The notes under the pieces are model-generated. The model was not told where the DNA came from, ran no database searches, and worked only from the letters and a program-made list of their open reading frames with translations. Below are positions 1-64,000 of a stretch of 64,000 nt of DNA, one piece after another. How positions within the stretch are numbered: position 1 is the stretch's first letter; every line of letters begins with the position of its first letter. Source of the DNA: Bacteroidota bacterium (GTDB lineage Bacteria; Bacteroidota; Bacteroidia; Chitinophagales; Chitinophagaceae); contig JAHEFK010000005.1 in the NCBI GenBank assembly GCA_024640225.1, positions 1 to 64,000 on the forward strand, in the 5' to 3' direction. The position numbers and the translations under genes are program-made.

Positions 1-83
1 ATAGCTTCCATATTTGGCTTTTTGCCAAATCGCTCTACCAACATAAATTCAACTAAGGGCCATTTTTCAAAATTCGTTTCCAT
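1..83 (-). CDS. partial CDS, conserved-looking hypothetical protein (N-terminus only)
   Basis: An ATG at 83-81 on the minus strand opens a frame that stays open to the window edge (27 complete codons, beginning METNFEKWPLVEFML). It begins 7 nt after the stop of the PaaE-type reductase gene, so it is probably the next gene of the mutL-reductase operon. The charged and aromatic start has no signal peptide. I do not recognise a domain in so short a piece. Only the N-terminus is present; the rest lies left of the window. Confidence 0.5.
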   Translation of the reverse strand, partial: METNFEKWPLVEFMLVERFGKKPNMEA

Positions 84-90
84 AAAAATA

Positions 91-1173
91 TTATCGTGCA
101 TCAAAATCTAAAAAAACAGTTGCGCTTGTAGGGTGAGCCTGACAAGACAAGACAAAACCTTTTTTGATTTCATCAGATTCTAATGCATAATTTACTTCCA
201 TTGATACACTACCTTCTAATACTTTAGCTTTGCAGGTACAACATACACCACCTTTACAAGCATAAGGCAAATCGGCACCTTGCTGTAATGCCACATCTAA
301 AATGGTATCTCCTTCAAAAGGAACATCCATCTCTAAGGTTACACCATCGATGCGCACTTTCACCTTGCTTACTTCATTAACAGCAGTAGCATTTGTTTCT
401 TTTTGTGAAGTGGTAGTGGTTTTTTGTTGACTTGGCGATGTAAATAATTCAATATGAATTTTACTACTATCAAGCCCTAATGTTTGTAACGTATTTTTTA
501 CTTCTAAAATCATTGCTTCCGGTCCGCAAATAAATGCTTCAGTAAGCGTAGCAACATCAAAAATACCTTGCGCAAATTCTTTACATTTTTGCTCATCAAT
601 TCTACCATTCATGATAGGCAAATCAACAGCTTCTCTACTCAACACATGATTTAAAGACAATCGAGAAACATATTTATTTTTCAGATCTTCTAACTCTTCT
701 CTGAATATAATGCTTTGTCTAGATTGATTGCCATATAGTAAAGTAAAACGATCTTGATCATTATTGGTTAAGCCTGCTTTAATCATACTCATCATAGGTG
801 TAATACCACTTCCAGCAGCTATTAATAAGGTATGTTTAGCTTGATCCGTACTTTTAGAAACAAAATTGCCCATTGGTGGCATAACTTCTAATACATCGCC
901 TACTTTTAATTGTTGCACAGCATACGTTGAAAATAAACCTTGTTCTACTTGCTTAACAGCAACTTTGATAAGCGGCTCTTGAGGTGCAGAACAGATAGAA
1001 TAGGATCTGCGTATTTCTTGCCCATTGATGGTTGCTTTAATCGTAAGATATTGACCTGGAATAAACGTAAATGTACTTTTAAGTTCCTCCGGTATTTGAA
1101 ATCCAATAGCTACACAAGTTGCGGTTTCGCGGTTCATACTGACTACTGGTAAAGCATAAAATTTTGTACTCAT
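91..1173 (-). CDS. paaE: PaaE-type ferredoxin reductase (FAD, NAD(P)H and 2Fe-2S domains)
   Basis: This 360-residue cytoplasmic flavoprotein should pass electrons from NAD(P)H through FAD to a 2Fe-2S centre and on to an oxygenase. Seen: an FAD-binding ferredoxin-reductase domain with RRSYS at 55-59, a nucleotide-binding motif GSGITPMMS at 121-129, and a C-terminal plant-type ferredoxin domain with cysteines spaced C-X4-C-X2-C near 306-314 plus a fourth in SCQA. This order and the CKGGVCCTC motif are typical of PaaE, the reductase of phenylacetyl-CoA epoxidase. The other paa subunits are not in the window, so the partner oxygenase is inferred. The start is an ATG 6 nt after mutL, which suggests co-transcription. 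A general oxygenase reductase is the alternative. Confidence 0.8.
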   Translation of the reverse strand: MSTKFYALPVVSMNRETATCVAIGFQIPEELKSTFTFIPGQYLTIKATINGQEIRRSYSICSAPQEPLIKVAVKQVEQGLFSTYAVQQLKVGDVLEVMPPMGNFVSKSTDQAKHTLLIAAGSGITPMMSMIKAGLTNNDQDRFTLLYGNQSRQSIIFREELEDLKNKYVSRLSLNHVLSREAVDLPIMNGRIDEQKCKEFAQGIFDVATLTEAFICGPEAMILEVKNTLQTLGLDSSKIHIELFTSPSQQKTTTTSQKETNATAVNEVSKVKVRIDGVTLEMDVPFEGDTILDVALQQGADLPYACKGGVCCTCKAKVLEGSVSMEVNYALESDEIKKGFVLSCQAHPTSATVFLDFDAR

Positions 1174-1179
1174 AAGTAT

Positions 1180-2997
1180 TTATTTGTTTTCTAGCAATGC
1201 ATCTAATGCATCTTTATTTATTAAGTTAAAAATAAGTTGACCATCGGGTGTAATGGATGGTTGTTGACACGCAAATAGTTCGTCAATCAAAAGTTGTTGT
1301 GCTTCTTGATGATTGATAGGTAAGGTATTTCTTGAAAATTGTTTAGCCATCTGCACCATCAAGCGTTCTACGCGACTTGAATGAATATCATCTGCAGCAT
1401 GTTTTAATTGTTCTAACAATGTTTCTAATATTCTTGTTTCTTCTCCTTGTTGCAACCCACTAGGTGTGCCCTTGATAATAAATTCTTTAGCGTCGTTAGT
1501 AGCAATATCAAAACCAATTCTTCGTAAGTCTGGTAAAATTTCCTCGAGTAATATAGCATCAGAAGGAGCTACTGCATAGCTTGTTGGAAATAACAATTGT
1601 TGTGACACCAATTGCTCTTTTTCATAATCTGTTTTCAAACGTTCATACCAAATACGCTCCTGTGCTCGCTTTATGTGAATGAGTATCAACCCAGATTTAA
1701 CGGTTGATACCAAATACGCACCTTGTACCATTAAAACAGTATTGGTAGTGGTTGCTACTTCATTATCTAATATTAATTCAGGTGCTTGTACAGCAAGATC
1801 AGGTGCTGTGGGTGCATTAATGGCGTATAGTTCTTTCCATTTTTCTAAACCATCTTTCTTATCAATGAAATACGTTTGGTTTTTTTGCTGAAATGCTTGT
1901 TGTAAATAACTCGTACCAATAGCATTAGATGGTTGATCACTTGTGTTTTGCAAGGACGGTAAATGCTGAATAGCTGCATTTAAAGAAAAATCTAATGAAG
2001 GGGCAATATTGAAACGCGCTAAGGCATGTTTGATGGCCGCTTGAAGATAGGCATACATTAATCGATCATCCTCAAATTTGACCTCTTGTTTAGTAGGGTG
2101 CACATTCACATCTACACGTGTAGGATCGATTTCTAAAAATAAAACGTAGAAAGGAAATGATTCTTTTTCAATTAAACTCTCATAAGCTTGCATTACAGCA
2201 TGATGCAAGTAAGCATTTTTTATAAAACGATTATTGATAAAGAAGAATTGATTGCCTCTAGTTTTAGTAGCCGATTGAGGCTTGCCAATAAAGCCTCTAA
2301 TTTTCAACACCTCTGTTTCTTCTTCTACAGGCACCAGGTTCTTTTCTAAATGATTGCCCAGCAATCCCACAATTCGTTGCTTTAAAGTGCCCGCTGTTAA
2401 ATTAAATTGCTCTACTTGATTATTCCAAAACTTAAATTGTATAGCTGGATAAGCTAAGGCAATTCTTGTAAACTCATCTAAGTTGTGTTTTAATTCAGTC
2501 GTAGTACTCTTTAAAAAATGCCTACGAGCTGGTACATTAAAAAATAAGTTTTTTACACTTATGCTCGTCCCTTTATTTACAACAACAGGTTCTTGAGTAA
2601 TTACTTGCGTACCTTCAATGATAATTTTTGTACCTATTTCGTCTTGGTCTCTCTTTGTTTTTAATTCTACTTGAGCTACTGCTGCAATAGAAGCTAAAGC
2701 TTCTCCTCTAAAACCCATCGTGCGAATGGTAAATAAATCTTGGATGTTTTTAATTTTAGACGTTGCATGTCGCTCAAAACTCATGCGTGCATCGGTTGGA
2801 CTCATACCAATACCATTATCCACTACTTGCACTAATTCTTTACCCGCATCTTTTATGATGAGTTGTATTTCGGTAGCCTCGGCATCTAATGCGTTTTCCA
2901 TAAGCTCTTTTACAAGCGAAGAAGGTCGTTGCACTACCTCCCCTGCCGCAATCTGATTGGCTATATGATCACTCAATAAATTGATTACATCCGACAC
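1180..2997 (-). CDS. mutL: DNA mismatch repair protein MutL
   Basis: MutL couples MutS mismatch recognition to downstream repair. The 605-residue protein has the GHKL ATPase domain: ELMENALDA at 31-39, DNGIGM at 60-65 and GFRGEAL at 95-101, followed by the S5-like transducer domain (VDVNVHPTKQEVKF) and a C-terminal dimerisation domain. The start is GTG at 2997; no in-frame ATG lies upstream and family members begin at this point. In the C-terminal domain the metal-binding endonuclease signature DQHA-X2-E-X4-E reads HIKRAQERIWYE near residue 440: the two glutamates remain, but the D and H are lost. Strand nicking may therefore be weak or absent (inference). Confidence 0.95.
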   Translation of the reverse strand: MSDVINLLSDHIANQIAAGEVVQRPSSLVKELMENALDAEATEIQLIIKDAGKELVQVVDNGIGMSPTDARMSFERHATSKIKNIQDLFTIRTMGFRGEALASIAAVAQVELKTKRDQDEIGTKIIIEGTQVITQEPVVVNKGTSISVKNLFFNVPARRHFLKSTTTELKHNLDEFTRIALAYPAIQFKFWNNQVEQFNLTAGTLKQRIVGLLGNHLEKNLVPVEEETEVLKIRGFIGKPQSATKTRGNQFFFINNRFIKNAYLHHAVMQAYESLIEKESFPFYVLFLEIDPTRVDVNVHPTKQEVKFEDDRLMYAYLQAAIKHALARFNIAPSLDFSLNAAIQHLPSLQNTSDQPSNAIGTSYLQQAFQQKNQTYFIDKKDGLEKWKELYAINAPTAPDLAVQAPELILDNEVATTTNTVLMVQGAYLVSTVKSGLILIHIKRAQERIWYERLKTDYEKEQLVSQQLLFPTSYAVAPSDAILLEEILPDLRRIGFDIATNDAKEFIIKGTPSGLQQGEETRILETLLEQLKHAADDIHSSRVERLMVQMAKQFSRNTLPINHQEAQQLLIDELFACQQPSITPDGQLIFNLINKDALDALLENK

Positions 2998-3012
2998 TAA
3001 TAAAAATTTTTA

Positions 3013-3020
3013 CAAAGGTA
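3013..3020 (-). promoter_or_regulatory. putative -7 promoter box upstream of mutL
   Basis: On the minus strand the sequence reads TACCTTTG, an exact match to the Bacteroidota -7 consensus TAnnTTTG, 16 nt before the mutL start. I see no matching -33 TTTG at the usual distance, so this is a box-only call. Confidence 0.4.
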
Positions 3021-3138
3021 CTACCTATTGCTTAATGATGCATGCTATTCAAGTATTAAAATACCCTAAAGAATAGAAATTTTGTTATTTTTATAGCGTC
3101 ACAAACATATTTGAATCCCTTTACCCTATTTTTGATAC

Positions 3139-4779
3139 ATGCATAATAAATTAACTTTTGTTGCTTTAATAGCAGGTCTTTTGTTGCTTACTTTTCCAAG
3201 TGTAGCCCAGTCCGACCAAGCCTCTAAATGGGCAGATAGTGTTTACCAACAATTAAGCACCCGAGAGCGTATTGCCCAAATGATTATGGTGGCTGCCTAT
3301 TCTGGCACTAAAAAACAAAACGACTCTTTAATTAGATACTATATTAAAAACAAGCAAATTGGTGGGGTCATATTTATGCAAGGTGGTCCTGTAAGGCAAG
3401 CACGCCTTACCAACGAATGGCAAAGCAGTGCCCAAGTACCTTTACTAATTGCCATGGATGCAGAATGGGGATTAGGGATGCGTTTGGATAGTGTAAAGAA
3501 TTTTCCAAAACAAATGCAATTAGGCGCTACCCAAAATCCAGCATTTGCCTATCAAATAGGCGCTTCTATTGCTCAACAATGCAAACTATTAGGTGTTCAC
3601 ATCAATTTCGGACCCGTAGTAGATGTCAATAATAATCCGAACAACCCGGTTATTAATTTGCGCTCTTATGGCGAACATAAAGAAGACGTGGCTCGCTTTT
3701 CTGAAGCCTATATCAAAGGGCTACAAGACAATGGAGTAATGGCTTGTGCTAAACACTTTCCAGGTCATGGCGATACCGATGCCGATTCTCATAAAGAATT
3801 ACCTATCATTACGAAATCCAAAGCATCTTTAGAAGCAGTAGAACTCTATCCGTTTGCAAGAGTGATAGCTAGTGGCGTGCAAAGCATTATGGTAGGTCAT
3901 TTGCAAGTACCTGCCCTTGAGCCTAATGAAAAATTACCGGCTACCTTATCTCCAGCGATTGTATCGGACTTGCTTAAAAAAGAAATGCATTTCAAGGGAT
4001 TAGTGATTACCGACGCCTTAAATATGCAAGGTGTTGCCAATTATTATCAACCAGGAGAAGTAGATTTAAAAGCATTCCAAGCAGGCAATGATATGTTGTT
4101 GTTCTCACAAGATCCTGAAAAAGCAATCAACAAAATTGAAATAGCGGTGAAAGAAAGTGCAGCACTAGCGGAAGCATTGTCTAATAGTGTGCGAAAAATA
4201 TTAATGGTCAAATACCAATATGGATTAACGCATCTGAAAAAAATTGACACGATAGGATTAGTAAAAAAATTAAATAGTACTACCGACAAAATTAATAGTG
4301 CTATTGCCCATCAAGCAATTACAGATGTAAAAGGCAATGCCAAAGAACTCTTAAAAAATGGGGAACATATCCATTTAATATACCTTCATAAAGCAATTGA
4401 TAGCACGCTAGAAAAAAGTGTATCTCAAAATTCGAAAATTCAATATCACCCTAAAATAGCACTAGCTGCTGCAGCTCAAATAATTGATACCGCCACGAAT
4501 CCTATTGTTATTGCTATTAACGGTTATAGCCCCTATCCGAATAATAATTTTGGCCTCAGCAATGATGAGCTTAACTTTTTGTCGAGCATTCAAAAAAATA
4601 AAAATGTTTGTCTAGCCTTTATTGGCAACCCCTATGCTATTCGATTTGCTCCCAAAGCAAGCGCATTGCTCGTTACTTATGAATCCAATATATATACTGA
4701 AACCGCTTTTATGGATTTCTTGATGAACCCCACTAAAAACAACAGTAAATTACCTATAACGCCAATTGGATTTGAATAA
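3139..4779 (+). CDS. secreted glycoside hydrolase family 3 protein, NagZ-like
   Basis: Probable beta-N-acetylhexosaminidase acting on peptidoglycan or related amino sugars outside the cytoplasm. The 546 residues start with a signal peptide (about 1-24, ending FPSVAQ). The NagZ-type signature KHFPGHG-X4-DSH lies near 205-218, supplying the His-Asp general acid/base pair, and the nucleophile Asp is in VITDALNMQG near 291. A C-terminal GH3_C-like region follows. In many Bacteroidota this module is the N-terminal half of a roughly 1,000-residue protein whose C-terminal half is a beta-lactamase domain. Here the gene stops by itself and the beta-lactamase gene follows after 4 nt. Function is family-based; the natural substrate is not shown. 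Confidence 0.88.
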   Translation: MHNKLTFVALIAGLLLLTFPSVAQSDQASKWADSVYQQLSTRERIAQMIMVAAYSGTKKQNDSLIRYYIKNKQIGGVIFMQGGPVRQARLTNEWQSSAQVPLLIAMDAEWGLGMRLDSVKNFPKQMQLGATQNPAFAYQIGASIAQQCKLLGVHINFGPVVDVNNNPNNPVINLRSYGEHKEDVARFSEAYIKGLQDNGVMACAKHFPGHGDTDADSHKELPIITKSKASLEAVELYPFARVIASGVQSIMVGHLQVPALEPNEKLPATLSPAIVSDLLKKEMHFKGLVITDALNMQGVANYYQPGEVDLKAFQAGNDMLLFSQDPEKAINKIEIAVKESAALAEALSNSVRKILMVKYQYGLTHLKKIDTIGLVKKLNSTTDKINSAIAHQAITDVKGNAKELLKNGEHIHLIYLHKAIDSTLEKSVSQNSKIQYHPKIALAAAAQIIDTATNPIVIAINGYSPYPNNNFGLSNDELNFLSSIQKNKNVCLAFIGNPYAIRFAPKASALLVTYESNIYTETAFMDFLMNPTKNNSKLPITPIGFE

Positions 4780-4783
4780 GGTT

Positions 4784-6127
4784 ATGAAATTACCTATACG
4801 CATACTTTACCTACTAATACTATTGATAGTTGTTACTGCCTTGCATGCGCAAGAAAAATTGTTGTATCAATTAAAACCTGCTAGTAGCCTTTCTGAAGTT
4901 GGTGTTGTTTTTGAAAATGAATTAAATCAAATTGACAGCTTGATGAAGCGCGCTATAGATGCAGGAGTTTTTCCTGGAGCACGCATACTAGCTGCAAGAA
5001 ATGGAAAGGTTTTTTACAATAAAGCTTTTGGTACTTTAGATGGTAATGAAGAAAACCCTGTAAATTTAAAAACCGTATACGACCTCGCATCGATTACGAA
5101 AATAGCAAGTACCACATTAGCTATTATGCGTTTATACGAACAGGGGAAAATTGATCTTAATAAAACCTTAGGAGATTATTTACCCATTACAAAAGGCACC
5201 AATAAAGAATTTTGTTTGCTTAAAGATTTGTTGATGCATCAGGCAGGCATGAAAAGTTGGATTCCTTTTTATAAATTTTTTAAAGACTCCAGTGCAGCAT
5301 TTAAAGAAGGAATTTTCAATAATTATAAAACTAAAACGTTTGCAATTGAAGTAGCAAAAGATCTTTTCATGAATGCTAGTTACAGAGATACTATTTGGCA
5401 AATGATTCTTGAAAGTCCACTTGAAAATAAAGGCAAAATGGTTTACAGCGATTTAGACTTTTATTTTCTAGGCGCTATTGTTCAACAGCTTACTGGCAAA
5501 ACCCTTGATCAGTATGTGTTTTCAGAATTTTATGAACCCATGGGTTTAAGAAAAACCGGCTATAAGCCTTTATCTATAATGGATGAATCTTTTATAGCAC
5601 CAACAGAAAATGATACTGTTTTCAGAAAACAGCTTATCAAAGGTTTTGTCCACGATCCTGGTGCTGCATTGTTTGGTGGTGTTGCAGGACATGCTGGTTT
5701 GTTTTCTAATGCGGCTGAATTAGCGGCGCTTATGCAAATGTTATTAAACGGCGGTAGTTACAAAGGCCGAGTGTATTTTAAAACCAGTACCATTCAATTA
5801 TTTACTAATTATCAATCTACTATTAGTAGAAAAGGATTTGGATTTGATAAACCACAAGCCAATGCGAATGATGCTGGTCCATGTAGCAACCATTGTAGCG
5901 CCTACACGTATGGTCACCAAGGATTTACAGGCACCTGTGTATGGGTAGATCCTAGTCAACAATTAGTATTTGTTTTTTTATCTAACAGAGTATTCCCCAA
6001 TGAAAACAGTGCTATAAACAAATGGAATATTCGCAGCTTAGTACAAGATTATATTTATAACGCTTTAGATGTTCCCGAAAATAAAGAGCGTAAATTAATT
6101 TATGATCAACAAATGAATAGCAAATAA
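4784..6127 (+). CDS. secreted serine hydrolase, class C beta-lactamase fold
   Basis: A 447-residue serine hydrolase of the beta-lactamase/penicillin-binding fold, probably acting on peptidoglycan peptides or esters in the periplasm. Seen: SITK (S-x-x-K nucleophile motif, near 103), YSD in the Y-x-N position (near 220) and HQGFTG in place of the K-T-G motif (near 379). I start it at the ATG at 4784, which gives a clean signal peptide (MKLPIRILYLLILLIVV..., ending ALHAQ); a TTG at 4766 would add six residues and overlap the GH3 gene. The 4-nt gap from the GH3 stop indicates one operon. It corresponds to the C-terminal half of GH3/beta-lactamase fusion proteins. Confidence 0.85.
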   Translation: MKLPIRILYLLILLIVVTALHAQEKLLYQLKPASSLSEVGVVFENELNQIDSLMKRAIDAGVFPGARILAARNGKVFYNKAFGTLDGNEENPVNLKTVYDLASITKIASTTLAIMRLYEQGKIDLNKTLGDYLPITKGTNKEFCLLKDLLMHQAGMKSWIPFYKFFKDSSAAFKEGIFNNYKTKTFAIEVAKDLFMNASYRDTIWQMILESPLENKGKMVYSDLDFYFLGAIVQQLTGKTLDQYVFSEFYEPMGLRKTGYKPLSIMDESFIAPTENDTVFRKQLIKGFVHDPGAALFGGVAGHAGLFSNAAELAALMQMLLNGGSYKGRVYFKTSTIQLFTNYQSTISRKGFGFDKPQANANDAGPCSNHCSAYTYGHQGFTGTCVWVDPSQQLVFVFLSNRVFPNENSAINKWNIRSLVQDYIYNALDVPENKERKLIYDQQMNSK

Positions 6128-6158
6128 AAAAAGTCCCACTAAGCAGTGGGACTTTTTT
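6127..6158. terminator. bidirectional intrinsic terminator
   Basis: A perfect stem (AAAAAAGTCCCACT paired with its complement) with the 4-nt loop AAGC and flanking A and T runs. It lies between the convergent serine hydrolase and ychF genes, so it can serve both strands. Confidence 0.9.
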
Positions 6159-6161
6159 ATT

Positions 6162-7262
6162 TTATACATTAAATCGGAAATGCATTACATCTCCATCTTG
6201 TACGATATACTCTTTACCTTCAATGCGTAATTTACCTTTATCTCTTGCACCCGACTCTCCACCATAAGCAATGAAATCATTATAGGCAATTACTTCTGCT
6301 TTAATAAAACCTTTTTCAAAATCGGTATGAATTACACTAGCTGCTTGCGGCGCTTTCCATCCTTTTTGTATCGTCCATGCCCTTACTTCTTGCACACCGG
6401 CAGTAAAATAAGTAGCCAAATCTAATAAGGTATATGCTGCTCTAATTAATCTGTTCAAACCGGGTTCTTTCAAACCATATTCCGATAAAAATAACTCTTT
6501 ATCTTCTTGTGCTTCCATTTCTGAAATTTGAGCTTCAATAGAATTGTTCATCACTATTACTTCAGAACCCTCTGCGTGTGCAGCGGCTATTAAAGCTTCT
6601 GAATAGGTATTACCCGTATGTATAGAAGACTCGTCTACATTGGCTACATATAATACCGGTTTTTGAGTAAGTAAGAAAATATCAGCAATCGCCTCTAAAT
6701 CTTCTCCCTCCAATCGCAAGCCTCTTATATTCTTACCTTCTGATAATTGCTTTAAGCATTTATTAAGCACTTCTAATGCTGCCTTTGCTTTATTATCGCC
6801 TGTTTTAGCTTGCTTTTCTATACGTTGAATTTTCTTTTCAACGCTTTCTAAATCTTTTAATTGTAATTCGGTATCTATAATTTCTTTATCACTTACTGGA
6901 TTGATAGCACCTTCATCACGCAAAATATTTTCGTCTTCGAAACAACGAATAACATGTACAATAGCATCTACCTCTCTAATATTGCCTAAGAATTTATTTC
7001 CCAATCCTTCTCCTTTGCTTGCTCCTTTTACCAAGCCAGCGATATCTACAAATTCTATAGTTGTAGGAAGAATACGTTGTGGTACCACTATTTCAGCTAA
7101 TTTATCTAAACGCTCATCCGGTACATCTACCTGGCCAACATTAGGCTCGATAGTACAAAAACGATAATTGGAAGCTTGCGCTTTCGCACTATTACTTACT
7201 GCATTAAAAAGTGTAGATTTTCCAACATTTGGCAAACCAACAATACCCACTTGTAAAGCCAT
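6162..7262 (-). CDS. ychF: YchF/OLA1-family ribosome-associated ATPase
   Basis: A TRAFAC-class P-loop NTPase that binds ribosomes and in characterised members prefers ATP. The 366-residue length is normal for the family. Seen: P-loop GLPNVGKST at 9-17, switch motif DIAGLVKGASKGEGLGN, and NVDE in place of the GTPase NKxD, the substitution linked to ATP preference. A C-terminal TGS domain ends the protein (EYIVQDGDVMHFRFNV). The ATG at 7262 lies 5 nt after the acyltransferase stop, so it may be read from the upstream operon. It may also have its own promoter, because a TATCTTTG box sits inside the end of the acyltransferase gene (7291-7284). Confidence 0.97.
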   Translation of the reverse strand: MALQVGIVGLPNVGKSTLFNAVSNSAKAQASNYRFCTIEPNVGQVDVPDERLDKLAEIVVPQRILPTTIEFVDIAGLVKGASKGEGLGNKFLGNIREVDAIVHVIRCFEDENILRDEGAINPVSDKEIIDTELQLKDLESVEKKIQRIEKQAKTGDNKAKAALEVLNKCLKQLSEGKNIRGLRLEGEDLEAIADIFLLTQKPVLYVANVDESSIHTGNTYSEALIAAAHAEGSEVIVMNNSIEAQISEMEAQEDKELFLSEYGLKEPGLNRLIRAAYTLLDLATYFTAGVQEVRAWTIQKGWKAPQAASVIHTDFEKGFIKAEVIAYNDFIAYGGESGARDKGKLRIEGKEYIVQDGDVMHFRFNV

Positions 7263-7267
7263 AATTT

Positions 7268-8014
7268 CTATTTATTTTTTTCGCAAAGATACAAATTTAA
7301 TGCTGTTTCCATGGCATCATATACCTCTTGTTTTAAGGATTTGATAGCCTGCACATCGGTGCCTTTTGGATAGATAGGATCTAAGTATAACACTCTATTT
7401 TTACCAGGCGACATATTCCACCAAGCATTGTGATGCCAACGATTTACAACATCCGGCATTACGATAGGCACAATAGGCGTTTGCGTATTTACAGCTAATC
7501 GAAAAGCCCCATCGTAAAATGGAAGTAAGGGCTGATCCGTTTCATTAAATGTGCCTTCGGGAAAAATCAAAATACTCGATTCGTGCTTTAAAACACGCCA
7601 CATAATACGCATACTTTTTGCTCTACTATGCGCACTACTCCGATCGACCATTACCGCTACTTGCTGGTAAATAAAACCAAATAAAGGAAATTGTTTGAGT
7701 TCTATCTTTCCTAATGGTCTAAAGTACGTAGGGATGGCAATAAATAAATTTAAGGCATCCAAATACGTAGCATGATTGGAAACAATAATACACTTCTTTT
7801 TGGCTAAGGGCCATTTGCTCATTCGCTTTATAGGCATACCTGCCAATAACAAACCCAGTCTACACCAAAATCTATTGATGTACCAAATTCGTTTTCTACT
7901 TTTTCTATTGTTAGGTATACTAACAAATAGAATTAATAGAAGAAAAAAACACAAGGTGGCTACAAACACAAAGGTCATGTAGCAGGCGAAAAGAGTTTTA
8001 AAAAGTCGTTGCAT
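7268..8014 (-). CDS. 1-acyl-sn-glycerol-3-phosphate acyltransferase (PlsC family)
   Basis: Membrane-bound acyltransferase that would acylate lysophosphatidic acid in phospholipid synthesis. The 248-residue form has an N-terminal hydrophobic segment (about 10-35), the catalytic H-X4-D motif (HATYLD, H81-D86) and FPEGTFN at 151-157, the substrate-binding motif. I use the ATG at 8014, which starts 2 nt after the stop of the upstream membrane-protein gene; a TTG at 8035 would add seven residues and overlap it. Other lysophospholipids or ornithine lipids are possible substrates. Confidence 0.85.
   Translation of the reverse strand: MQRLFKTLFACYMTFVFVATLCFFLLLILFVSIPNNRKSRKRIWYINRFWCRLGLLLAGMPIKRMSKWPLAKKKCIIVSNHATYLDALNLFIAIPTYFRPLGKIELKQFPLFGFIYQQVAVMVDRSSAHSRAKSMRIMWRVLKHESSILIFPEGTFNETDQPLLPFYDGAFRLAVNTQTPIVPIVMPDVVNRWHHNAWWNMSPGKNRVLYLDPIYPKGTDVQAIKSLKQEVYDAMETALNLYLCEKNK
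7284..7291 (-). promoter_or_regulatory. possible internal promoter box for ychF
   Basis: Minus-strand TATCTTTG, an exact TAnnTTTG match, lies within the last codons of the acyltransferase gene and 21 nt before the ychF ATG. It could be coincidence, because it is also coding sequence and has no clear -33 element. Confidence 0.3.
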
Positions 8015-8016
8015 GC

Positions 8017-8475
8017 TTACATTCCAGGAAACCAAGCTCTTCCAATAGCCGCTCTAAAAGGCCACGGAATGGACGCTAACATGACAATCAATGCAATAAA
8101 ATTAAACCAGAACATTTTTTTATGTTTTGCTAAATCAGAACTATTCTTTTTAGCTGTTGCATAAGCCAAATGCACCAATACAAGTGCCACTAACATTCCT
8201 GCAAAATGCTCCACCGCAAAGAAGCGTGCTACTTTATCATGCATTACATTGGCCATACCCATATTTTGAATATTCTTCAAGCCCCATGGTCCAACAAAAT
8301 ATAAATACAGACCTATTAATAACTGCGTATCACACAAGATCATAAAAAGCAAATTGGCTTTTTGTGTACTTTTTTCAAAAGCAGCATTAGCGCGCCAAGC
8401 CGTCCATATTTTATAAAGAGTATACAAAGCAGCAACTAAAACTGCATATCGTAGAAAACTATGTAGATGAATCAT
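8017..8475 (-). CDS. small four-helix membrane protein, function unknown
   Basis: A 152-residue integral membrane protein with about four hydrophobic segments (about 8-24, 41-62, 85-108 and 122-140). Histidines sit at helix ends (IHLHSFLRY at the start, HDKVARFFAVEHFAGM in the middle), which recalls cytochrome b-like or heme-binding four-helix proteins, but no decisive motif is visible. It lies directly upstream of the PlsC-like gene (2 nt gap) and so is probably co-transcribed. Start is ATG at 8475. Confidence 0.7.
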   Translation of the reverse strand: MIHLHSFLRYAVLVAALYTLYKIWTAWRANAAFEKSTQKANLLFMILCDTQLLIGLYLYFVGPWGLKNIQNMGMANVMHDKVARFFAVEHFAGMLVALVLVHLAYATAKKNSSDLAKHKKMFWFNFIALIVMLASIPWPFRAAIGRAWFPGM

Positions 8476-8508
8476 AAATAAATTTTTTGCAAAATAGTAA
8501 ATTAAACG

Positions 8509-10377
8509 CTACTTCATGGCATTTTTATTCAAGTCATTTCTATATACTTGAATAAACGATTGTAAATGCTTTAATAGAGCCTCTTTCTGCTTATGCTGTA
8601 TGGGTTGTAGGCAGGCACTATCCACACGTTTATTAAAAAGATACTGATCCCTCTCTTGAATCCATTTTAAAACAAAATCATTTTCAACCCATACATATTG
8701 TTGATTAAAATAAGTAATAGCAAATGGATGAGGATTATGAAAAATTGAATTCCCTAAAGCATAAAACGGCTTTGGATAATGCAAATAATCTAACACACTA
8801 GGGAGAATATCAATTTGTTGGGTAACCCCTGCATATCGACCTTTTAAGTTTGTATCCCGGGGCGCATAGTACACTATTGGAATACTATACTGACCAATTT
8901 CTGATCGATAGTAAGAATGCGCACTTAAGGGTGAAGTATGATCGGCTGTAATTACAAACAAGGTATTTGCATACCACGCTTGTTGAGCTGCCGCTTTAAA
9001 AAATTGCCGAAGGGCGAAATCTGTATAGGCTACAGCCTGATGGGCAGGAAGCGCCCCCACTGGTAATTTATTTTTTAATGAATCGGGAACCGCATAAGGT
9101 GGATGAGAACTTAATGTGAAAACACCACTGACAAAAGGTTGTTTTACGTTATTGAGTTCTTTTACAACGCGTTGTAAAAAAGGCGCATCCCAAATTCCCC
9201 AATTACCATCATAATCGGCTTCATGATCATACTCTGTTCTACCAAAATATTTTTGAAATCCGGCAGCAGCTGTATATACATCAAAACTCATAGTGCCATT
9301 GGTACCACCATGAAAAAAAATGGAACTATAGCCTAGAGGGGCAAGTAAATTAGCAAAAGAAGGCATGCTATTGGTACTATAAGGCGAAACGGAAATAGCC
9401 TCATCCATCAAAGAGGGCATACCCGATAACACTGCTGGTATGCCTTCTGCAGAATGTAATCCATTGGCAAAGGCATTATTACAAAGCAAACCTTGTTGCA
9501 TAAGGGAATCTAGAAAAGGCGTATAGCTAGGTGCTTGTCCCAAAGCGGTAAACTCTTTAGAAAAGCTCTCTAACATAATAACTACCACATTCATTTTTTG
9601 AAAGCTTCCAGTTGCATAATTTTTGTGCGTATTAACGTCTGCTTGTGCAGCAGCTATATTCTTGTATGCAGGTGTTTCTAAAAATTGATTTTGTAATGTA
9701 GTGATAATACTAAAAGGCGTATTGATCACCAAAGGCACCTCTTTATTATTAACTACTTGCACCGCATTGCGCACACCAATGGGCACATATTGCAAACCGC
9801 CTCTTATAGCTATTAATGCTATACCGCTTATCCAAACTAGATGAAATGCTATACTCAAAATCTTTTGATACACCGATTTATAAACTAATGGTACTATTGC
9901 TTTCGACCATTGTTTATTGATGCTATAAAACATATAAACGATAGCACTATAGGCAACAAGAATATACCAATAGTCTTTAAATAAACCGGGAAGAATAGAT
10001 AAAGAATCGCCTTTGCGCGTGAAAAATAAAAGCACATCCGCAGTTGCTCTTTTAAAATTAAATTGAAAATAAATCCAATCCGAAAATTCAAAAGCAAAGG
10101 CTATACTATTGATGGCTACAAATAAATAAAACGCATACCTAAACCAAATTGGCTTCAAATGCAACAACAAGAGTCCTACCATAAAATAGAGGACATTCAA
10201 TGCCATGATGGCACTTAGATCATAGCGCACTGCATACCCACAAATTTTAAGGAACGATAAGCAACTAAGATCCTTAAAACTGTTATGATTAATAGTGAAA
10301 AACACCACTCTACTTATTGCAAAAATTGCAAGAAGCAAAAGAAGTTGTTTAGTATAAAGTCGAAGTAAGGTTTTCAA
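8509..10377 (-). CDS. LtaS-like sulfatase-fold transferase (phosphoglycerol/phosphoethanolamine type)
   Basis: A 622-residue inner-membrane enzyme with about five N-terminal membrane helices followed by a periplasmic sulfatase-fold domain. Seen: the metal-site start VVVIMLESFSKEF near 263, the probable nucleophile serine in GLHSAEGIPAVLSG near 305, and the late metal motif ITADHTS near 477. Lipoteichoic acid is not expected in a Gram-negative cell, so transfer of phosphoglycerol or phosphoethanolamine to a periplasmic glycan or lipid is inferred. The start is TTG at 10377: an in-frame stop lies four codons upstream, no ATG is nearby, and the start is followed by a typical hydrophobic N-terminus. 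Confidence 0.85.
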   Translation of the reverse strand: MKTLLRLYTKQLLLLLAIFAISRVVFFTINHNSFKDLSCLSFLKICGYAVRYDLSAIMALNVLYFMVGLLLLHLKPIWFRYAFYLFVAINSIAFAFEFSDWIYFQFNFKRATADVLLFFTRKGDSLSILPGLFKDYWYILVAYSAIVYMFYSINKQWSKAIVPLVYKSVYQKILSIAFHLVWISGIALIAIRGGLQYVPIGVRNAVQVVNNKEVPLVINTPFSIITTLQNQFLETPAYKNIAAAQADVNTHKNYATGSFQKMNVVVIMLESFSKEFTALGQAPSYTPFLDSLMQQGLLCNNAFANGLHSAEGIPAVLSGMPSLMDEAISVSPYSTNSMPSFANLLAPLGYSSIFFHGGTNGTMSFDVYTAAAGFQKYFGRTEYDHEADYDGNWGIWDAPFLQRVVKELNNVKQPFVSGVFTLSSHPPYAVPDSLKNKLPVGALPAHQAVAYTDFALRQFFKAAAQQAWYANTLFVITADHTSPLSAHSYYRSEIGQYSIPIVYYAPRDTNLKGRYAGVTQQIDILPSVLDYLHYPKPFYALGNSIFHNPHPFAITYFNQQYVWVENDFVLKWIQERDQYLFNKRVDSACLQPIQHKQKEALLKHLQSFIQVYRNDLNKNAMK

Positions 10378-10396
10378 TACAAAGGAGATTTAACAA

Positions 10397-10422
10397 ATAG
10401 ACCACTCAATTGAGTGGTCTAT
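10397..10422 (-). terminator. probable terminator of the ribonucleotide reductase gene (26-nt perfect palindrome)
   Basis: A fully self-complementary sequence (ATAGACCACTCAA and its complement, centre AATT) lies 21 nt after the nrdJ stop and is followed on the minus strand by a short T-rich stretch. Position suggests a terminator. A protein-binding palindrome upstream of the next gene is the alternative. Confidence 0.6.
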
Positions 10423-10443
10423 AACGTTAAGGATTAGTTGATA

Positions 10444-13400
10444 TTAGCTGCATCCAGTGGTAGTTCCACAATTAGGACACATATAGCAAGTGCCATTACG
10501 TAAAGTAATATTACCACACTGACGACATGCTGGTGCATCTGCACTAGTACCCATGAGCTTTTTAGTATCGGCACTGTTTACAGCCATAGCTGCGGCAGCT
10601 ACTGGTTTTGGCGCTACTGCTTTTACGGTTTCGTTGGTAGCAGCAGGTGCTGTAATGCGTACTTGTGATAGTTCTTGGTTTGCTTGATCTAATTTACTCA
10701 CATGCTCTGGATCTAATACATGTACTAAATCATCTCTATCTAAGTATTCATATGCCAATACTCTGAAGATATAATCTAATACAGAGGTAGCGCTTTTAAT
10801 ATTTGGATGATCTACCATTCCCGCTGGCTCAAAGCGCGTGAAGATAAATTTATCTACAAACTCTTCTAAAGGAACACCATATTGTAAACCAACAGATACG
10901 GCAACAGCAAAGCTATTTAATAAGCTACGCATGGTTGCTCCTTCTTTAGCCATGTCAATAAAGATTTCACCTAAAGTACCATCTTTGTATTCTCCTGTGC
11001 GTAAGAATAAAGCTTGACCACCAACTTTGCTTTTAATAGTATAGCCATGGCGTTTAGCAGGCAATTGTTTACGCTCAATAATTCTACTTAATTGACGTTT
11101 CAAAGTAGTATCTGGACTATCTTGTACACGCTTGTTTACTTCTTCTAATAACTCATCAATAGTTAATTTTCCTAAGTCAACAATATTTGAATTCAGTGCG
11201 CTTTCTTCTGTTGCAGCACCTTCGTCTTTTTTCTTTTTATCACTTTTGTTGCTAAGTGGTTGACTCAATTTAGAACCATCACGATACAAAGCACATGCTT
11301 TCAATCCTAATTCCCAACTTAATTGATAGCAATCTTTAATCTCATCAATCACCGCTTCATTTGGAAGGTTGATAGTTTTAGAAATTGCACCAGAGATGAA
11401 TGGTTGTACAGCTGCCATCATACGAATATGACCGTGTGCATGAATATAGCGTTCGCCTTTTTTACCACATTTGTTAGCACAATCAAAAACAGATAAGTGT
11501 TCTTCTTTTAAGAAAGGTGCTCCTTCAATTGTCATTGTTCCGCATACGTAATCGTTTGCTGCATCTATTTCCTCATCTGTGTATCCTAATGATTCTAATA
11601 GATTAAAACTCATATCGTAGTATTCTTCAGGCTTAAATCCAAGGCGTTGCAAACACTCTTCACCTAAGTTGTATACGTTAAATACAAATCCAATTTCAAA
11701 TGCGCTTTCTACTGCTGCATCTAATTTTTTAATCTCCTCAGCAATAAATCCTTTTTCACTCAAGGTTTGGTGATTGATAAACGGAGCGCCATCGAAACTT
11801 GCATGTCCTTTTGCATATTTTACAATAGCATCGGTTTGCTCTTCGCTATAGCCTAATTTAGTTAGTGCTGTAGGAATTGATTGGTTGATGATTTTGAAAT
11901 AACCACCACCAGAAAGTTTTTTGAATTTCACTAAAGCAAAATCTGGTTCAATACCGGTAGTATCGCAATCCATTACTAAACCAATAGTTCCAGTAGGTGC
12001 AATTACTGTTGCTTGTGCATTTCTATAACCATATTTTTCGCCATACATTACAGCATCATCCCATGCTTTAGTAGCTGATTGCAATAAATAATCTGGACAA
12101 TATTTTGCATTGATACCTGCTGGTTTAATTTCTAAGCCTTCATAAGCATCTGCTGCATCATATGCTGCTGCACGATGATTTCTCATTACGCGCAACATGT
12201 GTTCTCTATTTTCTTTAAAACGAGGGAAAGCACCTAAGGCTTGTGCCATCTCTGCTGAAGTTTTGTAAGCAATACCGTTCATGATAGCAGAAATAGATGC
12301 TGCAATAGCACGACCTTCTTCACTATCATATGCAATACCACTCACCATCAACATAGAACCTAAATTAGCATAACCTAGGCCTAAAGTACGATAGTCATAG
12401 CTCAACTGTGCTACTTCTGGCGAAGGGAATTGCGCCATTAATACAGAGATTTCTAAAACAACAGTCCATAAACGAGCCATGTATTCAAAACCGGCAACAT
12501 CAAATTTACTTGTTGCTTCATCAAAGAATCGACGTAGATTTAAAGACGCCAAGTTGCATGCTGTGTTGTCCAAGAACATATACTCAGAGCAAGGATTAGA
12601 AGCTCTAATAGAACCTCCCTCCGGACACGTATGCCACTCGTTGATCGTTGTGTTGTATTGTGTTCCAGGATCAGCACAACGCCAAGCAGAATAAGCAATT
12701 TTATCCCATAATTGACGTGCTGGAATTTTCTTCATTACTTTACCATCGCTTCTACCGGTCATTTCCCAATCTTCGTTATTTGCTAAACGACGGAAAAATT
12801 CATTAGGTATACGTACAGAGTTATTCGAATTTTGACCCGATACTGTTTTGTAAGCTTCGCCTTCGTAATCAGAAGCATAGCCAGCTGCTATAAGCGCTGC
12901 TACTTTCTTTTCTTCTTCTACTTTCCAATCGATGAAATCGATAATTTCTGGGTGATCTAAATCTAAACACACCATTTTAGCAGCACGACGTGTAGTACCA
13001 CCACTTTTAATAGCACCTGCAGCACGGTCACCTATTTTCAAGAAGCTCATTAAACCACTTGAAGTACCACCACCACTTAATTTTTCACCTTCTGCACGGA
13101 TATTAGAATAGTTGGTACCTACACCAGAACCATATTTAAAAATTCTTGCTTCACGTACCCACAAATCCATAATACCACCTTCGTTCACTAAATCATCGTC
13201 AACACTTAAGATAAAACATGCGTGAGGTTGAGGACGCTCATAGGCATTTTTAGAACGCTCTAGATTTCCAGTAATTGGATCTACGTAAAAGTGACCTTGC
13301 GCTTTTCCGTTGATGCCATAACTATTATACAAACCTGTATTAAACCACTGTGGTGAATTTGGTGCGCAGCTCTGCATCAAAATACTATATACTAACTCAT

Positions 13401-13761
13401 CATAAAAAACTTGTGCGTCTTTTTCTGATGCGAAATATCCATATTGATAACCCCAGGTTCTCCAACAATCTGCTAAACGATGTGCCACTTGTTTTACAGA
13501 AGTTTCTCTACCGAGAGAACCGTCTGCTTGAGGAACACCTGCTTTTCTAAAATATTTTTGTGCTAAAATATCGGTAGCAATTTGAGACCAATGCGAAGGC
13601 ACTTCTACATCTGTCATCTCAAATACTTTTTCTCCGTTTGGATTTCTAATTACCGATGTTCTATAATCATAGGTAAATTGTTCGTAAGGTGTTTGACTAT
13701 CGCTGGTGTAGTGACGATTAAATGCCAAACCTTTGTTTGCTTTTTGTTTTGCTGCCTTCAT
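10444..13761 (-). CDS. nrdJ: adenosylcobalamin-dependent ribonucleotide reductase (class II)
   Basis: Reduces ribonucleotides to deoxyribonucleotides using coenzyme B12 to make the radical. The 1,105-residue protein shows the substrate-site region SCAPNSPQWFNTGLY near 130, the active-site motif NPCSE near 390 followed by DNTACNLASLNL, and the loop PTGTIGLVMDCDTTGIEPDFA. The C-terminus is a four-cysteine zinc ribbon (CRQCG...CPNCG, about 1083-1100) typical of this long NrdJ type. The ATG at 13761 fits. It implies a need for cobalamin; no B12 biosynthesis gene and no cobalamin riboswitch is visible here. A hairpin at 10397-10422 probably ends the transcript. Confidence 0.96.
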   Translation of the reverse strand: MKAAKQKANKGLAFNRHYTSDSQTPYEQFTYDYRTSVIRNPNGEKVFEMTDVEVPSHWSQIATDILAQKYFRKAGVPQADGSLGRETSVKQVAHRLADCWRTWGYQYGYFASEKDAQVFYDELVYSILMQSCAPNSPQWFNTGLYNSYGINGKAQGHFYVDPITGNLERSKNAYERPQPHACFILSVDDDLVNEGGIMDLWVREARIFKYGSGVGTNYSNIRAEGEKLSGGGTSSGLMSFLKIGDRAAGAIKSGGTTRRAAKMVCLDLDHPEIIDFIDWKVEEEKKVAALIAAGYASDYEGEAYKTVSGQNSNNSVRIPNEFFRRLANNEDWEMTGRSDGKVMKKIPARQLWDKIAYSAWRCADPGTQYNTTINEWHTCPEGGSIRASNPCSEYMFLDNTACNLASLNLRRFFDEATSKFDVAGFEYMARLWTVVLEISVLMAQFPSPEVAQLSYDYRTLGLGYANLGSMLMVSGIAYDSEEGRAIAASISAIMNGIAYKTSAEMAQALGAFPRFKENREHMLRVMRNHRAAAYDAADAYEGLEIKPAGINAKYCPDYLLQSATKAWDDAVMYGEKYGYRNAQATVIAPTGTIGLVMDCDTTGIEPDFALVKFKKLSGGGYFKIINQSIPTALTKLGYSEEQTDAIVKYAKGHASFDGAPFINHQTLSEKGFIAEEIKKLDAAVESAFEIGFVFNVYNLGEECLQRLGFKPEEYYDMSFNLLESLGYTDEEIDAANDYVCGTMTIEGAPFLKEEHLSVFDCANKCGKKGERYIHAHGHIRMMAAVQPFISGAISKTINLPNEAVIDEIKDCYQLSWELGLKACALYRDGSKLSQPLSNKSDKKKKDEGAATEESALNSNIVDLGKLTIDELLEEVNKRVQDSPDTTLKRQLSRIIERKQLPAKRHGYTIKSKVGGQALFLRTGEYKDGTLGEIFIDMAKEGATMRSLLNSFAVAVSVGLQYGVPLEEFVDKFIFTRFEPAGMVDHPNIKSATSVLDYIFRVLAYEYLDRDDLVHVLDPEHVSKLDQANQELSQVRITAPAATNETVKAVAPKPVAAAAMAVNSADTKKLMGTSADAPACRQCGNITLRNGTCYMCPNCGTTTGCS

Positions 13762-14062
13762 AAATTCTATGGGTTGAGTGGGTTTGTTATTTTTAATGTT
13801 CCTTTTACTAAAAACTAATTTTTAGGAGGAAGTAACGAAATTATCTAAAAGAAAAATTTGATGCAACTAATTTTATTCAGATACCTGTGGATAACATTTT
13901 CTTTTCTTTACAGGCTTGCATTTAGCTTTTTTCACAAAAAAAGACTTGTTTTTTTCAATAAAATTTATATATTAATTTATACATGCAATTGATATAAATT
14001 TGGAATATTATTTAAACAAAAAAGGGAGGCCTAAGCCTCCCTTTATATCGATTTTATTGGTA
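13762..14062. other. 301-base intergenic region between nrdJ and the T9SS cargo gene
   Basis: Very AT-rich. It must hold the nrdJ promoter (minus strand) on its left side and contains the terminator of the T9SS cargo gene at 14021-14044 on its right. I see no ORF with coding character, no NrdR-box-like pair and no cobalamin riboswitch features. Confidence 0.6.
14021..14044 (-). terminator. intrinsic terminator of the T9SS cargo gene
   Basis: Stem AAAGGGAGGC / GCCTCCCTTT with a CTAA loop, followed on the minus strand by a T run. It lies 18 nt beyond the stop of the GEVED/T9SS gene. Confidence 0.88.
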
Positions 14063-17000
14063 TTATTCTTTAGTAATTTTTCTAAGCATTTTTTGTCCAT
14101 CTGCATTAATTTCAACAAAATACAAACCACTCGCAAAGCCTGCTAAAGAAAGCTCTTGGTTGAATTGCATACCTACTTGTTCAAATTCTTGCTGACGAAC
14201 TACTTGTCCAGTAGCTGTTGTAATTTTCAATGCTAATTTATTAATAAACTCAGCTGCTTGAATAGCTACTGTGAATTTATCAGCTGTAGGATTTGGGTAA
14301 ACTAATGCTTCTGAAATATTTGCAGTTTGTTGAATACCTGCTGGGCTTGCTCTTCTTAAGATCACCATATAATCTTCTGTCTCACCAGACACATAAGAAC
14401 CACAACCTAAATCTGATGCATTATTAGTTGATAAATCATTATTCAACACAATACGCATACCCGTTGGTTTGTTTGCAATAAGCACATAAGGAACATGGAA
14501 TGAACCTGTAATGTAAAAATTAGAAGCTGTTGTAGTGCCTGACCAAATTTTCTCTGAAGGCTCATACGTTAAGCTATTATTGTAATCTATAAATGCAGTT
14601 ACTTTTGCATCTGCATGAATAGCCGTTTTCATAGTATGATACACTTCGATTCTGTACGTAGAATCTGCCATTAATTCGATGGGTGTAATATACGTATTGT
14701 CGGTACGCTGACGAATAGCAGATGGATTTTTAACATGTGGTCCACCTGTATTGAGGATGAAATTGTATACACGGAAAGCTCCTATGTCACTGGAGTCTAA
14801 ATCACTCAAGGTAGCTTGATTTAAGCAATAACATTTGTAAGGTAAAACCGTATTTACAAACAACATATTAGAATACGTAGTATCGTTAGTATTAGCGCAA
14901 ATAATTCTCAATTTATAGTAATTTGGATATTGCACCAACATTGTCATCGTATCTCTATTCAATGAGTTAGGTACTGGACCCCAATTGATTTGATCATACG
15001 AATACATCCATTCAGTAATCAATCCAGATTTGAATTTAGTATGGGTAGTATCGCATAAAAATACGGTATAGCCCGGACAAGCAGCCGTATCGGAAACGGT
15101 AGCAAAACCTGGATCTGGAGCGCCTGTACAAGGAGGGTAATTAATATTAACTAAATAATCTTCTGTTTCTCCATAAGTAGTATACGTTCCACATGGGTTG
15201 ATAGCTGCAACGGTAGGTGCTTGTAAAATTACACGCATACCCGTAATACCGATCGGTGCATTCGCAGGAATCGTCATGGTGTCACCAACGGTAGGTGTTG
15301 TAGAAGATGTGTTTTTTTGGAATATTTTCTCAGTAGGTTCAAACACACCATTTTGGTTCATATCAATCCATATTGCACCGGATGCATTGAACGTAGGCGT
15401 TAACCATGATGTATAGTTTAGGATTTGTGTTAGTTGGAATAAATAGTTTTTCTCTTTGTATAAAGGAGTAATAGGGTTTAAATTAGTGAAGTTGGTATAG
15501 CCATTTGTAGCACTTGTATTACTCAATGTAGGCGTACCTGTTCCATTATTCAACATCACCACACTTGTTGCTTGATCCGTAATTTTTACATTTCCTATGT
15601 CAACATATAAATTAGAAGAAGGTGCAGAATTACAATAGCAAGTATAAAAAGGTGCTAAAGCAATTAATTTAACCACGGTAGTATCTGCTAAATTAGAATT
15701 GGTACAGGTTACTATGCATCTAAAATAGGTATTCGCTGCAATAGCTGTTGTAAGCGAAGGTGTTGTGCTACCGGCATTAACCCAAGTCGTTGCATTTGTA
15801 GACTGTTGCCACAAATAGGTTAAGCCTGCTGCTTGAGTAGCACCTACTAAGCTTAAGCTAAAGGTTACATTCGGACAAGGGCTTGCATTGCTAATGGTAC
15901 CTGCAACAGGAGAACCAGCGCAAGGAGTAAGCGGAATAATATTTACTAAATAATCTTCTGTTTCTCCCCATGTATACGTACCACATGGATTAATAAAAGC
16001 AGGTGAGGTTTCTACATTGATTACACGCATAACGGTAGTGCCAGGCGTTGCACCAATTGGCACATTGATGTTGCCGGTTTCGATATGCGGACCCACAACT
16101 GTAGCAGCTGATGCATAGGCTTGTTCGCCAGGATCCGTAAAAGAACCATTTTGGTTGTAGTCGATATAAATTTTAGTACTATTCGAATAGTTACCACCAC
16201 ATGTTCCAATTTGAACAGAGAAAGGGTAAGCAGTGCCTTGTAATACTTGAGCAGCCGCAACTGTAGTGGTATAGTTTGAATAGCCATTGATAATACTACC
16301 AGGACCTGGCGCCAAAGTAGTACAAGTACTCGAATTATTGATACCGCCAAAGGTTACATTCAAAATCTCTTCATCGGCAGTAGAGGTAGCATTCGACAAA
16401 CAATAGCATGCTGTAAAGGAGTTCACACCAACTGTCACTTGAGCAGAATTGGCAGTAGAACCGCTAGAAGTACAGGTTACAATACAACGATAATCAGTAG
16501 CAGCAGTTTGACCTACAATCGATGCTGCAGCAGAAGTTGCTCCTGCAATAGTAGCGTTCGTAAATTGCGAATTAGTGATAGCTGTTCCATTTGTCAAATT
16601 CGTCCAAGTACCCATACCTGCTGGAGAATATTGCCATTGGTAGGAAATTCCAGAGGCTAAGGTAGATCCTGTTAAACCCAAAGCAAATGTTTGTGTTGGA
16701 CACACACTAGGCAAAGTAGTAGTTGAGGTGCCTGCGGTTACAGAACCAGAACATGGAGTAGATGCAATAACATTGAAATTATAATCTTCACATTCACCAA
16801 ATGATAAAGTAGTAGCACAATAGTCAGTAATAGCTGGAACGGTAGCAAATCTACACAACACACGCATTCTACGCACACCCGGTACTGCTGTAAATGGAAC
16901 GGTGATGGTAGTGCTGAATACGGTAGTAGCAGAGGTTGGAGACACATATACATCTTCTCCTAAATCCGCAAAACTATTATTACCATTCCAATCAATCCAA

Positions 17001-17335
17001 ACTCTAAATCCTTGCGACCAAGAGCTACCCGCTTGCATGTTTAATGTAATTGTCTGACCTTGAATTTGAGAGCACGTCATGGCACTGTAAAAAATATAGT
17101 TGTTGGTATTTCCATTACAACCCGTATTGTTATTGGTTATATTAGAAGCCCCACCCGTAGTGCTAAAATTATTAATTAAATCTCCTGAAGAACAAGCAAC
17201 GGAAAATGTAGGCCCGCAATAAGGAGCTTGCGCATTTACACGATCAAAAGAAACTATACTAGCGAAAAAAACTAAACTGAACACAAGTTGAGCGGTCAAT
17301 TTCGATAATAAATTATTGGTGTATTGGTTTTTCAT
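14063..17335 (-). CDS. secreted multidomain GEVED protein with T9SS type A sorting domain
   Basis: A 1,090-residue extracellular or surface protein. After a signal peptide (about 1-36, ending RVNAQA) it alternates about four GEVED modules with Ig-like, cysteine-containing spacers. The GEVED signatures are FGECEDYNF, WGETEDYLV, YGETEDYLV and SGETEDYMV, each preceded by a Ca-loop-like stretch such as WIDWNGNNSF or YIDYNQNGSF. The last 80 residues are a T9SS sorting domain (VYPNPTADKFTV ... GLYFVEINADGQKMLRKI). Adhesion or glycan binding is plausible but unproven; no enzyme motif is seen. I start at the ATG at 17335; a TTG at 17347 would add four residues. It ends at a strong terminator and stands alone as a transcription unit. 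Confidence 0.88.
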   Translation of the reverse strand: MKNQYTNNLLSKLTAQLVFSLVFFASIVSFDRVNAQAPYCGPTFSVACSSGDLINNFSTTGGASNITNNNTGCNGNTNNYIFYSAMTCSQIQGQTITLNMQAGSSWSQGFRVWIDWNGNNSFADLGEDVYVSPTSATTVFSTTITVPFTAVPGVRRMRVLCRFATVPAITDYCATTLSFGECEDYNFNVIASTPCSGSVTAGTSTTTLPSVCPTQTFALGLTGSTLASGISYQWQYSPAGMGTWTNLTNGTAITNSQFTNATIAGATSAAASIVGQTAATDYRCIVTCTSSGSTANSAQVTVGVNSFTACYCLSNATSTADEEILNVTFGGINNSSTCTTLAPGPGSIINGYSNYTTTVAAAQVLQGTAYPFSVQIGTCGGNYSNSTKIYIDYNQNGSFTDPGEQAYASAATVVGPHIETGNINVPIGATPGTTVMRVINVETSPAFINPCGTYTWGETEDYLVNIIPLTPCAGSPVAGTISNASPCPNVTFSLSLVGATQAAGLTYLWQQSTNATTWVNAGSTTPSLTTAIAANTYFRCIVTCTNSNLADTTVVKLIALAPFYTCYCNSAPSSNLYVDIGNVKITDQATSVVMLNNGTGTPTLSNTSATNGYTNFTNLNPITPLYKEKNYLFQLTQILNYTSWLTPTFNASGAIWIDMNQNGVFEPTEKIFQKNTSSTTPTVGDTMTIPANAPIGITGMRVILQAPTVAAINPCGTYTTYGETEDYLVNINYPPCTGAPDPGFATVSDTAACPGYTVFLCDTTHTKFKSGLITEWMYSYDQINWGPVPNSLNRDTMTMLVQYPNYYKLRIICANTNDTTYSNMLFVNTVLPYKCYCLNQATLSDLDSSDIGAFRVYNFILNTGGPHVKNPSAIRQRTDNTYITPIELMADSTYRIEVYHTMKTAIHADAKVTAFIDYNNSLTYEPSEKIWSGTTTASNFYITGSFHVPYVLIANKPTGMRIVLNNDLSTNNASDLGCGSYVSGETEDYMVILRRASPAGIQQTANISEALVYPNPTADKFTVAIQAAEFINKLALKITTATGQVVRQQEFEQVGMQFNQELSLAGFASGLYFVEINADGQKMLRKITKE

Positions 17336-17516
17336 ATAAATTATCAATTTAAATGCAATAAGTAATCGGCAATTTAATACAATTTTATGGTAAAAAAAAG
17401 AATTTTAGTCAATTAGATTGCATTTGTTAGATAGACATATCGCAAAATTATTGCGTTGGTAAATGCGAGATTTTAATTTTTTTAAAAAATAATGTACCTT
17501 TCCAAAAAATTTGACC

Positions 17517-17897
17517 ATGCAATTTCCAAGCAATTTAAAGTACACTAAAGATCACGAATGGATTTCTATTGAAGGCAATACGGCTACAGTAGGTATTACC
17601 GAATTTGCTCAACGCGAATTGGGAGATATCGTTTATGTAGACATCCCTTCTGTAGGTAAAGCATTGAATATGAATGATATATTCGGTTCTGTAGAGGCTG
17701 TAAAAACGGTTTCTGATTTATATTTACCCCTAAGCGGTACTGTTACAGAGGTAAATGCTGCTTTGGAAGCAAATCCAGAATTAGTAAACCAAGCACCTTA
17801 CGAAGGTGGTTGGATGGTGAAAATGAACTTATCTAACCTTGACGAAGCAGCTGAATTATTAGACGCTGCTGCATACCAAGCTTTGGTGGGCGCATAA
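17517..17897 (+). CDS. gcvH: glycine cleavage system H protein
   Basis: Lipoyl carrier of the glycine cleavage system, shuttling the aminomethyl group between the P and T proteins. The 126-residue protein has the usual length, the KYTKDHEW start region and the lipoylation lysine K63 in [11 protein letters not shown]. The ATG at 17517 is preferred over a TTG at 17511. gcvP and gcvT are not in the window. The stop overlaps the next ATG by one base (TAATG), so it is translationally coupled to the VanZ-like gene. Confidence 0.96.
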
Positions 17898-18280
17898 TGC
17901 TGCAACAACTCTTTTTATTCCTACAAAAACGAGCAAAGTCCTTAACTTTTGGGTGGACCTTGCTCGTTTTTTATCTTTGTTTAATGCCGCAAAGAAGAAT
18001 TGCGCATATTCCTATTGTAGGCATTGATAAAGTAGTGCACATCCTATTTTTTGGCATTTTCATGTTTTTACTGCTCTTCAACATGAAAAAAGCAAAATGG
18101 ATAGCATCGTTTTTAATTGCTACTTTTTTTGGTTGTTTTATCGAATTACTTCAATATTATTTTACATCGCTTGGTAGAAGTGGCGATTGGAAAGATATCC
18201 TTGCCGATGCTTTGGGGGCAATAATTTTTGGATATTTGCATTATATACTTGCCAATAAATATAAAAGTCACCAACATTAA
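17897..18280 (+). CDS. VanZ-like family membrane protein
   Basis: A 127-residue membrane protein with about four hydrophobic segments. The arrangement resembles VanZ-like small proteins: an acidic HIPIVGIDKVVHILFFGIF region, then FIELLQYYFTSLGRSGDWKDILADALGA. Members of the family are found near glycine cleavage or teicoplanin-resistance genes, but their activity in Bacteroidota is unknown. It overlaps gcvH by one base and is probably co-transcribed with it. Confidence 0.8.
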   Translation: MLQQLFLFLQKRAKSLTFGWTLLVFYLCLMPQRRIAHIPIVGIDKVVHILFFGIFMFLLLFNMKKAKWIASFLIATFFGCFIELLQYYFTSLGRSGDWKDILADALGAIIFGYLHYILANKYKSHQH

Positions 18281-18297
18281 ATTAGTTTAGGGTTCAA

Positions 18298-19320
18298 ATG
18301 ATTTATAGAAGCAAAGCACCTTTAAGAATTGGATTAGCAGGCGGTGGCACCGACGTTAGTCCATATTGTGATGTATATGGTGGAGCTATTCTAAATGCAA
18401 GCATTTCTTTATATGCCTACGCAAGTATAGAACCGCACACTACACCTGTATTCAACTATGAAGCTATCGATCGTGCAGCTACTTTTTCTTTACCGTTAGA
18501 AAATTGTTTACCTATCAATGGTGCGCTAGATTTAGCAAAAGGTGTTTATAACAAAATTGTTTCGTTATACGGACCAGTTCCTAGTGGTTTTACTTTAAAA
18601 ACATATGTAGATGCTGCAGCAGGATCAGGGTTGGGAAGCTCCTCCACCTTGGTGGTGGCTATGTTAGGCGCCTTTGCAGAGTGGATGCAAATTCCACTTG
18701 GCGAATATGATGCCGCTCACTTAGCTTATCAAATAGAACGAGAAGATTTAAAAATGGCGGGCGGTAAACAAGATCAGTATGCAGCTACTTTTGGTGGTTT
18801 TAACTTTATGGAGTTTGGTGCACAAGATAAAGTGATCGTCAATCCTTTAAATATTAAACCTGCTTATATTGCCGAATTAGAAAGCAATCTATTATTGTAT
18901 TACACAGCTACCAGTCGTGTATCTTCACAAATAATAGAAAAGCAACGCGAAAATATCATCGCTAATAATACCGTATCTATTGAGGCTACGCATCAATTAA
19001 AAGAACAAGCATTGCTTATGAAAAATGCTTTATTAAATGGTAAAATTGATGAAATAGGTGCCTTGCTCGATCTTGGTTTCAAAAACAAAAAGCAAATGGC
19101 TCAAGGCATTTCTAATGAAAGCATCGATGAGCTTTATGAATGCGCCTTACAAGCAGGAGCTAGTGGTGGCAAAATAAATGGTGCTGGAGGTGGTGGTTTC
19201 ATGATGTTTTATTGCCCCGGCAACACCAAATATGCAGTAGCCCATGCCTTAAAAAAATATGGTGGCTGGAGCTGTACTTATCAATTTACAAAACAAGGAT
19301 TATATACTTGGCAATTTTAA
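18298..19320 (+). CDS. hddA: GHMP-family sugar kinase, D-glycero-alpha-D-manno-heptose 7-phosphate kinase-like
   Basis: A 340-residue cytoplasmic GHMP kinase. Seen: the N-terminal signature PLRIGLAGGGTDVSPYC (residues 8-24), the phosphate loop GSGLGSSSTL near 112-121 and the C-terminal motif GGKINGAGGGGFMMFY near 284-299. The GGGTD start and overall length match HddA, which makes heptose 1,7-bisphosphate on the way to GDP-D-glycero-D-manno-heptose. A guanylyltransferase of the next-but-one step (HddC-like) is encoded at 58150-58845. The gene is followed after 9 nt by a GT4 glycosyltransferase, consistent with surface glycan synthesis. Fucokinase-like specificity is the main alternative. Confidence 0.78.
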   Translation: MIYRSKAPLRIGLAGGGTDVSPYCDVYGGAILNASISLYAYASIEPHTTPVFNYEAIDRAATFSLPLENCLPINGALDLAKGVYNKIVSLYGPVPSGFTLKTYVDAAAGSGLGSSSTLVVAMLGAFAEWMQIPLGEYDAAHLAYQIEREDLKMAGGKQDQYAATFGGFNFMEFGAQDKVIVNPLNIKPAYIAELESNLLLYYTATSRVSSQIIEKQRENIIANNTVSIEATHQLKEQALLMKNALLNGKIDEIGALLDLGFKNKKQMAQGISNESIDELYECALQAGASGGKINGAGGGGFMMFYCPGNTKYAVAHALKKYGGWSCTYQFTKQGLYTWQF

Positions 19321-19329
19321 TTTCCTACT

Positions 19330-20448
19330 ATGCGCATAGCTATTGTTGGTCCGGCACATCCCTTACGCGAAGGTGGTATAACCACCTTTAATCATCGTCT
19401 TGCCCTGCAATTAATGCAAGAAGGAAAGGAAGTGCTTATCTATTCTTTTTATTTACAATATCCTAATTTTTTATTTCCAGGAACTTCTCAATTTACGACA
19501 GATCCAGCACCTGTTGGACTTACCATTAAATCGATTCTTAATTCCATAAATCCGTTCAACTGGATAAAAGCGGGTTGGCAAATACGGAAAGCGAAGCATG
19601 ATGTAATTATCGTTCGCTATTGGTTGCCCTTTATGGGACCCTGTCTGGGCACTGTTTTACGCATACTCAAAAGAAAAGAAACAAAAATTATTTGTATTGC
19701 CGACAATATGATCCCGCATGAAAAGAGAATTGGTGATCGCATATTTACCCAGTACTTTTCAAAACCCATTGACGCCTTCGTTTGCATGAGTAGAAAAGTG
19801 CAAAAGGACGTAGCGCTTTTTTCTAACAAGCCAAGTTTTTACACACCACATCCTTTATATGATAATTTTGGTGCAGCCACTACAAAAGCTAATGCTTGTG
19901 CTACCTTACAGCTAGCCGCTGATAAAAAATATGTATTGTTTTTTGGTTTTATTCGCGCTTACAAAGGCTTGGACTGGCTTTTAGAGGCTATGGCCGATGA
20001 GCGCATACAAGCTGCTGGAATAGAATTAATTGTTGCTGGTGAATTTTATGATGATCCGCAATTATATAATCAAATAATTGAACAACAGCACTTAAAAAGT
20101 CGCGTTCACCTGTTCACCAATTTTATTCCAAACGACAAGGTAAGCCTCTTTTTTAGTGCAGCCGATTTAGTGGTGCAGCCCTACAAACATGCTACCCAAA
20201 GTGGCATCACGCAAATAGCCTATCATTTTGAAAAACCTATGGTAGTAACGAATGTAGGCGGTTTGGCCGAGGGCGTTCCGCATGGTAAAGTGGGCTTTGT
20301 TGCAGCACCCAATCCTACTGCTATTGCAGATGCTATGCTGAAGTTTTATGAACCTAACAGTTTAGACAATTTGGAACAAAACATACAAATTGAAAAAGCA
20401 AAATATAGTTGGGACGCCTTTACGAAAGTGCTTTTAGGAAACCACTAA
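19330..20448 (+). CDS. glycosyltransferase family 4 protein
   Basis: A 372-residue GT-B fold retaining glycosyltransferase. The N-terminal donor/acceptor lobe begins [21 protein letters not shown]. The C-terminal lobe has [20 protein letters not shown] and [20 protein letters not shown], the region that binds the nucleotide sugar in GT4 enzymes. It sits 9 nt after the heptose kinase gene and is likely co-transcribed, so a role in a cell-surface glycan is inferred. Donor and acceptor are not known. Its end overlaps the convergent ruvB gene by 4 nt. Confidence 0.85.
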
Positions 20449-21470
20449 AATAATAAAGGAGAATCGAAATCTATTTTTGATTTACCTAAATGCTTATATG
20501 TTTTTTCGGTTGCTTCACGACCTCTTGGGGTTCTGATGATATAGCCTTCCTGAATTAAAAACGGCTCATATACTTCTTCGATAGTACCGGCCTCTTCGCC
20601 TACAGCCGTAGCAATATTATTAATCCCTACTGGTCCGCCTTTGAATTTCTGCACTAAGCAAGAAAGAATTTTATTATCCATTTCATCTAAGCCATTAGCA
20701 TCTACTTGCAATGCAGCTAATCCATGATGGGCAATATCTAAATCGATTGTTCCATTTCCGATAACTTGCGCAAAGTCGCGCATGCGGCGCAATAAGCCAT
20801 TGGCAATACGTGGCGTACCTCTACTTCTTCGTGCTATTTCTAAAGCTGCATCGGACGTTATTTTTACTTTCAATAAATGTGCAGCACGCATAATGATGCG
20901 TTGCAATACTTCTGCCGTATAATATTCTAATCGCGATTTAATTCCAAATCGAGATAACAAAGGAGCGGTTAATAAACCCGAGCGTGTGGTAGCACCAACA
21001 AGCGTAAAAGGATTTAAAGATATTTGAACCGATCGAGCAGCAGGGCCGCTATCAATCATAATATCTAATTTAAAATCCTCCATGGCTGCATATAAATACT
21101 CCTCCACAACATTACTCAATCGATGAATTTCATCTATAAACAAAACATCTCTTGGTTCTAAACTAGTAAGCAAACCTGCTAAGTCTCCTGGTTTTTCTAT
21201 TACCGGACCACTGGTTTCTTTTATGCCCACGCCTAATTCATTTGCTACAATTCTCGATAAGGTAGTTTTACCTAAGCCCGGAGGGCCATGGAATAAGATA
21301 TGGTCTAATGCTTCACCTCTTAAATTAGCTGCCTTAACAAAGATGCGTAGGTTTTCTATTAATTGGGGTTGCCCTGCAAAATCTTCAATGCTTTGCGGAC
21401 GAATCGTATTTTCATACTCTCGTTCTTGTGCACTTAGATGCTCATTAGGGCGTACATTAGAATTGCTCAT
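20445..21470 (-). CDS. ruvB: Holliday junction branch migration ATPase RuvB
   Basis: Hexameric motor that drives branch migration with RuvA before RuvC cuts the junction. The 341-residue length is standard. Seen: Walker [10 protein letters not shown] at 62-70, Walker B DEIHRL near 110, sensor region [19 protein letters not shown], and the C-terminal winged helix ending in [15 protein letters not shown]. ruvC is in the window but 34 kb away; ruvA is not seen. Start is ATG at 21470. Confidence 0.97.
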
Positions 21471-21522
21471 TGCATAAAGATAAATAAACTAATACGATCA
21501 ATTCACAAGAGCGAAATTATTT

Positions 21523-23718
21523 TTATGAATTTGGTTGTTGCCAACATTTTTTTACAGCACGCAATTCATCATAGCTTACTGCATTATCTAAGGCTGCAAT
21601 GATTTCTGCTAACCCTTTGTCGGGCATATTTTCAATAGCCTTTTGGATCCATTTTATTTTTTGTTCATCAATAATTTCTTCCAATGCCATTTTGCCTTCC
21701 TCTACATAAGCAACAAGATGGTTAAAGACGGTACTAGCAGTAAGGGAACGCACAATAGCAATATCTTCAATGCTTTTACCTTCTTTAAACAATCTAAAAC
21801 TAAGCGCTTTGGTGCTTTCTTTAGCTGTTTTGCTTATAGTATTCGAACTAGATAGTAGTGGCTTTAAAGTCAATACTTCGCGCAGTAAAGGGGCAGCCTC
21901 TTTGGCTTCCATAATACCATCAGCTAATAATTTAGCTTGTTTCAAATGATGCTCCCATAAATGATAGCGTTGTTCTATTGCTTTTAAAGAACGTACATAG
22001 GTACTTGTTTTCTTTTTTAATTGCATTTCCTCCATATGTAAGAGGAGTGCTTTATAAAAATTATTTCTAAGCTCTTTTGAAAAATAAGTAATGGCTGCAT
22101 TGGTCCTTTCATTAAATAATTGATACTGATCTTGAGCAGCAAAGGGTGCCAATTGAGCTAATTTTAATTGTAATTTATCTATTATCGGTAGCATCGATTC
22201 TATAAATTGTTTTCGTTCATAAAACCATACTCTTGCCGTTGTGGGATATTCTTTAAAAACTTCTTTATAATGCTCGCCTAAAGCAAGTAAATACGTGTGT
22301 AGTTCCTTCAAACTAAAATTTCGTTTTATAACATCTAAAACAAACTCATTTGTTTTTGTTTTTAACAAGGTTTGTAATGCCTCTAATTGCATTTGCGTAT
22401 TTAAAAAGGCAGCAATACGCGGCTCTGTTTGGATACTATAACTATGTATGGTAGAGTTTAAAATCAATCCATTCAAAGAGGTTAAGCGCGATAATGCTAC
22501 GTATACTTGACCAGCAGCAAAAGAAGCACCAGCATCAATGATAGCCTTCTCAAAAGTAAGTCCCTGGCTTTTATGAATAGTAATAGCCCAAGCAAGTCGT
22601 AAGGGATATTGAGTAAACGAACCTAATACTTCTTCCTTCAAAGCATCTTGCTGTTGCTCATACTGATAACGAATATTCTGCCACACTTCTTTCTCTACTT
22701 TTAATTCATCTGGCGCATCATTGCAAATCACATAAATGGCCTCTTCTTCAATCCTACTTATAAAACCAATTTTACCATTGTAATATTTGCGTTGTTCTCC
22801 TTTATCATTTTTGATAAACATCACTTGCGCACCTTCCTTCAATTCCAAGACTTCTTCTGCCGGATACGCTTTTTCGTAAAATTCTCCATCTATTTGCGCT
22901 TTGTATTTATAACTCTTTCCACGCAGGGCTTCTAGGGCTTCTTTATTGATGGCATCTGCTTTTTGATTATGCGTACTCAATACGATATAGCCTTCTTCGG
23001 CAGATGGCATATACAAAGGATCATATTTTTGATTGAGCTTATCTAATGTAATTTCATCAATGGTATTATTACGAATTGCATTTAATAAATTAATAAACGC
23101 AGGATCATTTTGTCGGTATATGGTTTGCAATTCAATGCTTACCAAGGGCACTTCTTTGAGTGCTTTGGCTTCAAAGAAAAACGGACTAGCATAATAGGAT
23201 AATAATAAAGCCTCTTCTTGTTTTTGCACTACGGGAGGCAATTGATGTAGGTCGCCAATAAATAACATTTGTAGGCCACCAAAGGGTTCGTCTGATTTAC
23301 GAATATGTCGTAAGATTACATCTACCGCATCTAACATATCCGCGCGCACCATCGATACTTCATCAATTATCAATAATTCCAGGGAGCTCAAAACAGCTCG
23401 TTTTTGTGCATTGATTTTTAAATTGGCTAACAATGAATGTTTATCATGCAATTCTGTTTCGCTAACACCATAACCTCTAGTACCACTTGGAATAAACATA
23501 CCCATTGGCAACTGAAATAAGGAATGCATAGTAACCCCACCAGCATTAATAGCAGCTACTCCCGTAGGTGCAACAATCGCCGTTTTCTTGAGGGTATTGG
23601 CTGCTATGTGTTTTAAAAAGGTAGTTTTGCCGGTGCCGGCTCTACCCGTAACAAACACATTACAGTTGGTATATAAAACAAAAGAAGAAGCTAATTCGAA
23701 ATAATCGTTTTGGTGCAT
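21523..23718 (-). CDS. Pif1-like superfamily 1 DNA helicase with C-terminal HTH
   Basis: A 731-residue helicase. The motor has Walker A GRAGTGKTT at 25-33, Walker B LIIDEVSMV near 115, GDLHQLPPV and the late motif LAWAITIHKSQGLTFEKAIID, all as in Pif1/RecD-like SF1B enzymes. Beyond about residue 430 there is a long alpha-helical, charged region, then a predicted helix-turn-helix of the type found at helicase C-termini (LFKEGKSIEDIAIVRSLTAS, about 642-661). A role in replication-fork passage or repair is inferred. Start is ATG at 23718, 33 nt after the acyltransferase gene. Confidence 0.88.
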   Translation of the reverse strand: MHQNDYFELASSFVLYTNCNVFVTGRAGTGKTTFLKHIAANTLKKTAIVAPTGVAAINAGGVTMHSLFQLPMGMFIPSGTRGYGVSETELHDKHSLLANLKINAQKRAVLSSLELLIIDEVSMVRADMLDAVDVILRHIRKSDEPFGGLQMLFIGDLHQLPPVVQKQEEALLLSYYASPFFFEAKALKEVPLVSIELQTIYRQNDPAFINLLNAIRNNTIDEITLDKLNQKYDPLYMPSAEEGYIVLSTHNQKADAINKEALEALRGKSYKYKAQIDGEFYEKAYPAEEVLELKEGAQVMFIKNDKGEQRKYYNGKIGFISRIEEEAIYVICNDAPDELKVEKEVWQNIRYQYEQQQDALKEEVLGSFTQYPLRLAWAITIHKSQGLTFEKAIIDAGASFAAGQVYVALSRLTSLNGLILNSTIHSYSIQTEPRIAAFLNTQMQLEALQTLLKTKTNEFVLDVIKRNFSLKELHTYLLALGEHYKEVFKEYPTTARVWFYERKQFIESMLPIIDKLQLKLAQLAPFAAQDQYQLFNERTNAAITYFSKELRNNFYKALLLHMEEMQLKKKTSTYVRSLKAIEQRYHLWEHHLKQAKLLADGIMEAKEAAPLLREVLTLKPLLSSSNTISKTAKESTKALSFRLFKEGKSIEDIAIVRSLTASTVFNHLVAYVEEGKMALEEIIDEQKIKWIQKAIENMPDKGLAEIIAALDNAVSYDELRAVKKCWQQPNS

Positions 23719-23751
23719 AACTAGTTAAGTTGGATCGTAAAAAAGGTAAGG

Positions 23752-24606
23752 CTATTTGCTATGTTTCCATCTTCTATGACTCCACAACCAATTCTCGGGC
23801 TGCTCTAAAATACGCGCCTCCGCATATTGAACAAAATCACGCGTAATAGTTTCTTGGTCTTTAGTAGCAGCGTTATCGCAATAGCGTTGCATTTTAAACT
23901 GGTAATAGCCCCGCTTAATTTTTAAAATATGGCAAAATACAACCGCTGCTTTTGCATTGATAGCGCCTTGTGCTGGACCTCTATAAAAAGGGGCTTCTCT
24001 ATTCAAAAAAGGCTCCCATTGCGCAATCTCGGTCTTCACAGGGTTTTGATCAGATACTAATGCAAATACATATTGTTGGTCTTTTAGCAAGGCTAAACCT
24101 TCTTTTAATTTATTCGCTGCTATTAATACACTCGATGGATTGCGTTGACGAATCTTATGCATCACTTTTGCAAAAACAGGAGTGGTAATGGGCATGTAAA
24201 CACCCGAAAAAAGTTGTTGCACATTTAATTGACAAGCAATATTTGCCCATTCCCAATTAAAATTATGTGCCATCATTATATTGCAACTAAGCCCTTCTTT
24301 ATAGATGTCATCTAGTACTTCCCAATTGCCAACTATACGTTTGTTCATGCACGCTTTATTCATCGTCAACAGCTTGATGGTTTCGAGCCATTGATCACAA
24401 AAATTTCGGTAAAACTTTTTTGCAATGGCTACTCGAGCTGCTTCAGAATAGGTGGGAAATGATTTAGCTAAATTATCTAAAACTACTTTTTTTCTGTAGC
24501 CTACCAAATAATATAAAATGAAATAAATACCATCGGATAGCGCGTATAACAAAGGAAAAGGCAATAATGCTATGGCATAAAAAAGGACTAAAACCAACAA
24601 ATACAT
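23752..24606 (-). CDS. LpxL/HtrB-family lipid A acyltransferase
   Basis: A 284-residue inner-membrane acyltransferase of the late lipid A acylation family. Seen: an N-terminal membrane helix (about 1-20), the H-X4-E catalytic motif HNFNWE (H114, E119) typical of LpxL/LpxM, and SDQNPVKTEIAQWEPFLNREAPFYRGP, the second conserved block. I use the ATG at 24606; a TTG at 24621 would add five residues. Its position just upstream of the helicase gene gives no further clue. Ornithine- or amino-lipid acylation is an alternative. Confidence 0.85.
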   Translation of the reverse strand: MYLLVLVLFYAIALLPFPLLYALSDGIYFILYYLVGYRKKVVLDNLAKSFPTYSEAARVAIAKKFYRNFCDQWLETIKLLTMNKACMNKRIVGNWEVLDDIYKEGLSCNIMMAHNFNWEWANIACQLNVQQLFSGVYMPITTPVFAKVMHKIRQRNPSSVLIAANKLKEGLALLKDQQYVFALVSDQNPVKTEIAQWEPFLNREAPFYRGPAQGAINAKAAVVFCHILKIKRGYYQFKMQRYCDNAATKDQETITRDFVQYAEARILEQPENWLWSHRRWKHSK

Positions 24607-24693
24607 AAAACAGGGCAACAATTTGATACGTTAATTAACAAAATTAATTTAGAATATTTTAGGCAGATTCACGAAATATCAGAAACTCCCTTT

Positions 24694-24701
24694 TAACTTT
24701 G
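24694..24701 (+). promoter_or_regulatory. putative -7 box of the FAH/3-hydroxyacyl-CoA dehydrogenase operon
   Basis: TAACTTTG matches TAnnTTTG and lies 28 nt before the ATG at 24730. No good -33 TTTG is visible. Confidence 0.4.
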
Positions 24702-24729
24702 TCTATTCAAAAGTACTAAACAAAGCAAT

Positions 24730-25731
24730 ATGAAACTAATAACCTATTCTAAAAACACAAAACAGCAAGTTGCCTTTTATGTAAATGAAATGCTGTTTGA
24801 TGTCAATATGATTAATACTACTCTTCCTACTACGCTAAAAGAACTTTTAGAGGATTGGAGTCATTATCAACCCATCGCACAAAATGCTTACGAACAATTA
24901 CTAGCAAGTACCGAAGGGTTTACAGGCATAGCCTACCAAGATGCTTGCATTATGGCCCCAATTCCAAATCCTACCTCGTGCAGAGATGGTTATGCTTTCC
25001 GCCAACATGTAGCTGCTGCAAGAAGAAATAGAAAGGTAGATATGATTGCAGAATTTGATGCTTATCCTATTTTCTATTTTACCAATCATAATGCTATACA
25101 AGGACCTGGTGCCATTGAATGCATGCCCGATCATTTTCAAAAATTAGATTTTGAATTAGAAATTGCTGCTGTTATTGGTAAAAAAGGAAGAAACTTTACT
25201 GCAGCAGAAGCCGATCAATATATTGCCGGCTATACTATTATGAATGATATGAGTGCACGTACTTTACAAATGGAAGAAATGTTGCTCAATCTTGGTCCAG
25301 CCAAAGGAAAAGATTTTAGTACCGTTATCGGACCTATGTTTGTAACACCCGATGAATTAGCAGCTTACCGCGTTTCAGCAAAAGAAAATCATACCGGTGC
25401 AGCCTATAATCTTACTATGAAATGTTGGGTAAACGGTGTTTTAGTAAGCGAGGGTAATGTGGCAGACATGGATTGGACCTTTGCAGAAATCGTTGAACGT
25501 TGTGCCTATGGTGTAGATGTATTACCCGGAGATGTTATAGGAAGTGGCACGGTAGGAACGGGTTGCTTTTTAGAATTAAATGGTACTGGATTACTAAACG
25601 ATCCAAACTATAAAGTGCAATGGTTGCAAGATGGAGATGTAGTAGAAATGGAAATTACTGGGTTAGGAAAATTATCAAATACTATAAAAGCAGTAGCTAG
25701 CGATTTTAGTATTTTAAAACTAAAAAAATAA
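24730..25731 (+). CDS. fumarylacetoacetate hydrolase family protein
   Basis: A 333-residue enzyme of the FAH superfamily, which cleaves or hydrates beta-diketo or 2-keto acids in aromatic compound breakdown. Seen: the metal-binding stretch DFELE (140-144) followed by AAVIGKKGRN, the conserved TIMNDMSART block, and a later VLPGDVIGSGTVGTGC block. A fumarylacetoacetase role in tyrosine degradation is possible, but the length and start are also seen in broader FAH-family enzymes. The next gene, a 3-hydroxyacyl-CoA dehydrogenase, begins 4 nt later, so the two probably form an operon. Confidence 0.85.
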   Translation: MKLITYSKNTKQQVAFYVNEMLFDVNMINTTLPTTLKELLEDWSHYQPIAQNAYEQLLASTEGFTGIAYQDACIMAPIPNPTSCRDGYAFRQHVAAARRNRKVDMIAEFDAYPIFYFTNHNAIQGPGAIECMPDHFQKLDFELEIAAVIGKKGRNFTAAEADQYIAGYTIMNDMSARTLQMEEMLLNLGPAKGKDFSTVIGPMFVTPDELAAYRVSAKENHTGAAYNLTMKCWVNGVLVSEGNVADMDWTFAEIVERCAYGVDVLPGDVIGSGTVGTGCFLELNGTGLLNDPNYKVQWLQDGDVVEMEITGLGKLSNTIKAVASDFSILKLKK

Positions 25732-25735
25732 ATAC

Positions 25736-26857
25736 ATGATTGTTGGCGTAATTGGTTCAGGAGCAATGGGTGCAGGCATAGCGCAAGTAGCAGCTATGGC
25801 CGGGCATACCGTTTGGATTTATGATACGCAGCAAGCTGCCTTAGAGAAGGCAAGTGCCGCTCTAAAATCGAATCTAAGCAAATTAGAAGAAAAAGGAAAA
25901 ATTAAAGATGCAGCCAGCCTATTTGCTTCCATGCATTTTGTAAGCAGTCTTAGTGCTCTTGCCCCTTGTAAATTAGTTATTGAAGCGATTGTAGAAAATC
26001 TAAGCATTAAAAAAACAGTTTTTAGTGAATTAGAAACCATTGTTGCCGACGATTGTCTGTTGGCAAGTAATACCTCTTCCTTGTCCATTACCTCCATTGC
26101 AGCTGCATGTAAATTGCCACAACGTGTTTTAGGCCTTCATTTTTTCAATCCAGCGCCCCTTATGGCTTTGGTTGAAGTTATACCTGCTATTCAAACCGAT
26201 GCCGCTCTAATAGCATCCATGAAAGAACTCATGATGGCATGGGGAAAAACTCCTGTTATCGCAAAAGATACCCCTGGTTTTATTGTCAATCGAGTTGCAC
26301 GCCCTTATTATGGAGAAGCAATAAGAATATATGAAGAAGGCATAGCCGATATGGCTACAATCGATTGGGCACTTACACAAATTGGTGGATTTAAAATGGG
26401 CCCTTTTGCATTGATGGATTATATAGGGCATGATGTGAATTACGTAGTAACAGCAACTGTTTTTGAATCTTTTTATTTCGACCCACGCTATAAACCTTCC
26501 TTCTCTCAAAAACGCTTATTAGAAGCCGGGTGGTTGGGTAGAAAAACGGGGAGAGGATTTTATAATTACACCCAAGGGGAAACCACACCTGCGGCAAATG
26601 AAGATGCAGTACTTGGCAAACAAATAGTAGAACGCGTTTTGGCTATGCTGATCAATGAAGCCCTAGAGGCCTTACATTTAAATATTGCTAGCGCGGCAGA
26701 TTTAGAAACCGCTATGACTAAAGGTGTCAATTATCCAAAAGGCTTATTGGCTTGGTGCGAAGAATGGGGTAAAGAAAAGGTGCTTGCAGTGCTCGACAAT
26801 TTATACAACAATTATCACGAAGATCGATATAGAGCTTGCGTACTGCTCAGAAAATAA
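25736..26857 (+). CDS. 3-hydroxyacyl-CoA dehydrogenase
   Basis: Oxidises 3-hydroxyacyl-CoA to 3-ketoacyl-CoA with NAD+. The 373-residue protein has the Rossmann motif GSGAMGAGIA at 7-16, the catalytic region LGLHFFNPAPLMALVEVI, DTPGFIVNRVARPYYGEA and two C-terminal helical 3HCDH domains, the second ending near VNYPKGLLAWCEEWG. The double C-terminal domain recalls PaaH/HbdA types, fitting the PaaE-type reductase at the left end, though they are 24 kb apart. It is not fused to an enoyl-CoA hydratase. It follows the FAH gene by 4 nt and ends 2 nt before the convergent ArsC-like gene. Confidence 0.92.
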   Translation: MIVGVIGSGAMGAGIAQVAAMAGHTVWIYDTQQAALEKASAALKSNLSKLEEKGKIKDAASLFASMHFVSSLSALAPCKLVIEAIVENLSIKKTVFSELETIVADDCLLASNTSSLSITSIAAACKLPQRVLGLHFFNPAPLMALVEVIPAIQTDAALIASMKELMMAWGKTPVIAKDTPGFIVNRVARPYYGEAIRIYEEGIADMATIDWALTQIGGFKMGPFALMDYIGHDVNYVVTATVFESFYFDPRYKPSFSQKRLLEAGWLGRKTGRGFYNYTQGETTPAANEDAVLGKQIVERVLAMLINEALEALHLNIASAADLETAMTKGVNYPKGLLAWCEEWGKEKVLAVLDNLYNNYHEDRYRACVLLRK

Positions 26858-26859
26858 GC

Positions 26860-27204
26860 TTACAAAACCGATAAAGCCGCTGCGCTTCTGGCTATCCAAG
26901 CTTTTGTAGCCAGTTCAATAATAGGGCGCTCTAATAAAATGGGATATTGCACGATAGCCTTAATCCAATCTTGCTCCTTATAGGATGAGGTATCCCCTAA
27001 GGCTTTAAAACTAGGCTCTTTGATTCTAATGATAGCTGAAACTGATAGCTGTAATTTTTTTAGTAAAGCAACGAGTTCTTGCTGAGATAGGGGTTGCTCT
27101 AAATAATAGCGGATAGCTACTTGGTAGCCCTTTTCTTGAAGGGCCTGCAAGGCGGCTCTGCTCTTGCCACAGCGATTATTATGATATAGGGTAGCTGTTT
27201 TCAT
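26860..27204 (-). CDS. ArsC/Spx-family thioredoxin-fold protein
   Basis: A 114-residue protein of the arsenate reductase (glutaredoxin-type) family. The single active-site cysteine lies in YHNNRCGKSRAAL (C13), the position used for arsenate or thiol chemistry. The later IRIKEPSFKALG block matches the family. It may be an arsenate reductase or a YffB-like protein of other function; no ars genes are near. The ATG overlaps the stop of the epimerase gene by one base, indicating coupling. Confidence 0.82.
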   Translation of the reverse strand: MKTATLYHNNRCGKSRAALQALQEKGYQVAIRYYLEQPLSQQELVALLKKLQLSVSAIIRIKEPSFKALGDTSSYKEQDWIKAIVQYPILLERPIIELATKAWIARSAAALSVL

Positions 27205-27602
27205 TATTTAATTTCTTGACATAGTTCCACTAATACCCCATGTGCCGATTTGGGATGTAAAAAACATACTAGTTTATTATCAGCACCTTTTTTGGGTACT
27301 TCATTTAAAACTTGATAGCCCAATGCAGAAAGGCGTTTCATTTCGGCTACAATATCTTCTACCTCAAAAGCGATATGATGAATACCCTCTCCCTTTTTAA
27401 GAATAAATTTGGCTATAGGACTTTCATCATGCATGGCTTCTAATAATTCGATTTTAGAATCAGCTAGTTGAAAGAAAGCGGTTTCCACCCCTTCCGAAGC
27501 AACTTGTTCTTTTTTGTAACACGGCGTTTGTAAGAGTTGCTCATATGTTTTTACGGCTTGCTCCATGTCTGCAACAGCAATACCAATATGTTCTATTTTC
27601 AT
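27204..27602 (-). CDS. mce: methylmalonyl-CoA epimerase
   Basis: A 132-residue VOC-fold metalloenzyme that interconverts (2R)- and (2S)-methylmalonyl-CoA, linking B12-dependent methylmalonyl-CoA mutase to propionyl-CoA metabolism. Seen: MKIEHIGIAVADMEQAV at the start with the metal-binding His, the central ETAFFQLADSKIELLEA, GIHHIAFEVEDI with further metal ligands, and a C-terminal HGVLVELCQ with the last Glu. Length is normal. The mutase is not in the window. It is the first gene of a two-gene unit with the ArsC-like gene. Confidence 0.9.
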   Translation of the reverse strand: MKIEHIGIAVADMEQAVKTYEQLLQTPCYKKEQVASEGVETAFFQLADSKIELLEAMHDESPIAKFILKKGEGIHHIAFEVEDIVAEMKRLSALGYQVLNEVPKKGADNKLVCFLHPKSAHGVLVELCQEIK

Positions 27603-27741
27603 AATCCGCTATTTATCCTGCAAAATACATTGTTTTGGTACAAAATAAGCGCCTCTCCTTAAAATATGCTTAATCAATTTTACTAATAGCGTTATAAAGA
27701 AAGTGTAAGTGCTTAAATTCTATATTACATAGGTTTTGATG

Positions 27742-27749
27742 TACCTTTG
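27742..27749 (+). promoter_or_regulatory. putative -7 box of the isc operon
   Basis: TACCTTTG is an exact TAnnTTTG match 35 nt before the iscS ATG. No well-spaced -33 element and no obvious IscR-type palindrome is visible between the box and the start. Confidence 0.45.
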
Positions 27750-27784
27750 TAGTAGTTAAAATCGGATTAGAACGAACCTATATT

Positions 27785-29005
27785 ATGGAATTAAAACTGC
27801 CTATTTATTTAGATAATAATGCTACCACACCAATGGATCCGCGTGTGTTAGAAACCATGCTTCCTTATTTTACCGATAATTTTGGTAATGCAGCAAGTCG
27901 TAATCACCCATTTGGATGGGCTGCAGAAGAAGCAGTGGACTATGCTCGTGAGCAAGTTGCTAACTTAATTGGAGCAGATCCTAAAGAAATTATATTCACT
28001 TCAGGTGCTACAGAAGCCGACAACTTAGGCATCAAAGGGGTGTTTGAAATGTATGCTAGCAAAGGAAATCATATCATTACTTGCACTACCGAGCATAAAG
28101 CGGTATTAGATACGTGTAAACATCTTGAAAAATTAGGGGCGCAAGTTACCTATTTAGAGGTGCTGCCTGACGGTATGATCGATTTAGCAGCTTTAGAAAA
28201 CGCTATCACCGATAAAACCATTTTAATTGCCATCATGTATGGGAATAACGAAATTGGCGTGGTACAACCCGTAAAAGAAATCAGTGCTATAGCACGCAAA
28301 CATAATGTACTATTTTTCACCGATGGTACACAAGCTGTTGGTAAAATACCGGTAGATGTTATTGCTGATGGTATTGATTTAATGGCTTTCACGGCGCACA
28401 AAATGTATGGCCCTAAAGGTATTGGAGCGTTGTATGTAAGAAGAAAAAACCCACGTGTAAAAGTAACCGCTCAAATGGATGGCGGTGGTCATGAGCGTAG
28501 CATGCGTAGCGGCACACTAAACGTACCTGGTATTGTTGGTTTTGGGAAAGCAGCTGAAATCTGTAAAAACGAAATGGCTGCAGAGAGCGCACGACTTCGT
28601 ATCCTTAGAGACAAATTAGAAAACGGTCTATTGCAATTAGAAGAGTCGTATTTAAACGGACACAAAGAAAATCGTTTGCCCCACACTACTAATATTTCTT
28701 TTAAATATGTAGAAGGTGAAGGTTTGCTAATGGGCTTTAATAAAAATATCGCCTTGTCTAGCGGTTCAGCATGTACCTCGGCGTCATTAGAACCTTCATA
28801 TGTTTTAAAAGCATTGGGCTTAGGTGATGACTTAGCACACAGCTCCTTACGATTTGGTTTGGGTAGATTTACTACCGAAGAGCAAATTGATTATACAATA
28901 AAAGCTATTTCAGATACGGTAAATAAATTAAGAGAGATGTCGCCATTATGGGAAATGTTTAAAGAAGGCATTGACCTTAATAGCATTGAATGGGCACATC
29001 ATTAA
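27785..29005 (+). CDS. iscS: cysteine desulfurase IscS
   Basis: PLP enzyme that removes sulfur from cysteine and passes it to the scaffold IscU. The 406 residues have [14 protein letters not shown] at the start, the PLP lysine in [10 protein letters not shown] (near 206) and the catalytic cysteine in [16 protein letters not shown] (near 329), in the long flexible loop typical of the IscS group rather than SufS. The first gene of iscS-iscU-iscA-nfu, with gaps of 23, 25 and 18 nt. No iscR, hscA, hscB or fdx gene is present in the cluster. Confidence 0.96.
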
Positions 29006-29028
29006 ACAAACAATAAAAACAAAAAATT

Positions 29029-29436
29029 ATGGCATACTCAGAAAAAGTAATCGATCATTACAGCAACCCTAAAAATGTTGGTACGCTTGATAAAAGCAAA
29101 AACAACGTAGGCACAGGACTAGTTGGTGCACCTGAATGTGGTGATGTTATGCGTTTACAAATTGAAGTAAACGAAGAAGGTGTTATTAGTGATGCGAAAT
29201 TCAAAACATTTGGATGCGGATCCGCAATTGCTTCTTCTTCATTGGCTACCGAATGGTTAAAAGGAAAATCAATTGATGAAGCTATTGCTATCGACAACAT
29301 GGATATAGTAGAAGAATTGAACTTGCCTCCGGTTAAAATTCACTGTTCAGTTTTAGCAGAAGATGCTATCAAAGCTGCAATCAATGACTATCGTGTAAAA
29401 AACGGATTGCCGGCTTTAGAAGAAACTAAACACTAA
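29029..29436 (+). CDS. iscU: iron-sulfur cluster scaffold IscU
   Basis: Scaffold on which the 2Fe-2S cluster is built with sulfur from IscS. The 135-residue protein has the three cluster cysteines C37 (GAPECGDVM, with D39), C63 (FGCGSA) and C106 (KIHCSVLAEDAI). The LPPVK motif just before C106 is the site recognised by the HscA chaperone in IscU proteins, although hscA is not in this cluster. These features separate it from SufU and NifU. Confidence 0.97.
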   Translation: MAYSEKVIDHYSNPKNVGTLDKSKNNVGTGLVGAPECGDVMRLQIEVNEEGVISDAKFKTFGCGSAIASSSLATEWLKGKSIDEAIAIDNMDIVEELNLPPVKIHCSVLAEDAIKAAINDYRVKNGLPALEETKH

Positions 29437-29461
29437 TAGCATACGCATTAATTTTATAAAC

Positions 29462-29788
29462 ATGATTTTTATAAGTGATAAAGCGGTAGAAAAGGTGAGA
29501 CAACTCCGTGCTGAATCCAGCATAGGAGAGGATTACTTTTTGCGAGTAGGCGTTGTAGGTGGGGGCTGTTCGGGATTATCTTATAAATTAGATTTCGATA
29601 ACGAATTGCAACCCAAAGATCAATTGTTTGAAGATAAAGGGGTGAAATTAGTGACGGATTTGAAAAGCTTTTTATATTTGTGCGACACTACGTTAGATTT
29701 TTCCGACGGTCTGAATGGTAAGGGCTTTCATTTTATCAACCCGAATGCAAGCAGAAGTTGTGGTTGCGGAGAAAGCTTTAGCGTATAA
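29462..29788 (+). CDS. iscA: iron-sulfur cluster assembly/carrier protein IscA (HesB family)
   Basis: A-type carrier that receives and delivers Fe-S clusters. The 108 residues include the three conserved cysteines C36 (GGGCSGLSY), C100 and C102 (SRSCGCGESF). Length and motif spacing are standard. It lies between iscU and the nfu gene in the same operon. SufA or ErpA would look the same by motif; the name rests on context. Confidence 0.94.
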   Translation: MIFISDKAVEKVRQLRAESSIGEDYFLRVGVVGGGCSGLSYKLDFDNELQPKDQLFEDKGVKLVTDLKSFLYLCDTTLDFSDGLNGKGFHFINPNASRSCGCGESFSV

Positions 29789-29806
29789 AAAAATAAAACA
29801 GGAACT

Positions 29807-30397
29807 ATGTTACAAACAGGAAATACGATTGTCAGCATCTACACAGAAATGACACCCAACCCAGAGACTATGAAATTTGTTGCCAACAAATTACTGTACC
29901 CTGGTAAAAGTATTGATTTTGCTGACGAAACAAGCGCTGCACCCGCTCCATTAGCTAAAGAATTATTTGCCTTCCCCTTTATAAAAAGTGTATTTATAGC
30001 AAGTAATTTTGTTACGCTTACAAAAACAATTGATACACAATGGGATGAAGTGATACCCACTATTCGTCAGTTTCTGAAAGAATATTTAGAGGCTGGTAAA
30101 ACCGTAATCAATGAAGAGGAAATTGTGGTGAAAGCCAGTACCAATGCAGTAAGCGATTCGGATACAGATGTGGTGGTGCGTATAAAAGAATTACTTGAAA
30201 ACTATGTAAAACCAGCTGTAGAAATGGATGGCGGCGCAATAAGTTTTATAAGTTTTGAAAATGGTACAGTTACCCTTTCCATGCAAGGCTCTTGTTCTGG
30301 ATGTCCTTCATCAACGGTTACCTTAAAAGCGGGCATTGAAGGCATGATGAAACGTATGATACCGGAGGTAAAAGAAGTAGTAGCTGAATCAGCATAA
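29807..30397 (+). CDS. Nfu-type iron-sulfur carrier (NifU family)
   Basis: A 196-residue two-domain Fe-S carrier. The N-terminal Nfu_N domain begins at TEMTPNPETMKFVANKLLYP; the C-terminal NifU-like domain has the CSGCPSSTVTLKAGIE motif near 163, whose two cysteines bind a 4Fe-4S cluster at a dimer interface. This domain order is that of Nfu1-type proteins. It closes the isc operon and is followed by a clear terminator. Confidence 0.93.
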   Translation: MLQTGNTIVSIYTEMTPNPETMKFVANKLLYPGKSIDFADETSAAPAPLAKELFAFPFIKSVFIASNFVTLTKTIDTQWDEVIPTIRQFLKEYLEAGKTVINEEEIVVKASTNAVSDSDTDVVVRIKELLENYVKPAVEMDGGAISFISFENGTVTLSMQGSCSGCPSSTVTLKAGIEGMMKRMIPEVKEVVAESA

Positions 30398-30415
30398 TTA
30401 CATCAAAGAAATATT

Positions 30416-30443
30416 AAAAAGCAGTCTTAGGACTGCTTTTTTT
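30416..30443 (+). terminator. intrinsic terminator of the isc operon
   Basis: Stem AAAAAGCAGTC / GACTGCTTTTT with a TTAG loop and a run of seven T, 18 nt after the nfu stop. Confidence 0.9.
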
Positions 30444-30489
30444 ATTAAATATAGCTGCTTATTTGTATTATTGTAGTACTGTAAATTAA

Positions 30490-31581
30490 ATGCATATGAA
30501 TATTCAAAACAATTATGTCTGCATCATGGCAGGAGGAATTGGAAGTAGGTTTTGGCCGGAAAGTAGAATGAGCTATCCTAAACAATTTATAGACATTCTT
30601 GGTACAGGAAAATCATTAATTCAATGGACCTATTTACGCTTTTTAGACATTTGTCCAAAAGAGAACATATATTTTATTACGAATCAACAGTATATAAAAA
30701 CACTACAGGATCAAATACCAGAAGTAGCTGCTGAAAACATTATCAGTGAACCTTCTCGTAAAAATACGGCTCCTTGTGCAGCCTACTTTGCACACCGTAT
30801 TTATGAAAAAAATCCGAATGCAAATATTATCATGTCGCCAGCAGATCATTTGATCATGGATGAAAAAGGGTTTACAGCAACAGCACTTAATGCATTAGAA
30901 TTTGTTTCTAAAAATGATGCTTTGCTTACCCTTGGTATCAAGCCAACCCGACCAGATACGGGCTATGGATATATACAATATGATATCGAAGATCAAATTG
31001 ATACGGTATTTAGAGTACGCACCTTTAGCGAAAAGCCATCCTTAGAATTAGCTAGAACCTTTTTAAAAAGTGGCGACTTTTTATGGAATGCGGGTATTTT
31101 CATTTGGAATGTAAAGACCATTAAAGCAGCTTTAGAAAAATACCTCCCAGAATTAAATGATGTATTTGTTCAAGCAAAAGAAGCCTATAACACACCTAAA
31201 GAATCTGAACTGATCAATCAGTTATATGCTCAATGCACTAATATCTCCATAGATTATGGCATCATGGAGAAAGCTAAAAATGTATTTGTAGTACCCTCTT
31301 ATTTTGGCTGGTGCGATTTAGGTACTTGGGAATCGGCTTATGATAATTTTGAAAAAGATTATTTAGGCAATGCCGTGCATGGTGATAACGTAATGATTAT
31401 CGATGCAACAGAATGCATGATTAAAGCACCTAAACAAAAATTAGTAGTCTTACAAGGATTAGAAAAATTTATTGTAGTAGATACAGAAGATGTGCTTTTA
31501 ATTTGTGAGCGCAATAGAGAACAACAAATTAAAGAGTATGTAGCAGAAGTGAAACGAAATAAAGGAGATAAATTTTTATAA
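30490..31581 (+). CDS. mannose-1-phosphate guanylyltransferase
   Basis: Makes GDP-mannose from mannose 1-phosphate and GTP for surface glycans. The 363 residues have the nucleotidyltransferase signature IMAGGIGSRFWPESR near 12-26, EPSRKNTAPCAAYFA, the magnesium/product motifs PADHL and FSEKP, and WNAGIFIWN, all as in the short ManC type lacking the isomerase domain. Two ATGs (30490 and 30496) are possible starts. The next gene starts 2 nt after the stop. Confidence 0.93.
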   Translation: MHMNIQNNYVCIMAGGIGSRFWPESRMSYPKQFIDILGTGKSLIQWTYLRFLDICPKENIYFITNQQYIKTLQDQIPEVAAENIISEPSRKNTAPCAAYFAHRIYEKNPNANIIMSPADHLIMDEKGFTATALNALEFVSKNDALLTLGIKPTRPDTGYGYIQYDIEDQIDTVFRVRTFSEKPSLELARTFLKSGDFLWNAGIFIWNVKTIKAALEKYLPELNDVFVQAKEAYNTPKESELINQLYAQCTNISIDYGIMEKAKNVFVVPSYFGWCDLGTWESAYDNFEKDYLGNAVHGDNVMIIDATECMIKAPKQKLVVLQGLEKFIVVDTEDVLLICERNREQQIKEYVAEVKRNKGDKFL

Positions 31582-31583
31582 GC

Positions 31584-32726
31584 TTGAAACATACAGCGGC
31601 AGATACTACCATTTTTAGCGTCATGAGCGCTTTGGCTAATGAACACAAAGCCATAAATTTATCACAAGGTTTTCCAGATTATCCTTTGCATCCTGCATTA
31701 AGTGACTATTTATTTGATGCCAGCAGAGCGGGTTTTAATCAATATGCTCCCATGATAGGCTTAGCTAATTTGCGAGAACAAATTGCTAAACAATACTCCA
31801 ATCAATATCACGTTGCACTCAACCCCGATACGCAAATAACTATTACACCAGGTGCTACTTATGGGATTTTTACAGCGTTAGCAAGTATATTGTCAACCGG
31901 TGATGAAGTAATTGTGTTAGAACCTGCTTATGATAGTTATGTACCCAATATTGAAATGTGCAATGCCATACCTATTTGTATTGCATTAAAGGCGCCCTAT
32001 TTTAGTGTTGATTGGGAAGCAATCAGAAAGGCTATTAATTCAAAAACAAAAGCAATAATAGTTAATACACCCCACAATCCTACAGGAGCAGTTTGGTCTA
32101 AAGAAGATTGGAATACCCTTTACGAATTAATAAAAGATAGCTCCATTTATGTCATCGCAGACGAAGTGTACGACACACTGCTATTTGATGGTCAACAACA
32201 TTTTGCTGCCTATCAGCATGAGGGCTTACGTGATCGTAGTTTTTGTATTTATTCTTTTGGCAAATCACTACATGCAACGGGATGGAAAACTGGCTTTGTC
32301 TTAGCCAATGATGCTAATATGAATCTTTTTAGACGATTGCATCAATATCTTTCCTTCTCTGTTAGTACACCTACACAAGTAGCTATTGCAAGATTTTTAG
32401 AGACGCATACACTATATACGCAAGCTGCGTTTATGCAAGAAAAAAGAGATTTCTTTTTAGAAGCATTAAGTAAAACTCCCTTTAAAATTCATCAAAAATC
32501 GCCTGGTAGCTACTTCCAAGTAGCCAGCTATGAAGCTATTAGCGATATGCCGGATACTGAATTTGCAAAATGGTTAACCATCAACTATGGTGTAGCAACC
32601 ATTCCTTTGAGTCCTTTCTATAAAAATAAAAAAGACGAACGGCTTATTAGATTTTGCTTTGCCAAAGAAGAGCAAACCATTCGTAATGCTATGCAACGTT
32701 TGCTCCAAATTCCAAGTAATGCCTAA
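31584..32726 (+). CDS. PLP-dependent aminotransferase, class I (methionine aminotransferase-like)
   Basis: A 380-residue fold-type I aminotransferase. Seen: TTIFSVMSALANEHKAINLSQ at the start, NTPHNPTGAVW, the pyridoxal-region DEVYD and the PLP lysine in YSFGKSLHATGWKTGF. These match YbdL-type methionine/kynurenine aminotransferases. The start is TTG at 31584, because conserved residues begin within the first ten codons and the next ATG (residue 14) would cut into them. It starts 2 nt after the GDP-mannose gene, which suggests co-transcription without an obvious metabolic link. The stop overlaps that of the convergent mqnC gene. Confidence 0.88.
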   Translation: MKHTAADTTIFSVMSALANEHKAINLSQGFPDYPLHPALSDYLFDASRAGFNQYAPMIGLANLREQIAKQYSNQYHVALNPDTQITITPGATYGIFTALASILSTGDEVIVLEPAYDSYVPNIEMCNAIPICIALKAPYFSVDWEAIRKAINSKTKAIIVNTPHNPTGAVWSKEDWNTLYELIKDSSIYVIADEVYDTLLFDGQQHFAAYQHEGLRDRSFCIYSFGKSLHATGWKTGFVLANDANMNLFRRLHQYLSFSVSTPTQVAIARFLETHTLYTQAAFMQEKRDFFLEALSKTPFKIHQKSPGSYFQVASYEAISDMPDTEFAKWLTINYGVATIPLSPFYKNKKDERLIRFCFAKEEQTIRNAMQRLLQIPSNA

Positions 32727-33847
32727 TACGTTATTACTTGTTCTTCCATTGTAGCTGGCATAGCTCTAAATTCGTATTGTTGGTTTCGTAATTGTGGCAC
32801 AAAACCAGCTGCTGCTATCGCATCTTGAATACCTTTAGCAGTAAATCGATGGGGCGCGCCAGCAGCACTAACTACATTTTCTTCAATCATAATCGAACCA
32901 AAATCATTAGCACCAGCTTGTAAGCATATTTGGGCTACTTGTTTACCTACTGTCAACCAAGAAGCTTGAATATTTTTTATGTTGGGTAACATAATTCTAG
33001 ATATAGCGATCATGCGAATATAGGCATCTGCTGTGGTGTCATTTTTAGTGCCTCTAATTCTATGCAATAGGGTATCTACATCTTGGAAAGTCCAAGGTAT
33101 GAAAGCAATAAATCCTTTTGCATCTGCCGGTTTCTTAGCCTGTACTGTTCTTATTTTCACAAGGTGTTCCATGCGCTCATAAATGGTTTCTACATGACCA
33201 AACATCATGGTTGCAGAAGTTGTTAAACCAATAGTATGGGCTTCATGCATAATATCTAACCATTCTTGAGCTCCACATTTCCCTTTAGAAATAAGTCGTC
33301 TTACACGATCGTTTAAAATCTCAGCACCTGGACCCGGCATACTATCCATACCGGCCTCTTTTAGTTGTTGCAATACTTCTAAAGTACTCATTTTACTCAC
33401 TTTAGCTATATGCGCTATTTCTGGTGGACCTAAAGCATGCAGTTTTAAACTCGGATAAAGTTGTTTGAGTGTTTTAAACAAATCTGCATAATATGCTACA
33501 CCTAATTCAGGATGATGACCACCTTGTAAAAGCAATTGTTCGCCACCATATTTAAAGGTTTCTTCAATTTTTACTTTATATGTTTCAATATCAGTAATAT
33601 AAGATTCCTCGTGACCAGGAATTCTATAAAAATTACAAAACTTGCAATTGGCTACACACACATTGGTAGTATTCATATTTCTATCAATAATCCATGTAAC
33701 TTTTCCATGTGGTACTTGTATTTTTCTGAGCTCATTTGCCACAAGCATTAAGTCTGCTAAAGGGGCATGCTCAAATAGATAGATACCTTCTTCAATAGTT
33801 AGAAATTCAAAAGCAAGTGCTTTTTTATAGAGTGCATCTAATTGCAT
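32723..33847 (-). CDS. mqnC: cyclic dehypoxanthinyl futalosine synthase (radical SAM)
   Basis: Radical SAM enzyme of the futalosine route to menaquinone, cyclising dehypoxanthine futalosine. The 374 residues carry the 4Fe-4S motif C-X3-C-X2-C at C64, C68 and C71 (CVANCKFC), then LLQGGHHPELGVAYY, LHALGPPEI and SMPGPGAEIL, as in MqnC rather than MqnE. I start at the ATG at 33847 (MQLDALYKK); a GTG at 33865 would add six residues. No other mqn gene is in the window. Confidence 0.92.
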   Translation of the reverse strand: MQLDALYKKALAFEFLTIEEGIYLFEHAPLADLMLVANELRKIQVPHGKVTWIIDRNMNTTNVCVANCKFCNFYRIPGHEESYITDIETYKVKIEETFKYGGEQLLLQGGHHPELGVAYYADLFKTLKQLYPSLKLHALGPPEIAHIAKVSKMSTLEVLQQLKEAGMDSMPGPGAEILNDRVRRLISKGKCGAQEWLDIMHEAHTIGLTTSATMMFGHVETIYERMEHLVKIRTVQAKKPADAKGFIAFIPWTFQDVDTLLHRIRGTKNDTTADAYIRMIAISRIMLPNIKNIQASWLTVGKQVAQICLQAGANDFGSIMIEENVVSAAGAPHRFTAKGIQDAIAAAGFVPQLRNQQYEFRAMPATMEEQVITY

Positions 33848-33957
33848 AGGATATGATTGAACCACAAATTTAATTCAATAATATGGATATGTTCTATAAG
33901 TAGCTTAAGAATTAGAAAAATGAATAAAAAACAAAAAAAATCAGTATTTTTAACACC

Positions 33958-34539
33958 ATGAGCAACACTATTCTTACATTATTCGGGGAAGAATTTGCAC
34001 CCATTCCCAACCAAGGTGGAATGAAGGCTCGTGTAAAAAAAACCAATACTGCCCAAAAGGAAAATACGGCTGAACAAGTTGATGAAAACAACACTCCAGT
34101 TGTACCACAAGTAGAAATTTCTGACTCTAAAAAGGAAGTAATAATTCAGAAAGAAGCCATAGCTCCTGCAACTGAAAAAAAGGTTGTTGAGAAAAAAACA
34201 ATTGTTTTAGATACTATCAGTCCTGACGAGCAAAAACAATATCAAACTATTGGAGAAGTAGCAAAATTATTTGAATTAAACACCTCTCATATACGTTTCT
34301 GGACCAAAGAATTTAATATAAAAGTACGTACTACCCGAAAGGGCGATCGCTTATATACTCGTCAACAAATAGAGGAATTAAAAACAATCTATCATTTAGT
34401 TAAAGAAAAAGGCTTTACTATTCCTGGCGCAAAAACCAAATTAAAAGAATTAGCCTCCCAAGCACAAGCTCCTTTAGATATTAAAGCTGCACTTTTAAAA
34501 ATTAAAAATAAACTACAACAATTAAAATCACTTGTTTAA
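33958..34539 (+). CDS. MerR-family transcriptional regulator
   Basis: A 193-residue DNA-binding protein. The first 90 residues are polar, lysine- and glutamate-rich and probably disordered. The MerR winged HTH begins near 97 (TIGEVAKLFELNTSHIRFW) and runs through RKGDRLYTRQQIEELKTIYHLV, followed by a short helical tail (TIPGAKTKLKELAS). There is no obvious effector-binding domain and no conserved cysteine cluster, so it is not a simple metal sensor. The target is unknown. It is followed by a thioredoxin-like gene after 10 nt. Confidence 0.88.
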   Translation: MSNTILTLFGEEFAPIPNQGGMKARVKKTNTAQKENTAEQVDENNTPVVPQVEISDSKKEVIIQKEAIAPATEKKVVEKKTIVLDTISPDEQKQYQTIGEVAKLFELNTSHIRFWTKEFNIKVRTTRKGDRLYTRQQIEELKTIYHLVKEKGFTIPGAKTKLKELASQAQAPLDIKAALLKIKNKLQQLKSLV

Positions 34540-34549
34540 AATAAACCCT

Positions 34550-35059
34550 ATGAAAACTATATTAGCCTTTTTATTCTTACTTATGTCCCATTCTTTATTT
34601 GCTCAAGCGCTAATTGATTTTGATCGTATTATAGACAAAGACAAGAGCATCCTTATGAAAGGAAGTTTCTCAATAAAAAATTTAAAAGAAGCAAATTATA
34701 CTTGGTACAAAAAAAATTACGATGCTGCAAAATTTAAAGAAGATGCTATTAATCAACTTAAAGGAAGACTAAATGATTTTCAAGTTGTTATTTTTCTAGG
34801 CACTTGGTGTAGTGATTCACATACCTTGATCCCGCCCTTTATAAAATTATTAGAGTTGATTAATTATCCTCCTGATAGAATACTATGCTATGGTGTTGAT
34901 AGAAAAAAAGAAACAAAAGGAATAGAACATAGATTATATCATATCGAGCGCGTACCAACTATTATTTTAATGCGCGATAATGTTGAAATGGGTAGAATTA
35001 CTGAATCCGTAGAGAAAAATATTGAAACCTCCATTCTTCAACTTTTAGAAAAAATTTAA
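34550..35059 (+). CDS. secreted thioredoxin-like protein with CXXS active site
   Basis: A 169-residue exported protein with a signal peptide (about 1-19, SHSLFAQA). A thioredoxin fold is suggested by FQVVIFLGTWCSDSHTLIPP. The usual CXXC is CSDS here (C87, S90), so the resolving cysteine is absent. The cis-proline-like region VPTIILMRDN is present near 145. A single cysteine rules out simple dithiol oxidase or reductase chemistry, though isomerase- or carrier-like roles remain. I start at the ATG at 34550; a TTG at 34532 would add six residues and overlap the MerR gene. Confidence 0.78.
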   Translation: MKTILAFLFLLMSHSLFAQALIDFDRIIDKDKSILMKGSFSIKNLKEANYTWYKKNYDAAKFKEDAINQLKGRLNDFQVVIFLGTWCSDSHTLIPPFIKLLELINYPPDRILCYGVDRKKETKGIEHRLYHIERVPTIILMRDNVEMGRITESVEKNIETSILQLLEKI

Positions 35060-35091
35060 AATCGACAAACACCAATTTAGTGTTTCCGATT
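35060..35091 (+). terminator. hairpin between the thioredoxin-like gene and hutH
   Basis: Two-part stem AATCG/CGATT and AAACAC/GTGTTT with a short bulge and a CAATTTA loop, starting directly after the stop codon at 35059. It lacks a strong T run, so it may be a weak terminator or a leader structure of the next gene. Confidence 0.4.
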
Positions 35092-35107
35092 ACTACACCT
35101 TTATTTT

Positions 35108-36583
35108 ATGGAATTACCTGATTACATGATGGCAAGTTTTGGCAGCAAAGGCTTACCAAAAACAATAGCATTATCTGCAGCTGCCAAAAATCGAATTAAT
35201 AAAAACAGATCGTATTTAGAAAAAAAAATAAGTACGGACGCAACATACTATGGTATCAATACAGGTTTTGGATCGCTTTGTAATGTGCGTATAGCCAACG
35301 AAGACTTATCACAATTACAAGAAAACTTGGTTTGCTCTCACGCATGTGGTATGGGAAATAAAGTACCTAAAGAGCTGGTGAAATTAATGTTGTTATTGAA
35401 AATTCATGGCCTTAGTCAGGGATATAGTGGCGTGCGATTAGAAATAGTTGAACGATTAGTTGCGTTTTATAATAACGATATAATCCCAGTAGTATTTGAA
35501 CAAGGATCGCTGGGTGCCTCCGGCGATTTGGCTCCATTGGCACATTTATCATTACCTTTATTTGGCCAAGGCAAGGTTTATTTCAACGGTGCAATAGTAG
35601 CGGCTAAAGAAGCCTTAGAAAAATGCCATCTAGAAGCCATTCCACTTGCTGCAAAAGAAGGATTAGCATTATTGAATGGTACCCAATTTATGAGTAGTTT
35701 TGGCACCTACTCTATTTGGTATGCGCAACGATTACTAGAATGGGCAAATTATATAGCAGCAATATCTGCAGATGCCTATCTTGCTAAAAACGAACCTTTT
35801 CAACCCTATATCCATAAAGTACGTCCACATAAAGGACAAATAGCAACGGCAGCTAAAATGCTTTCCTTATTAGCTGGAAGCGAATTGCAACAACAACACA
35901 AAGAACAAGTACAAGATCCTTATTCCTTCCGTTGCATACCACAAGTGCATGGTGCCTCTAGCGATGTAATCGATCAGGTAGCAAAAGTTATGGAAATTGA
36001 AATTAATTCGGTAACCGATAATCCAATTGTATTTGACGAGGAAGATGTTATTGTAAGTGGTGGAAATTTTCATGGACAACCACTAGCTCTTCAATTAGAT
36101 TTTTTAGCTATTGCCATGGCAGAGTTGGCCAATATATCGGAAAGAAGAACCTATTTATTAATTAGTGGACAAAGAGGATTGGCTCCTTTTTTAGCTCCAG
36201 AAGCTGGTCTCAATAGTGGCTTTATGATTGCACAATACACAGCTGCATCTATTGTTAGTCAAAATAAACAATACTGCACTCCGGCATCGGTAGATAGCAT
36301 TGTGAGCAGTAACGGGCAAGAGGACCATGTAAGTATGGGAGCGAATGCTGCAACTAAATTATATAAAGTGCTAGAAAATGTTCAGCGAGTATTAGCTATT
36401 GAACTTATAACAGCTGTTCAAGCTATGGAGCTTCGTCGACCACTAAAAAGTTCGGAAACATTAGAACATCTTATAACTGCTTTTAGAAAAGAAGTTAGCT
36501 TTATGCATACGGATCGTTTATTGCATGATGATCTATTAAAAGCAGAACAATTTTTAAATCAGTTGCCAAGTTCAATTCAATAA
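35108..36583 (+). CDS. hutH: histidine ammonia-lyase (MIO-type aromatic ammonia-lyase)
   Basis: Removes ammonia from histidine to give urocanate. The 491 residues hold the MIO-forming Ala-Ser-Gly at 137-139 (GSLGASGDLAPLAHL), NLVCSHACGMG with the selectivity His, GTQFMSS and VTDNPIVFDEEDVIVSGGNFHGQ. These support histidine as substrate, but tyrosine ammonia-lyase used in flexirubin-type pigment pathways is hard to exclude by eye. No hutU, hutI or hutG gene is near, and the following gene is a glycosyltransferase. Confidence 0.85.
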   Translation: MELPDYMMASFGSKGLPKTIALSAAAKNRINKNRSYLEKKISTDATYYGINTGFGSLCNVRIANEDLSQLQENLVCSHACGMGNKVPKELVKLMLLLKIHGLSQGYSGVRLEIVERLVAFYNNDIIPVVFEQGSLGASGDLAPLAHLSLPLFGQGKVYFNGAIVAAKEALEKCHLEAIPLAAKEGLALLNGTQFMSSFGTYSIWYAQRLLEWANYIAAISADAYLAKNEPFQPYIHKVRPHKGQIATAAKMLSLLAGSELQQQHKEQVQDPYSFRCIPQVHGASSDVIDQVAKVMEIEINSVTDNPIVFDEEDVIVSGGNFHGQPLALQLDFLAIAMAELANISERRTYLLISGQRGLAPFLAPEAGLNSGFMIAQYTAASIVSQNKQYCTPASVDSIVSSNGQEDHVSMGANAATKLYKVLENVQRVLAIELITAVQAMELRRPLKSSETLEHLITAFRKEVSFMHTDRLLHDDLLKAEQFLNQLPSSIQ

Positions 36584-36586
36584 ATA

Positions 36587-37480
36587 ATGAGTAAGAATAG
36601 ATATATAGTAATGCAAGCTTATGGGCAAGAGCGTATTTTATACGAGAGCTTATTTGCCATGCTTAGCTATTATGCTATTCATAAAGAGAACAGTAAAGCA
36701 ATTTCTTTTATTATTTATACCGATCAACCAAAATGGTATCCTTCCGCTATCCACGAATTTGTATCTGTAATTTTCATACCCCTTAATGCAGATAAAATTA
36801 AGGAGTGGAGAGGGCCACAATCCTTTGTGCATCGACTTAAAATAAAATTATTAGAAGACGTTTCTTTGCACTATCCTGGTAGTTTTTTATATATAGATAC
36901 TGATACCGTATTTAAGAAGCGTTGTGAGGAGCTGTTTACAGCAATTGAAGAAGGTGCGCTTATTATGCATACGTTCGAAGGCATCATTGAATCCTCTAAA
37001 CATCCAATAATTAATAAACTAGCTCATTTTCTTGCTAAAGAAGATAATGCCATCGCTTATAAAAACAAAGCACTTTACAATGCTGGTGTGCTTGGGTTTA
37101 CTGGTTCAAAAAGACTTTTCATTCAGGAAGTATTGCAGTTGACAGATGAACTCTATCCACGTTTTGAAAAGCATATCGTAGAGCAATTTGCATTTGCTTT
37201 TGTATTTCAACAGCACTATTTAAAAATTGCAGCAAGCCACCTTGAGCACTATTGGAATATAAAAGAAATGGGCAGTATTATCACTAGTTTTTTTGATTAC
37301 TATGGTAAAGAAAACTGGGAGGTACTCGCTATTAAATTAGCACAAATAGATTTATCTACTATTGCTCAAGAAAAAATAAGCTTCTATAACAATCGAAGCA
37401 TATGGGCCAAAATACTCAAAAAAGATTGGATTGCACCTTTGCCTAATTGGGAAAAACTCGACGCCCACCTATTTAACTGA
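36587..37480 (+). CDS. GT-A-like glycosyltransferase, specificity unknown
   Basis: A 297-residue protein that begins 3 nt after hutH. A DXD-like motif, FLYIDTDTVFKKRCEEL, lies near 100-116, and YNAGVLGFTG (near 165) resembles the acceptor-site region of GT-A glycosyltransferases. There is no signal peptide or membrane segment. The family is not certain; GT8 is possible. The tight linkage to a histidine ammonia-lyase is unexplained. It ends by overlapping the convergent ctaA gene. Confidence 0.65.
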   Translation: MSKNRYIVMQAYGQERILYESLFAMLSYYAIHKENSKAISFIIYTDQPKWYPSAIHEFVSVIFIPLNADKIKEWRGPQSFVHRLKIKLLEDVSLHYPGSFLYIDTDTVFKKRCEELFTAIEEGALIMHTFEGIIESSKHPIINKLAHFLAKEDNAIAYKNKALYNAGVLGFTGSKRLFIQEVLQLTDELYPRFEKHIVEQFAFAFVFQQHYLKIAASHLEHYWNIKEMGSIITSFFDYYGKENWEVLAIKLAQIDLSTIAQEKISFYNNRSIWAKILKKDWIAPLPNWEKLDAHLFN

Positions 37481-38545
37481 TGCTTTCTTCAAAAAAGCCA
37501 ACAGCATAACTAAAGAAGCTATAAATAACAAAGCCACAATTTGATGGGCTGTTGCTAGATATTCATAAACACCAAATACGCCCGCTTTTATGGTAGTGGC
37601 ACTTAAAAGTGTAGTGATTCCCAATACAACTTGAAGACAAACAAACAGTAGTGGTAAATAATAGATGTTTTTTAAAATATTATTTTTTTGAAGTACAAGT
37701 AATTTTCTTGCTTTAAAAAACCAACGAATAGTAAGTATAAGAATAATATAGGCCAAGGTACGATGTACAAACTGAATATTGATTTTATCATATAGAAAAT
37801 CAAAATTGCCAATAGATGTAGGAATATAATCACCATTAATACTCGGCCATGTAGCGGCTACGTTAGCACACTTCAAACCGGCAATAAAAGCACCAAATAC
37901 TAATTGAATAAGCACTAATACAATTAATATAAAAGTAGCCTTAACTAAGCTTGATCCATTAGTAACATAGGCATCTTTAAAATAGGTGGTAATAGCAAAC
38001 CACAAAGTGTAGAGCCCTAAAAGGGTTGCCATTACAAAATGAATAGCCAAACGAATATGACTTACATATATGTTGTCAGCATCAATGCCGCTTTTCACCA
38101 TAATCCATCCAATAGCACCTTGCAGAAAACCGAGTAAGAATAAAATGACAAAAGGAATAAGCTGCTCTTTTGTAAACTTCTTTTTAAATAAGAAATAGCT
38201 AAACCCAAGTATAAAAACGAGCCCTAACAAGCGTGCCCATTCTCTATGCATCCATTCCCAAAAATAAATTTGTTTAAAATCGGCAAGCGTAAAATGACTG
38301 TTAACGAATTGAAACTGAGAAGTATGCGCTTGATATTTTTCAAAAGCTACAATCCATTCTTGGTTATTTAATGGTGGCAAAGCTCCCAAGAGGGGTTGCC
38401 ATTCAGTAATCGACAAGCCAGAACCTGTAAGGCGGGTGACCCCACCTAATATTACCTGAACCAAGATCATAGCTACCCCTATGAATAACCAAGTGCCAAC
38501 GGCTTTATGAGAAGATGAAGACTGCACAAAAATGAATTTTAACAA
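37469..38545 (-). CDS. ctaA: heme A synthase (CtaA/COX15 family)
   Basis: Converts heme O to heme A for cytochrome c oxidase. The 358 residues have about eight membrane helices and the conserved histidine-containing stretches WEWMHREWARLLG, SHIRLAIHFVMA, VHRTLAYI and ATAHQIVAL, plus GGVTRLTGSGLSITEWQP near the start. The start is not certain: TTG at 38545 is the first candidate, and a GTG seven codons later is the alternative. It stands alone on the minus strand, facing away from the HU-type gene. Confidence 0.93.
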   Translation of the reverse strand: MLKFIFVQSSSSHKAVGTWLFIGVAMILVQVILGGVTRLTGSGLSITEWQPLLGALPPLNNQEWIVAFEKYQAHTSQFQFVNSHFTLADFKQIYFWEWMHREWARLLGLVFILGFSYFLFKKKFTKEQLIPFVILFLLGFLQGAIGWIMVKSGIDADNIYVSHIRLAIHFVMATLLGLYTLWFAITTYFKDAYVTNGSSLVKATFILIVLVLIQLVFGAFIAGLKCANVAATWPSINGDYIPTSIGNFDFLYDKINIQFVHRTLAYIILILTIRWFFKARKLLVLQKNNILKNIYYLPLLFVCLQVVLGITTLLSATTIKAGVFGVYEYLATAHQIVALLFIASLVMLLAFLKKASVK

Positions 38546-38571
38546 AATTAGTAAAGAAATAGCCTATTAGT

Positions 38572-38601
38572 TTTGATTTCTCAAAAAAAATAATAGTTTT
38601 G
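38572..38601 (+). promoter_or_regulatory. Bacteroidota-type promoter for the HU gene
   Basis: TTTG (38572-38575) and TAGTTTTG (38594-38601) with an 18-nt spacer match the Bacteroidota -33/-7 consensus (TTTG, TAnnTTTG). It lies about 120 nt upstream of the HU start, giving a leader of about 115 nt. This is the best two-element promoter seen in the window. Confidence 0.72.
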
Positions 38602-38722
38602 TAGAGCGACGATTGAAGATTCAACCTCAGCTATTGTTTGATTATCAGTAGTAAAAAAATAATTTTTTTTATTTCTAACCAATACATCCATATATTTTTA
38701 AATAACCTTTAAAAAAATTATC

Positions 38723-39016
38723 ATGAGAAAAGCAGATGTAGTAAGCAATATTGCTGAAAAAACAGGGATTCCTAAAGTTGATATCTTAGTTACCCTAGAA
38801 ACTTTTTTTAAGGAAGTAAAAACTTCATTAATTGAAGGAGAACCAGTATTCGTGCGTGGTTTTGGTAGTTTTATTCTTAAAAAAAGAGCTGCAAAAATTG
38901 GTAGAAATATAAAAAAGAATATTGCCGTTGAAATTCCAGAGCATCATATTCCAGCATTTAAACCTGCTAAAGAATTTGTGCAAGAGGTAAAAACAGCTAC
39001 AAAACCAAAAAGTTAA
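38723..39016 (+). CDS. HU/IHF-family DNA-binding protein
   Basis: A 97-residue nucleoid protein that bends DNA as a dimer. Seen: MRKADVVSNIAEKTGIPK at the start, FGSFILKKRAAKIGRNIKKN with the DNA-arm, and a C-terminal PAFKPAKEFVQEV. Length is normal for HU; it could be an IHF-like relative by sequence alone. It has a well-formed promoter and a long A/T-rich leader, both consistent with strong expression (inferred). Confidence 0.95.
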   Translation: MRKADVVSNIAEKTGIPKVDILVTLETFFKEVKTSLIEGEPVFVRGFGSFILKKRAAKIGRNIKKNIAVEIPEHHIPAFKPAKEFVQEVKTATKPKS

Positions 39017-39051
39017 TAGTAGTAGTATACCTATAACTGCTTAAGGTTTAG

Positions 39052-39059
39052 TATCTTTG
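39052..39059 (+). promoter_or_regulatory. putative -7 box of the TPR gene
   Basis: TATCTTTG is a perfect match to TAnnTTTG, 19 nt before the TTG start at 39079. No clear -33 TTTG is seen. Confidence 0.45.
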
Positions 39060-39078
39060 CAGTCAATTTATAATCATC

Positions 39079-39918
39079 TTGAAAAACAAGCAGTTCCTAT
39101 TTTTACTAATGGCCGTTGGCTTAATTGGTCTCCTATACTTTTTCGGACCTACTAAGCCACCACAAAGTACAACTTCTAAAATGGCCGATCACGCCAATAT
39201 GGAAGCTCCTACCGTTACTTTTTCTTTTGATTCCCTAAAAACGGTGTTCCTCCATCAGATGAACGCGAATAATTCAAGTGCCATTACAAGCCTTGAAAAT
39301 CAACTTAAAAATCCAACAACTGCCTTACAATCAGGTATTTATGATTCATTAATACGATTATGGAAAGCCGCAGATAAGCTAAATATGGCTGCCTATTACT
39401 TTAGTGAAAAAGCAAAGTTGGAAAATTCAGAAAAAAACCTCAATTTTGCAGGCCAATTACATTTGGACCTCATGCATGATGCGCCTTATCAAGGACTTCA
39501 AATTTGGGAGGCTAAACAAGCAATCAGTTGTTTTGATCAGTCTTTACAAAGCAATCCAAATAATGATACGGTTAAAATGGCACTGGCAAGCTGTTTTATA
39601 CAAGGAGTAGGAGAAACCATGAAGGGTGTTCAAATCCTGTTAGGAATTGTTAAAGAACATCCAGATCATATACCTGCAAATATTATGCTCGGTAAAATGG
39701 CCGTTCAATCACAACAATTCGACAAAGCAATTGTCCGATTGGAACGATTAAAGACCATGGAACCTAAAAACACAGAAGTGCTCTACTTTTTGGCGGAAGC
39801 TTATAAAGGAAAAGGAGAAAAAGAAAAAGCCATTGTTTTGTTTGAACAATGTAAAAGATTAGTAAATAATCCTGCTTTTAGCAAGGATATAGATACATAC
39901 ATAAATTCATTTAAGTAA
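39079..39918 (+). CDS. membrane-anchored tetratricopeptide repeat protein
   Basis: A 279-residue protein with an N-terminal hydrophobic anchor (FLFLLMAVGLIGLLYFFG, about 6-23), a polar linker, and several TPR-like helix pairs from about 120 to 270 (for example HIPANIMLGKMAVQSQQFDKA and PKNTEVLYFLAEAYKGKGEKE). TPRs act as protein-binding platforms; the partner is unknown. The start is TTG at 39079, since the in-frame ATG (39109) would remove the charged start of the anchor. The next gene is a tiny basic peptide after 18 nt. Confidence 0.78.
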   Translation: MKNKQFLFLLMAVGLIGLLYFFGPTKPPQSTTSKMADHANMEAPTVTFSFDSLKTVFLHQMNANNSSAITSLENQLKNPTTALQSGIYDSLIRLWKAADKLNMAAYYFSEKAKLENSEKNLNFAGQLHLDLMHDAPYQGLQIWEAKQAISCFDQSLQSNPNNDTVKMALASCFIQGVGETMKGVQILLGIVKEHPDHIPANIMLGKMAVQSQQFDKAIVRLERLKTMEPKNTEVLYFLAEAYKGKGEKEKAIVLFEQCKRLVNNPAFSKDIDTYINSFK

Positions 39919-39936
39919 CTTTTAAAACATTTAGTT

Positions 39937-40029
39937 ATGCCGTGTGGTAAAAAAAGAAAAAGACATAAAATTGCAACTCATAAACGCAAAAAACGTTTGA
40001 GAAAAAACCGTCATAAAAAAAATAAATAG
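39937..40029 (+). CDS. 30-residue basic ribosomal-type peptide (AURKAIP1/COX24, bS22/mS38-like)
   Basis: A complete frame from ATG to TAG encoding 30 residues, MPCGKKRKRHKIATHKRKKR then LRKNRHKKNK. It is about two-thirds Lys, Arg and His with no acidic residue. This matches the AURKAIP1/COX24 domain family, homologous to mitochondrial mS38 and mycobacterial bS22, whose members sit in the small ribosomal subunit. It starts 18 nt after the TPR gene and is followed by a 14-bp hairpin. It is too short for usual ORF cut-offs. Confidence 0.85.
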   Translation: MPCGKKRKRHKIATHKRKKRLRKNRHKKNK

Positions 40030-40069
40030 TTAAACCTAGTTTAAACTATCTGAAACGGTTATGTAGTGG

Positions 40070-40101
40070 TAATCACATGCTTTTTGTAAAGCATGTGATT
40101 A
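40070..40101 (+). terminator. strong hairpin after the basic peptide gene
   Basis: Perfect 14-bp stem TAATCACATGCTTT / AAAGCATGTGATTA with a TTGT loop. It lies 40 nt after the peptide stop and 69 nt before the RNase G start. A short T-rich run follows. It can act as a terminator for the peptide gene or as a structured leader for RNase G. Confidence 0.6.
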
Positions 40102-40126
40102 TTTCTATGTAACAATTTTTTATTAA

Positions 40127-40152
40127 ACTCTTTTGTTTCCAACAAAAAGAGT
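40127..40152 (+). promoter_or_regulatory. second hairpin in the RNase G leader
   Basis: ACTCTTTTGTT pairs with AACAAAAAGAGT across a short TCC loop, with one extra A on the right side. It ends 17 nt before the RNase G ATG and could limit ribosome or RNase access. Confidence 0.5.
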
Positions 40153-40169
40153 GTAGAGATGGGCAATTT

Positions 40170-41726
40170 ATGAACAAAGAATTAATCATTAATGCATCAG
40201 AAGAAGGTGTAGAAATTGCACTTTTAGAAGATAAGCGATTAGTTGAATTGCATTTTGAAAAAGGTCAAAATGACTTTGCTGTAGGAGATATCTATTTGGG
40301 CAAGGTCAAAAAGTTAATGCCAGGACTCAATGCTACCTTCGTTAATGTAGGTTACGAAAAAGACGCCTTTTTACACTATACCGATTTAAGTCCGTATTTA
40401 AATTCACTTTCCAAATTTACCCGAGAAGCCATCACTGGAAAACCATCTTGGGGTAACGACTTTAGTAATTTTAATGTTGAAAAAGAAATTGCTAAAAATG
40501 GTAAAATCACAGAAGTATTTAATCAAAAGCCAGAGATATTAGTTCAGATTTTAAAGGAACCTATATCAGCAAAAGGGCCAAGATTGAGCTGCGAAATTTC
40601 GCTACCCGGTAGATTTGTAGTTATAACTCCTTTCAATGATGTAGTAGCAGTATCTAGAAAAATACATGCTGCCGATGAAAGAAAACGACTTCAAAAAATT
40701 GTGGAAAGTGTAAAACCAAAGAACTTTGGGGTTATTGTAAGAACTGCAGCTGAAGGTAAAAGTACTACCGAACTACATAACGATATTTTAGAATTAGCAG
40801 CCACTTGGGCTCAAATCCAGGAAAAGCTGATTGATGCTAAAGCACCGCAAATTATTTTAAGTGAACAAGGCAAAACAAATTCTATCCTTAGAGATTTACT
40901 AAGTGCAGATTTTCAACGAATTGTTGTAAATGACAAAGCTATTTACAATGAAACTCGTGAATACATCAGCAGAATTGCTCCTGAAAAAAGAGAGATTGTT
41001 AGCTTGCACACTTCGAGCATGGCCTTATTTGAACAATATGGCGTTTCAAAGCAAGTAAAATCTTCTTTTGGAAAAACAATTAATCTAAATAGCGGATCTT
41101 ATTTAATAATTGAACACACCGAAGCACTACATGTAATTGATGTAAATAGTGGCACAAGAAGTGCAGAAGCGGGTCAAGAACAAAATGCATTAGCTACAAA
41201 TTTAGAAGCAGCAGAAGAAATTGCTCGTCAATTGCGCTTGAGAGATCTTGGTGGTATTATTATCATTGATTTTATTGATATGAAATTGCCAGACAACAAA
41301 AAACAATTGTTGGATGCAATGGAAGCCCTTCTTAAACATGATAGGGCTAAACATACAATTTTACCAATATCTAAGTTTGGTTTGATGCAAATAACGCGTC
41401 AACGTTTACGTCCAGAATTAAATATTGTAACTGCCGAAATGTGCCCTAGCTGTAAAGGATCGGGTATCATTGGACCATCCATCTTATTAGCAGATGAAAT
41501 TGAAAAAGATTTCCAATACTTACTTAATCAAGGTCATAAAAACCTAAGTTTACAAGTAAACCCAATTGTGAAATCCTATCTTACAAAAGGTGGCATCTTT
41601 TCCTCAATAAAATGGAAGTGGTTTTGGAAATATAAGGTTAATGTTGCTATACATGCCGATATTAATGCACCACTTACACAGTATGTGTTTATCGATAAAC
41701 GCACAGATGATATTATTAAACTATAA
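40170..41726 (+). CDS. rng: ribonuclease G/E family endoribonuclease
   Basis: Single-strand-specific endonuclease for RNA processing and decay. The 518 residues have an S1-like RNA-binding domain (residues about 35-130, with GDIYLGKVKKLMPGLNATFV), the catalytic acidic motifs DVNSGTRSAE (near 325) and IIIIDFIDMK (near 365), and the zinc-link CPSCKGSG near 430. This length is the RNase G size, without the long C-terminal scaffold of RNase E. The 140-nt leader holds two hairpins, which recalls autoregulation of rne by its 5' leader (inferred). Confidence 0.94.
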   Translation: MNKELIINASEEGVEIALLEDKRLVELHFEKGQNDFAVGDIYLGKVKKLMPGLNATFVNVGYEKDAFLHYTDLSPYLNSLSKFTREAITGKPSWGNDFSNFNVEKEIAKNGKITEVFNQKPEILVQILKEPISAKGPRLSCEISLPGRFVVITPFNDVVAVSRKIHAADERKRLQKIVESVKPKNFGVIVRTAAEGKSTTELHNDILELAATWAQIQEKLIDAKAPQIILSEQGKTNSILRDLLSADFQRIVVNDKAIYNETREYISRIAPEKREIVSLHTSSMALFEQYGVSKQVKSSFGKTINLNSGSYLIIEHTEALHVIDVNSGTRSAEAGQEQNALATNLEAAEEIARQLRLRDLGGIIIIDFIDMKLPDNKKQLLDAMEALLKHDRAKHTILPISKFGLMQITRQRLRPELNIVTAEMCPSCKGSGIIGPSILLADEIEKDFQYLLNQGHKNLSLQVNPIVKSYLTKGGIFSSIKWKWFWKYKVNVAIHADINAPLTQYVFIDKRTDDIIKL

Positions 41727-41728
41727 TT

Positions 41729-41755
41729 AAATGCCTCTTACAAGAGGCATTTTTT
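41729..41755 (+). terminator. intrinsic terminator of rng
   Basis: Stem AAATGCCTCT / AGAGGCATTT with a TACA loop and a T run, beginning directly after the RNase G stop. Confidence 0.88.
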
Positions 41756-41829
41756 CTGTCAAGAATTTGTTTACAACTTTAATAATGGCAGAAAAATATG
41801 TCAATATTTCTTGAAAAAAACAAAGGCAA

Positions 41830-41837
41830 TAAATTTG
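41830..41837 (+). promoter_or_regulatory. putative -7 box of htpG
   Basis: TAAATTTG matches TAnnTTTG, 27 nt before the htpG ATG. A TTG (41811-41813) lies 16 nt upstream, slightly too close. No known heat-shock operator (for example a CIRCE-type repeat) is seen. Confidence 0.4.
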
Positions 41838-41864
41838 CTATACATAATATAAAATCAAAAGACT

Positions 41865-43673
41865 ATGAGTAATAAAACTGGAAAAATCAGCGTACATACG
41901 GAAAACATATTTCCTATTATAAAAAAATTCTTGTACAGCGATCATGAAATCTTTTTAAGAGAACTCGTATCCAATGCAGTAGATGCTTGTCAAAAATTAA
42001 AAACGCTCTCTTCTATAGGGGAGGCGAATATGGGTGATGCTCCTCTAAAAGTAAGCGTACATATTGACAAAGAAAATAAAACTCTTACCATTAGAGACAA
42101 TGGTATAGGTATGAGCGCCGAAGAAATTGAACAATACATAAATCAATTGGCATTCTCTGGTGCTGAAGCTTTTGTAGAAAAATATAAAGACAAAGCAGAT
42201 GCTAATATTATAGGCCATTTTGGTCTAGGCTTCTATTCTGGATTTATGGTTGCATCTAAGGTTGAAATACAAACAAAATCCTTCAAAGATAGCCCTGCAG
42301 CACATTGGTCCTGTGATGGATCTACTTCTTTTACATTAGCTGCTGGTAGCAGAACAGAAAGAGGAACTGATATCATTTTACATATCAATGATGAAAGTGC
42401 AGAATTTTTAGAAACATACAGAATTCAACAGTTACTATCTAAGTATTGCAAATTCTTACCTATTACTATTGAATTTGAAGAAAAAGCAATTAACAATACA
42501 CATCCTATCTGGACTAAAAAACCAAGTGAATTGACCGATGAAGATTACACTTCTTTTTATTCAGAATTATATCCAATGGCTGCAGCGCCATTATTCTGGA
42601 TACACTTGAATGTGGATTATCCATTTAATTTAACCGGCGTTTTATACTTTCCTAAAATTACAAATAGCATAGACGCTGAAAAACATAAAGTTCAATTATA
42701 CTGCAATCAGGTATTTGTAACAGATAATGTAAAAGATATTTTACCTGAATTCTTGATGTTATTACATGGTGTGATTGATTCCCCAGATATTCCATTGAAC
42801 GTGTCTAGAAGTAGTTTACAAAGTGATGCGAATGTTAAAAAAATAACACAACATATTAGCAAGAAAGTATCTGATAAGCTTAAAGAACTCTTCAAAAATG
42901 ATCGTGCTGATTTTGAAAAGAAATGGAGCAGCATGGATGTATTTGTAAAATACGGCATGTTAAGTGATGAGAAATTTGCTGAACGAGCACAAGAATTTTG
43001 TTTGTTAGAAAACACGCAAGGTATTTTTACTGAACTAAAAGAGTATGTTGAAAAAGTTAAAGTAGCGCAAACAGATAAAGATGGAAATGCAGTGATACTG
43101 TACACTAACAATGTTGAATCACAACATAGTTATTTGCAAGCAGCTACTAACAAAGGCTATGATGTATTGAAATTAGAAGGAATTTTAGATAATCACTTTG
43201 TAAATTATATCGAACAGCATTTTGAAAAAGTTAAAGTAAAAAGAATTGATGCGGATTCAATAGAGCAATTAATTGATAAAGGTACTACCAGAGAGAGTAT
43301 CTTAGATGAAGAAGCAACTAAAAAAATAACAACGCTTTTTGAAAGTATTGAACAAGGTAAAATTAAACTAAGTGTAAAAACGCAAGCCTTAGCACCTGAA
43401 GATAGTTTTGTAGCTATTACAGAAGATGAATTTATGCGCCGCATGAAAGATATGAGTGCCATGCAAGGCATGAGCATGTTTGGTGATATGCCATCTAGCT
43501 ATAATCTAGTTATTAATAGCAATCACCCGAAAGCGCTTTCATTATTAGCCATGGAAGGAGAAAAACAAAAGGCAACCACTCAACAATTAATTGATTTAGC
43601 ACTTTTATCTAAACAATTATTACAAGGTGAACAGCTGACACAGTTTATAAATAGAAGCATAGAAAATTTATAG
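41865..43673 (+). CDS. htpG: HSP90-family chaperone HtpG
   Basis: ATP-dependent chaperone working as a dimer in the cytoplasm. The 602 residues begin with the GHKL ATP-binding domain: LRELVSNAVDACQK (near 31), RDNGIGMSAEEIEQ (near 77) and IGHFGLGFYSG. The middle domain has DIPLNVSRSSLQSD with the catalytic Arg. A C-terminal dimerisation domain ends the protein. Length is typical of bacterial HtpG. The terminator at 43683-43716 follows. Confidence 0.97.
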   Translation: MSNKTGKISVHTENIFPIIKKFLYSDHEIFLRELVSNAVDACQKLKTLSSIGEANMGDAPLKVSVHIDKENKTLTIRDNGIGMSAEEIEQYINQLAFSGAEAFVEKYKDKADANIIGHFGLGFYSGFMVASKVEIQTKSFKDSPAAHWSCDGSTSFTLAAGSRTERGTDIILHINDESAEFLETYRIQQLLSKYCKFLPITIEFEEKAINNTHPIWTKKPSELTDEDYTSFYSELYPMAAAPLFWIHLNVDYPFNLTGVLYFPKITNSIDAEKHKVQLYCNQVFVTDNVKDILPEFLMLLHGVIDSPDIPLNVSRSSLQSDANVKKITQHISKKVSDKLKELFKNDRADFEKKWSSMDVFVKYGMLSDEKFAERAQEFCLLENTQGIFTELKEYVEKVKVAQTDKDGNAVILYTNNVESQHSYLQAATNKGYDVLKLEGILDNHFVNYIEQHFEKVKVKRIDADSIEQLIDKGTTRESILDEEATKKITTLFESIEQGKIKLSVKTQALAPEDSFVAITEDEFMRRMKDMSAMQGMSMFGDMPSSYNLVINSNHPKALSLLAMEGEKQKATTQQLIDLALLSKQLLQGEQLTQFINRSIENL

Positions 43674-43682
43674 TGCGTTAAT

Positions 43683-43716
43683 AAAAAAAGCTTAGTCTCT
43701 CGACTAAGCTTTTTTT
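43683..43716. terminator. bidirectional intrinsic terminator between htpG and mfd
   Basis: Perfect stem AAAAAAAGCTTAGTC / GACTAAGCTTTTTTT with a TCTC loop, flanked by A and T runs, between the convergent htpG and mfd genes. Confidence 0.92.
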
Positions 43717-46700
43717 ATTTTGGAGCGTTTTCTTTCAATTCCATTCCCTCCAAATACCACATAACATCATTCATAGATTTTACTTGATTAATTATCAAAA
43801 TAAAATTAGTGCCTACTTGTTTTAGTTTAGCATTGGCTAACTGTAGTTGCACATATTGCATGATAAATTGAAATTGGGCGCTTTCAAAATAAGCAGAATC
43901 AGGATTATTTAAAAAATACAACCTCAGCGTTTCATTCTTTAAAATCAGTTTTTCAAAACCCAGCTGTTTGGCAATTTTTCTTGCGCGAAGCGCCTTGGCC
44001 AATTCTTGTACTTGCTCTGGTATAGGACCAAATCGATCTTGTAATTGCTGTAAAAAAACAACTAATGCTTGCTCATCTTCAATCTCATCAAGTTGTGTAT
44101 ATAAAGATAAGCGCTCTCCGATATGACTAACATAATCATCTGGAATCAATAGTTCTAAATCCGTATCTACGGTACAATCATTTACAAAATCTTGTTTGCG
44201 TTCTAATTCTTCTTTGAATACCTCCTTAAAATCTTTACTTCTCAATTCCCTTATAGCTTGATCCAAAATCTTCTGATACATTTCAAAGCCGATATCATTA
44301 ATAAAACCACTCTGCTCTCCTCCCAATAAATTTCCAGCGCCTCTAATATCCAAATCTCTCATTGCAATCTGGAAGCCACTTCCCAATTCATTAAATTGCT
44401 CCAATGTTTGTAAGCGTCTTCTACTATCATTAGGAAGTGTACTAATTGGTGGTGCCAATAAATAACAAAAAGCCTTTTTATTATTTCTTCCTACGCGACC
44501 ACGCAATTGATGCAAATCGCTTAATCCAAATTGATGGGCATTGGTTATAATAATTGTATTTGCATTTTCAATATCTACACCGCTTTCTACAATATTGGTA
44601 CAACACAACACATCAAACTTCTTATCTATAAAGTCAAAAAGAGCTTGTTCTAATTGATGTCCTTCCATTTGGCCATGGGCCATACCAACTTCTATATCTG
44701 GACAACAATTTTTAATTAAACTTACCATTTCTGGTAAAGATTGTACTCTATTATGAATAAAATACACTTGTCCTCCGCGTTCTATTTCAAAATAAATTGC
44801 CTCTCGAATAAGCTGCTCATCAAATACGCCAATTTCTGTATGAACTGGCTGCCTATTGGGTGGTGGTGTATTAATAATACTTAAATCGCGTGCGCTCATC
44901 AATGAAAATTGAAGCGTACGAGGAATGGGCGTAGCTGTTAAGGTCAACGTATCTACATTAGCTTTCAATTCTCGTAACTTTTCTTTTACTGCTACACCAA
45001 ACTTCTGCTCCTCATCAATTATAAGTAAACCTAAATCTTTAAATTTCACATCTTTTCCTACTACTGCATGTGTACCGATAAGAATATCTATTTTACCTTC
45101 TGCTACTTTTTTAATTGTTTCTTTCTTTTCTTTAGCAGACTTAAATCTATTTAGATAATCGACAGTGCATGGAAACTCTTTCAATCGTTCTTTGAAGGTT
45201 TGATAATGCTGATATGCTAAAATAGTGGTGGGAACTAATACAACTGCTTGTTTGCTATCTGCAACGGTTTTAAAAGCTGCTCTAATTGCAATTTCTGTTT
45301 TCCCAAAACCAACATCGCCACATACTAATCGATCCATAGGCGAAGGTGATTCCATATCGCGCTTCACATCAATGGTAGCTTTACTTTGATCGGGCGTATC
45401 TTCATAAAAAAAAGAAGCTTCTAATTCTGTTTGTAAATAACTATCCGGTGTATGCGAAAACCCTTGTGTTGCCTTACGCTTAGCATAGAGTTTGATTAAA
45501 TCGGTAGCTATTTCTTTTACTTGTTTTTGGGTTTTATTTTTTAGTTTATCCCAAGCATCACTTCCTAATTTATTTACTTTAGGTTTAGTACCTTCTTTGC
45601 CAGTGTACTTCGTTATTTTATGGAGTGCGTTTATATTAACATAAAGCACGTCGTTATCTCTATAAATAATTCTAATGGCTTCTTGCATATTGCCATTAAC
45701 TTCAATTTTCTGCAAGCCACTATATACACCAACTCCATGATCAATATGAGAAACATAATCGCCAGGCTGCAGTTCACGTAAAGCGCGCATGGTTATAGCC
45801 TTTCCCTTAGTGTATGCTTGTTTTACTTTAAATTTGTGATAGCGTTGGAAAATCTGATGATCGGTATAGACCAATACTTTTTTCTGATGATCGATAAAAC
45901 CCTTACTTACTGCAATAGGAATTGGATGAAAAACAATACTAACTTTTAAATCTTCAAAAATACTTCTCAGGCGTTCCAATTGCTTACTGTTTTCAGCGAA
46001 AATAAAAACCTGATAATTTTTAGCAATATACGATTGAATGTTTTGGATTAAGAGCGAAAAGTTTCTGTTAAAAACAGGTTGTTCTTCTGTAGCAAAACTA
46101 ATACACGGTACTGGATCTATTCCAAGCAATTTTGCTATGTCTTTATGATACCACTCAATGATAGAACGTTGTTGCATGCCCAACAACCAATTGTCTGCAG
46201 TTTCAAAATCTTGAATTTCAATACTACGTAGCCAATTATCTTCTTTGTCAACTGCTACCGGCTGTATAGCTAATTGCTCTGGTAATGCACGTTCCATAGC
46301 ATCTAATTTTTGATGCGTATAGGCTACATCCTTTATCCAAAAACAGGTATTAGCGGGTAAATAATCTAATAAAGAAATTTTTTGTTGCGATTCAAAATTG
46401 GTTTCAATGTTTGGTAAAATAGAAACTTGCAATAATTTTCTTTCCGACAATTGGGTTTCCGGATTAAAAATTCTAATGCTATCTACTTCATCACCAAATA
46501 ATTCTATACGATAAGGGTGTTCATTACCAAAAGAATATAAATCTAATATACCTCCACGCATGGCAAATTGCCCTGGCTCAAAAACAAAATCTTCTCTTTT
46601 AAAACCTAATGCTACTAATCGTTCGAATAGCGATAAAAGATCCAAAGATTGACCCACTTTTATGGGAATCATATTTTTGGATAAGGTAGAGGGGTCAACC

Positions 46701-47104
46701 ACTTTTTCAAATAAGGCTTCTGGGTAAGTAACCAATACTTTTTTACGCGTTTGTGGATGGCTAAATTTTGTAAGTGCTTCTGTTCTGAGCATTACATGAC
46801 TACTATTCAACTCATGAAAATTACCGGCCCTTTTATACGAATCTGGAAAATAACAAATATCTAAAGCATGAGATAGATGCTCTATATCATTATGTAAATA
46901 AGCTGCTTCTTCTCTATCATTGGCTATAACTACATGATTGCCCTCGTAGGCTTGCCATACGGCAGTAAAAATAAAACTAAAGGAACTGCCCTTGCTATTC
47001 TCTATACTTAAACGAAATGGCTCATTAGGCACAGAAAGGCCCGCCACCATTTGTTTTACATGGATGTCATTTTGATAAATCCCTTGAAGGGTTTGCAAAT
47101 TCAT
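43715..47104 (-). CDS. mfd: transcription-repair coupling factor Mfd
   Basis: Large helicase that removes stalled RNA polymerase and recruits UvrA. The 1,129 residues comprise the UvrB-like N-terminal domains, an RNA polymerase-interacting domain (YVSHIDHGVGVYSGLQKIEV near 450), the SF2 motor with Walker A GDVGFGKTEIAI (near 592), the LIIDEEQKFGV Walker B motif and ATPIPRTL, and the C-terminal TRCF domain. Start is ATG at 47104. A TATCTTTG box lies only 9 nt upstream, suggesting a very short leader. Confidence 0.97.
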   Translation of the reverse strand: MNLQTLQGIYQNDIHVKQMVAGLSVPNEPFRLSIENSKGSSFSFIFTAVWQAYEGNHVVIANDREEAAYLHNDIEHLSHALDICYFPDSYKRAGNFHELNSSHVMLRTEALTKFSHPQTRKKVLVTYPEALFEKVVDPSTLSKNMIPIKVGQSLDLLSLFERLVALGFKREDFVFEPGQFAMRGGILDLYSFGNEHPYRIELFGDEVDSIRIFNPETQLSERKLLQVSILPNIETNFESQQKISLLDYLPANTCFWIKDVAYTHQKLDAMERALPEQLAIQPVAVDKEDNWLRSIEIQDFETADNWLLGMQQRSIIEWYHKDIAKLLGIDPVPCISFATEEQPVFNRNFSLLIQNIQSYIAKNYQVFIFAENSKQLERLRSIFEDLKVSIVFHPIPIAVSKGFIDHQKKVLVYTDHQIFQRYHKFKVKQAYTKGKAITMRALRELQPGDYVSHIDHGVGVYSGLQKIEVNGNMQEAIRIIYRDNDVLYVNINALHKITKYTGKEGTKPKVNKLGSDAWDKLKNKTQKQVKEIATDLIKLYAKRKATQGFSHTPDSYLQTELEASFFYEDTPDQSKATIDVKRDMESPSPMDRLVCGDVGFGKTEIAIRAAFKTVADSKQAVVLVPTTILAYQHYQTFKERLKEFPCTVDYLNRFKSAKEKKETIKKVAEGKIDILIGTHAVVGKDVKFKDLGLLIIDEEQKFGVAVKEKLRELKANVDTLTLTATPIPRTLQFSLMSARDLSIINTPPPNRQPVHTEIGVFDEQLIREAIYFEIERGGQVYFIHNRVQSLPEMVSLIKNCCPDIEVGMAHGQMEGHQLEQALFDFIDKKFDVLCCTNIVESGVDIENANTIIITNAHQFGLSDLHQLRGRVGRNNKKAFCYLLAPPISTLPNDSRRRLQTLEQFNELGSGFQIAMRDLDIRGAGNLLGGEQSGFINDIGFEMYQKILDQAIRELRSKDFKEVFKEELERKQDFVNDCTVDTDLELLIPDDYVSHIGERLSLYTQLDEIEDEQALVVFLQQLQDRFGPIPEQVQELAKALRARKIAKQLGFEKLILKNETLRLYFLNNPDSAYFESAQFQFIMQYVQLQLANAKLKQVGTNFILIINQVKSMNDVMWYLEGMELKENAPK

Positions 47105-47112
47105 AAGAGGGG

Positions 47113-47120
47113 CAAAGATA
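47113..47120 (-). promoter_or_regulatory. putative -7 box of mfd
   Basis: Minus-strand TATCTTTG, 8 nt before the ATG at 47104. If this is the box, the transcript has a leader of only a few bases. Confidence 0.4.
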
Positions 47121-47211
47121 CAATAATACCCATAAACTAAACCTAGAATTAGGTGGTAATCTATATCCTTTTTAAACTAAAATCTGTAATATTGTTTTCA
47201 AAAATTATTCT

Positions 47212-47874
47212 ATGCGACACATCCTAGTTATGCTAATTTGCAGCTTTTGTTTAGTTCCGGCTTTTGCCAAAAATAAAACTGTAAAAATAGAGACCAATTA
47301 TGGAGTTATCCTTTTAAAACTCTATGATAATACACCCTTACACTCAGCAAATTTGATAAAACTATGCCGTGAACATTATTTTGATAGCACCTTGTTTCAT
47401 AGAGTAATACCTTCTTTTGTTATTCAAGGAGGTGATCCGGATTCTAAACATGCAGGCCCAGACAAACAATTGGGTGATGGTGATTTAAACTATTTAGTAC
47501 CTGCAGAAATTAATGCAGTTAATTATCATAAAAGAGGCGCTTTGGGAATGGCAAGGGATAATAATCCTGAAAAAAAATCGAGTGCTTGTCAGTTTTATAT
47601 AGTAGTAGGAAAAGTAGTTACAGAAGAGCAGCTCAATACCATAAGTAGTAAAACCAATCGTGTATTCACTACAGAACAAAGAAAAGTATATACAACGCTT
47701 GGAGGCACTCCTTTTTTAGATGGCAATTATACAGTATTTGGAGAAGTCATAAAAGGTATGGACGTAGTAGATAGTATTGCTATGCGATCAAGAAATGCTG
47801 CTGATAGGCCATTTGAAGATGTAAGAATGCTGAAAGTGCGTGTTTTAAGAAACAAATTTTTAGGGATATTTTAA
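47212..47874 (+). CDS. secreted peptidyl-prolyl cis-trans isomerase, cyclophilin type
   Basis: Catalyses proline isomerisation, here probably in the periplasm because a signal peptide is present (about 1-19, ending VPAFA). The cyclophilin core runs from KIETNYGVILLKL through STLFHRVIPSFVIQGGDPDS, with the catalytic Arg in FHRVIP, to GNYTVFGEVIKGMDVVDSI. At 220 residues it has a longer insert than minimal bacterial cyclophilins. Stop and next start overlap as TAATG, so the following gene is coupled to it. Confidence 0.93.
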   Translation: MRHILVMLICSFCLVPAFAKNKTVKIETNYGVILLKLYDNTPLHSANLIKLCREHYFDSTLFHRVIPSFVIQGGDPDSKHAGPDKQLGDGDLNYLVPAEINAVNYHKRGALGMARDNNPEKKSSACQFYIVVGKVVTEEQLNTISSKTNRVFTTEQRKVYTTLGGTPFLDGNYTVFGEVIKGMDVVDSIAMRSRNAADRPFEDVRMLKVRVLRNKFLGIF

Positions 47875-48650
47875 TGCAGCATGCTGATGAACAATTAAAA
47901 GCCTTGTTAGACAATCGGGTTAAACTCTACAATCAGATTGATTTTATTGCTGCAGATCCAATAGCTATACCGCATCGGTTTAGTAAAAAACAAGACATAG
48001 AAATTGCTGGGTTATTTGCCGCAGTGTTAGCATGGGGCAATAGAAAAAGTATTATTAATAGTTGCAATAAACTATTAGATTGGATGGACAACGATCCACA
48101 TACTTTTATACTACATCATACAGATAAGGATTTAAAAAAGATGTTGCAATTTGCACACAGAACTTTTAATGCAACCGATTTGCTTTATTTTATCGAACGC
48201 TTGCATGAGCATTATCAACATAAGGAGAGTTTAGAATCCTTATTTATTAGTCCCAATATGGAACAAGAAGCAGATGTGTGCAATGCATTAATACATTTTC
48301 ACAATGCATTTTTTTCCATAGAACATCCTGTACGAACAAAAAAACACATTGCTAGTCCTGCTAAAAAAAGTGCTTGTAAACGTATTAATATGTATTTACG
48401 CTGGATGGTAAGAAAAGATGCGGCTGGAGTAGATTTTGGAATATGGAAAACCATAAAAATGAAGCAATTGATATGCCCACTAGACGTACATGTAGCTAGT
48501 GTAGCCAATCGATTTGGTTTATTAGATACAAAAAAAACTGACTGGCAAGCTGCAACATTACTTACAGCAAAGCTTCGTCAGTTTTGTAGTGCCGATCCCG
48601 TAAAATACGATTATGCACTTTTTGGATTAGGGATAGAAGAACGATTTTAG
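47874..48650 (+). CDS. TIGR02757 family protein (DUF2400)
   Basis: A 258-residue protein conserved in Bacteroidota and some other groups, function not established. Typical blocks are DFIAADPIAIPHRFSKKQDI, IAGLFAAVLAWGNRKSI and the C-terminal PLDVHVASVANRFGLLDTKK, which recalls helix-hairpin-helix DNA glycosylase-like proteins (PLDVHV). It may have a DNA-related role (inferred). It overlaps the cyclophilin gene by one base and the convergent ssb stop by 4 nt. Confidence 0.85.
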   Translation: MQHADEQLKALLDNRVKLYNQIDFIAADPIAIPHRFSKKQDIEIAGLFAAVLAWGNRKSIINSCNKLLDWMDNDPHTFILHHTDKDLKKMLQFAHRTFNATDLLYFIERLHEHYQHKESLESLFISPNMEQEADVCNALIHFHNAFFSIEHPVRTKKHIASPAKKSACKRINMYLRWMVRKDAAGVDFGIWKTIKMKQLICPLDVHVASVANRFGLLDTKKTDWQAATLLTAKLRQFCSADPVKYDYALFGLGIEERF

Positions 48651-49012
48651 AAAGGTAAATCATCATGCGCATCAGTAGCGCTGTTATCACCTTCTTTTCG
48701 AGCACCTCCTAATAATTGAATAGTTTGCACACGACAATCTAAGCTGGATTTCAATTCTTGTTCTTTACTTTGATAGGCGCGCGCATCTGGTGTACCTTCA
48801 ATAAATACTTGAGTGCCCTTTTTTAAATAAGGAGCTAGTTTTTCTCGTTCCCACATACTACAATTTACCCATGTAGTATTTTTTTGTTCAATACCATTTT
48901 TGTCTTTGTATTTTTCTGTATGAGCAACAGAAAAATTAGTTACCGTTTTGCCATTCACATCTGTGGTAGTGGCATCTTGGCCAATGTGGCCGATAAGCGT
49001 CTTTTTTAGCAT
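48647..49012 (-). CDS. ssb: single-stranded DNA-binding protein
   Basis: Binds single-stranded DNA in replication and repair. The 121-residue protein starts at the ATG at 49012 (MLKKTLIGHIGQDA), the normal SSB beginning; the longer open frame upstream (to 49171) is non-coding in character and overlaps the lpxH start. The OB fold has VTNFSVAHTEKYKDKNG and TTWVNCSMWEREK. The acidic tip DDLPF at the C-terminus is the protein-interaction tail. A 14-nt inverted repeat lies upstream at 49053-49066. Confidence 0.94.
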   Translation of the reverse strand: MLKKTLIGHIGQDATTTDVNGKTVTNFSVAHTEKYKDKNGIEQKNTTWVNCSMWEREKLAPYLKKGTQVFIEGTPDARAYQSKEQELKSSLDCRVQTIQLLGGARKEGDNSATDAHDDLPF

Positions 49013-49052
49013 AGCTTGTTTTTTAATTAGTGAATAATGGTTTTTAAATATG

Positions 49053-49066
49053 CACAAACATTTGTG
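49053..49066. repeat. short inverted repeat upstream of ssb
   Basis: CACAAA-CA-TTTGTG, a perfect 6-bp inverted repeat with a 2-nt centre, 41 nt upstream of ssb. It is placed where an operator could sit. No regulator is identified and chance is possible in AT-rich DNA. Confidence 0.4.
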
Positions 49067-49165
49067 TACTCTAAAGTAATCATTTTTTATACTATTCAAA
49101 AAATAATAACAAATTTTAGTGGTTTTTTTGAAGTAACTTGCAAACAAATAAACCGCTGTTGAACC

Positions 49166-49930
49166 ATGCAATTACCTGAGGGTAAACATATCTATTTTGC
49201 TTCTGATTTTCATTTGGGAATCCCCAATCAAAGCGCGAGTATATTAAGAGAAAAAAAAATATGTTCTTGGTTAGATGAAATAGCCCCTAATGCCCACACT
49301 ATTTTTTTAGTAGGTGATTTGTTCGATGCTTGGTTTGAATACAAACACGTGGTGCCTAAAGGTTATATTCGTTTTCTTGGAAAATTAGCCCAATTAAAAG
49401 ATCAAGGAATTCAAATTGAAATTTTTACCGGTAATCATGATTTATGGATGCGTGATTATTTTCAGTCAGAATTAAATATTCCGGTTCATCATCAACCAAT
49501 TGCTCGCAACTACAATAATAAAGCGTTTTATATTGGTCATGGAGATGGTTTAGGGCCTGGAGATAAAGGATATAAATTTCTAAAAAAGGTAATGACGAAT
49601 AAAGCTTTGCAATGGCTATACAGACGGATACACCCAGATACAGGTATTGCTATTGCTAATTGGTTTAGCCAATTGGGGCCTAAACATGGTGAAGGTCGTG
49701 AAGAACAATTTCAAGGTGCTGAGAAGGAGTGGTTGGTGCAGTTTTGTTTGTCCACAATTGAAAAAAATCACTTTGATTATTTTATCTTTGGACATCGACA
49801 TTTAGCTTTAGAATATCCTATCAAGGATTGTAGTGTTTATATCAATTTAGGAGATTGGATACGATTTGATAGCTATGCAGTATTCGACGGTACAAGTACA
49901 CGTCTTCAATATTACAAAAAGCATGATTAA
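49166..49930 (+). CDS. lpxH: UDP-2,3-diacylglucosamine diphosphatase (LpxH-like)
   Basis: Metallophosphoesterase of lipid A synthesis that cleaves UDP-2,3-diacylglucosamine to lipid X and UMP. The 254 residues have the metal motifs FASDFHLG (near 12), VGDLFDAWFEYK (near 49), TGNHDLW (near 90), YIGHGDG (near 127) and FGHRHLA (near 208). This set fits LpxH/LpxG-type enzymes; substrate is by family. The last 8 nt overlap the next gene. Confidence 0.9.
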   Translation: MQLPEGKHIYFASDFHLGIPNQSASILREKKICSWLDEIAPNAHTIFLVGDLFDAWFEYKHVVPKGYIRFLGKLAQLKDQGIQIEIFTGNHDLWMRDYFQSELNIPVHHQPIARNYNNKAFYIGHGDGLGPGDKGYKFLKKVMTNKALQWLYRRIHPDTGIAIANWFSQLGPKHGEGREEQFQGAEKEWLVQFCLSTIEKNHFDYFIFGHRHLALEYPIKDCSVYINLGDWIRFDSYAVFDGTSTRLQYYKKHD

Positions 49931-50399
49931 GCAATTAGTATTAATTCGACATGCTCAAGCAGCGGATCACAACAATGATTTTGAGAGAGCATTGAGTGCC
50001 TTTGGTAAAATCCAAATAGCATCTATAACAGAAAAAATATCGAAACAAGCAATAAAAATTGATAAAGTTCTTTACAGTGCAGCAAAGCGAACAAAACAAT
50101 CGGCGGAACGTATAGCAAGTTGTTTGGGTTATAAAATAGAACTGGAAGCAGATAATCAGCTCTATTTGTGTAGTGCAAGCTATTTGTATGATGCTATTGC
50201 TATGACAGACAATTCCATAGCAACCCTTTGTCTGATTGCGCACAACCCTTGCATAAGCGAATTTGCAAATAGATTAATTCAAGCACCTATTTACAAAGAC
50301 CTTGGAACAGCCGAAGTGCTTGTAGTCAATTTAAAAACCGACAACTGGACTGATATTTATCAAAACAACACAAGTAATTATTATAATATAGTACCTTAA
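49923..50399 (+). CDS. SixA-like phosphohistidine phosphatase
   Basis: A 158-residue histidine-phosphatase-superfamily protein that should remove phosphate from phosphohistidine. The RHG-type motif is LIRHAQA (H9), with the later AHNPC as the second catalytic histidine region and SAAKRTKQSAERI as the phosphate pocket. SixA acts on histidine phosphotransfer proteins; the target here is unknown. I start at the ATG at 49923, 57 nt inside a longer frame, because the family begins MIKQLVLIRHA. It overlaps lpxH by 8 nt. Confidence 0.85.
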   Translation: MIKQLVLIRHAQAADHNNDFERALSAFGKIQIASITEKISKQAIKIDKVLYSAAKRTKQSAERIASCLGYKIELEADNQLYLCSASYLYDAIAMTDNSIATLCLIAHNPCISEFANRLIQAPIYKDLGTAEVLVVNLKTDNWTDIYQNNTSNYYNIVP

Positions 50400-50406
50400 A
50401 TATACC

Positions 50407-51867
50407 ATGACCAAGACTGTAAGCACAAGCACTATCATAGACCAACTGAAAAAATTATTTGAACAAGAATTTGAAAGTGAAGCAATCACTATCGAATCAT
50501 TGCCGGTTTCGGGCTCTGATAGAAGATATTTTAGATTGAGTAATGATACCCATTCCGCTATTGGAACCTACAATCCCAATACAGCAGAAAACAATACCTA
50601 TTTTTATTTTACCGAATTATTTAAAAAGCATAATATTTCTATACCTATTTTATATAGAAAGGGTAAAGATCGAAAAACATATTTACAACAAGATTTAGGT
50701 AACACCTCTTTGTTTGATTTGTTAATGAAGGAAGGATTAACGGAAGAGGTAAAAAAACAATTCCATAATAGTTTAGAAATCTTAGCTAAAGTACAATGGT
50801 TGGCCGGTAGAGAAGTAGATTACAAACAATGTTTCTCTACACAACAATTTGATGAAAAAGCTATTTTTCAAGACCTCATGTACTTTAAATACTATTTCGC
50901 AGATATGCAAAAAGTGTTTTATAACAAACAGCTTTTAATTAGCGAAATGGAAGAACTATCTAAAGATTTAGGTAGAGTGCAGCCACAAATGCTTATGTAT
51001 AGAGATTTCCAGAGTAGAAATATCATGGTGCATGAAGGCAAGTTATATTTGATAGACTATCAAGGAAGCATGCAAGGGCCCGCACAATATGATATAGCTT
51101 CTTTATTGTGGCAAGCAAAAGCACAGTTACCCAATAAATGGAAAGAGGAATTGTTGAATGGTTATATACAAAGTATGAATGCACTGCCTATTTCTAAAAT
51201 GGATGAAATGCATTTTAGAAGAGGATATTTGCAATTTGTTTTATTAAGACTCTTACAAGTATTAGGTGCCTATGGTTTTAGAGGCCTGATTGAAAAGAAA
51301 CCACATTTTATTTCAAGTATAGCACCGGCCTTAAAAAACTTAGAAAGCTTTTTGTCTGACAATCCATCGTTACCTTCCTATCCAGAGTTAAGGTCATTAC
51401 TAGAAACCCTTTGCAGTGAGGAAATTCAAAAACGATATCAGACCATCACTACTCAACACAAGCAAAAATTAACTATTGAATTAAATAGTTTTTCATACAA
51501 AGAAAATGGCATCCCTAAAGACGAACATGGAAATGGCGGTGGATTTGTATTTGATTGCAGAGGTATATTAAATCCGGGAAGACAAGAACAATATAAAAAA
51601 CAAAGTGGTTTAGATATCGCCGTAAAACAATTTTTAGAAGAAGAAACCAATATGCTTGCTTTTTTAGATGACGCATTTTCTTTAGTTTCTATAAGCATTG
51701 AAGATTATATGCATAGAGGTTTTGAGCATTTAAGTATCAATTTTGGTTGCACTGGTGGTCAGCATCGTTCGGTATATGCAACAGAAAAAATGGCAAGCTA
51801 TATCAAAAGTAAATATGATGTCATTATTCAAATACAACATATCAATCAAAATAATTGGAAGAAATAA
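50407..51867 (+). CDS. fusion of aminoglycoside-phosphotransferase-like sugar kinase and RapZ C-terminal domain
   Basis: A 486-residue protein of two parts. Residues about 1-330 are an APH-fold kinase like AmgK: SGSDRRYFRLS near 37 and the catalytic YRDFQSRNIMVHEG near 200 (a Tyr replaces the usual His), followed by LIDYQGSMQGP. Residues about 352-486 are a RapZ C-terminal domain: KENGIPKDEHGNGGGFVFDC, CRGILNPGR and the phosphate-loop-like FGCTGGQHRSVYATE. In E. coli, RapZ-C senses glucosamine 6-phosphate and binds small RNA. A role in amino-sugar (cell wall) metabolism is inferred. The gene follows the SixA-like gene by 7 nt and ends at a terminator. Confidence 0.9.
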   Translation: MTKTVSTSTIIDQLKKLFEQEFESEAITIESLPVSGSDRRYFRLSNDTHSAIGTYNPNTAENNTYFYFTELFKKHNISIPILYRKGKDRKTYLQQDLGNTSLFDLLMKEGLTEEVKKQFHNSLEILAKVQWLAGREVDYKQCFSTQQFDEKAIFQDLMYFKYYFADMQKVFYNKQLLISEMEELSKDLGRVQPQMLMYRDFQSRNIMVHEGKLYLIDYQGSMQGPAQYDIASLLWQAKAQLPNKWKEELLNGYIQSMNALPISKMDEMHFRRGYLQFVLLRLLQVLGAYGFRGLIEKKPHFISSIAPALKNLESFLSDNPSLPSYPELRSLLETLCSEEIQKRYQTITTQHKQKLTIELNSFSYKENGIPKDEHGNGGGFVFDCRGILNPGRQEQYKKQSGLDIAVKQFLEEETNMLAFLDDAFSLVSISIEDYMHRGFEHLSINFGCTGGQHRSVYATEKMASYIKSKYDVIIQIQHINQNNWKK

Positions 51868-51897
51868 AAAAAAGCGAACCATGGTTCGCTTTTTTTA
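51866..51897. terminator. bidirectional intrinsic terminator after the kinase-RapZ gene
   Basis: Palindromic stem AAAAAAAGCGAACCA / TGGTTCGCTTTTTTT, which works in both directions between the convergent genes. Confidence 0.9.
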
Positions 51898-51916
51898 TTG
51901 TGTTATACATTTTTAT

Positions 51917-52462
51917 TTAATGCTCGTATAAGATATACTCTGTTCTTCTATTCTGCGCCCTACCCGCTTCGTCTTCATTACTAGCAATAGGATCAGATGC
52001 GCCATACCATTTAATCTCAATTCTATTGCTAGCAATACCTTTATTTAGTAAAAGTGTTTTACCTGTTTCAGCTCTTGCTTTAGATAATTGCTCATTATAG
52101 GAATCTGTACCTTTCGTATCGGTATGCCCACTAGAGATAACTTGTAGCTGATTATACTTTTTTAAAGAAACCGACAATACTTCAATGATAGTATCTGCAA
52201 CAGGAGCTGATGCAACATTTGTTTTAAAAAAAAGTACGTCGGGTATTAGAATTCGTACACTTTTACCATCATCAGATAACTTAATAGAAGCTTTAGTTAA
52301 ATTTCCTTTCAATTCAGAATAAATAGATTGAATAGCTGATTTAGGTTTTGTAGTTGTTGTTGCATAATCAGAGTCAGTTATACAATTACAGAAAGGTTCT
52401 TCACAAGAACTAACTAGTAGCGTAAAAACAGGAAAGCAAATAAATAGGAGTTTTTTAAACAT
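51917..52462 (-). CDS. OmpA-family lipoprotein
   Basis: A 181-residue outer-envelope lipoprotein with a lipobox LLVSSC near 15-20. The C-terminal half (about 85-181) is the OmpA/MotB peptidoglycan-binding domain: ISSGHTDTKGTDSYNEQLSKA then KARAETGKTL and AQNRRTEYIL, with the peptidoglycan-contacting D and R. It probably anchors the outer membrane to the cell wall. It is the last gene before the terminator on the minus strand and lies 40 nt downstream of the response regulator. Confidence 0.86.
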   Translation of the reverse strand: MFKKLLFICFPVFTLLVSSCEEPFCNCITDSDYATTTTKPKSAIQSIYSELKGNLTKASIKLSDDGKSVRILIPDVLFFKTNVASAPVADTIIEVLSVSLKKYNQLQVISSGHTDTKGTDSYNEQLSKARAETGKTLLLNKGIASNRIEIKWYGASDPIASNEDEAGRAQNRRTEYILYEH

Positions 52463-52502
52463 AACATGGTAATTAGAACTAAAAATAAGTATAAATTGTT
52501 AA

Positions 52503-53198
52503 TTAAGACGCATTTATCAGCAATTTAAATCCTTTCCCATGAATGGTTTGTATTTCAATAGCGGTATCGCTTCTTAAGTGTTTTCTCAATTTGGTAATGA
52601 AAACGTCCATGCTTCTACCTAAAAAATAGTCATCTTTACCCCATACATGCACAAGTATGTCTTCTCTTTTTAAAGTTTGATTGGTGTGCTGACAAAAATA
52701 CTTTAATAAATCAGCTTCTTTTTGGGTTAACTGAATAACCCCTTCAATAGTTTGCAATTCTAATTCCTCATAATTAAATGTAATAGTGCCTAGTGTAACT
52801 TTTGATGGAAATAGATTTATCTCTGTTTTAGTCCGCTTTAAAAATACTTCCATTCTCAATAATAACTCTTGCATATTAAATGGCTTTGTTATGTAATCAT
52901 CTACACCACTTTTAAAACCTTTAATTTTATCTTCATCCATGTTTTTAGCCGTCAACATGATAATAGGAAGCAACTCATTTTTTTTACGAATCTGTGCCGC
53001 TAAAGTAAAACCATCTTTTTTAGGAAGCATAACATCTAATAAACATAAATCGAAACTATGCTTCATAAATTGCTGCCAAGCAGATTCTCCATCATTACAA
53101 TGAATTACTTGATAACCATGTTCTTCTAAATTATCTTTAATAACAAAGCTTAACGATGCATCATCTTCAACAAATAAAATAGTTGCCTTTGTATTCAT
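52503..53198 (-). CDS. OmpR/PhoB-family response regulator
   Basis: A 231-residue DNA-binding regulator. The receiver domain has the acidic pair ED (11-12), phosphoacceptor D55 (LCLLDVMLPKKDG) and K in ITKPFN near 103. The C-terminal winged helix includes LTQKEADLLKYFCQHTNQTL and FITKLRKHLRSD. It is encoded directly after the histidine kinase (no gap), so the two form a two-component system. Target genes are not known; the neighbouring OmpA-like gene is a candidate. Confidence 0.94.
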   Translation of the reverse strand: MNTKATILFVEDDASLSFVIKDNLEEHGYQVIHCNDGESAWQQFMKHSFDLCLLDVMLPKKDGFTLAAQIRKKNELLPIIMLTAKNMDEDKIKGFKSGVDDYITKPFNMQELLLRMEVFLKRTKTEINLFPSKVTLGTITFNYEELELQTIEGVIQLTQKEADLLKYFCQHTNQTLKREDILVHVWGKDDYFLGRSMDVFITKLRKHLRSDTAIEIQTIHGKGFKLLINAS

Positions 53199-54470
53199 TT
53201 ACAAATCATTTATAGGTAAGTATATTACAAATTTCGTGCCTTTGCCTAAATCACTCTCACAATATATATTGCCACCATGCGCTTTTACAATAAGTCGGGT
53301 ATAACTTAGGCCCAAACCAAAACCTTTTACGTTATGGATATTCCCTGTATTTACCCGGTAAAATTTCTGAAACAATAATTTTTGATCGTTTTTACTTATA
53401 CCAATTCCATTATCTTCAAAACTAATTTCTATTTGAGTAGATGCTTTTAATGAAATACGTATTTGAGGATTTCCAGTATTATACTTTAGGGCATTATCTA
53501 TTAAATTTCTTATACAATTCTTCAAATGCAATTGATCACCCAAAAAAGTAATGGGTTGCTCAGGAAAATCGAATATAATTTGGGCATTTTTAAGTTCAAT
53601 TGCTTGTTCGAAAGAAGCAACGGTCTCTTTAATTAAAGTTTGCCAAGTGAAATGATCTTTGCTCAGTTGTAAATCCCCTTTCTCGGCATGAGCCATTTGT
53701 AAAACGCGCTCTACTTGATGTGTTAGTTGTGTAGCTTCCGTAGATATTATAGTTGCATAATTTAATAAGCGTTGTTCATTTTGCAATATTAATGGGTTTC
53801 TTAAAACATCGGCAGATAATTGAATACTAGCCAGAGGTGTTTTAAATTCATGGGTCATGTTATTTACAAAATCCTTCTGTACTTCTGATAGTCTTTTTTG
53901 TTTTAGAATCAAAAACAGTAAATAGGTGAGTAGGATTAAAATAAATATTAAAACAATAGTTGATACTATCCAAACGCTTAATTGTTGGGAAAGAAAATGT
54001 TTTCTGAAAGGAAAATACACTACAAAATGATAATTCAATTTTTTTATCTTTTTGAAATGCACAGGCGGTATTGTTTTGTCTTGATTGCCTTGTATATTGA
54101 TAAAACCTGCATATTGAACAGTATCACTCATACAATCATATAAGCCATACCAAAAATTAGTTGTTATATTATGTTTTGTAAAAGAGGCTTGTAAAAAATG
54201 AGCAAGTACATCTTGCTCTACATGTACATTAATTTGAACAATAAAATAATCAGGAGCAACTTGCTCTACTGGACTATATATAGGTAACTGAATGTGCTTT
54301 AATTCGGCAATATTACTCGCAACATTACTTAAAGCTGAATTTGCATTTAATTCAAAATCTCTTTCTTGTAATTGATAAGCTTTTCTTACCCAATAGGTTT
54401 GGGTTACAATAATACCAATAGTACCTATAAAAGCTACTAACATTAACAATCTGATAGATTTGTTTGTCAT
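53199..54470 (-). CDS. membrane sensor histidine kinase
   Basis: A 423-residue kinase with a first membrane helix (about 6-26), a periplasmic sensor region (about 27-160), a second helix (about 165-187), then HisKA with the phosphorylated His in NMTHEFKTPLASIQLS (near 207), and the HATPase domain with NLIDNALKY, EDNGIGISK and KGFGLGLSYT. No PAS or HAMP domain is obvious. Its ATG overlaps the ruvC stop by 4 nt (ATGA) and its stop abuts the response regulator start, giving one operon ruvC-kinase-regulator. Confidence 0.93.
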   Translation of the reverse strand: MTNKSIRLLMLVAFIGTIGIIVTQTYWVRKAYQLQERDFELNANSALSNVASNIAELKHIQLPIYSPVEQVAPDYFIVQINVHVEQDVLAHFLQASFTKHNITTNFWYGLYDCMSDTVQYAGFINIQGNQDKTIPPVHFKKIKKLNYHFVVYFPFRKHFLSQQLSVWIVSTIVLIFILILLTYLLFLILKQKRLSEVQKDFVNNMTHEFKTPLASIQLSADVLRNPLILQNEQRLLNYATIISTEATQLTHQVERVLQMAHAEKGDLQLSKDHFTWQTLIKETVASFEQAIELKNAQIIFDFPEQPITFLGDQLHLKNCIRNLIDNALKYNTGNPQIRISLKASTQIEISFEDNGIGISKNDQKLLFQKFYRVNTGNIHNVKGFGLGLSYTRLIVKAHGGNIYCESDLGKGTKFVIYLPINDL

Positions 54471-55072
54471 TTTTTAATTCTATCTGGATTTTGATTTATA
54501 AATGTAGACCAATCAGTTTTTTTAGTAGACGGTTTTTTTAGCTTAATAGGTTTGGTATGAATGGCTTTATGATTTAATAATTGACTTGCTTTTAACTGGT
54601 AAAAATGACACAGCGCAACACCTACAGCATCTGACGCATCCATAAAACGGATATCATCATCTAATGTTAAAGTACGCTGCAACATAGACCAAACCTGTTC
54701 TTTACTAGCATTTCCTTTGCCTGTTATTACTTGTTTGATTTTTCTAGGCGCATATTCAACTGCTTCTAAATTGTGCATCATAGCAGCTGCAATGGCAACT
54801 CCTTGTGCGCGTCCCAATTTGAGCATACTTTGTACGTTTTTACCAAAAAAGGGAGCTTCAATAGCTACGTCAGTCGGAGCATAGTGCTTAATCAATTGCT
54901 CCATTTTTTTAAAAATCAATTGAAGCCTAACTGCATGATCGTTATACTTTGATAATTGCAATACACCCATTTCAAGTAAACTTATCTTTTGCTTACTTAT
55001 TTTAATAAGTCCATAGCCCATCACTAGAGTGCCGGGATCTATACCTAAAATTATTTTATCGTTCGTATTCAA
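54467..55072 (-). CDS. ruvC: Holliday junction resolvase RuvC
   Basis: Nuclease that resolves Holliday junctions. Catalytic residues fit RuvC: D12 in GIDPGT, E72 in VAIEAPFFGKN and the acidic pair in MDASDAVGVALCH near 145-154. At 201 residues it is longer than the usual 160-185, with a lysine-rich tail (about 175-201). The start is TTG at 55072, because conserved motif I begins nine residues later and no in-frame ATG precedes it. ruvB lies 34 kb away. Confidence 0.93.
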   Translation of the reverse strand: MNTNDKIILGIDPGTLVMGYGLIKISKQKISLLEMGVLQLSKYNDHAVRLQLIFKKMEQLIKHYAPTDVAIEAPFFGKNVQSMLKLGRAQGVAIAAAMMHNLEAVEYAPRKIKQVITGKGNASKEQVWSMLQRTLTLDDDIRFMDASDAVGVALCHFYQLKASQLLNHKAIHTKPIKLKKPSTKKTDWSTFINQNPDRIKK

Positions 55073-55162
55073 TGAATATGTTAAAATTTTTATTACTACA
55101 AAGTAAGATTTTTTTAGCTATACTTTTTAATGTAATTTGTTTTTATTTCGTTAATGTAACAT

Positions 55163-56125
55163 ATGAAATTAAGAAAACAAGCAGTAAGGTCTAGCATAGG
55201 TATTATTATTGGCATTGCCTTGATAGGTCATATAATATACACCCTTTCTAGTAATGCTACATTAACTAGTATAGCATTCCTACAATTTTTTGAAAAAATA
55301 AAAAGTGTTCTTTTTATCTTAGTGACATTGCTCTTTTTATCAAATTTTATAGAAATACTTAAATGGAAGCTATTGATCAGCTCTCAACAATCCATCTCAT
55401 GGAAACAAGCAACTATAAGTGTTTTAGCTGGTCAGGCAGCTTCCTTCATAACGCCTAATAGAATAGGCGATTATCCAGCACGAATATTTTCATTAAATAA
55501 TCGATTAACATACGGCACTATTACGCTCAGTATAATAAGTGCAAGTGCTCAAACACTAGCTATTTTAATGAGTAGTGAAATAGCCTTATTACTGTTGAAG
55601 AGCAATACAACACTAGCTATTTTTGCATTGCTCTTCAAAATAAATTCGGTAATTATTATTGCAATGATATTCTTTTACTTTAGAATAGAATGGTTGAGTA
55701 GTTTATTTTTTAACAATAACGTATTCAGAAAACTGCAAAAATATATACGGCTAGTAAAGGTAATTTCAATTAAATTACATCTAACAGCATTTATATTATC
55801 CTTACTTAAGTTCTTTATTTATACTACACAACTATATGTGTTATTGCACATAACTAATCAGCATGTAGCATTTCAAAATTTATTTCTTTTATGTGTAATG
55901 TATTTCTGGGGAATGACCATAATAACAAGCATTGCATATGCTGAATTAGGAATTAGAAATAAATGGGCTATATTTTTATTTTCAATTGTAGCCGTTGAAT
56001 CTTGGAAAATCGTGGTAATAATTACTAGTCTGTGGTTACTCAATATTGTAATACCAGCAATCATTGGAGCTAGTATATGGATATTCAAACAATCAAAAAA
56101 TAAATGGTATGCGATTACTAATTAG
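55163..56125 (+). CDS. flippase-like membrane protein (lysylphosphatidylglycerol synthase transmembrane family)
   Basis: A 320-residue protein with about eight hydrophobic helices and no soluble domain. Its pattern matches the LPG synthase TM/UPF0104-type family, whose members move lipids or glycolipids across the membrane. Typical is SVLAGQAASFITPNRIGDYP near 89-108. The C-terminal soluble aminoacyltransferase domain of MprF is absent. The end overlaps the start of the DUF3108 gene by 17 nt, indicating coupling. Confidence 0.82.
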   Translation: MKLRKQAVRSSIGIIIGIALIGHIIYTLSSNATLTSIAFLQFFEKIKSVLFILVTLLFLSNFIEILKWKLLISSQQSISWKQATISVLAGQAASFITPNRIGDYPARIFSLNNRLTYGTITLSIISASAQTLAILMSSEIALLLLKSNTTLAIFALLFKINSVIIIAMIFFYFRIEWLSSLFFNNNVFRKLQKYIRLVKVISIKLHLTAFILSLLKFFIYTTQLYVLLHITNQHVAFQNLFLLCVMYFWGMTIITSIAYAELGIRNKWAIFLFSIVAVESWKIVVIITSLWLLNIVIPAIIGASIWIFKQSKNKWYAITN

Positions 56126-56894
56126 TATAATATTGCTTTTAATAAGCACTAATATTAAAGCACAAGAGTCTTGTACTTTTCCTAATATCTGTTTTAAAGA
56201 AAACGAATCTGTATTATATCATGTATATTATAACGTGAGTTTTATATGGGTAAATGCAGGAGAAGTTAACTTTACTACCGCAAAAGAAAAAATAGGCAAT
56301 AAAGATGTTTTCCATATAATTGGAGATGGCAAAACTTATCCGTCTTATGATTGGATATTTAAAGTTAGAGATCGCTATGAAAGTTTTATTGATGCTAATG
56401 AATTAATTCCAATTAAATTTATTAGAAACGTGAATGAAGGTGGCTACCAAATTTACAATCACGTTCTATTTAATAATGCCGAAAATAAAGCTACAAGTAC
56501 TAATGGTACATTTAAGGTGCCAAAATGTGTTCAAGATGTGTTATCATCTATTTATTATGCAAGGAATATTGATTTTAGCAACAAAAAAAAGGGTGATAAA
56601 GTGTTTTTCAATATGTTTCTTGACGATAAGGTATATCCCATATATTTAACTTACTTAGGAAAAGAAAAAATCAAAACAAAGTATGGCACATTCAATAGTA
56701 TAAAATTTTCTCCTACATTAATTGCTGGCACTATTTTTAAAGAAGGAGATGCCATGACAGTATGGGTAAGTGATGATGCCAATCATGTACCCGTTAGAAT
56801 AAATAGCCCTATTTCTGTTGGAAGTATTAAAGTGGATTTAATGAAATTTACAAATCTTAAATATCCATTTACAAGTTTAATTTCAAAAAATTAG
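56109..56894 (+). CDS. secreted DUF3108 domain protein
   Basis: A 261-residue exported protein with a signal peptide (about 1-20, ending NIKAQE). The body matches DUF3108: FIWVNAGEVNFTTAKEKIG, PSYDWIFKVRDRYESFID and GDAMTVWVSDDANHVPVRI. The family is periplasmic or surface-linked and of unknown function. I start at the ATG at 56109; a longer frame begins at 56064 but runs into the upstream gene. The next gene starts 1 nt after its stop. Confidence 0.82.
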   Translation: MRLLISIILLLISTNIKAQESCTFPNICFKENESVLYHVYYNVSFIWVNAGEVNFTTAKEKIGNKDVFHIIGDGKTYPSYDWIFKVRDRYESFIDANELIPIKFIRNVNEGGYQIYNHVLFNNAENKATSTNGTFKVPKCVQDVLSSIYYARNIDFSNKKKGDKVFFNMFLDDKVYPIYLTYLGKEKIKTKYGTFNSIKFSPTLIAGTIFKEGDAMTVWVSDDANHVPVRINSPISVGSIKVDLMKFTNLKYPFTSLISKN

Positions 56895-56895
56895 T

Positions 56896-58155
56896 ATGCG
56901 CAAGACCCTTATTCTACTATTGGTAATCACAAATTTCTATGCTAGTGCACAGATTAGTAATGGAATAAAACCTATCATAGATACCCTTTGCAGTCCTTAT
57001 TTTTCAGGAAGAAGTTACGTAGATGGCGGTTGTGAAAAAGCAGCTAATTTTTTGACTACTTATTTTAATCAAATCGGTATTGATAATAAAAATATTTACA
57101 CACAAGAATACCCGTTTAATGTAAATACTTTTCCAAAAAAAATGCAAGTTGTAATCAATGATAGTCAGAGATTAGCAGCAGGAATAGCCTATTTAGTTGA
57201 CGCAGCAAGCGCTGGCGGGCACTACAGCAAACTGATACCTCAAGGATTATCACTAGCGTCCATACAATCAAAAGAACAACTTCTCCAGCTTTTCAAAAAA
57301 CTAAATACCAAGCACTTCGCCTATATAATTGACAGCTTAGAACTGTTAGCCAAATTGCTACATACCAATAGAGATCAAATTTTGATGACATTACCCAAAG
57401 GCGTATTTATCATACCCGTTCCGAAAAAATTAACCTGGGATGTTGCCACCTGGCACAATAAAGCATGTGTTATTTACATGCTGGAAAGCTATCTTACAGA
57501 TAATTTTTCATCGATTGATATTGATATAGATCAACGTTATATTAAACACAGCCATCAGAAAAACATATTAGCTCTTATACCAGGAAAGAGTGATTCTATT
57601 TTAATTTTTTCAGCACATTATGATCACCTTGGAAAAATGGGTTCTGCTACTTATTTTCCGGGGGCTAGTGATAATGCATCCGGCACGGCAATGCTACTTA
57701 TGCTTGCCCAATACTATAAAGAAAAAAATGACAATAAATACACTATGGTATTTATTGCATTTAGTGGAGAAGAAGCTGGTTTACTTGGATCTCATTATTT
57801 TATTGAACATCCTTTAATTAATTTAAATAAAATTAAATTTCTTACCAATATAGATATTGCAGGAGACGCTACCAATGGCATTACGGTTGTCAATAGCACT
57901 GTATATAAAAATCAATTCGATTTGCTTACAACACAAAATTCACAATCAAATTTACTGCCAGAAATACGAAGCAGGGGCAAGGCAGCTATAAGTGATCACT
58001 ACTATTTTAGCGAAAAGAATATTCCTTCTTTCTTTATTTATACTAATGGTGGCAAAGGCTATTATCATGATATTTATGACCAAGCAAATGAATTAAGCTT
58101 GCATAATATTGATAACTTATTTAATTTATTAATTCAATTTTATAGTAAACTATAA
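56896..58155 (+). CDS. secreted M28-family zinc aminopeptidase
   Basis: A 419-residue exported peptidase. After a signal peptide (about 1-18, ending YASAQ) the catalytic domain carries the M28 metal ligands: His in FSAHYDHLG (near 237), Asp in GASDNASGTAM, Glu in SGEEAGLLGS, Asp in NIDIAGD and a late His in SDHYYF. A long region (about 60-220) precedes the core and may be a PA-like or recognition domain. It is the last gene of the plus-strand flippase-DUF3108-M28 set and overlaps the convergent nucleotidyltransferase end by 6 nt. Confidence 0.9.
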   Translation: MRKTLILLLVITNFYASAQISNGIKPIIDTLCSPYFSGRSYVDGGCEKAANFLTTYFNQIGIDNKNIYTQEYPFNVNTFPKKMQVVINDSQRLAAGIAYLVDAASAGGHYSKLIPQGLSLASIQSKEQLLQLFKKLNTKHFAYIIDSLELLAKLLHTNRDQILMTLPKGVFIIPVPKKLTWDVATWHNKACVIYMLESYLTDNFSSIDIDIDQRYIKHSHQKNILALIPGKSDSILIFSAHYDHLGKMGSATYFPGASDNASGTAMLLMLAQYYKEKNDNKYTMVFIAFSGEEAGLLGSHYFIEHPLINLNKIKFLTNIDIAGDATNGITVVNSTVYKNQFDLLTTQNSQSNLLPEIRSRGKAAISDHYYFSEKNIPSFFIYTNGGKGYYHDIYDQANELSLHNIDNLFNLLIQFYSKL

Positions 58156-58845
58156 ATTGGGTAGCAGCTGTTGCGCTTTTTCAAAATCCTCTGGTATTCC
58201 TATGTCTATAAAAAACCCATCCGTTTTAAATCCATAGATTGCCTTATTAGACAACTGTAATTCAAAAAAGTCTTTTTCAACAGAAAACACTTCACTAGAA
58301 GGTACGTTTTCCAAGAAACGATCTTTGTTTACAATAAAAAAACCGGCATTAATTAAACCCTTTTCGCAAGAACGTTTTTCTTCAAATGAATAAATACATT
58401 GCCTATCATCCATATTTACTAAACCATACCTGTCAAAGTGTTCCATTTCTTTTAATGCTATGGTAGCCATAGCCTTGTTATTTATATGCTGTTGATACAT
58501 TGTACGCATGTTGAGTTCCAAATACGTATCTGCATTGATTACCCAAACATGCTGATCTGTTGCAAACGGAAGCGCTTTTTTTATTGCCCCTCCTGTTCCT
58601 AATGCCTGTTCCTCAATAACACAGGTATAGGTCCATGTTTTCTCTTTAGCTTGCAAATAATCAAGTAGTTGCTGGTGTTGATGACCTAATGAAAAGATAA
58701 AATGATGTACCCCTTGCTCATTTAAAAACTGTAATAGATAATCAAGAAATGGCTTATTTCTGATACTTGCTAATGCTTTAGGAATATCTTTTAAAACTGT
58801 TTGTAAACGAGTAGCTTTACCACCAGCCAAAATAATAGCTTGCAT
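58150..58845 (-). CDS. hddC: nucleotidyltransferase, D-glycero-alpha-D-manno-heptose 1-phosphate guanylyltransferase-like
   Basis: A 231-residue NTP-transferase. Seen: LAGGKATRLQTVLKDIPKAL (residues 6-25), the magnesium motif NADTYLEL near 106, and the C-terminal FFIDIGIPEDFEKAQ. The end motif and length match HddC, which makes GDP-heptose and would work with the HddA-like kinase at 18298-19320. MurU-type UDP-MurNAc synthesis is the main alternative. The ATG at 58845 is used; the longer frame to 58896 crosses a terminator. Confidence 0.75.
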   Translation of the reverse strand: MQAIILAGGKATRLQTVLKDIPKALASIRNKPFLDYLLQFLNEQGVHHFIFSLGHQHQQLLDYLQAKEKTWTYTCVIEEQALGTGGAIKKALPFATDQHVWVINADTYLELNMRTMYQQHINNKAMATIALKEMEHFDRYGLVNMDDRQCIYSFEEKRSCEKGLINAGFFIVNKDRFLENVPSSEVFSVEKDFFELQLSNKAIYGFKTDGFFIDIGIPEDFEKAQQLLPNL

Positions 58846-58872
58846 ATTTTGTAATTGCTTTTGTATAAAATT

Positions 58873-58905
58873 AAAAAGGGTTGACCAATTAGCCAACCCT
58901 TTTTA
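58873..58905 (-). terminator. intrinsic terminator of the SusCD/OmpA operon
   Basis: Stem AAAAAGGGTTG / CAACCCTTTTT with a 10-nt loop and a T run on the minus strand, 16 nt beyond the OmpA/TSP3 stop. Confidence 0.82.
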
Positions 58906-58920
58906 TTCAAAACTATGTGA

Positions 58921-60354
58921 TTAGTAGTTTCTTAAATTTAACTCTGTACGACGATTTTGAGCTTTTTCAGCAGCTGTCTCATTTTTATTAACAGGCTTGC
59001 TTGATCCATATCCTTGATACGTTAAACGCTCATGTGCAATACCTTTAGAAATCAAATAATCATTTACTGCCTTAGCTCTATCATGCGATAATTTCACATT
59101 GATTTCTTCTGATCCAGCATTGTCGGTATGACCACCAATATCTACACGTAAAGTAGCATCTGAATTTAAAATAGTAACTAAAGCATCTAAATCTTTATAA
59201 GAAACCGGTTTTAATACTGATTTTCCTGTTTCAAAGTAAATTGATTTTGCTGCTTTATTAACACGCTCAATAATTTCTTTTTTAATTTCTGGACATCCAT
59301 TGTTTACTTTTGAGAAAACAGAAGGACATTTATCTTGCTCATCATTAAATCCATCACCATCGGTATCTGGAATTGGACAGCCATTTCTTTGTGCGATTCC
59401 TGCAACATAAGGGCAAGCATCTGTATTGTCTGAGATGCCATCGCCATCGGTGTCAGGACAGCCATTAAATGCTGCTAAACCAGCTACTAATGGACACGTA
59501 TCTTTATTGTCTGCAATACCATCATTGTCTGTATCTGGACAGCCATTATATTTAGCTAGACCGGCAATTGTAGGACATTGGTCAACGTCATCGTTTACAC
59601 CATCTTTGTCAGCATCTAAAATTCTTGGTTGCTCAATTGGAGCTACAACAACTGGTAAAGTAGGAACTACTTCCTTAACAGGCTCTTTGTATCCTTTTTT
59701 ATAGAAATATACAAATCCAATAGTGTGTTGTAAATGGTTTTGATCATTATCTGTAGCAGCAATTTTATACGCTGATTCTACATTTAAGAATAAATCATTT
59801 GATTTTCCAAGGCGTATATTAGCACCCACACCTATTGGTAAGTTTGCTCCAAAAAATACATCATGATAAGAAGCAGTAATACCTGTAAATAAATAGGGAG
59901 AGAAAATGAATTGATTTTTAGGCACTAAATTAAAGTTGATGTGTGCATCGTATTCTAATAAGATCTTTTCTTTCTTAGTTCCTGAAATATTATTTAATTG
60001 TTTATTAATATAAACATTATCAGGGCGATCTGTTGGATATTCTAATGAAGCGAATGATAAGCCCATGTTTAAATCTACAACATCATTAATTTCCCACCAC
60101 ATACTAGCTTTAGCAAGTGGATTCCATTTGTAGTTTTTAGTTAAAACGGTATCAAATCCACCATTTTCAATACCAAATTTATTCGTATTGTAAGTACGTT
60201 TGTACACTTCAGAACGGAAGTACTTTCCAGTTTGAGGGCCATAAAAGTCATAGGCACCTAAATGAAGACTAAAACCACTTCTTTGTGCTAGTACAGGAGC
60301 ACTCAACAATAATAATAAAGCAATGCCCTTAAGTGTATTAATGTATTTTTTCAT
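58921..60354 (-). CDS. OmpA-family outer membrane protein with thrombospondin type 3 repeats
   Basis: A 477-residue outer-membrane protein. A signal peptide (about 1-23, ending VLAQ) leads to a probable beta-barrel (about 24-235), then four calcium-binding TSP3 repeats (for example DTDNDGIADNKDTCP and DTDGDGISDNTDACP), then the OmpA peptidoglycan-binding domain ending in AQNRRTELNL. It probably ties the outer membrane to the cell wall. It is 23 nt downstream of the small lipoprotein gene in the SusCD operon, which is less usual for this family. Confidence 0.92.
   Translation of the reverse strand: MKKYINTLKGIALLLLLSAPVLAQRSGFSLHLGAYDFYGPQTGKYFRSEVYKRTYNTNKFGIENGGFDTVLTKNYKWNPLAKASMWWEINDVVDLNMGLSFASLEYPTDRPDNVYINKQLNNISGTKKEKILLEYDAHINFNLVPKNQFIFSPYLFTGITASYHDVFFGANLPIGVGANIRLGKSNDLFLNVESAYKIAATDNDQNHLQHTIGFVYFYKKGYKEPVKEVVPTLPVVVAPIEQPRILDADKDGVNDDVDQCPTIAGLAKYNGCPDTDNDGIADNKDTCPLVAGLAAFNGCPDTDGDGISDNTDACPYVAGIAQRNGCPIPDTDGDGFNDEQDKCPSVFSKVNNGCPEIKKEIIERVNKAAKSIYFETGKSVLKPVSYKDLDALVTILNSDATLRVDIGGHTDNAGSEEINVKLSHDRAKAVNDYLISKGIAHERLTYQGYGSSKPVNKNETAAEKAQNRRTELNLRNY
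59290..59615 (-). repeat. tandem thrombospondin type 3 repeats within the OmpA gene
   Basis: Four tandem units of about 27 residues (81 nt), each with a DxDxDG calcium motif and a GLA..NGCP-type end. They code for the TSP3 linker of the OmpA protein. The DNA repeats are similar but not identical. Confidence 0.85.
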
Positions 60355-60377
60355 AATCTTAATTTAATCTTTATATA

Positions 60378-61022
60378 TTATTGTTTTACAAATGTTCTTG
60401 GGGAAGTACCAAAAAATGGATTTCTTACAACATAAACCATTGTTAATGGTGTTGTTTTAGACAAAGTAATTCCAGTGCAGTAAACATCACCTACATTAGA
60501 AGTTGGTTGCACAGGAATATCTAAAGTAGAACTATCAATTTGGCAAAAATAAGCGAGTACTGGTAATGTAGCAGCACCACCTAATTGATCGGTACTATAT
60601 AAGCCATTTTTAATACGGGTAACTTTAGCGGTAACACCTGTTGCGGCTCTTAAATAGTTACCAGAAATATTAACAGCTGTATCAATGTTGGTTACAGCAA
60701 CATACGCTGCATCTGCACTAAAATAACCATTTGCATTTTTTTCAGAGGTGATTGGAACTACGTATAATCCAGGTGTAGTATTGTCAATTACAGAAGGATC
60801 ATAAGTAACGCCCATTGCCTGTTTCAATAAAGAATCATAAGCATTAGCTACAATTTGAGGAGCTGTTTGACCTACTTTGATACTAAAGAATTTTCCATTA
60901 GGGAAATTAATAGTAGGATACGAAGGGGTTACAACTTTAGAAACTTGGCTGTATTCTTTTTTACAACTTACTGCAGAAATTGCAAGAAGTGCTACAAAAC
61001 TTAATTTTAATATATTTTTCAT
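60378..61022 (-). CDS. lipoprotein associated with SusD, function unknown
   Basis: A 214-residue lipoprotein with a lipobox AISAVSC near 14-20. The rest is beta-rich, with Thr/Val-rich stretches (VTNIDTAVNISGNYL, GVTAKVTRIKNGLY). It lies 29 nt after susD and fits the small third protein (SusE-like/DUF5012-type) often found after SusCD pairs, which may bind glycans or peptides. I do not recognise a specific family. Confidence 0.72.
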   Translation of the reverse strand: MKNILKLSFVALLAISAVSCKKEYSQVSKVVTPSYPTINFPNGKFFSIKVGQTAPQIVANAYDSLLKQAMGVTYDPSVIDNTTPGLYVVPITSEKNANGYFSADAAYVAVTNIDTAVNISGNYLRAATGVTAKVTRIKNGLYSTDQLGGAATLPVLAYFCQIDSSTLDIPVQPTSNVGDVYCTGITLSKTTPLTMVYVVRNPFFGTSPRTFVKQ

Positions 61023-61051
61023 GATGTTACTTTTTATTAATGAATTTAAAA

Positions 61052-62521
61052 TTATTTATCCCACCAAACTTTATCTGTAATTAATTTTTGTCCAGGGAAA
61101 TTCAAGTTTCTAGTAACCTCTACATTTGGATAAAAGAATCGAGCAGGGAAAACTTGACCTATTAAAGAGGTAGTAGAAACCGTGAAGAAATCTGGATAAC
61201 CCGTTCTTCTCCATTCTGTCCAAGCTTCAAAACCTTGATTACCATTCATACAAGCCCATTTTTGAGTCAAGATTGCTTTTAATTTAGCCGTTTTAGTACC
61301 TGTACTTGGATAAGCACCGCCTGCACTTGCTAAATAAGTTGCCGCATCTGTTGCTAATAAACCATAAGAAGTAAAGTTATTAGAAACAGCTTGTGCATAA
61401 TTTAAACTATCGCCACCGCCTGTTATCCATCCACGAACTTTAGCTTCTGCTTGCAATAATAAACTCTCATAAGAAGAAATAAATTTAACTGGCGCAGTTC
61501 CAGAGTTTGTTGAAGAAGATAAAGCACCAACTAGATCTGAAGGATAATTAACTCCAGACACCTGTGTATTATAATTTCCTTGTTGACACCCTGTTGCACC
61601 TGCTACAGAAGTTGCATTATAGAATTTAGTTACACGTAAGTCATTATTGTTTTTATAATAATCAACTGCAGTTTTACTTGCTACTAAATTTTGCGTTTTA
61701 GTTAAGCCTACGATTTCAGCATACAATGGATTATATGCACCCGCTGTATTTAAAAAGGCAATTTGAGCAGGATTGGTTGTAGTGATATAGCCTCCTGAAG
61801 GTGCTGCGCCTAAAGCTGCAATGCCCGCTTTAGCTTTAACAGAATCCACTTCTGATAAACGTAAGTATACTTTTAATTTCAAGGTGTTTGCAAATGCTTT
61901 CCAATTATTCATATTACCACCATATACTAAATCGTCTGTAGCTGGGTGGTTAGGATCTGTTGCGTCAATTAACGCAGTTGCATCTGTAATTAGTTTAATG
62001 ATACCGTCGTAAATGCTTGATTGAGCATCATAACGTGGTGATGTAATTCCACCATCTGCTACTTCCCCTTTACCAGCCTCAGAAAAAGGGATATCTCCCC
62101 AAGCATCAGTTGCTAATTGGAACATATAAGCTTGCATCAACTTAGAAATAGCTACATATTGTTTGTAGTTTGTTGCTGTTGCTGTTTTTTCTACATATTT
62201 TAAATCTGGTAATGCTTGAGAGTACATTAAACCCCAAGAGTTATCATAATTAGAACCGCTTGGAAAATACTGTTCTAAAATTTTATATTGACTTGCCAAT
62301 GGAGATTGTGTCCAATGTTGTGCCCAAATTGAGCCATTAATTTGCAAATTACAACCTACAGCAGATGCTACATACATTTGCGCACTTGGTAAAACCAAAG
62401 AAACCTGAGGGCCGTATACTACATTTGGATTTGTATTTACATCTAAGAATTTTTTACATCCTGTAGACAATACAACTACACTAAGAAGTGCTATAATCGA
62501 TACTTTTTTTATTGTGTTCAT
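61052..62521 (-). CDS. SusD/RagB-family nutrient-binding lipoprotein
   Basis: A 489-residue outer-membrane lipoprotein with a lipobox near VVLSTGC (16-22). It has the SusD-type alpha-helical fold with TPR-like helices. The family often ends near LNFPGQKLITDKVWWDK, as here. It captures substrate at the surface and hands it to SusC. The 21-nt gap to susC shows one operon. No glycoside hydrolase lies next to it, so the substrate (glycan or peptide) is not known. Confidence 0.92.
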   Translation of the reverse strand: MNTIKKVSIIALLSVVVLSTGCKKFLDVNTNPNVVYGPQVSLVLPSAQMYVASAVGCNLQINGSIWAQHWTQSPLASQYKILEQYFPSGSNYDNSWGLMYSQALPDLKYVEKTATATNYKQYVAISKLMQAYMFQLATDAWGDIPFSEAGKGEVADGGITSPRYDAQSSIYDGIIKLITDATALIDATDPNHPATDDLVYGGNMNNWKAFANTLKLKVYLRLSEVDSVKAKAGIAALGAAPSGGYITTTNPAQIAFLNTAGAYNPLYAEIVGLTKTQNLVASKTAVDYYKNNNDLRVTKFYNATSVAGATGCQQGNYNTQVSGVNYPSDLVGALSSSTNSGTAPVKFISSYESLLLQAEAKVRGWITGGGDSLNYAQAVSNNFTSYGLLATDAATYLASAGGAYPSTGTKTAKLKAILTQKWACMNGNQGFEAWTEWRRTGYPDFFTVSTTSLIGQVFPARFFYPNVEVTRNLNFPGQKLITDKVWWDK

Positions 62522-62542
62522 ATCTTTGCTCTTTAAAAAAAT

Positions 62543-64000
62543 TTAGAAAGTTACTTTTAAGCTAATTCCATAGTTACGTAAAGATGGACGCGCAGAAAAA
62601 TCTAATCCTTGTTCATCTGAATTACCACCAGTATTAACTTCAGGATCCGCATATTTGTTTTCTTTAGAAGTCCAGATAAATAAGTTATTACCAAATAAAG
62701 AAACTTTAGCTGAAGAGAAACCTGTTTTCTTCATCAATTTAGCTGGCAAGGTATAACCTAAACTAGCCTCTCTTAATTTAATGTAGCTTGCATCTAGTAC
62801 ATGGGTGCCATTAGGTGCAACACTTGTATAGTAGTCGTATGGAGTGTATTTAGTTGTATTTGCAACAGAATTACCATTCGCATCTAAATATACAGAGTTA
62901 GGGAAAATTTGCTCATCTCTATTACCTGTATTAGCAGATGTTCCAACAAATTCCATAATATCTTTTGTGCGAGAAAAGAATACACCGCCTTGTTTAGTAT
63001 CAAACAATACATTTAAAGAGAATCCTTTGTAACTCAAATTTGTTCCTAAAGAAGCCATGAAACGTGGTTGATAAGAACCTTTATAAACAGAATTAGTAGT
63101 TGGTTTAGGTAATCCAGAATTTGGATCAACTATTGTATAACCATTCGCATCCGTTTGATTATCGATTGCATAAAAGGCACCAAAAGGTTTACCTACTGCT
63201 GCTGCGATTTCCATACCACTAAAGCCACCAATAGTAACTCTAGAAACACCATCTGCTAAACTTAATACTTCATTTCTGTTACGAGTATAGGTAGCATTTA
63301 CATCCCATTTGAAACCAGATTTAGTATGAACTGGAGTAAAGCGTAAAGCCATTTCTAATCCTTTGTTGGCAACATCACCTAAGTTAATCGTACGGCTGGT
63401 AAATCCAGAAGAAGGCGCAGTTGGAACTGATATAATTTGGTCGTACGTATATGATTTATAATATGTTGCTTCGAAGAAGATACGATCTTTAAAGAAGCCT
63501 AATTCCACACCTACCTCAGAAGATAGAGAACGCGCTGGACGTAATTGATTAGCAATAGTATTACCTAAACTAAATGCAGGTACGGTATTAAATGGAAACT
63601 TAACAGAACCGAAACTTGTAGAAGAGGTTGTAGTTGCAAAGGCTGCAGGATTGGTTAAATATGCATTTGGAGCACCATTTCCTACACTTGCCCAACTTGC
63701 TCTTACTTTACCATAAGACAAACGGCTATTAACCATTTTCTCTTTAAAGGTTTCAGTGAAAATCCAAGAACCACTAGCGCTAGGATAGAAGAAGGAATTA
63801 GTATATGGATTTAAAGTAGAGTTTTTATCATTTCTAGCCGTTATTTCTAAAAACAACTGATTTTTGTAACCCAATTTAGCAGAACCATATAAAGCCACTG
63901 ATCTAATTTGTGATAATGAATTAGTAACAGTAACAGGGCTCACGGCATTACCAAAATTATAGTAACCAGGGATAACCAATCCGTTAGTTGTAGGATCAAT
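62543..64000 (-). CDS. partial SusC/RagA TonB-dependent outer membrane transporter (C-terminal part)
   Basis: 486 codons stay open to the right edge. The true N-terminus (signal peptide, plug and carboxypeptidase-like domain) lies beyond the window. The part seen is the C-terminal barrel, with VALYGSAKLGYKNQLFLEIT, the repeated aromatic-rich strands and a final LRNYGISLKVTF, typical of SusC. It imports substrate bound by SusD. The operon continues with susD. Confidence 0.93.
   Translation of the reverse strand: MDPTTNGLVIPGYYNFGNAVSPVTVTNSLSQIRSVALYGSAKLGYKNQLFLEITARNDKNSTLNPYTNSFFYPSASGSWIFTETFKEKMVNSRLSYGKVRASWASVGNGAPNAYLTNPAAFATTTSSTSFGSVKFPFNTVPAFSLGNTIANQLRPARSLSSEVGVELGFFKDRIFFEATYYKSYTYDQIISVPTAPSSGFTSRTINLGDVANKGLEMALRFTPVHTKSGFKWDVNATYTRNRNEVLSLADGVSRVTIGGFSGMEIAAAVGKPFGAFYAIDNQTDANGYTIVDPNSGLPKPTTNSVYKGSYQPRFMASLGTNLSYKGFSLNVLFDTKQGGVFFSRTKDIMEFVGTSANTGNRDEQIFPNSVYLDANGNSVANTTKYTPYDYYTSVAPNGTHVLDASYIKLREASLGYTLPAKLMKKTGFSSAKVSLFGNNLFIWTSKENKYADPEVNTGGNSDEQGLDFSARPSLRNYGISLKVTF

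Follow-up and report, generated by a model that had tools for sequence, protein, structure and literature searches.

An AmgK-like kinase joined to the C-terminal domain of RapZ in Bacteroidota, and its putative place in MurNAc salvage

AmgK is an anomeric kinase of MurNAc and GlcNAc; in Pseudomonas and Caulobacter it serves, together with MurU, to recycle peptidoglycan by an anabolic route. RapZ is the RNase adapter of Escherichia coli, and is represented in Bacillus by YvcJ. The MurNAc-6-P phosphatase of Pseudomonas is MupP, a HAD-like phosphatase, and Proteobacteria carry either MurQ or AmgK-MurU (PMC5371407). The pocket of E. coli RapZ binds sulfate or malonate, and a likeness of RapZ to PFK has been published (PMC5737377). 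Its C-terminal domain binds GlcN6P with a KD of 10 nM by surface plasmon resonance, and the RNA-binding domain is stated to be restricted to Enterobacteriaceae (PMC7073468). The substitutions H190A, G249W, R253A, C247A and C247S all abolish function, a soak with GlcN6P gave the density of a probably transformed product, and the authors consider that the SH group of Cys247 may be catalytic (PMC9841335). Khan and Gorke likened the pocket to the loop of tyrosine phosphatases and suggested GlcN6P hydrolysis (PMC7199280).

The locus described here lies in a window of 64,000 nucleotides (contig JAHEFK010000005.1, positions 1 to 64,000) from a Bacteroidota bacterium of the Chitinophagaceae. Its features are listed below; the named loci used for comparison are the top 80 out of at least 585 and lean to close relatives.

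49166..49930, + strand: LpxH-like phosphoesterase (profile matches)
49926..50399, + strand: SixA-like histidine phosphatase; ATG at 49926, 5-base overlap with the stop of the lpxH-like gene
50407..51867, + strand: kinase/RapZ-C fusion ORF, 486 aa, ATG start, AmgK-like kinase plus RapZ-C
50407..51441, + strand: kinase domain, residues 1-345 (structure alignment to 3csv, AmgK profile)
50998..51021, + strand: catalytic loop YRDFQSRN, residues 198-205; R199, D200, F201, R204 and N205 invariant in 27 fusions
51052..51063, + strand: IDYQ, residues 216-219, presumably metal-binding by analogy with APH kinases; I216, D217 and Q219 invariant in 27 fusions
51457..51867, + strand: RapZ C-terminal domain, residues 351-486 plus stop (PF22740, fold match 5o5q_B)
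51535..51543, + strand: GGG, residues 377-379; invariant in 38 of 38 domains, not in the four canonical RapZ that cover the stretch
51571..51579, + strand: NPG, residues 389-391; in 38 of 38 domains and 80 of 80 loci (best 80 of at least 585)
51745..51771, + strand: GCTGGQHRS, residues 447-455, Cys-X5-Arg-Ser phosphate loop between a strand ending at 448 and a helix starting at 454
51867..51896, both strands: terminator-like hairpin that follows the fusion gene directly; 2 sites detected where shuffled sequence would give 1.5, weak alone

Two domains in one gene

The earlier note had claimed that a single gene joins an AmgK-like kinase to the C-terminal domain of RapZ, which was borne out by the ORF itself and by Pfam, NCBIfam, PDB and AlphaFold, each half being matched by its own domain. 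In Pfam, RapZ_C (PF22740) was found at residues 356-478 of the whole protein (E 7e-29, 100.9 bits, cut-off 27) and with E 5.3e-30 when the RapZ-C domain was searched alone, and APH (PF01636) at residues 178-254 (E 2.9e-9, 37.5 bits, cut-off 23.2). The best kinase profile of NCBIfam was AmgK NF045759, which covered residues 12-289 with E 2.5e-19 and scored 69.5 bits, below its curated cut-off of 550. RapZ NF003828 reached 92.8 bits against a cut-off of 244, with only positions 143-274 of 278 of the profile matched. The N-terminal P-loop NTPase domain of RapZ (PF03668) is absent from the fusion protein according to Pfam and had no match in the genome. Sequence searches of the PDB returned the C-terminal domain of E. 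coli RapZ (5o5s, E 2.6e-13) and the APH-family protein 3csv (E 1.4e-10).

AlphaFold modeled the whole protein with a mean pLDDT of 89.3, the linker 347-351 being poorly predicted, and the RapZ-C domain alone with 95.8. This domain superimposes on E. coli RapZ (5o5q_B) with Z 19.5 and rmsd 1.6 over 123 residues. For the kinase model (residues 8-345) the best alignment, by VIA-align, was again 3csv (Z 29.2, rmsd 2.9, 309 aligned), and N-acetylhexosamine 1-kinase is also resembled (Z 21.1).

Both motifs highlighted in the earlier note, SGSDRRYFR and YRDFQSRN, are present in the protein. So is the replacement of the HRD-type His by Tyr, but it is no oddity: over the 72 loci read by script, the position is Tyr in 52, Phe in 18 and Leu in one, the motif not being found in the remaining one. 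The catalytic Asp and Asn of the APH type and the metal-binding Asp are kept (D200, N205 and D217 in 27 fusions). As a trait of the subfamily, the His-to-Tyr change is thus no sign of a dead kinase.

In the window, the SixA-like gene ends 7 bases upstream of the fusion, and the position claimed earlier for lpxH and the SixA-like gene, directly upstream, held, although both score below their NCBIfam cut-offs (SixA-like 51.4 against 74.5 bits; LpxH-type NF003743 76.9 against 134 bits). The same gene order recurs in the nearest named relatives, L064 to L067, whose titles are Flavipsychrobacter, Sphingobacteriales, Bacteroidetes and Taibaiella MAGs, and in G017 (L002); in L064 and L065 the SixA-like gene overlaps the start of the fusion by 4 bases. 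The lpxH-like/sixA-like/fusion string is a local arrangement of the window's own clade. Elsewhere in the window, an ORF matching family GH3 and bearing an apparent signal peptide (3139-4779) is followed by what looks by eye like a beta-lactamase-like serine hydrolase (4766-6127).

The fusion itself is an architecture widespread in Bacteroidota. Hosts among the best 80 of at least 585 loci include Bacteroides, Parabacteroides, Phocaeicola and Alloprevotella, along with MAGs labeled Ignavibacteria, Calditrichia, Delongbacteria, Elusimicrobia and Acidobacteriaceae, labels that may be wrong. Among phage records, 42 contain a match, which covers more than 80% of the fusion in five short unannotated faecal 'Bacteriophage sp.' contigs (MT837443.1, MT839161.1, MT836462.1, MT837446.1 and MT839078.1); these five are probably bacterial DNA. 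In RefSeq, the fusions of Bacteroides finegoldii and Parabacteroides distasonis (NZ_OY725912.1 and NZ_OY725790.1; L148 and L149) both bear the name 'RNase adapter RapZ', the next gene in both being a 'nucleotidyltransferase family protein', so that the architecture is held in databases under a misleading name. The literature searched, which included few subscription papers, held none joining AmgK with RapZ, or the C-terminal domain of RapZ with a kinase and Bacteroidetes; for RapZ and tyrosine phosphatase together the match was PMC7199280, and for RapZ and Bacteroides together it was a paper that by its title concerns phage resistance in E. coli.

Company kept across the phylum

A set of 296 genomes from the phylum, each with a completeness of 90% or more and not independent of each other, served to follow the distribution of these genes, with the line for MurU-like genes (E ≤ 1e-30) set before the search. 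Kinase matches (query P0001) were obtained in 100 genomes and RapZ_C in 36, all of which have the kinase. The two are fused in 27 of these 36, encoded by adjacent separate ORFs in seven (G012, G095 and G031, equivalent to L021, L022 and L029, plus G210, G265, G277 and G281) and distant in two (G180 and G271). RapZ-C is a protein of its own in G031 and in each of the six f4 genomes; in L021, L022 and L029 the kinase, RapZ-C and the MurU-like protein are encoded by three consecutive ORFs. The kinase occurs without RapZ-C in 64 genomes, namely in G009, at 34% identity, and in 63 genomes of family f17, at 22-28%.

Every one of the 36 RapZ-C genomes has a MurU-like gene, as does G009, which makes 37 genomes; none of the other 259 has one. 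The weakest match, in G271, lies near the line at 8.5e-32. The co-occurrence of RapZ-C with the MurU-like gene spans 11 families and gives a Fisher p of 5e-48 with relatedness ignored. The kinase and MurU-like genes are within 500 bp of each other in 28 of the 37 genomes; they are not neighbors in nine, among them the window's own, where the MurU-like gene is unlinked (G000:C7:114278-114994). Among the best 80 of at least 585 loci, 46 show a MurU-like gene at most 400 bp downstream on the same strand; of the 75 loci that offer 900 bases of room or more, 45 do. MurU NF045761 was the best NCBIfam profile for all four neighbors scanned, at 118-147 bits, under the cut-off of 250. The window also contains, at 58150-58896 on the minus strand, a second nucleotidyltransferase, distantly similar to the MurU-like query (26%, E 6.6e-7).

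MurQ, the MurNAc-6-P etherase, was counted at E < 1e-50, and tallies for MurQ and AnmK were read from the listings of matches; at E ≤ 0.001, MurQ matches occur in all 296 genomes, and the weak matches were assumed to be other SIS-domain proteins. Counted in this way, MurQ is missing from 20 of the 36 RapZ-C genomes and from G009, hence from 21 genomes outside f17, all with the kinase, and it is present in all 194 non-f17 genomes that lack the kinase. Outside f17, a genome without MurQ therefore always has the kinase. The two routes are not exclusive, since MurQ is also present in 16 of the 37 genomes with the kinase and MurU-like gene. The large family f17, from all members of which MurQ is missing, carries a diverged AmgK-like kinase with neither RapZ-C nor AnmK, and no MurU-like partner at E ≤ 1e-30; two members, G056 and G288, show no kinase either.

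Taken together, the co-occurrence and adjacency of the MurU-like gene and the distribution of MurQ suggest that the N-terminal half probably serves MurNAc salvage as a kinase, in concert with MurU. The amino-sugar kinase proposed in the earlier note is thereby supported, and may be specified further as a putative anomeric MurNAc/GlcNAc kinase of the AmgK type.

AnmK is present in 26 of the 36 RapZ-C genomes (weakly in G216, 1e-10), as against 181 of the 260 without RapZ-C, and is absent from all kinase-bearing genomes that lack RapZ-C (the 63 of f17, a single clade, and G009). A MurNAc-6-P phosphatase would be expected to track AnmK, which RapZ-C does only in part. Because AnmK is absent from 10 of the 36, MurNAc-6-P made by AnmK cannot be a universal substrate. 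A BcrAD_BadFG match (E < 1e-20, about 300 aa) is found in nine of these 10 genomes (G230 reaching only 7e-6) and in four of the 26 with AnmK, and such kinases might make the sugar 6-phosphate in the nine. This pattern is no more than compatible with that role, as matches occur as well in 18 f17 genomes that lack RapZ-C, and the family is in any case present in the f16 and f34 clades; G009 gave no match.

The window's own genome has AnmK, a MurU-like gene and an intact murB, and MurQ is missing. A HAD_2 search for MupP in this genome gave four places, two over the cut-off, and none of the three scanned was named MupP, their best profiles being YjjG, glucose-1-phosphatase and a GmhB-type enzyme from a library that may hold no MupP model. 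MurNAc auxotrophy through deletion of murA was considered and rejected: the profile search gave two separate murA matches with the middle missing, and this middle is a 100-N assembly gap (L144, about 3450-3550; G000:C9:18948-19046).

Readings of the RapZ-C domain

The residues of the domain were compared by aligning 38 fusion or split RapZ-C domains with the canonical RapZ of E. coli, Listeria, Paracoccus, Fusobacterium and Acinetobacter, the Fusobacterium sequence missing its front part and so leaving the GGG stretch uncovered. The equivalents of E. coli Cys247, Thr248, Gly249, Gly250, His252, Arg253, Ser254, Asp182 and Arg184 are present in 38 of 38, that of Lys170 is Lys or Arg in 35 and that of Arg196 is Lys or Arg in 32. 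In the numbering of the fusion, C448, T449, G450, G451, H453, R454 and S455 are invariant, as are D372 and D383, the Asp residues to consider for a general acid. The Cys-X5-Arg-Ser loop is invariant in all 38, and all 80 named loci, the top 80 out of at least 585, contain both GCTGG[QR]HRS and NPG (72 read by script and eight by eye). Canonical RapZ is not uniform here, Fusobacterium having Ser in place of Thr248.

Other positions are lost. His190, a pocket residue of E. coli RapZ whose place is taken by G391, is Gly in 38 of 38, the canonical proteins having His, or Tyr in Fusobacterium; Trp191, elsewhere Trp or Tyr, is Arg or Lys in 38 of 38; and Arg238 is Phe in 37 and Tyr in one. Lys270 and the basic tail Lys281-Arg282-Lys283 are unconserved in the 38 domains, although canonical tails vary too, being unconserved in Acinetobacter and Fusobacterium and basic in Listeria.

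Sequence and AlphaFold model together place a CX5R(S/T) signature on a strand-loop-helix. PDB and Pfam searches with RapZ-C returned no match to PTP or DSP phosphatases, and in the fold comparison dual-specificity phosphatases came no higher than background, DUSP10 scoring Z 5.0 over 88 residues, level with unrelated folds; PFK gave Z 6.9, in agreement with the likeness published earlier. As the phosphatase-like loop of RapZ had been noted in PMC7199280, the loop itself is no discovery of the present analysis. What the analysis adds is its invariance in a domain devoid of His190 and of the tail, and its apparent tie to the AmgK-MurU pathway.

We favor, on balance, an explanation in which the protein is a kinase of MurNAc salvage that carries its own domain for a sugar phosphate. 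First, the N-terminal domain would, like AmgK, place a phosphate on C1 of MurNAc, possibly also of GlcNAc, and the MurU-like uridylyltransferase would turn MurNAc-1-P into UDP-MurNAc; homology and co-occurrence make this step probable. Second, RapZ-C would act on a small metabolite and not on RNA, a step we consider likely, its Cys-X5-Arg-Ser loop binding the phosphate of a sugar 6-phosphate (MurNAc-6-P, GlcNAc-6-P or GlcN6P). Third, two branches can be envisaged. The bound sugar phosphate could tune the kinase, which has somewhat less than an even chance. Alternatively, and more doubtfully, it would be hydrolyzed with participation of the invariant Cys; a single protein would then convert MurNAc-6-P, made for instance by AnmK, to MurNAc and on to MurNAc-1-P. 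In this tentative scheme, rather unlikely as we see it, RapZ-C would be a Cys-dependent sugar-6-phosphate phosphatase replacing MupP and feeding MurNAc to the fused AmgK domain of a bifunctional salvage enzyme. Hydrolysis is favored by the invariant Cys, by the separate RapZ-C of nine genomes (seven adjacent, two distant) and by the fusion of what would be neighboring steps of a pathway; it is disfavored by the upkeep of RapZ-C in 10 genomes lacking AnmK, by the loss of His190 and by a phosphatase fold likeness at background. The salvage explanation as a whole has against it the low AmgK and MurU scores (69.5 of 550 and 118-147 of 250 bits), the 16 genomes that have MurQ as well, the nine in which the kinase and MurU-like genes lie apart, the retention of some RNA-contacting residues (K170, R184 and mostly R196) and the loss of His190, which E. 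coli RapZ needs.

The alternative that survives best, itself the first of these two branches, is a pure sensor, in which RapZ-C would bind GlcN6P or another precursor and switch the AmgK-like kinase allosterically, with no chemistry at the Cys. It can be granted a real chance, if short of one in two, given the GlcN6P affinity of the E. coli domain reported in PMC7073468, the fusion to the kinase in 27 of 36 genomes and the retention of the pocket residues T248, G249, H252 and R253. Nevertheless, a sensor could do without the Cys, yet it is kept in 38 of 38 domains and in all of the best 80 of at least 585 loci, though C247S abolishes function in E. coli; moreover, a RapZ-C that is separate (the six f4 genomes and G031) or distant (G180 and G271) would be odd for a switch acting in cis, and His190 is lost. 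Self-regulation of the putative kinase by a cell-wall sugar, as envisaged in the earlier note, is possible.

The kinase could also serve another amino sugar or an envelope sugar, for example for LPS, as the LpxH-like neighbor, the gene order of the window's clade and the likeness to N-acetylhexosamine 1-kinase would allow. We regard this as improbable, for the neighbor that recurs across families is the MurU-like gene, no lpxH cluster amounting to five of the best 80 of at least 585 loci, and the anti-correlation with MurQ points to MurNAc. Still less probable is that the MurNAc-6-P phosphatase of the window's clade is the SixA-like neighbor instead of RapZ-C: it shares a gene string with the fusion, ending 7 bases ahead of its start in the window and running 4 bases into it in L064 and L065, as would suit such a role, and the two f1 genomes with this order (G000 and G017) both lack MurQ, but inspection by eye of 28 other loci revealed no SixA-like ORF that is co-oriented with the fusion and at most 1.5 kb away from it, and RapZ-C is present in 36 of the 37 genomes with the kinase and the MurU-like gene. 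Finally, control at the RNA level, raised in the earlier note, in which RapZ-C would bind a small RNA as RapZ does GlmZ and couple it to cell-wall sugar status, is highly improbable, for although the equivalents of Lys170, Arg184 and Arg196 (as Lys) are mostly kept, the E. coli RapZ residues His190, Arg238 and Lys270 are lost along with the tail Lys281-Arg282-Lys283, the genome has no match to the RapZ N-domain, and the RNA-binding domain is confined to Enterobacteriaceae according to PMC7073468, though the Listeria tail is also basic.

Under the preferred reading, a MurNAc-salvage kinase with a sugar-phosphate domain, a domain familiar from the regulation of RNA would belong to a metabolic pathway, and this in a large phylum. 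The reading offers a handle on the role of RapZ-C before RNA binding, on whether the essential Cys is catalytic, and on which enzyme of Bacteroidota takes the 6-phosphate off MurNAc. Once confirmed, it would matter for cell-wall recycling in gut Bacteroides and Parabacteroides, carriers of the same gene pair. Were the phosphatase scheme true, a single polypeptide would perform a two-step phosphomutation from 6-phosphate to 1-phosphate, and E. coli RapZ would be an RNA-binding offshoot of an ancient domain for the dephosphorylation of cell-wall sugars.

Comparison with known systems

An AmgK-MurU route in Bacteroidota, in Tannerella forsythia, is mentioned in PMC7670621 and PMC13046382, and a MAG labeled Tannerella (L100) carries the fusion. 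Work on T. forsythia has also dealt with another kinase, MurK, in papers from which the word AmgK is absent (PMC10465942 and PMC5790795).

The RapZ-C half resembles RapZ in its sequence, its fold (Z 19.5) and the residues of its phosphate loop. It differs from RapZ by lacking the P-loop NTPase domain, by being fused to a kinase, by Gly in place of H190, by the GGG before the VFD strand and by the want of a conserved basic tail. With Cys-dependent tyrosine and dual-specificity phosphatases it shares C-x-x-G-x-x-R-S on a strand-loop-helix; the PTP consensus has His before the Cys, whereas RapZ-C has Gly, and the overall fold is at background.

The AmgK-MurU system is matched by the best NCBIfam profiles of both the kinase and its neighbors and by the adjacency of the genes, and the system of Proteobacteria also by the distribution against MurQ, as described in PMC5371407. 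Compared with AmgK, the fusion has a RapZ-C domain, scores far under the AmgK cut-off and shows Tyr or Phe for the His of HRD, unlike 3csv, which has HRDF at the aligned position. Compared with the Pseudomonas pathway, no MupP-type HAD was recognized at the three HAD_2 places scanned in the window's genome. MupP catalyzes the step before AmgK, and RapZ-C, with a fold unrelated to the HAD-like one, would do likewise if it is a phosphatase.
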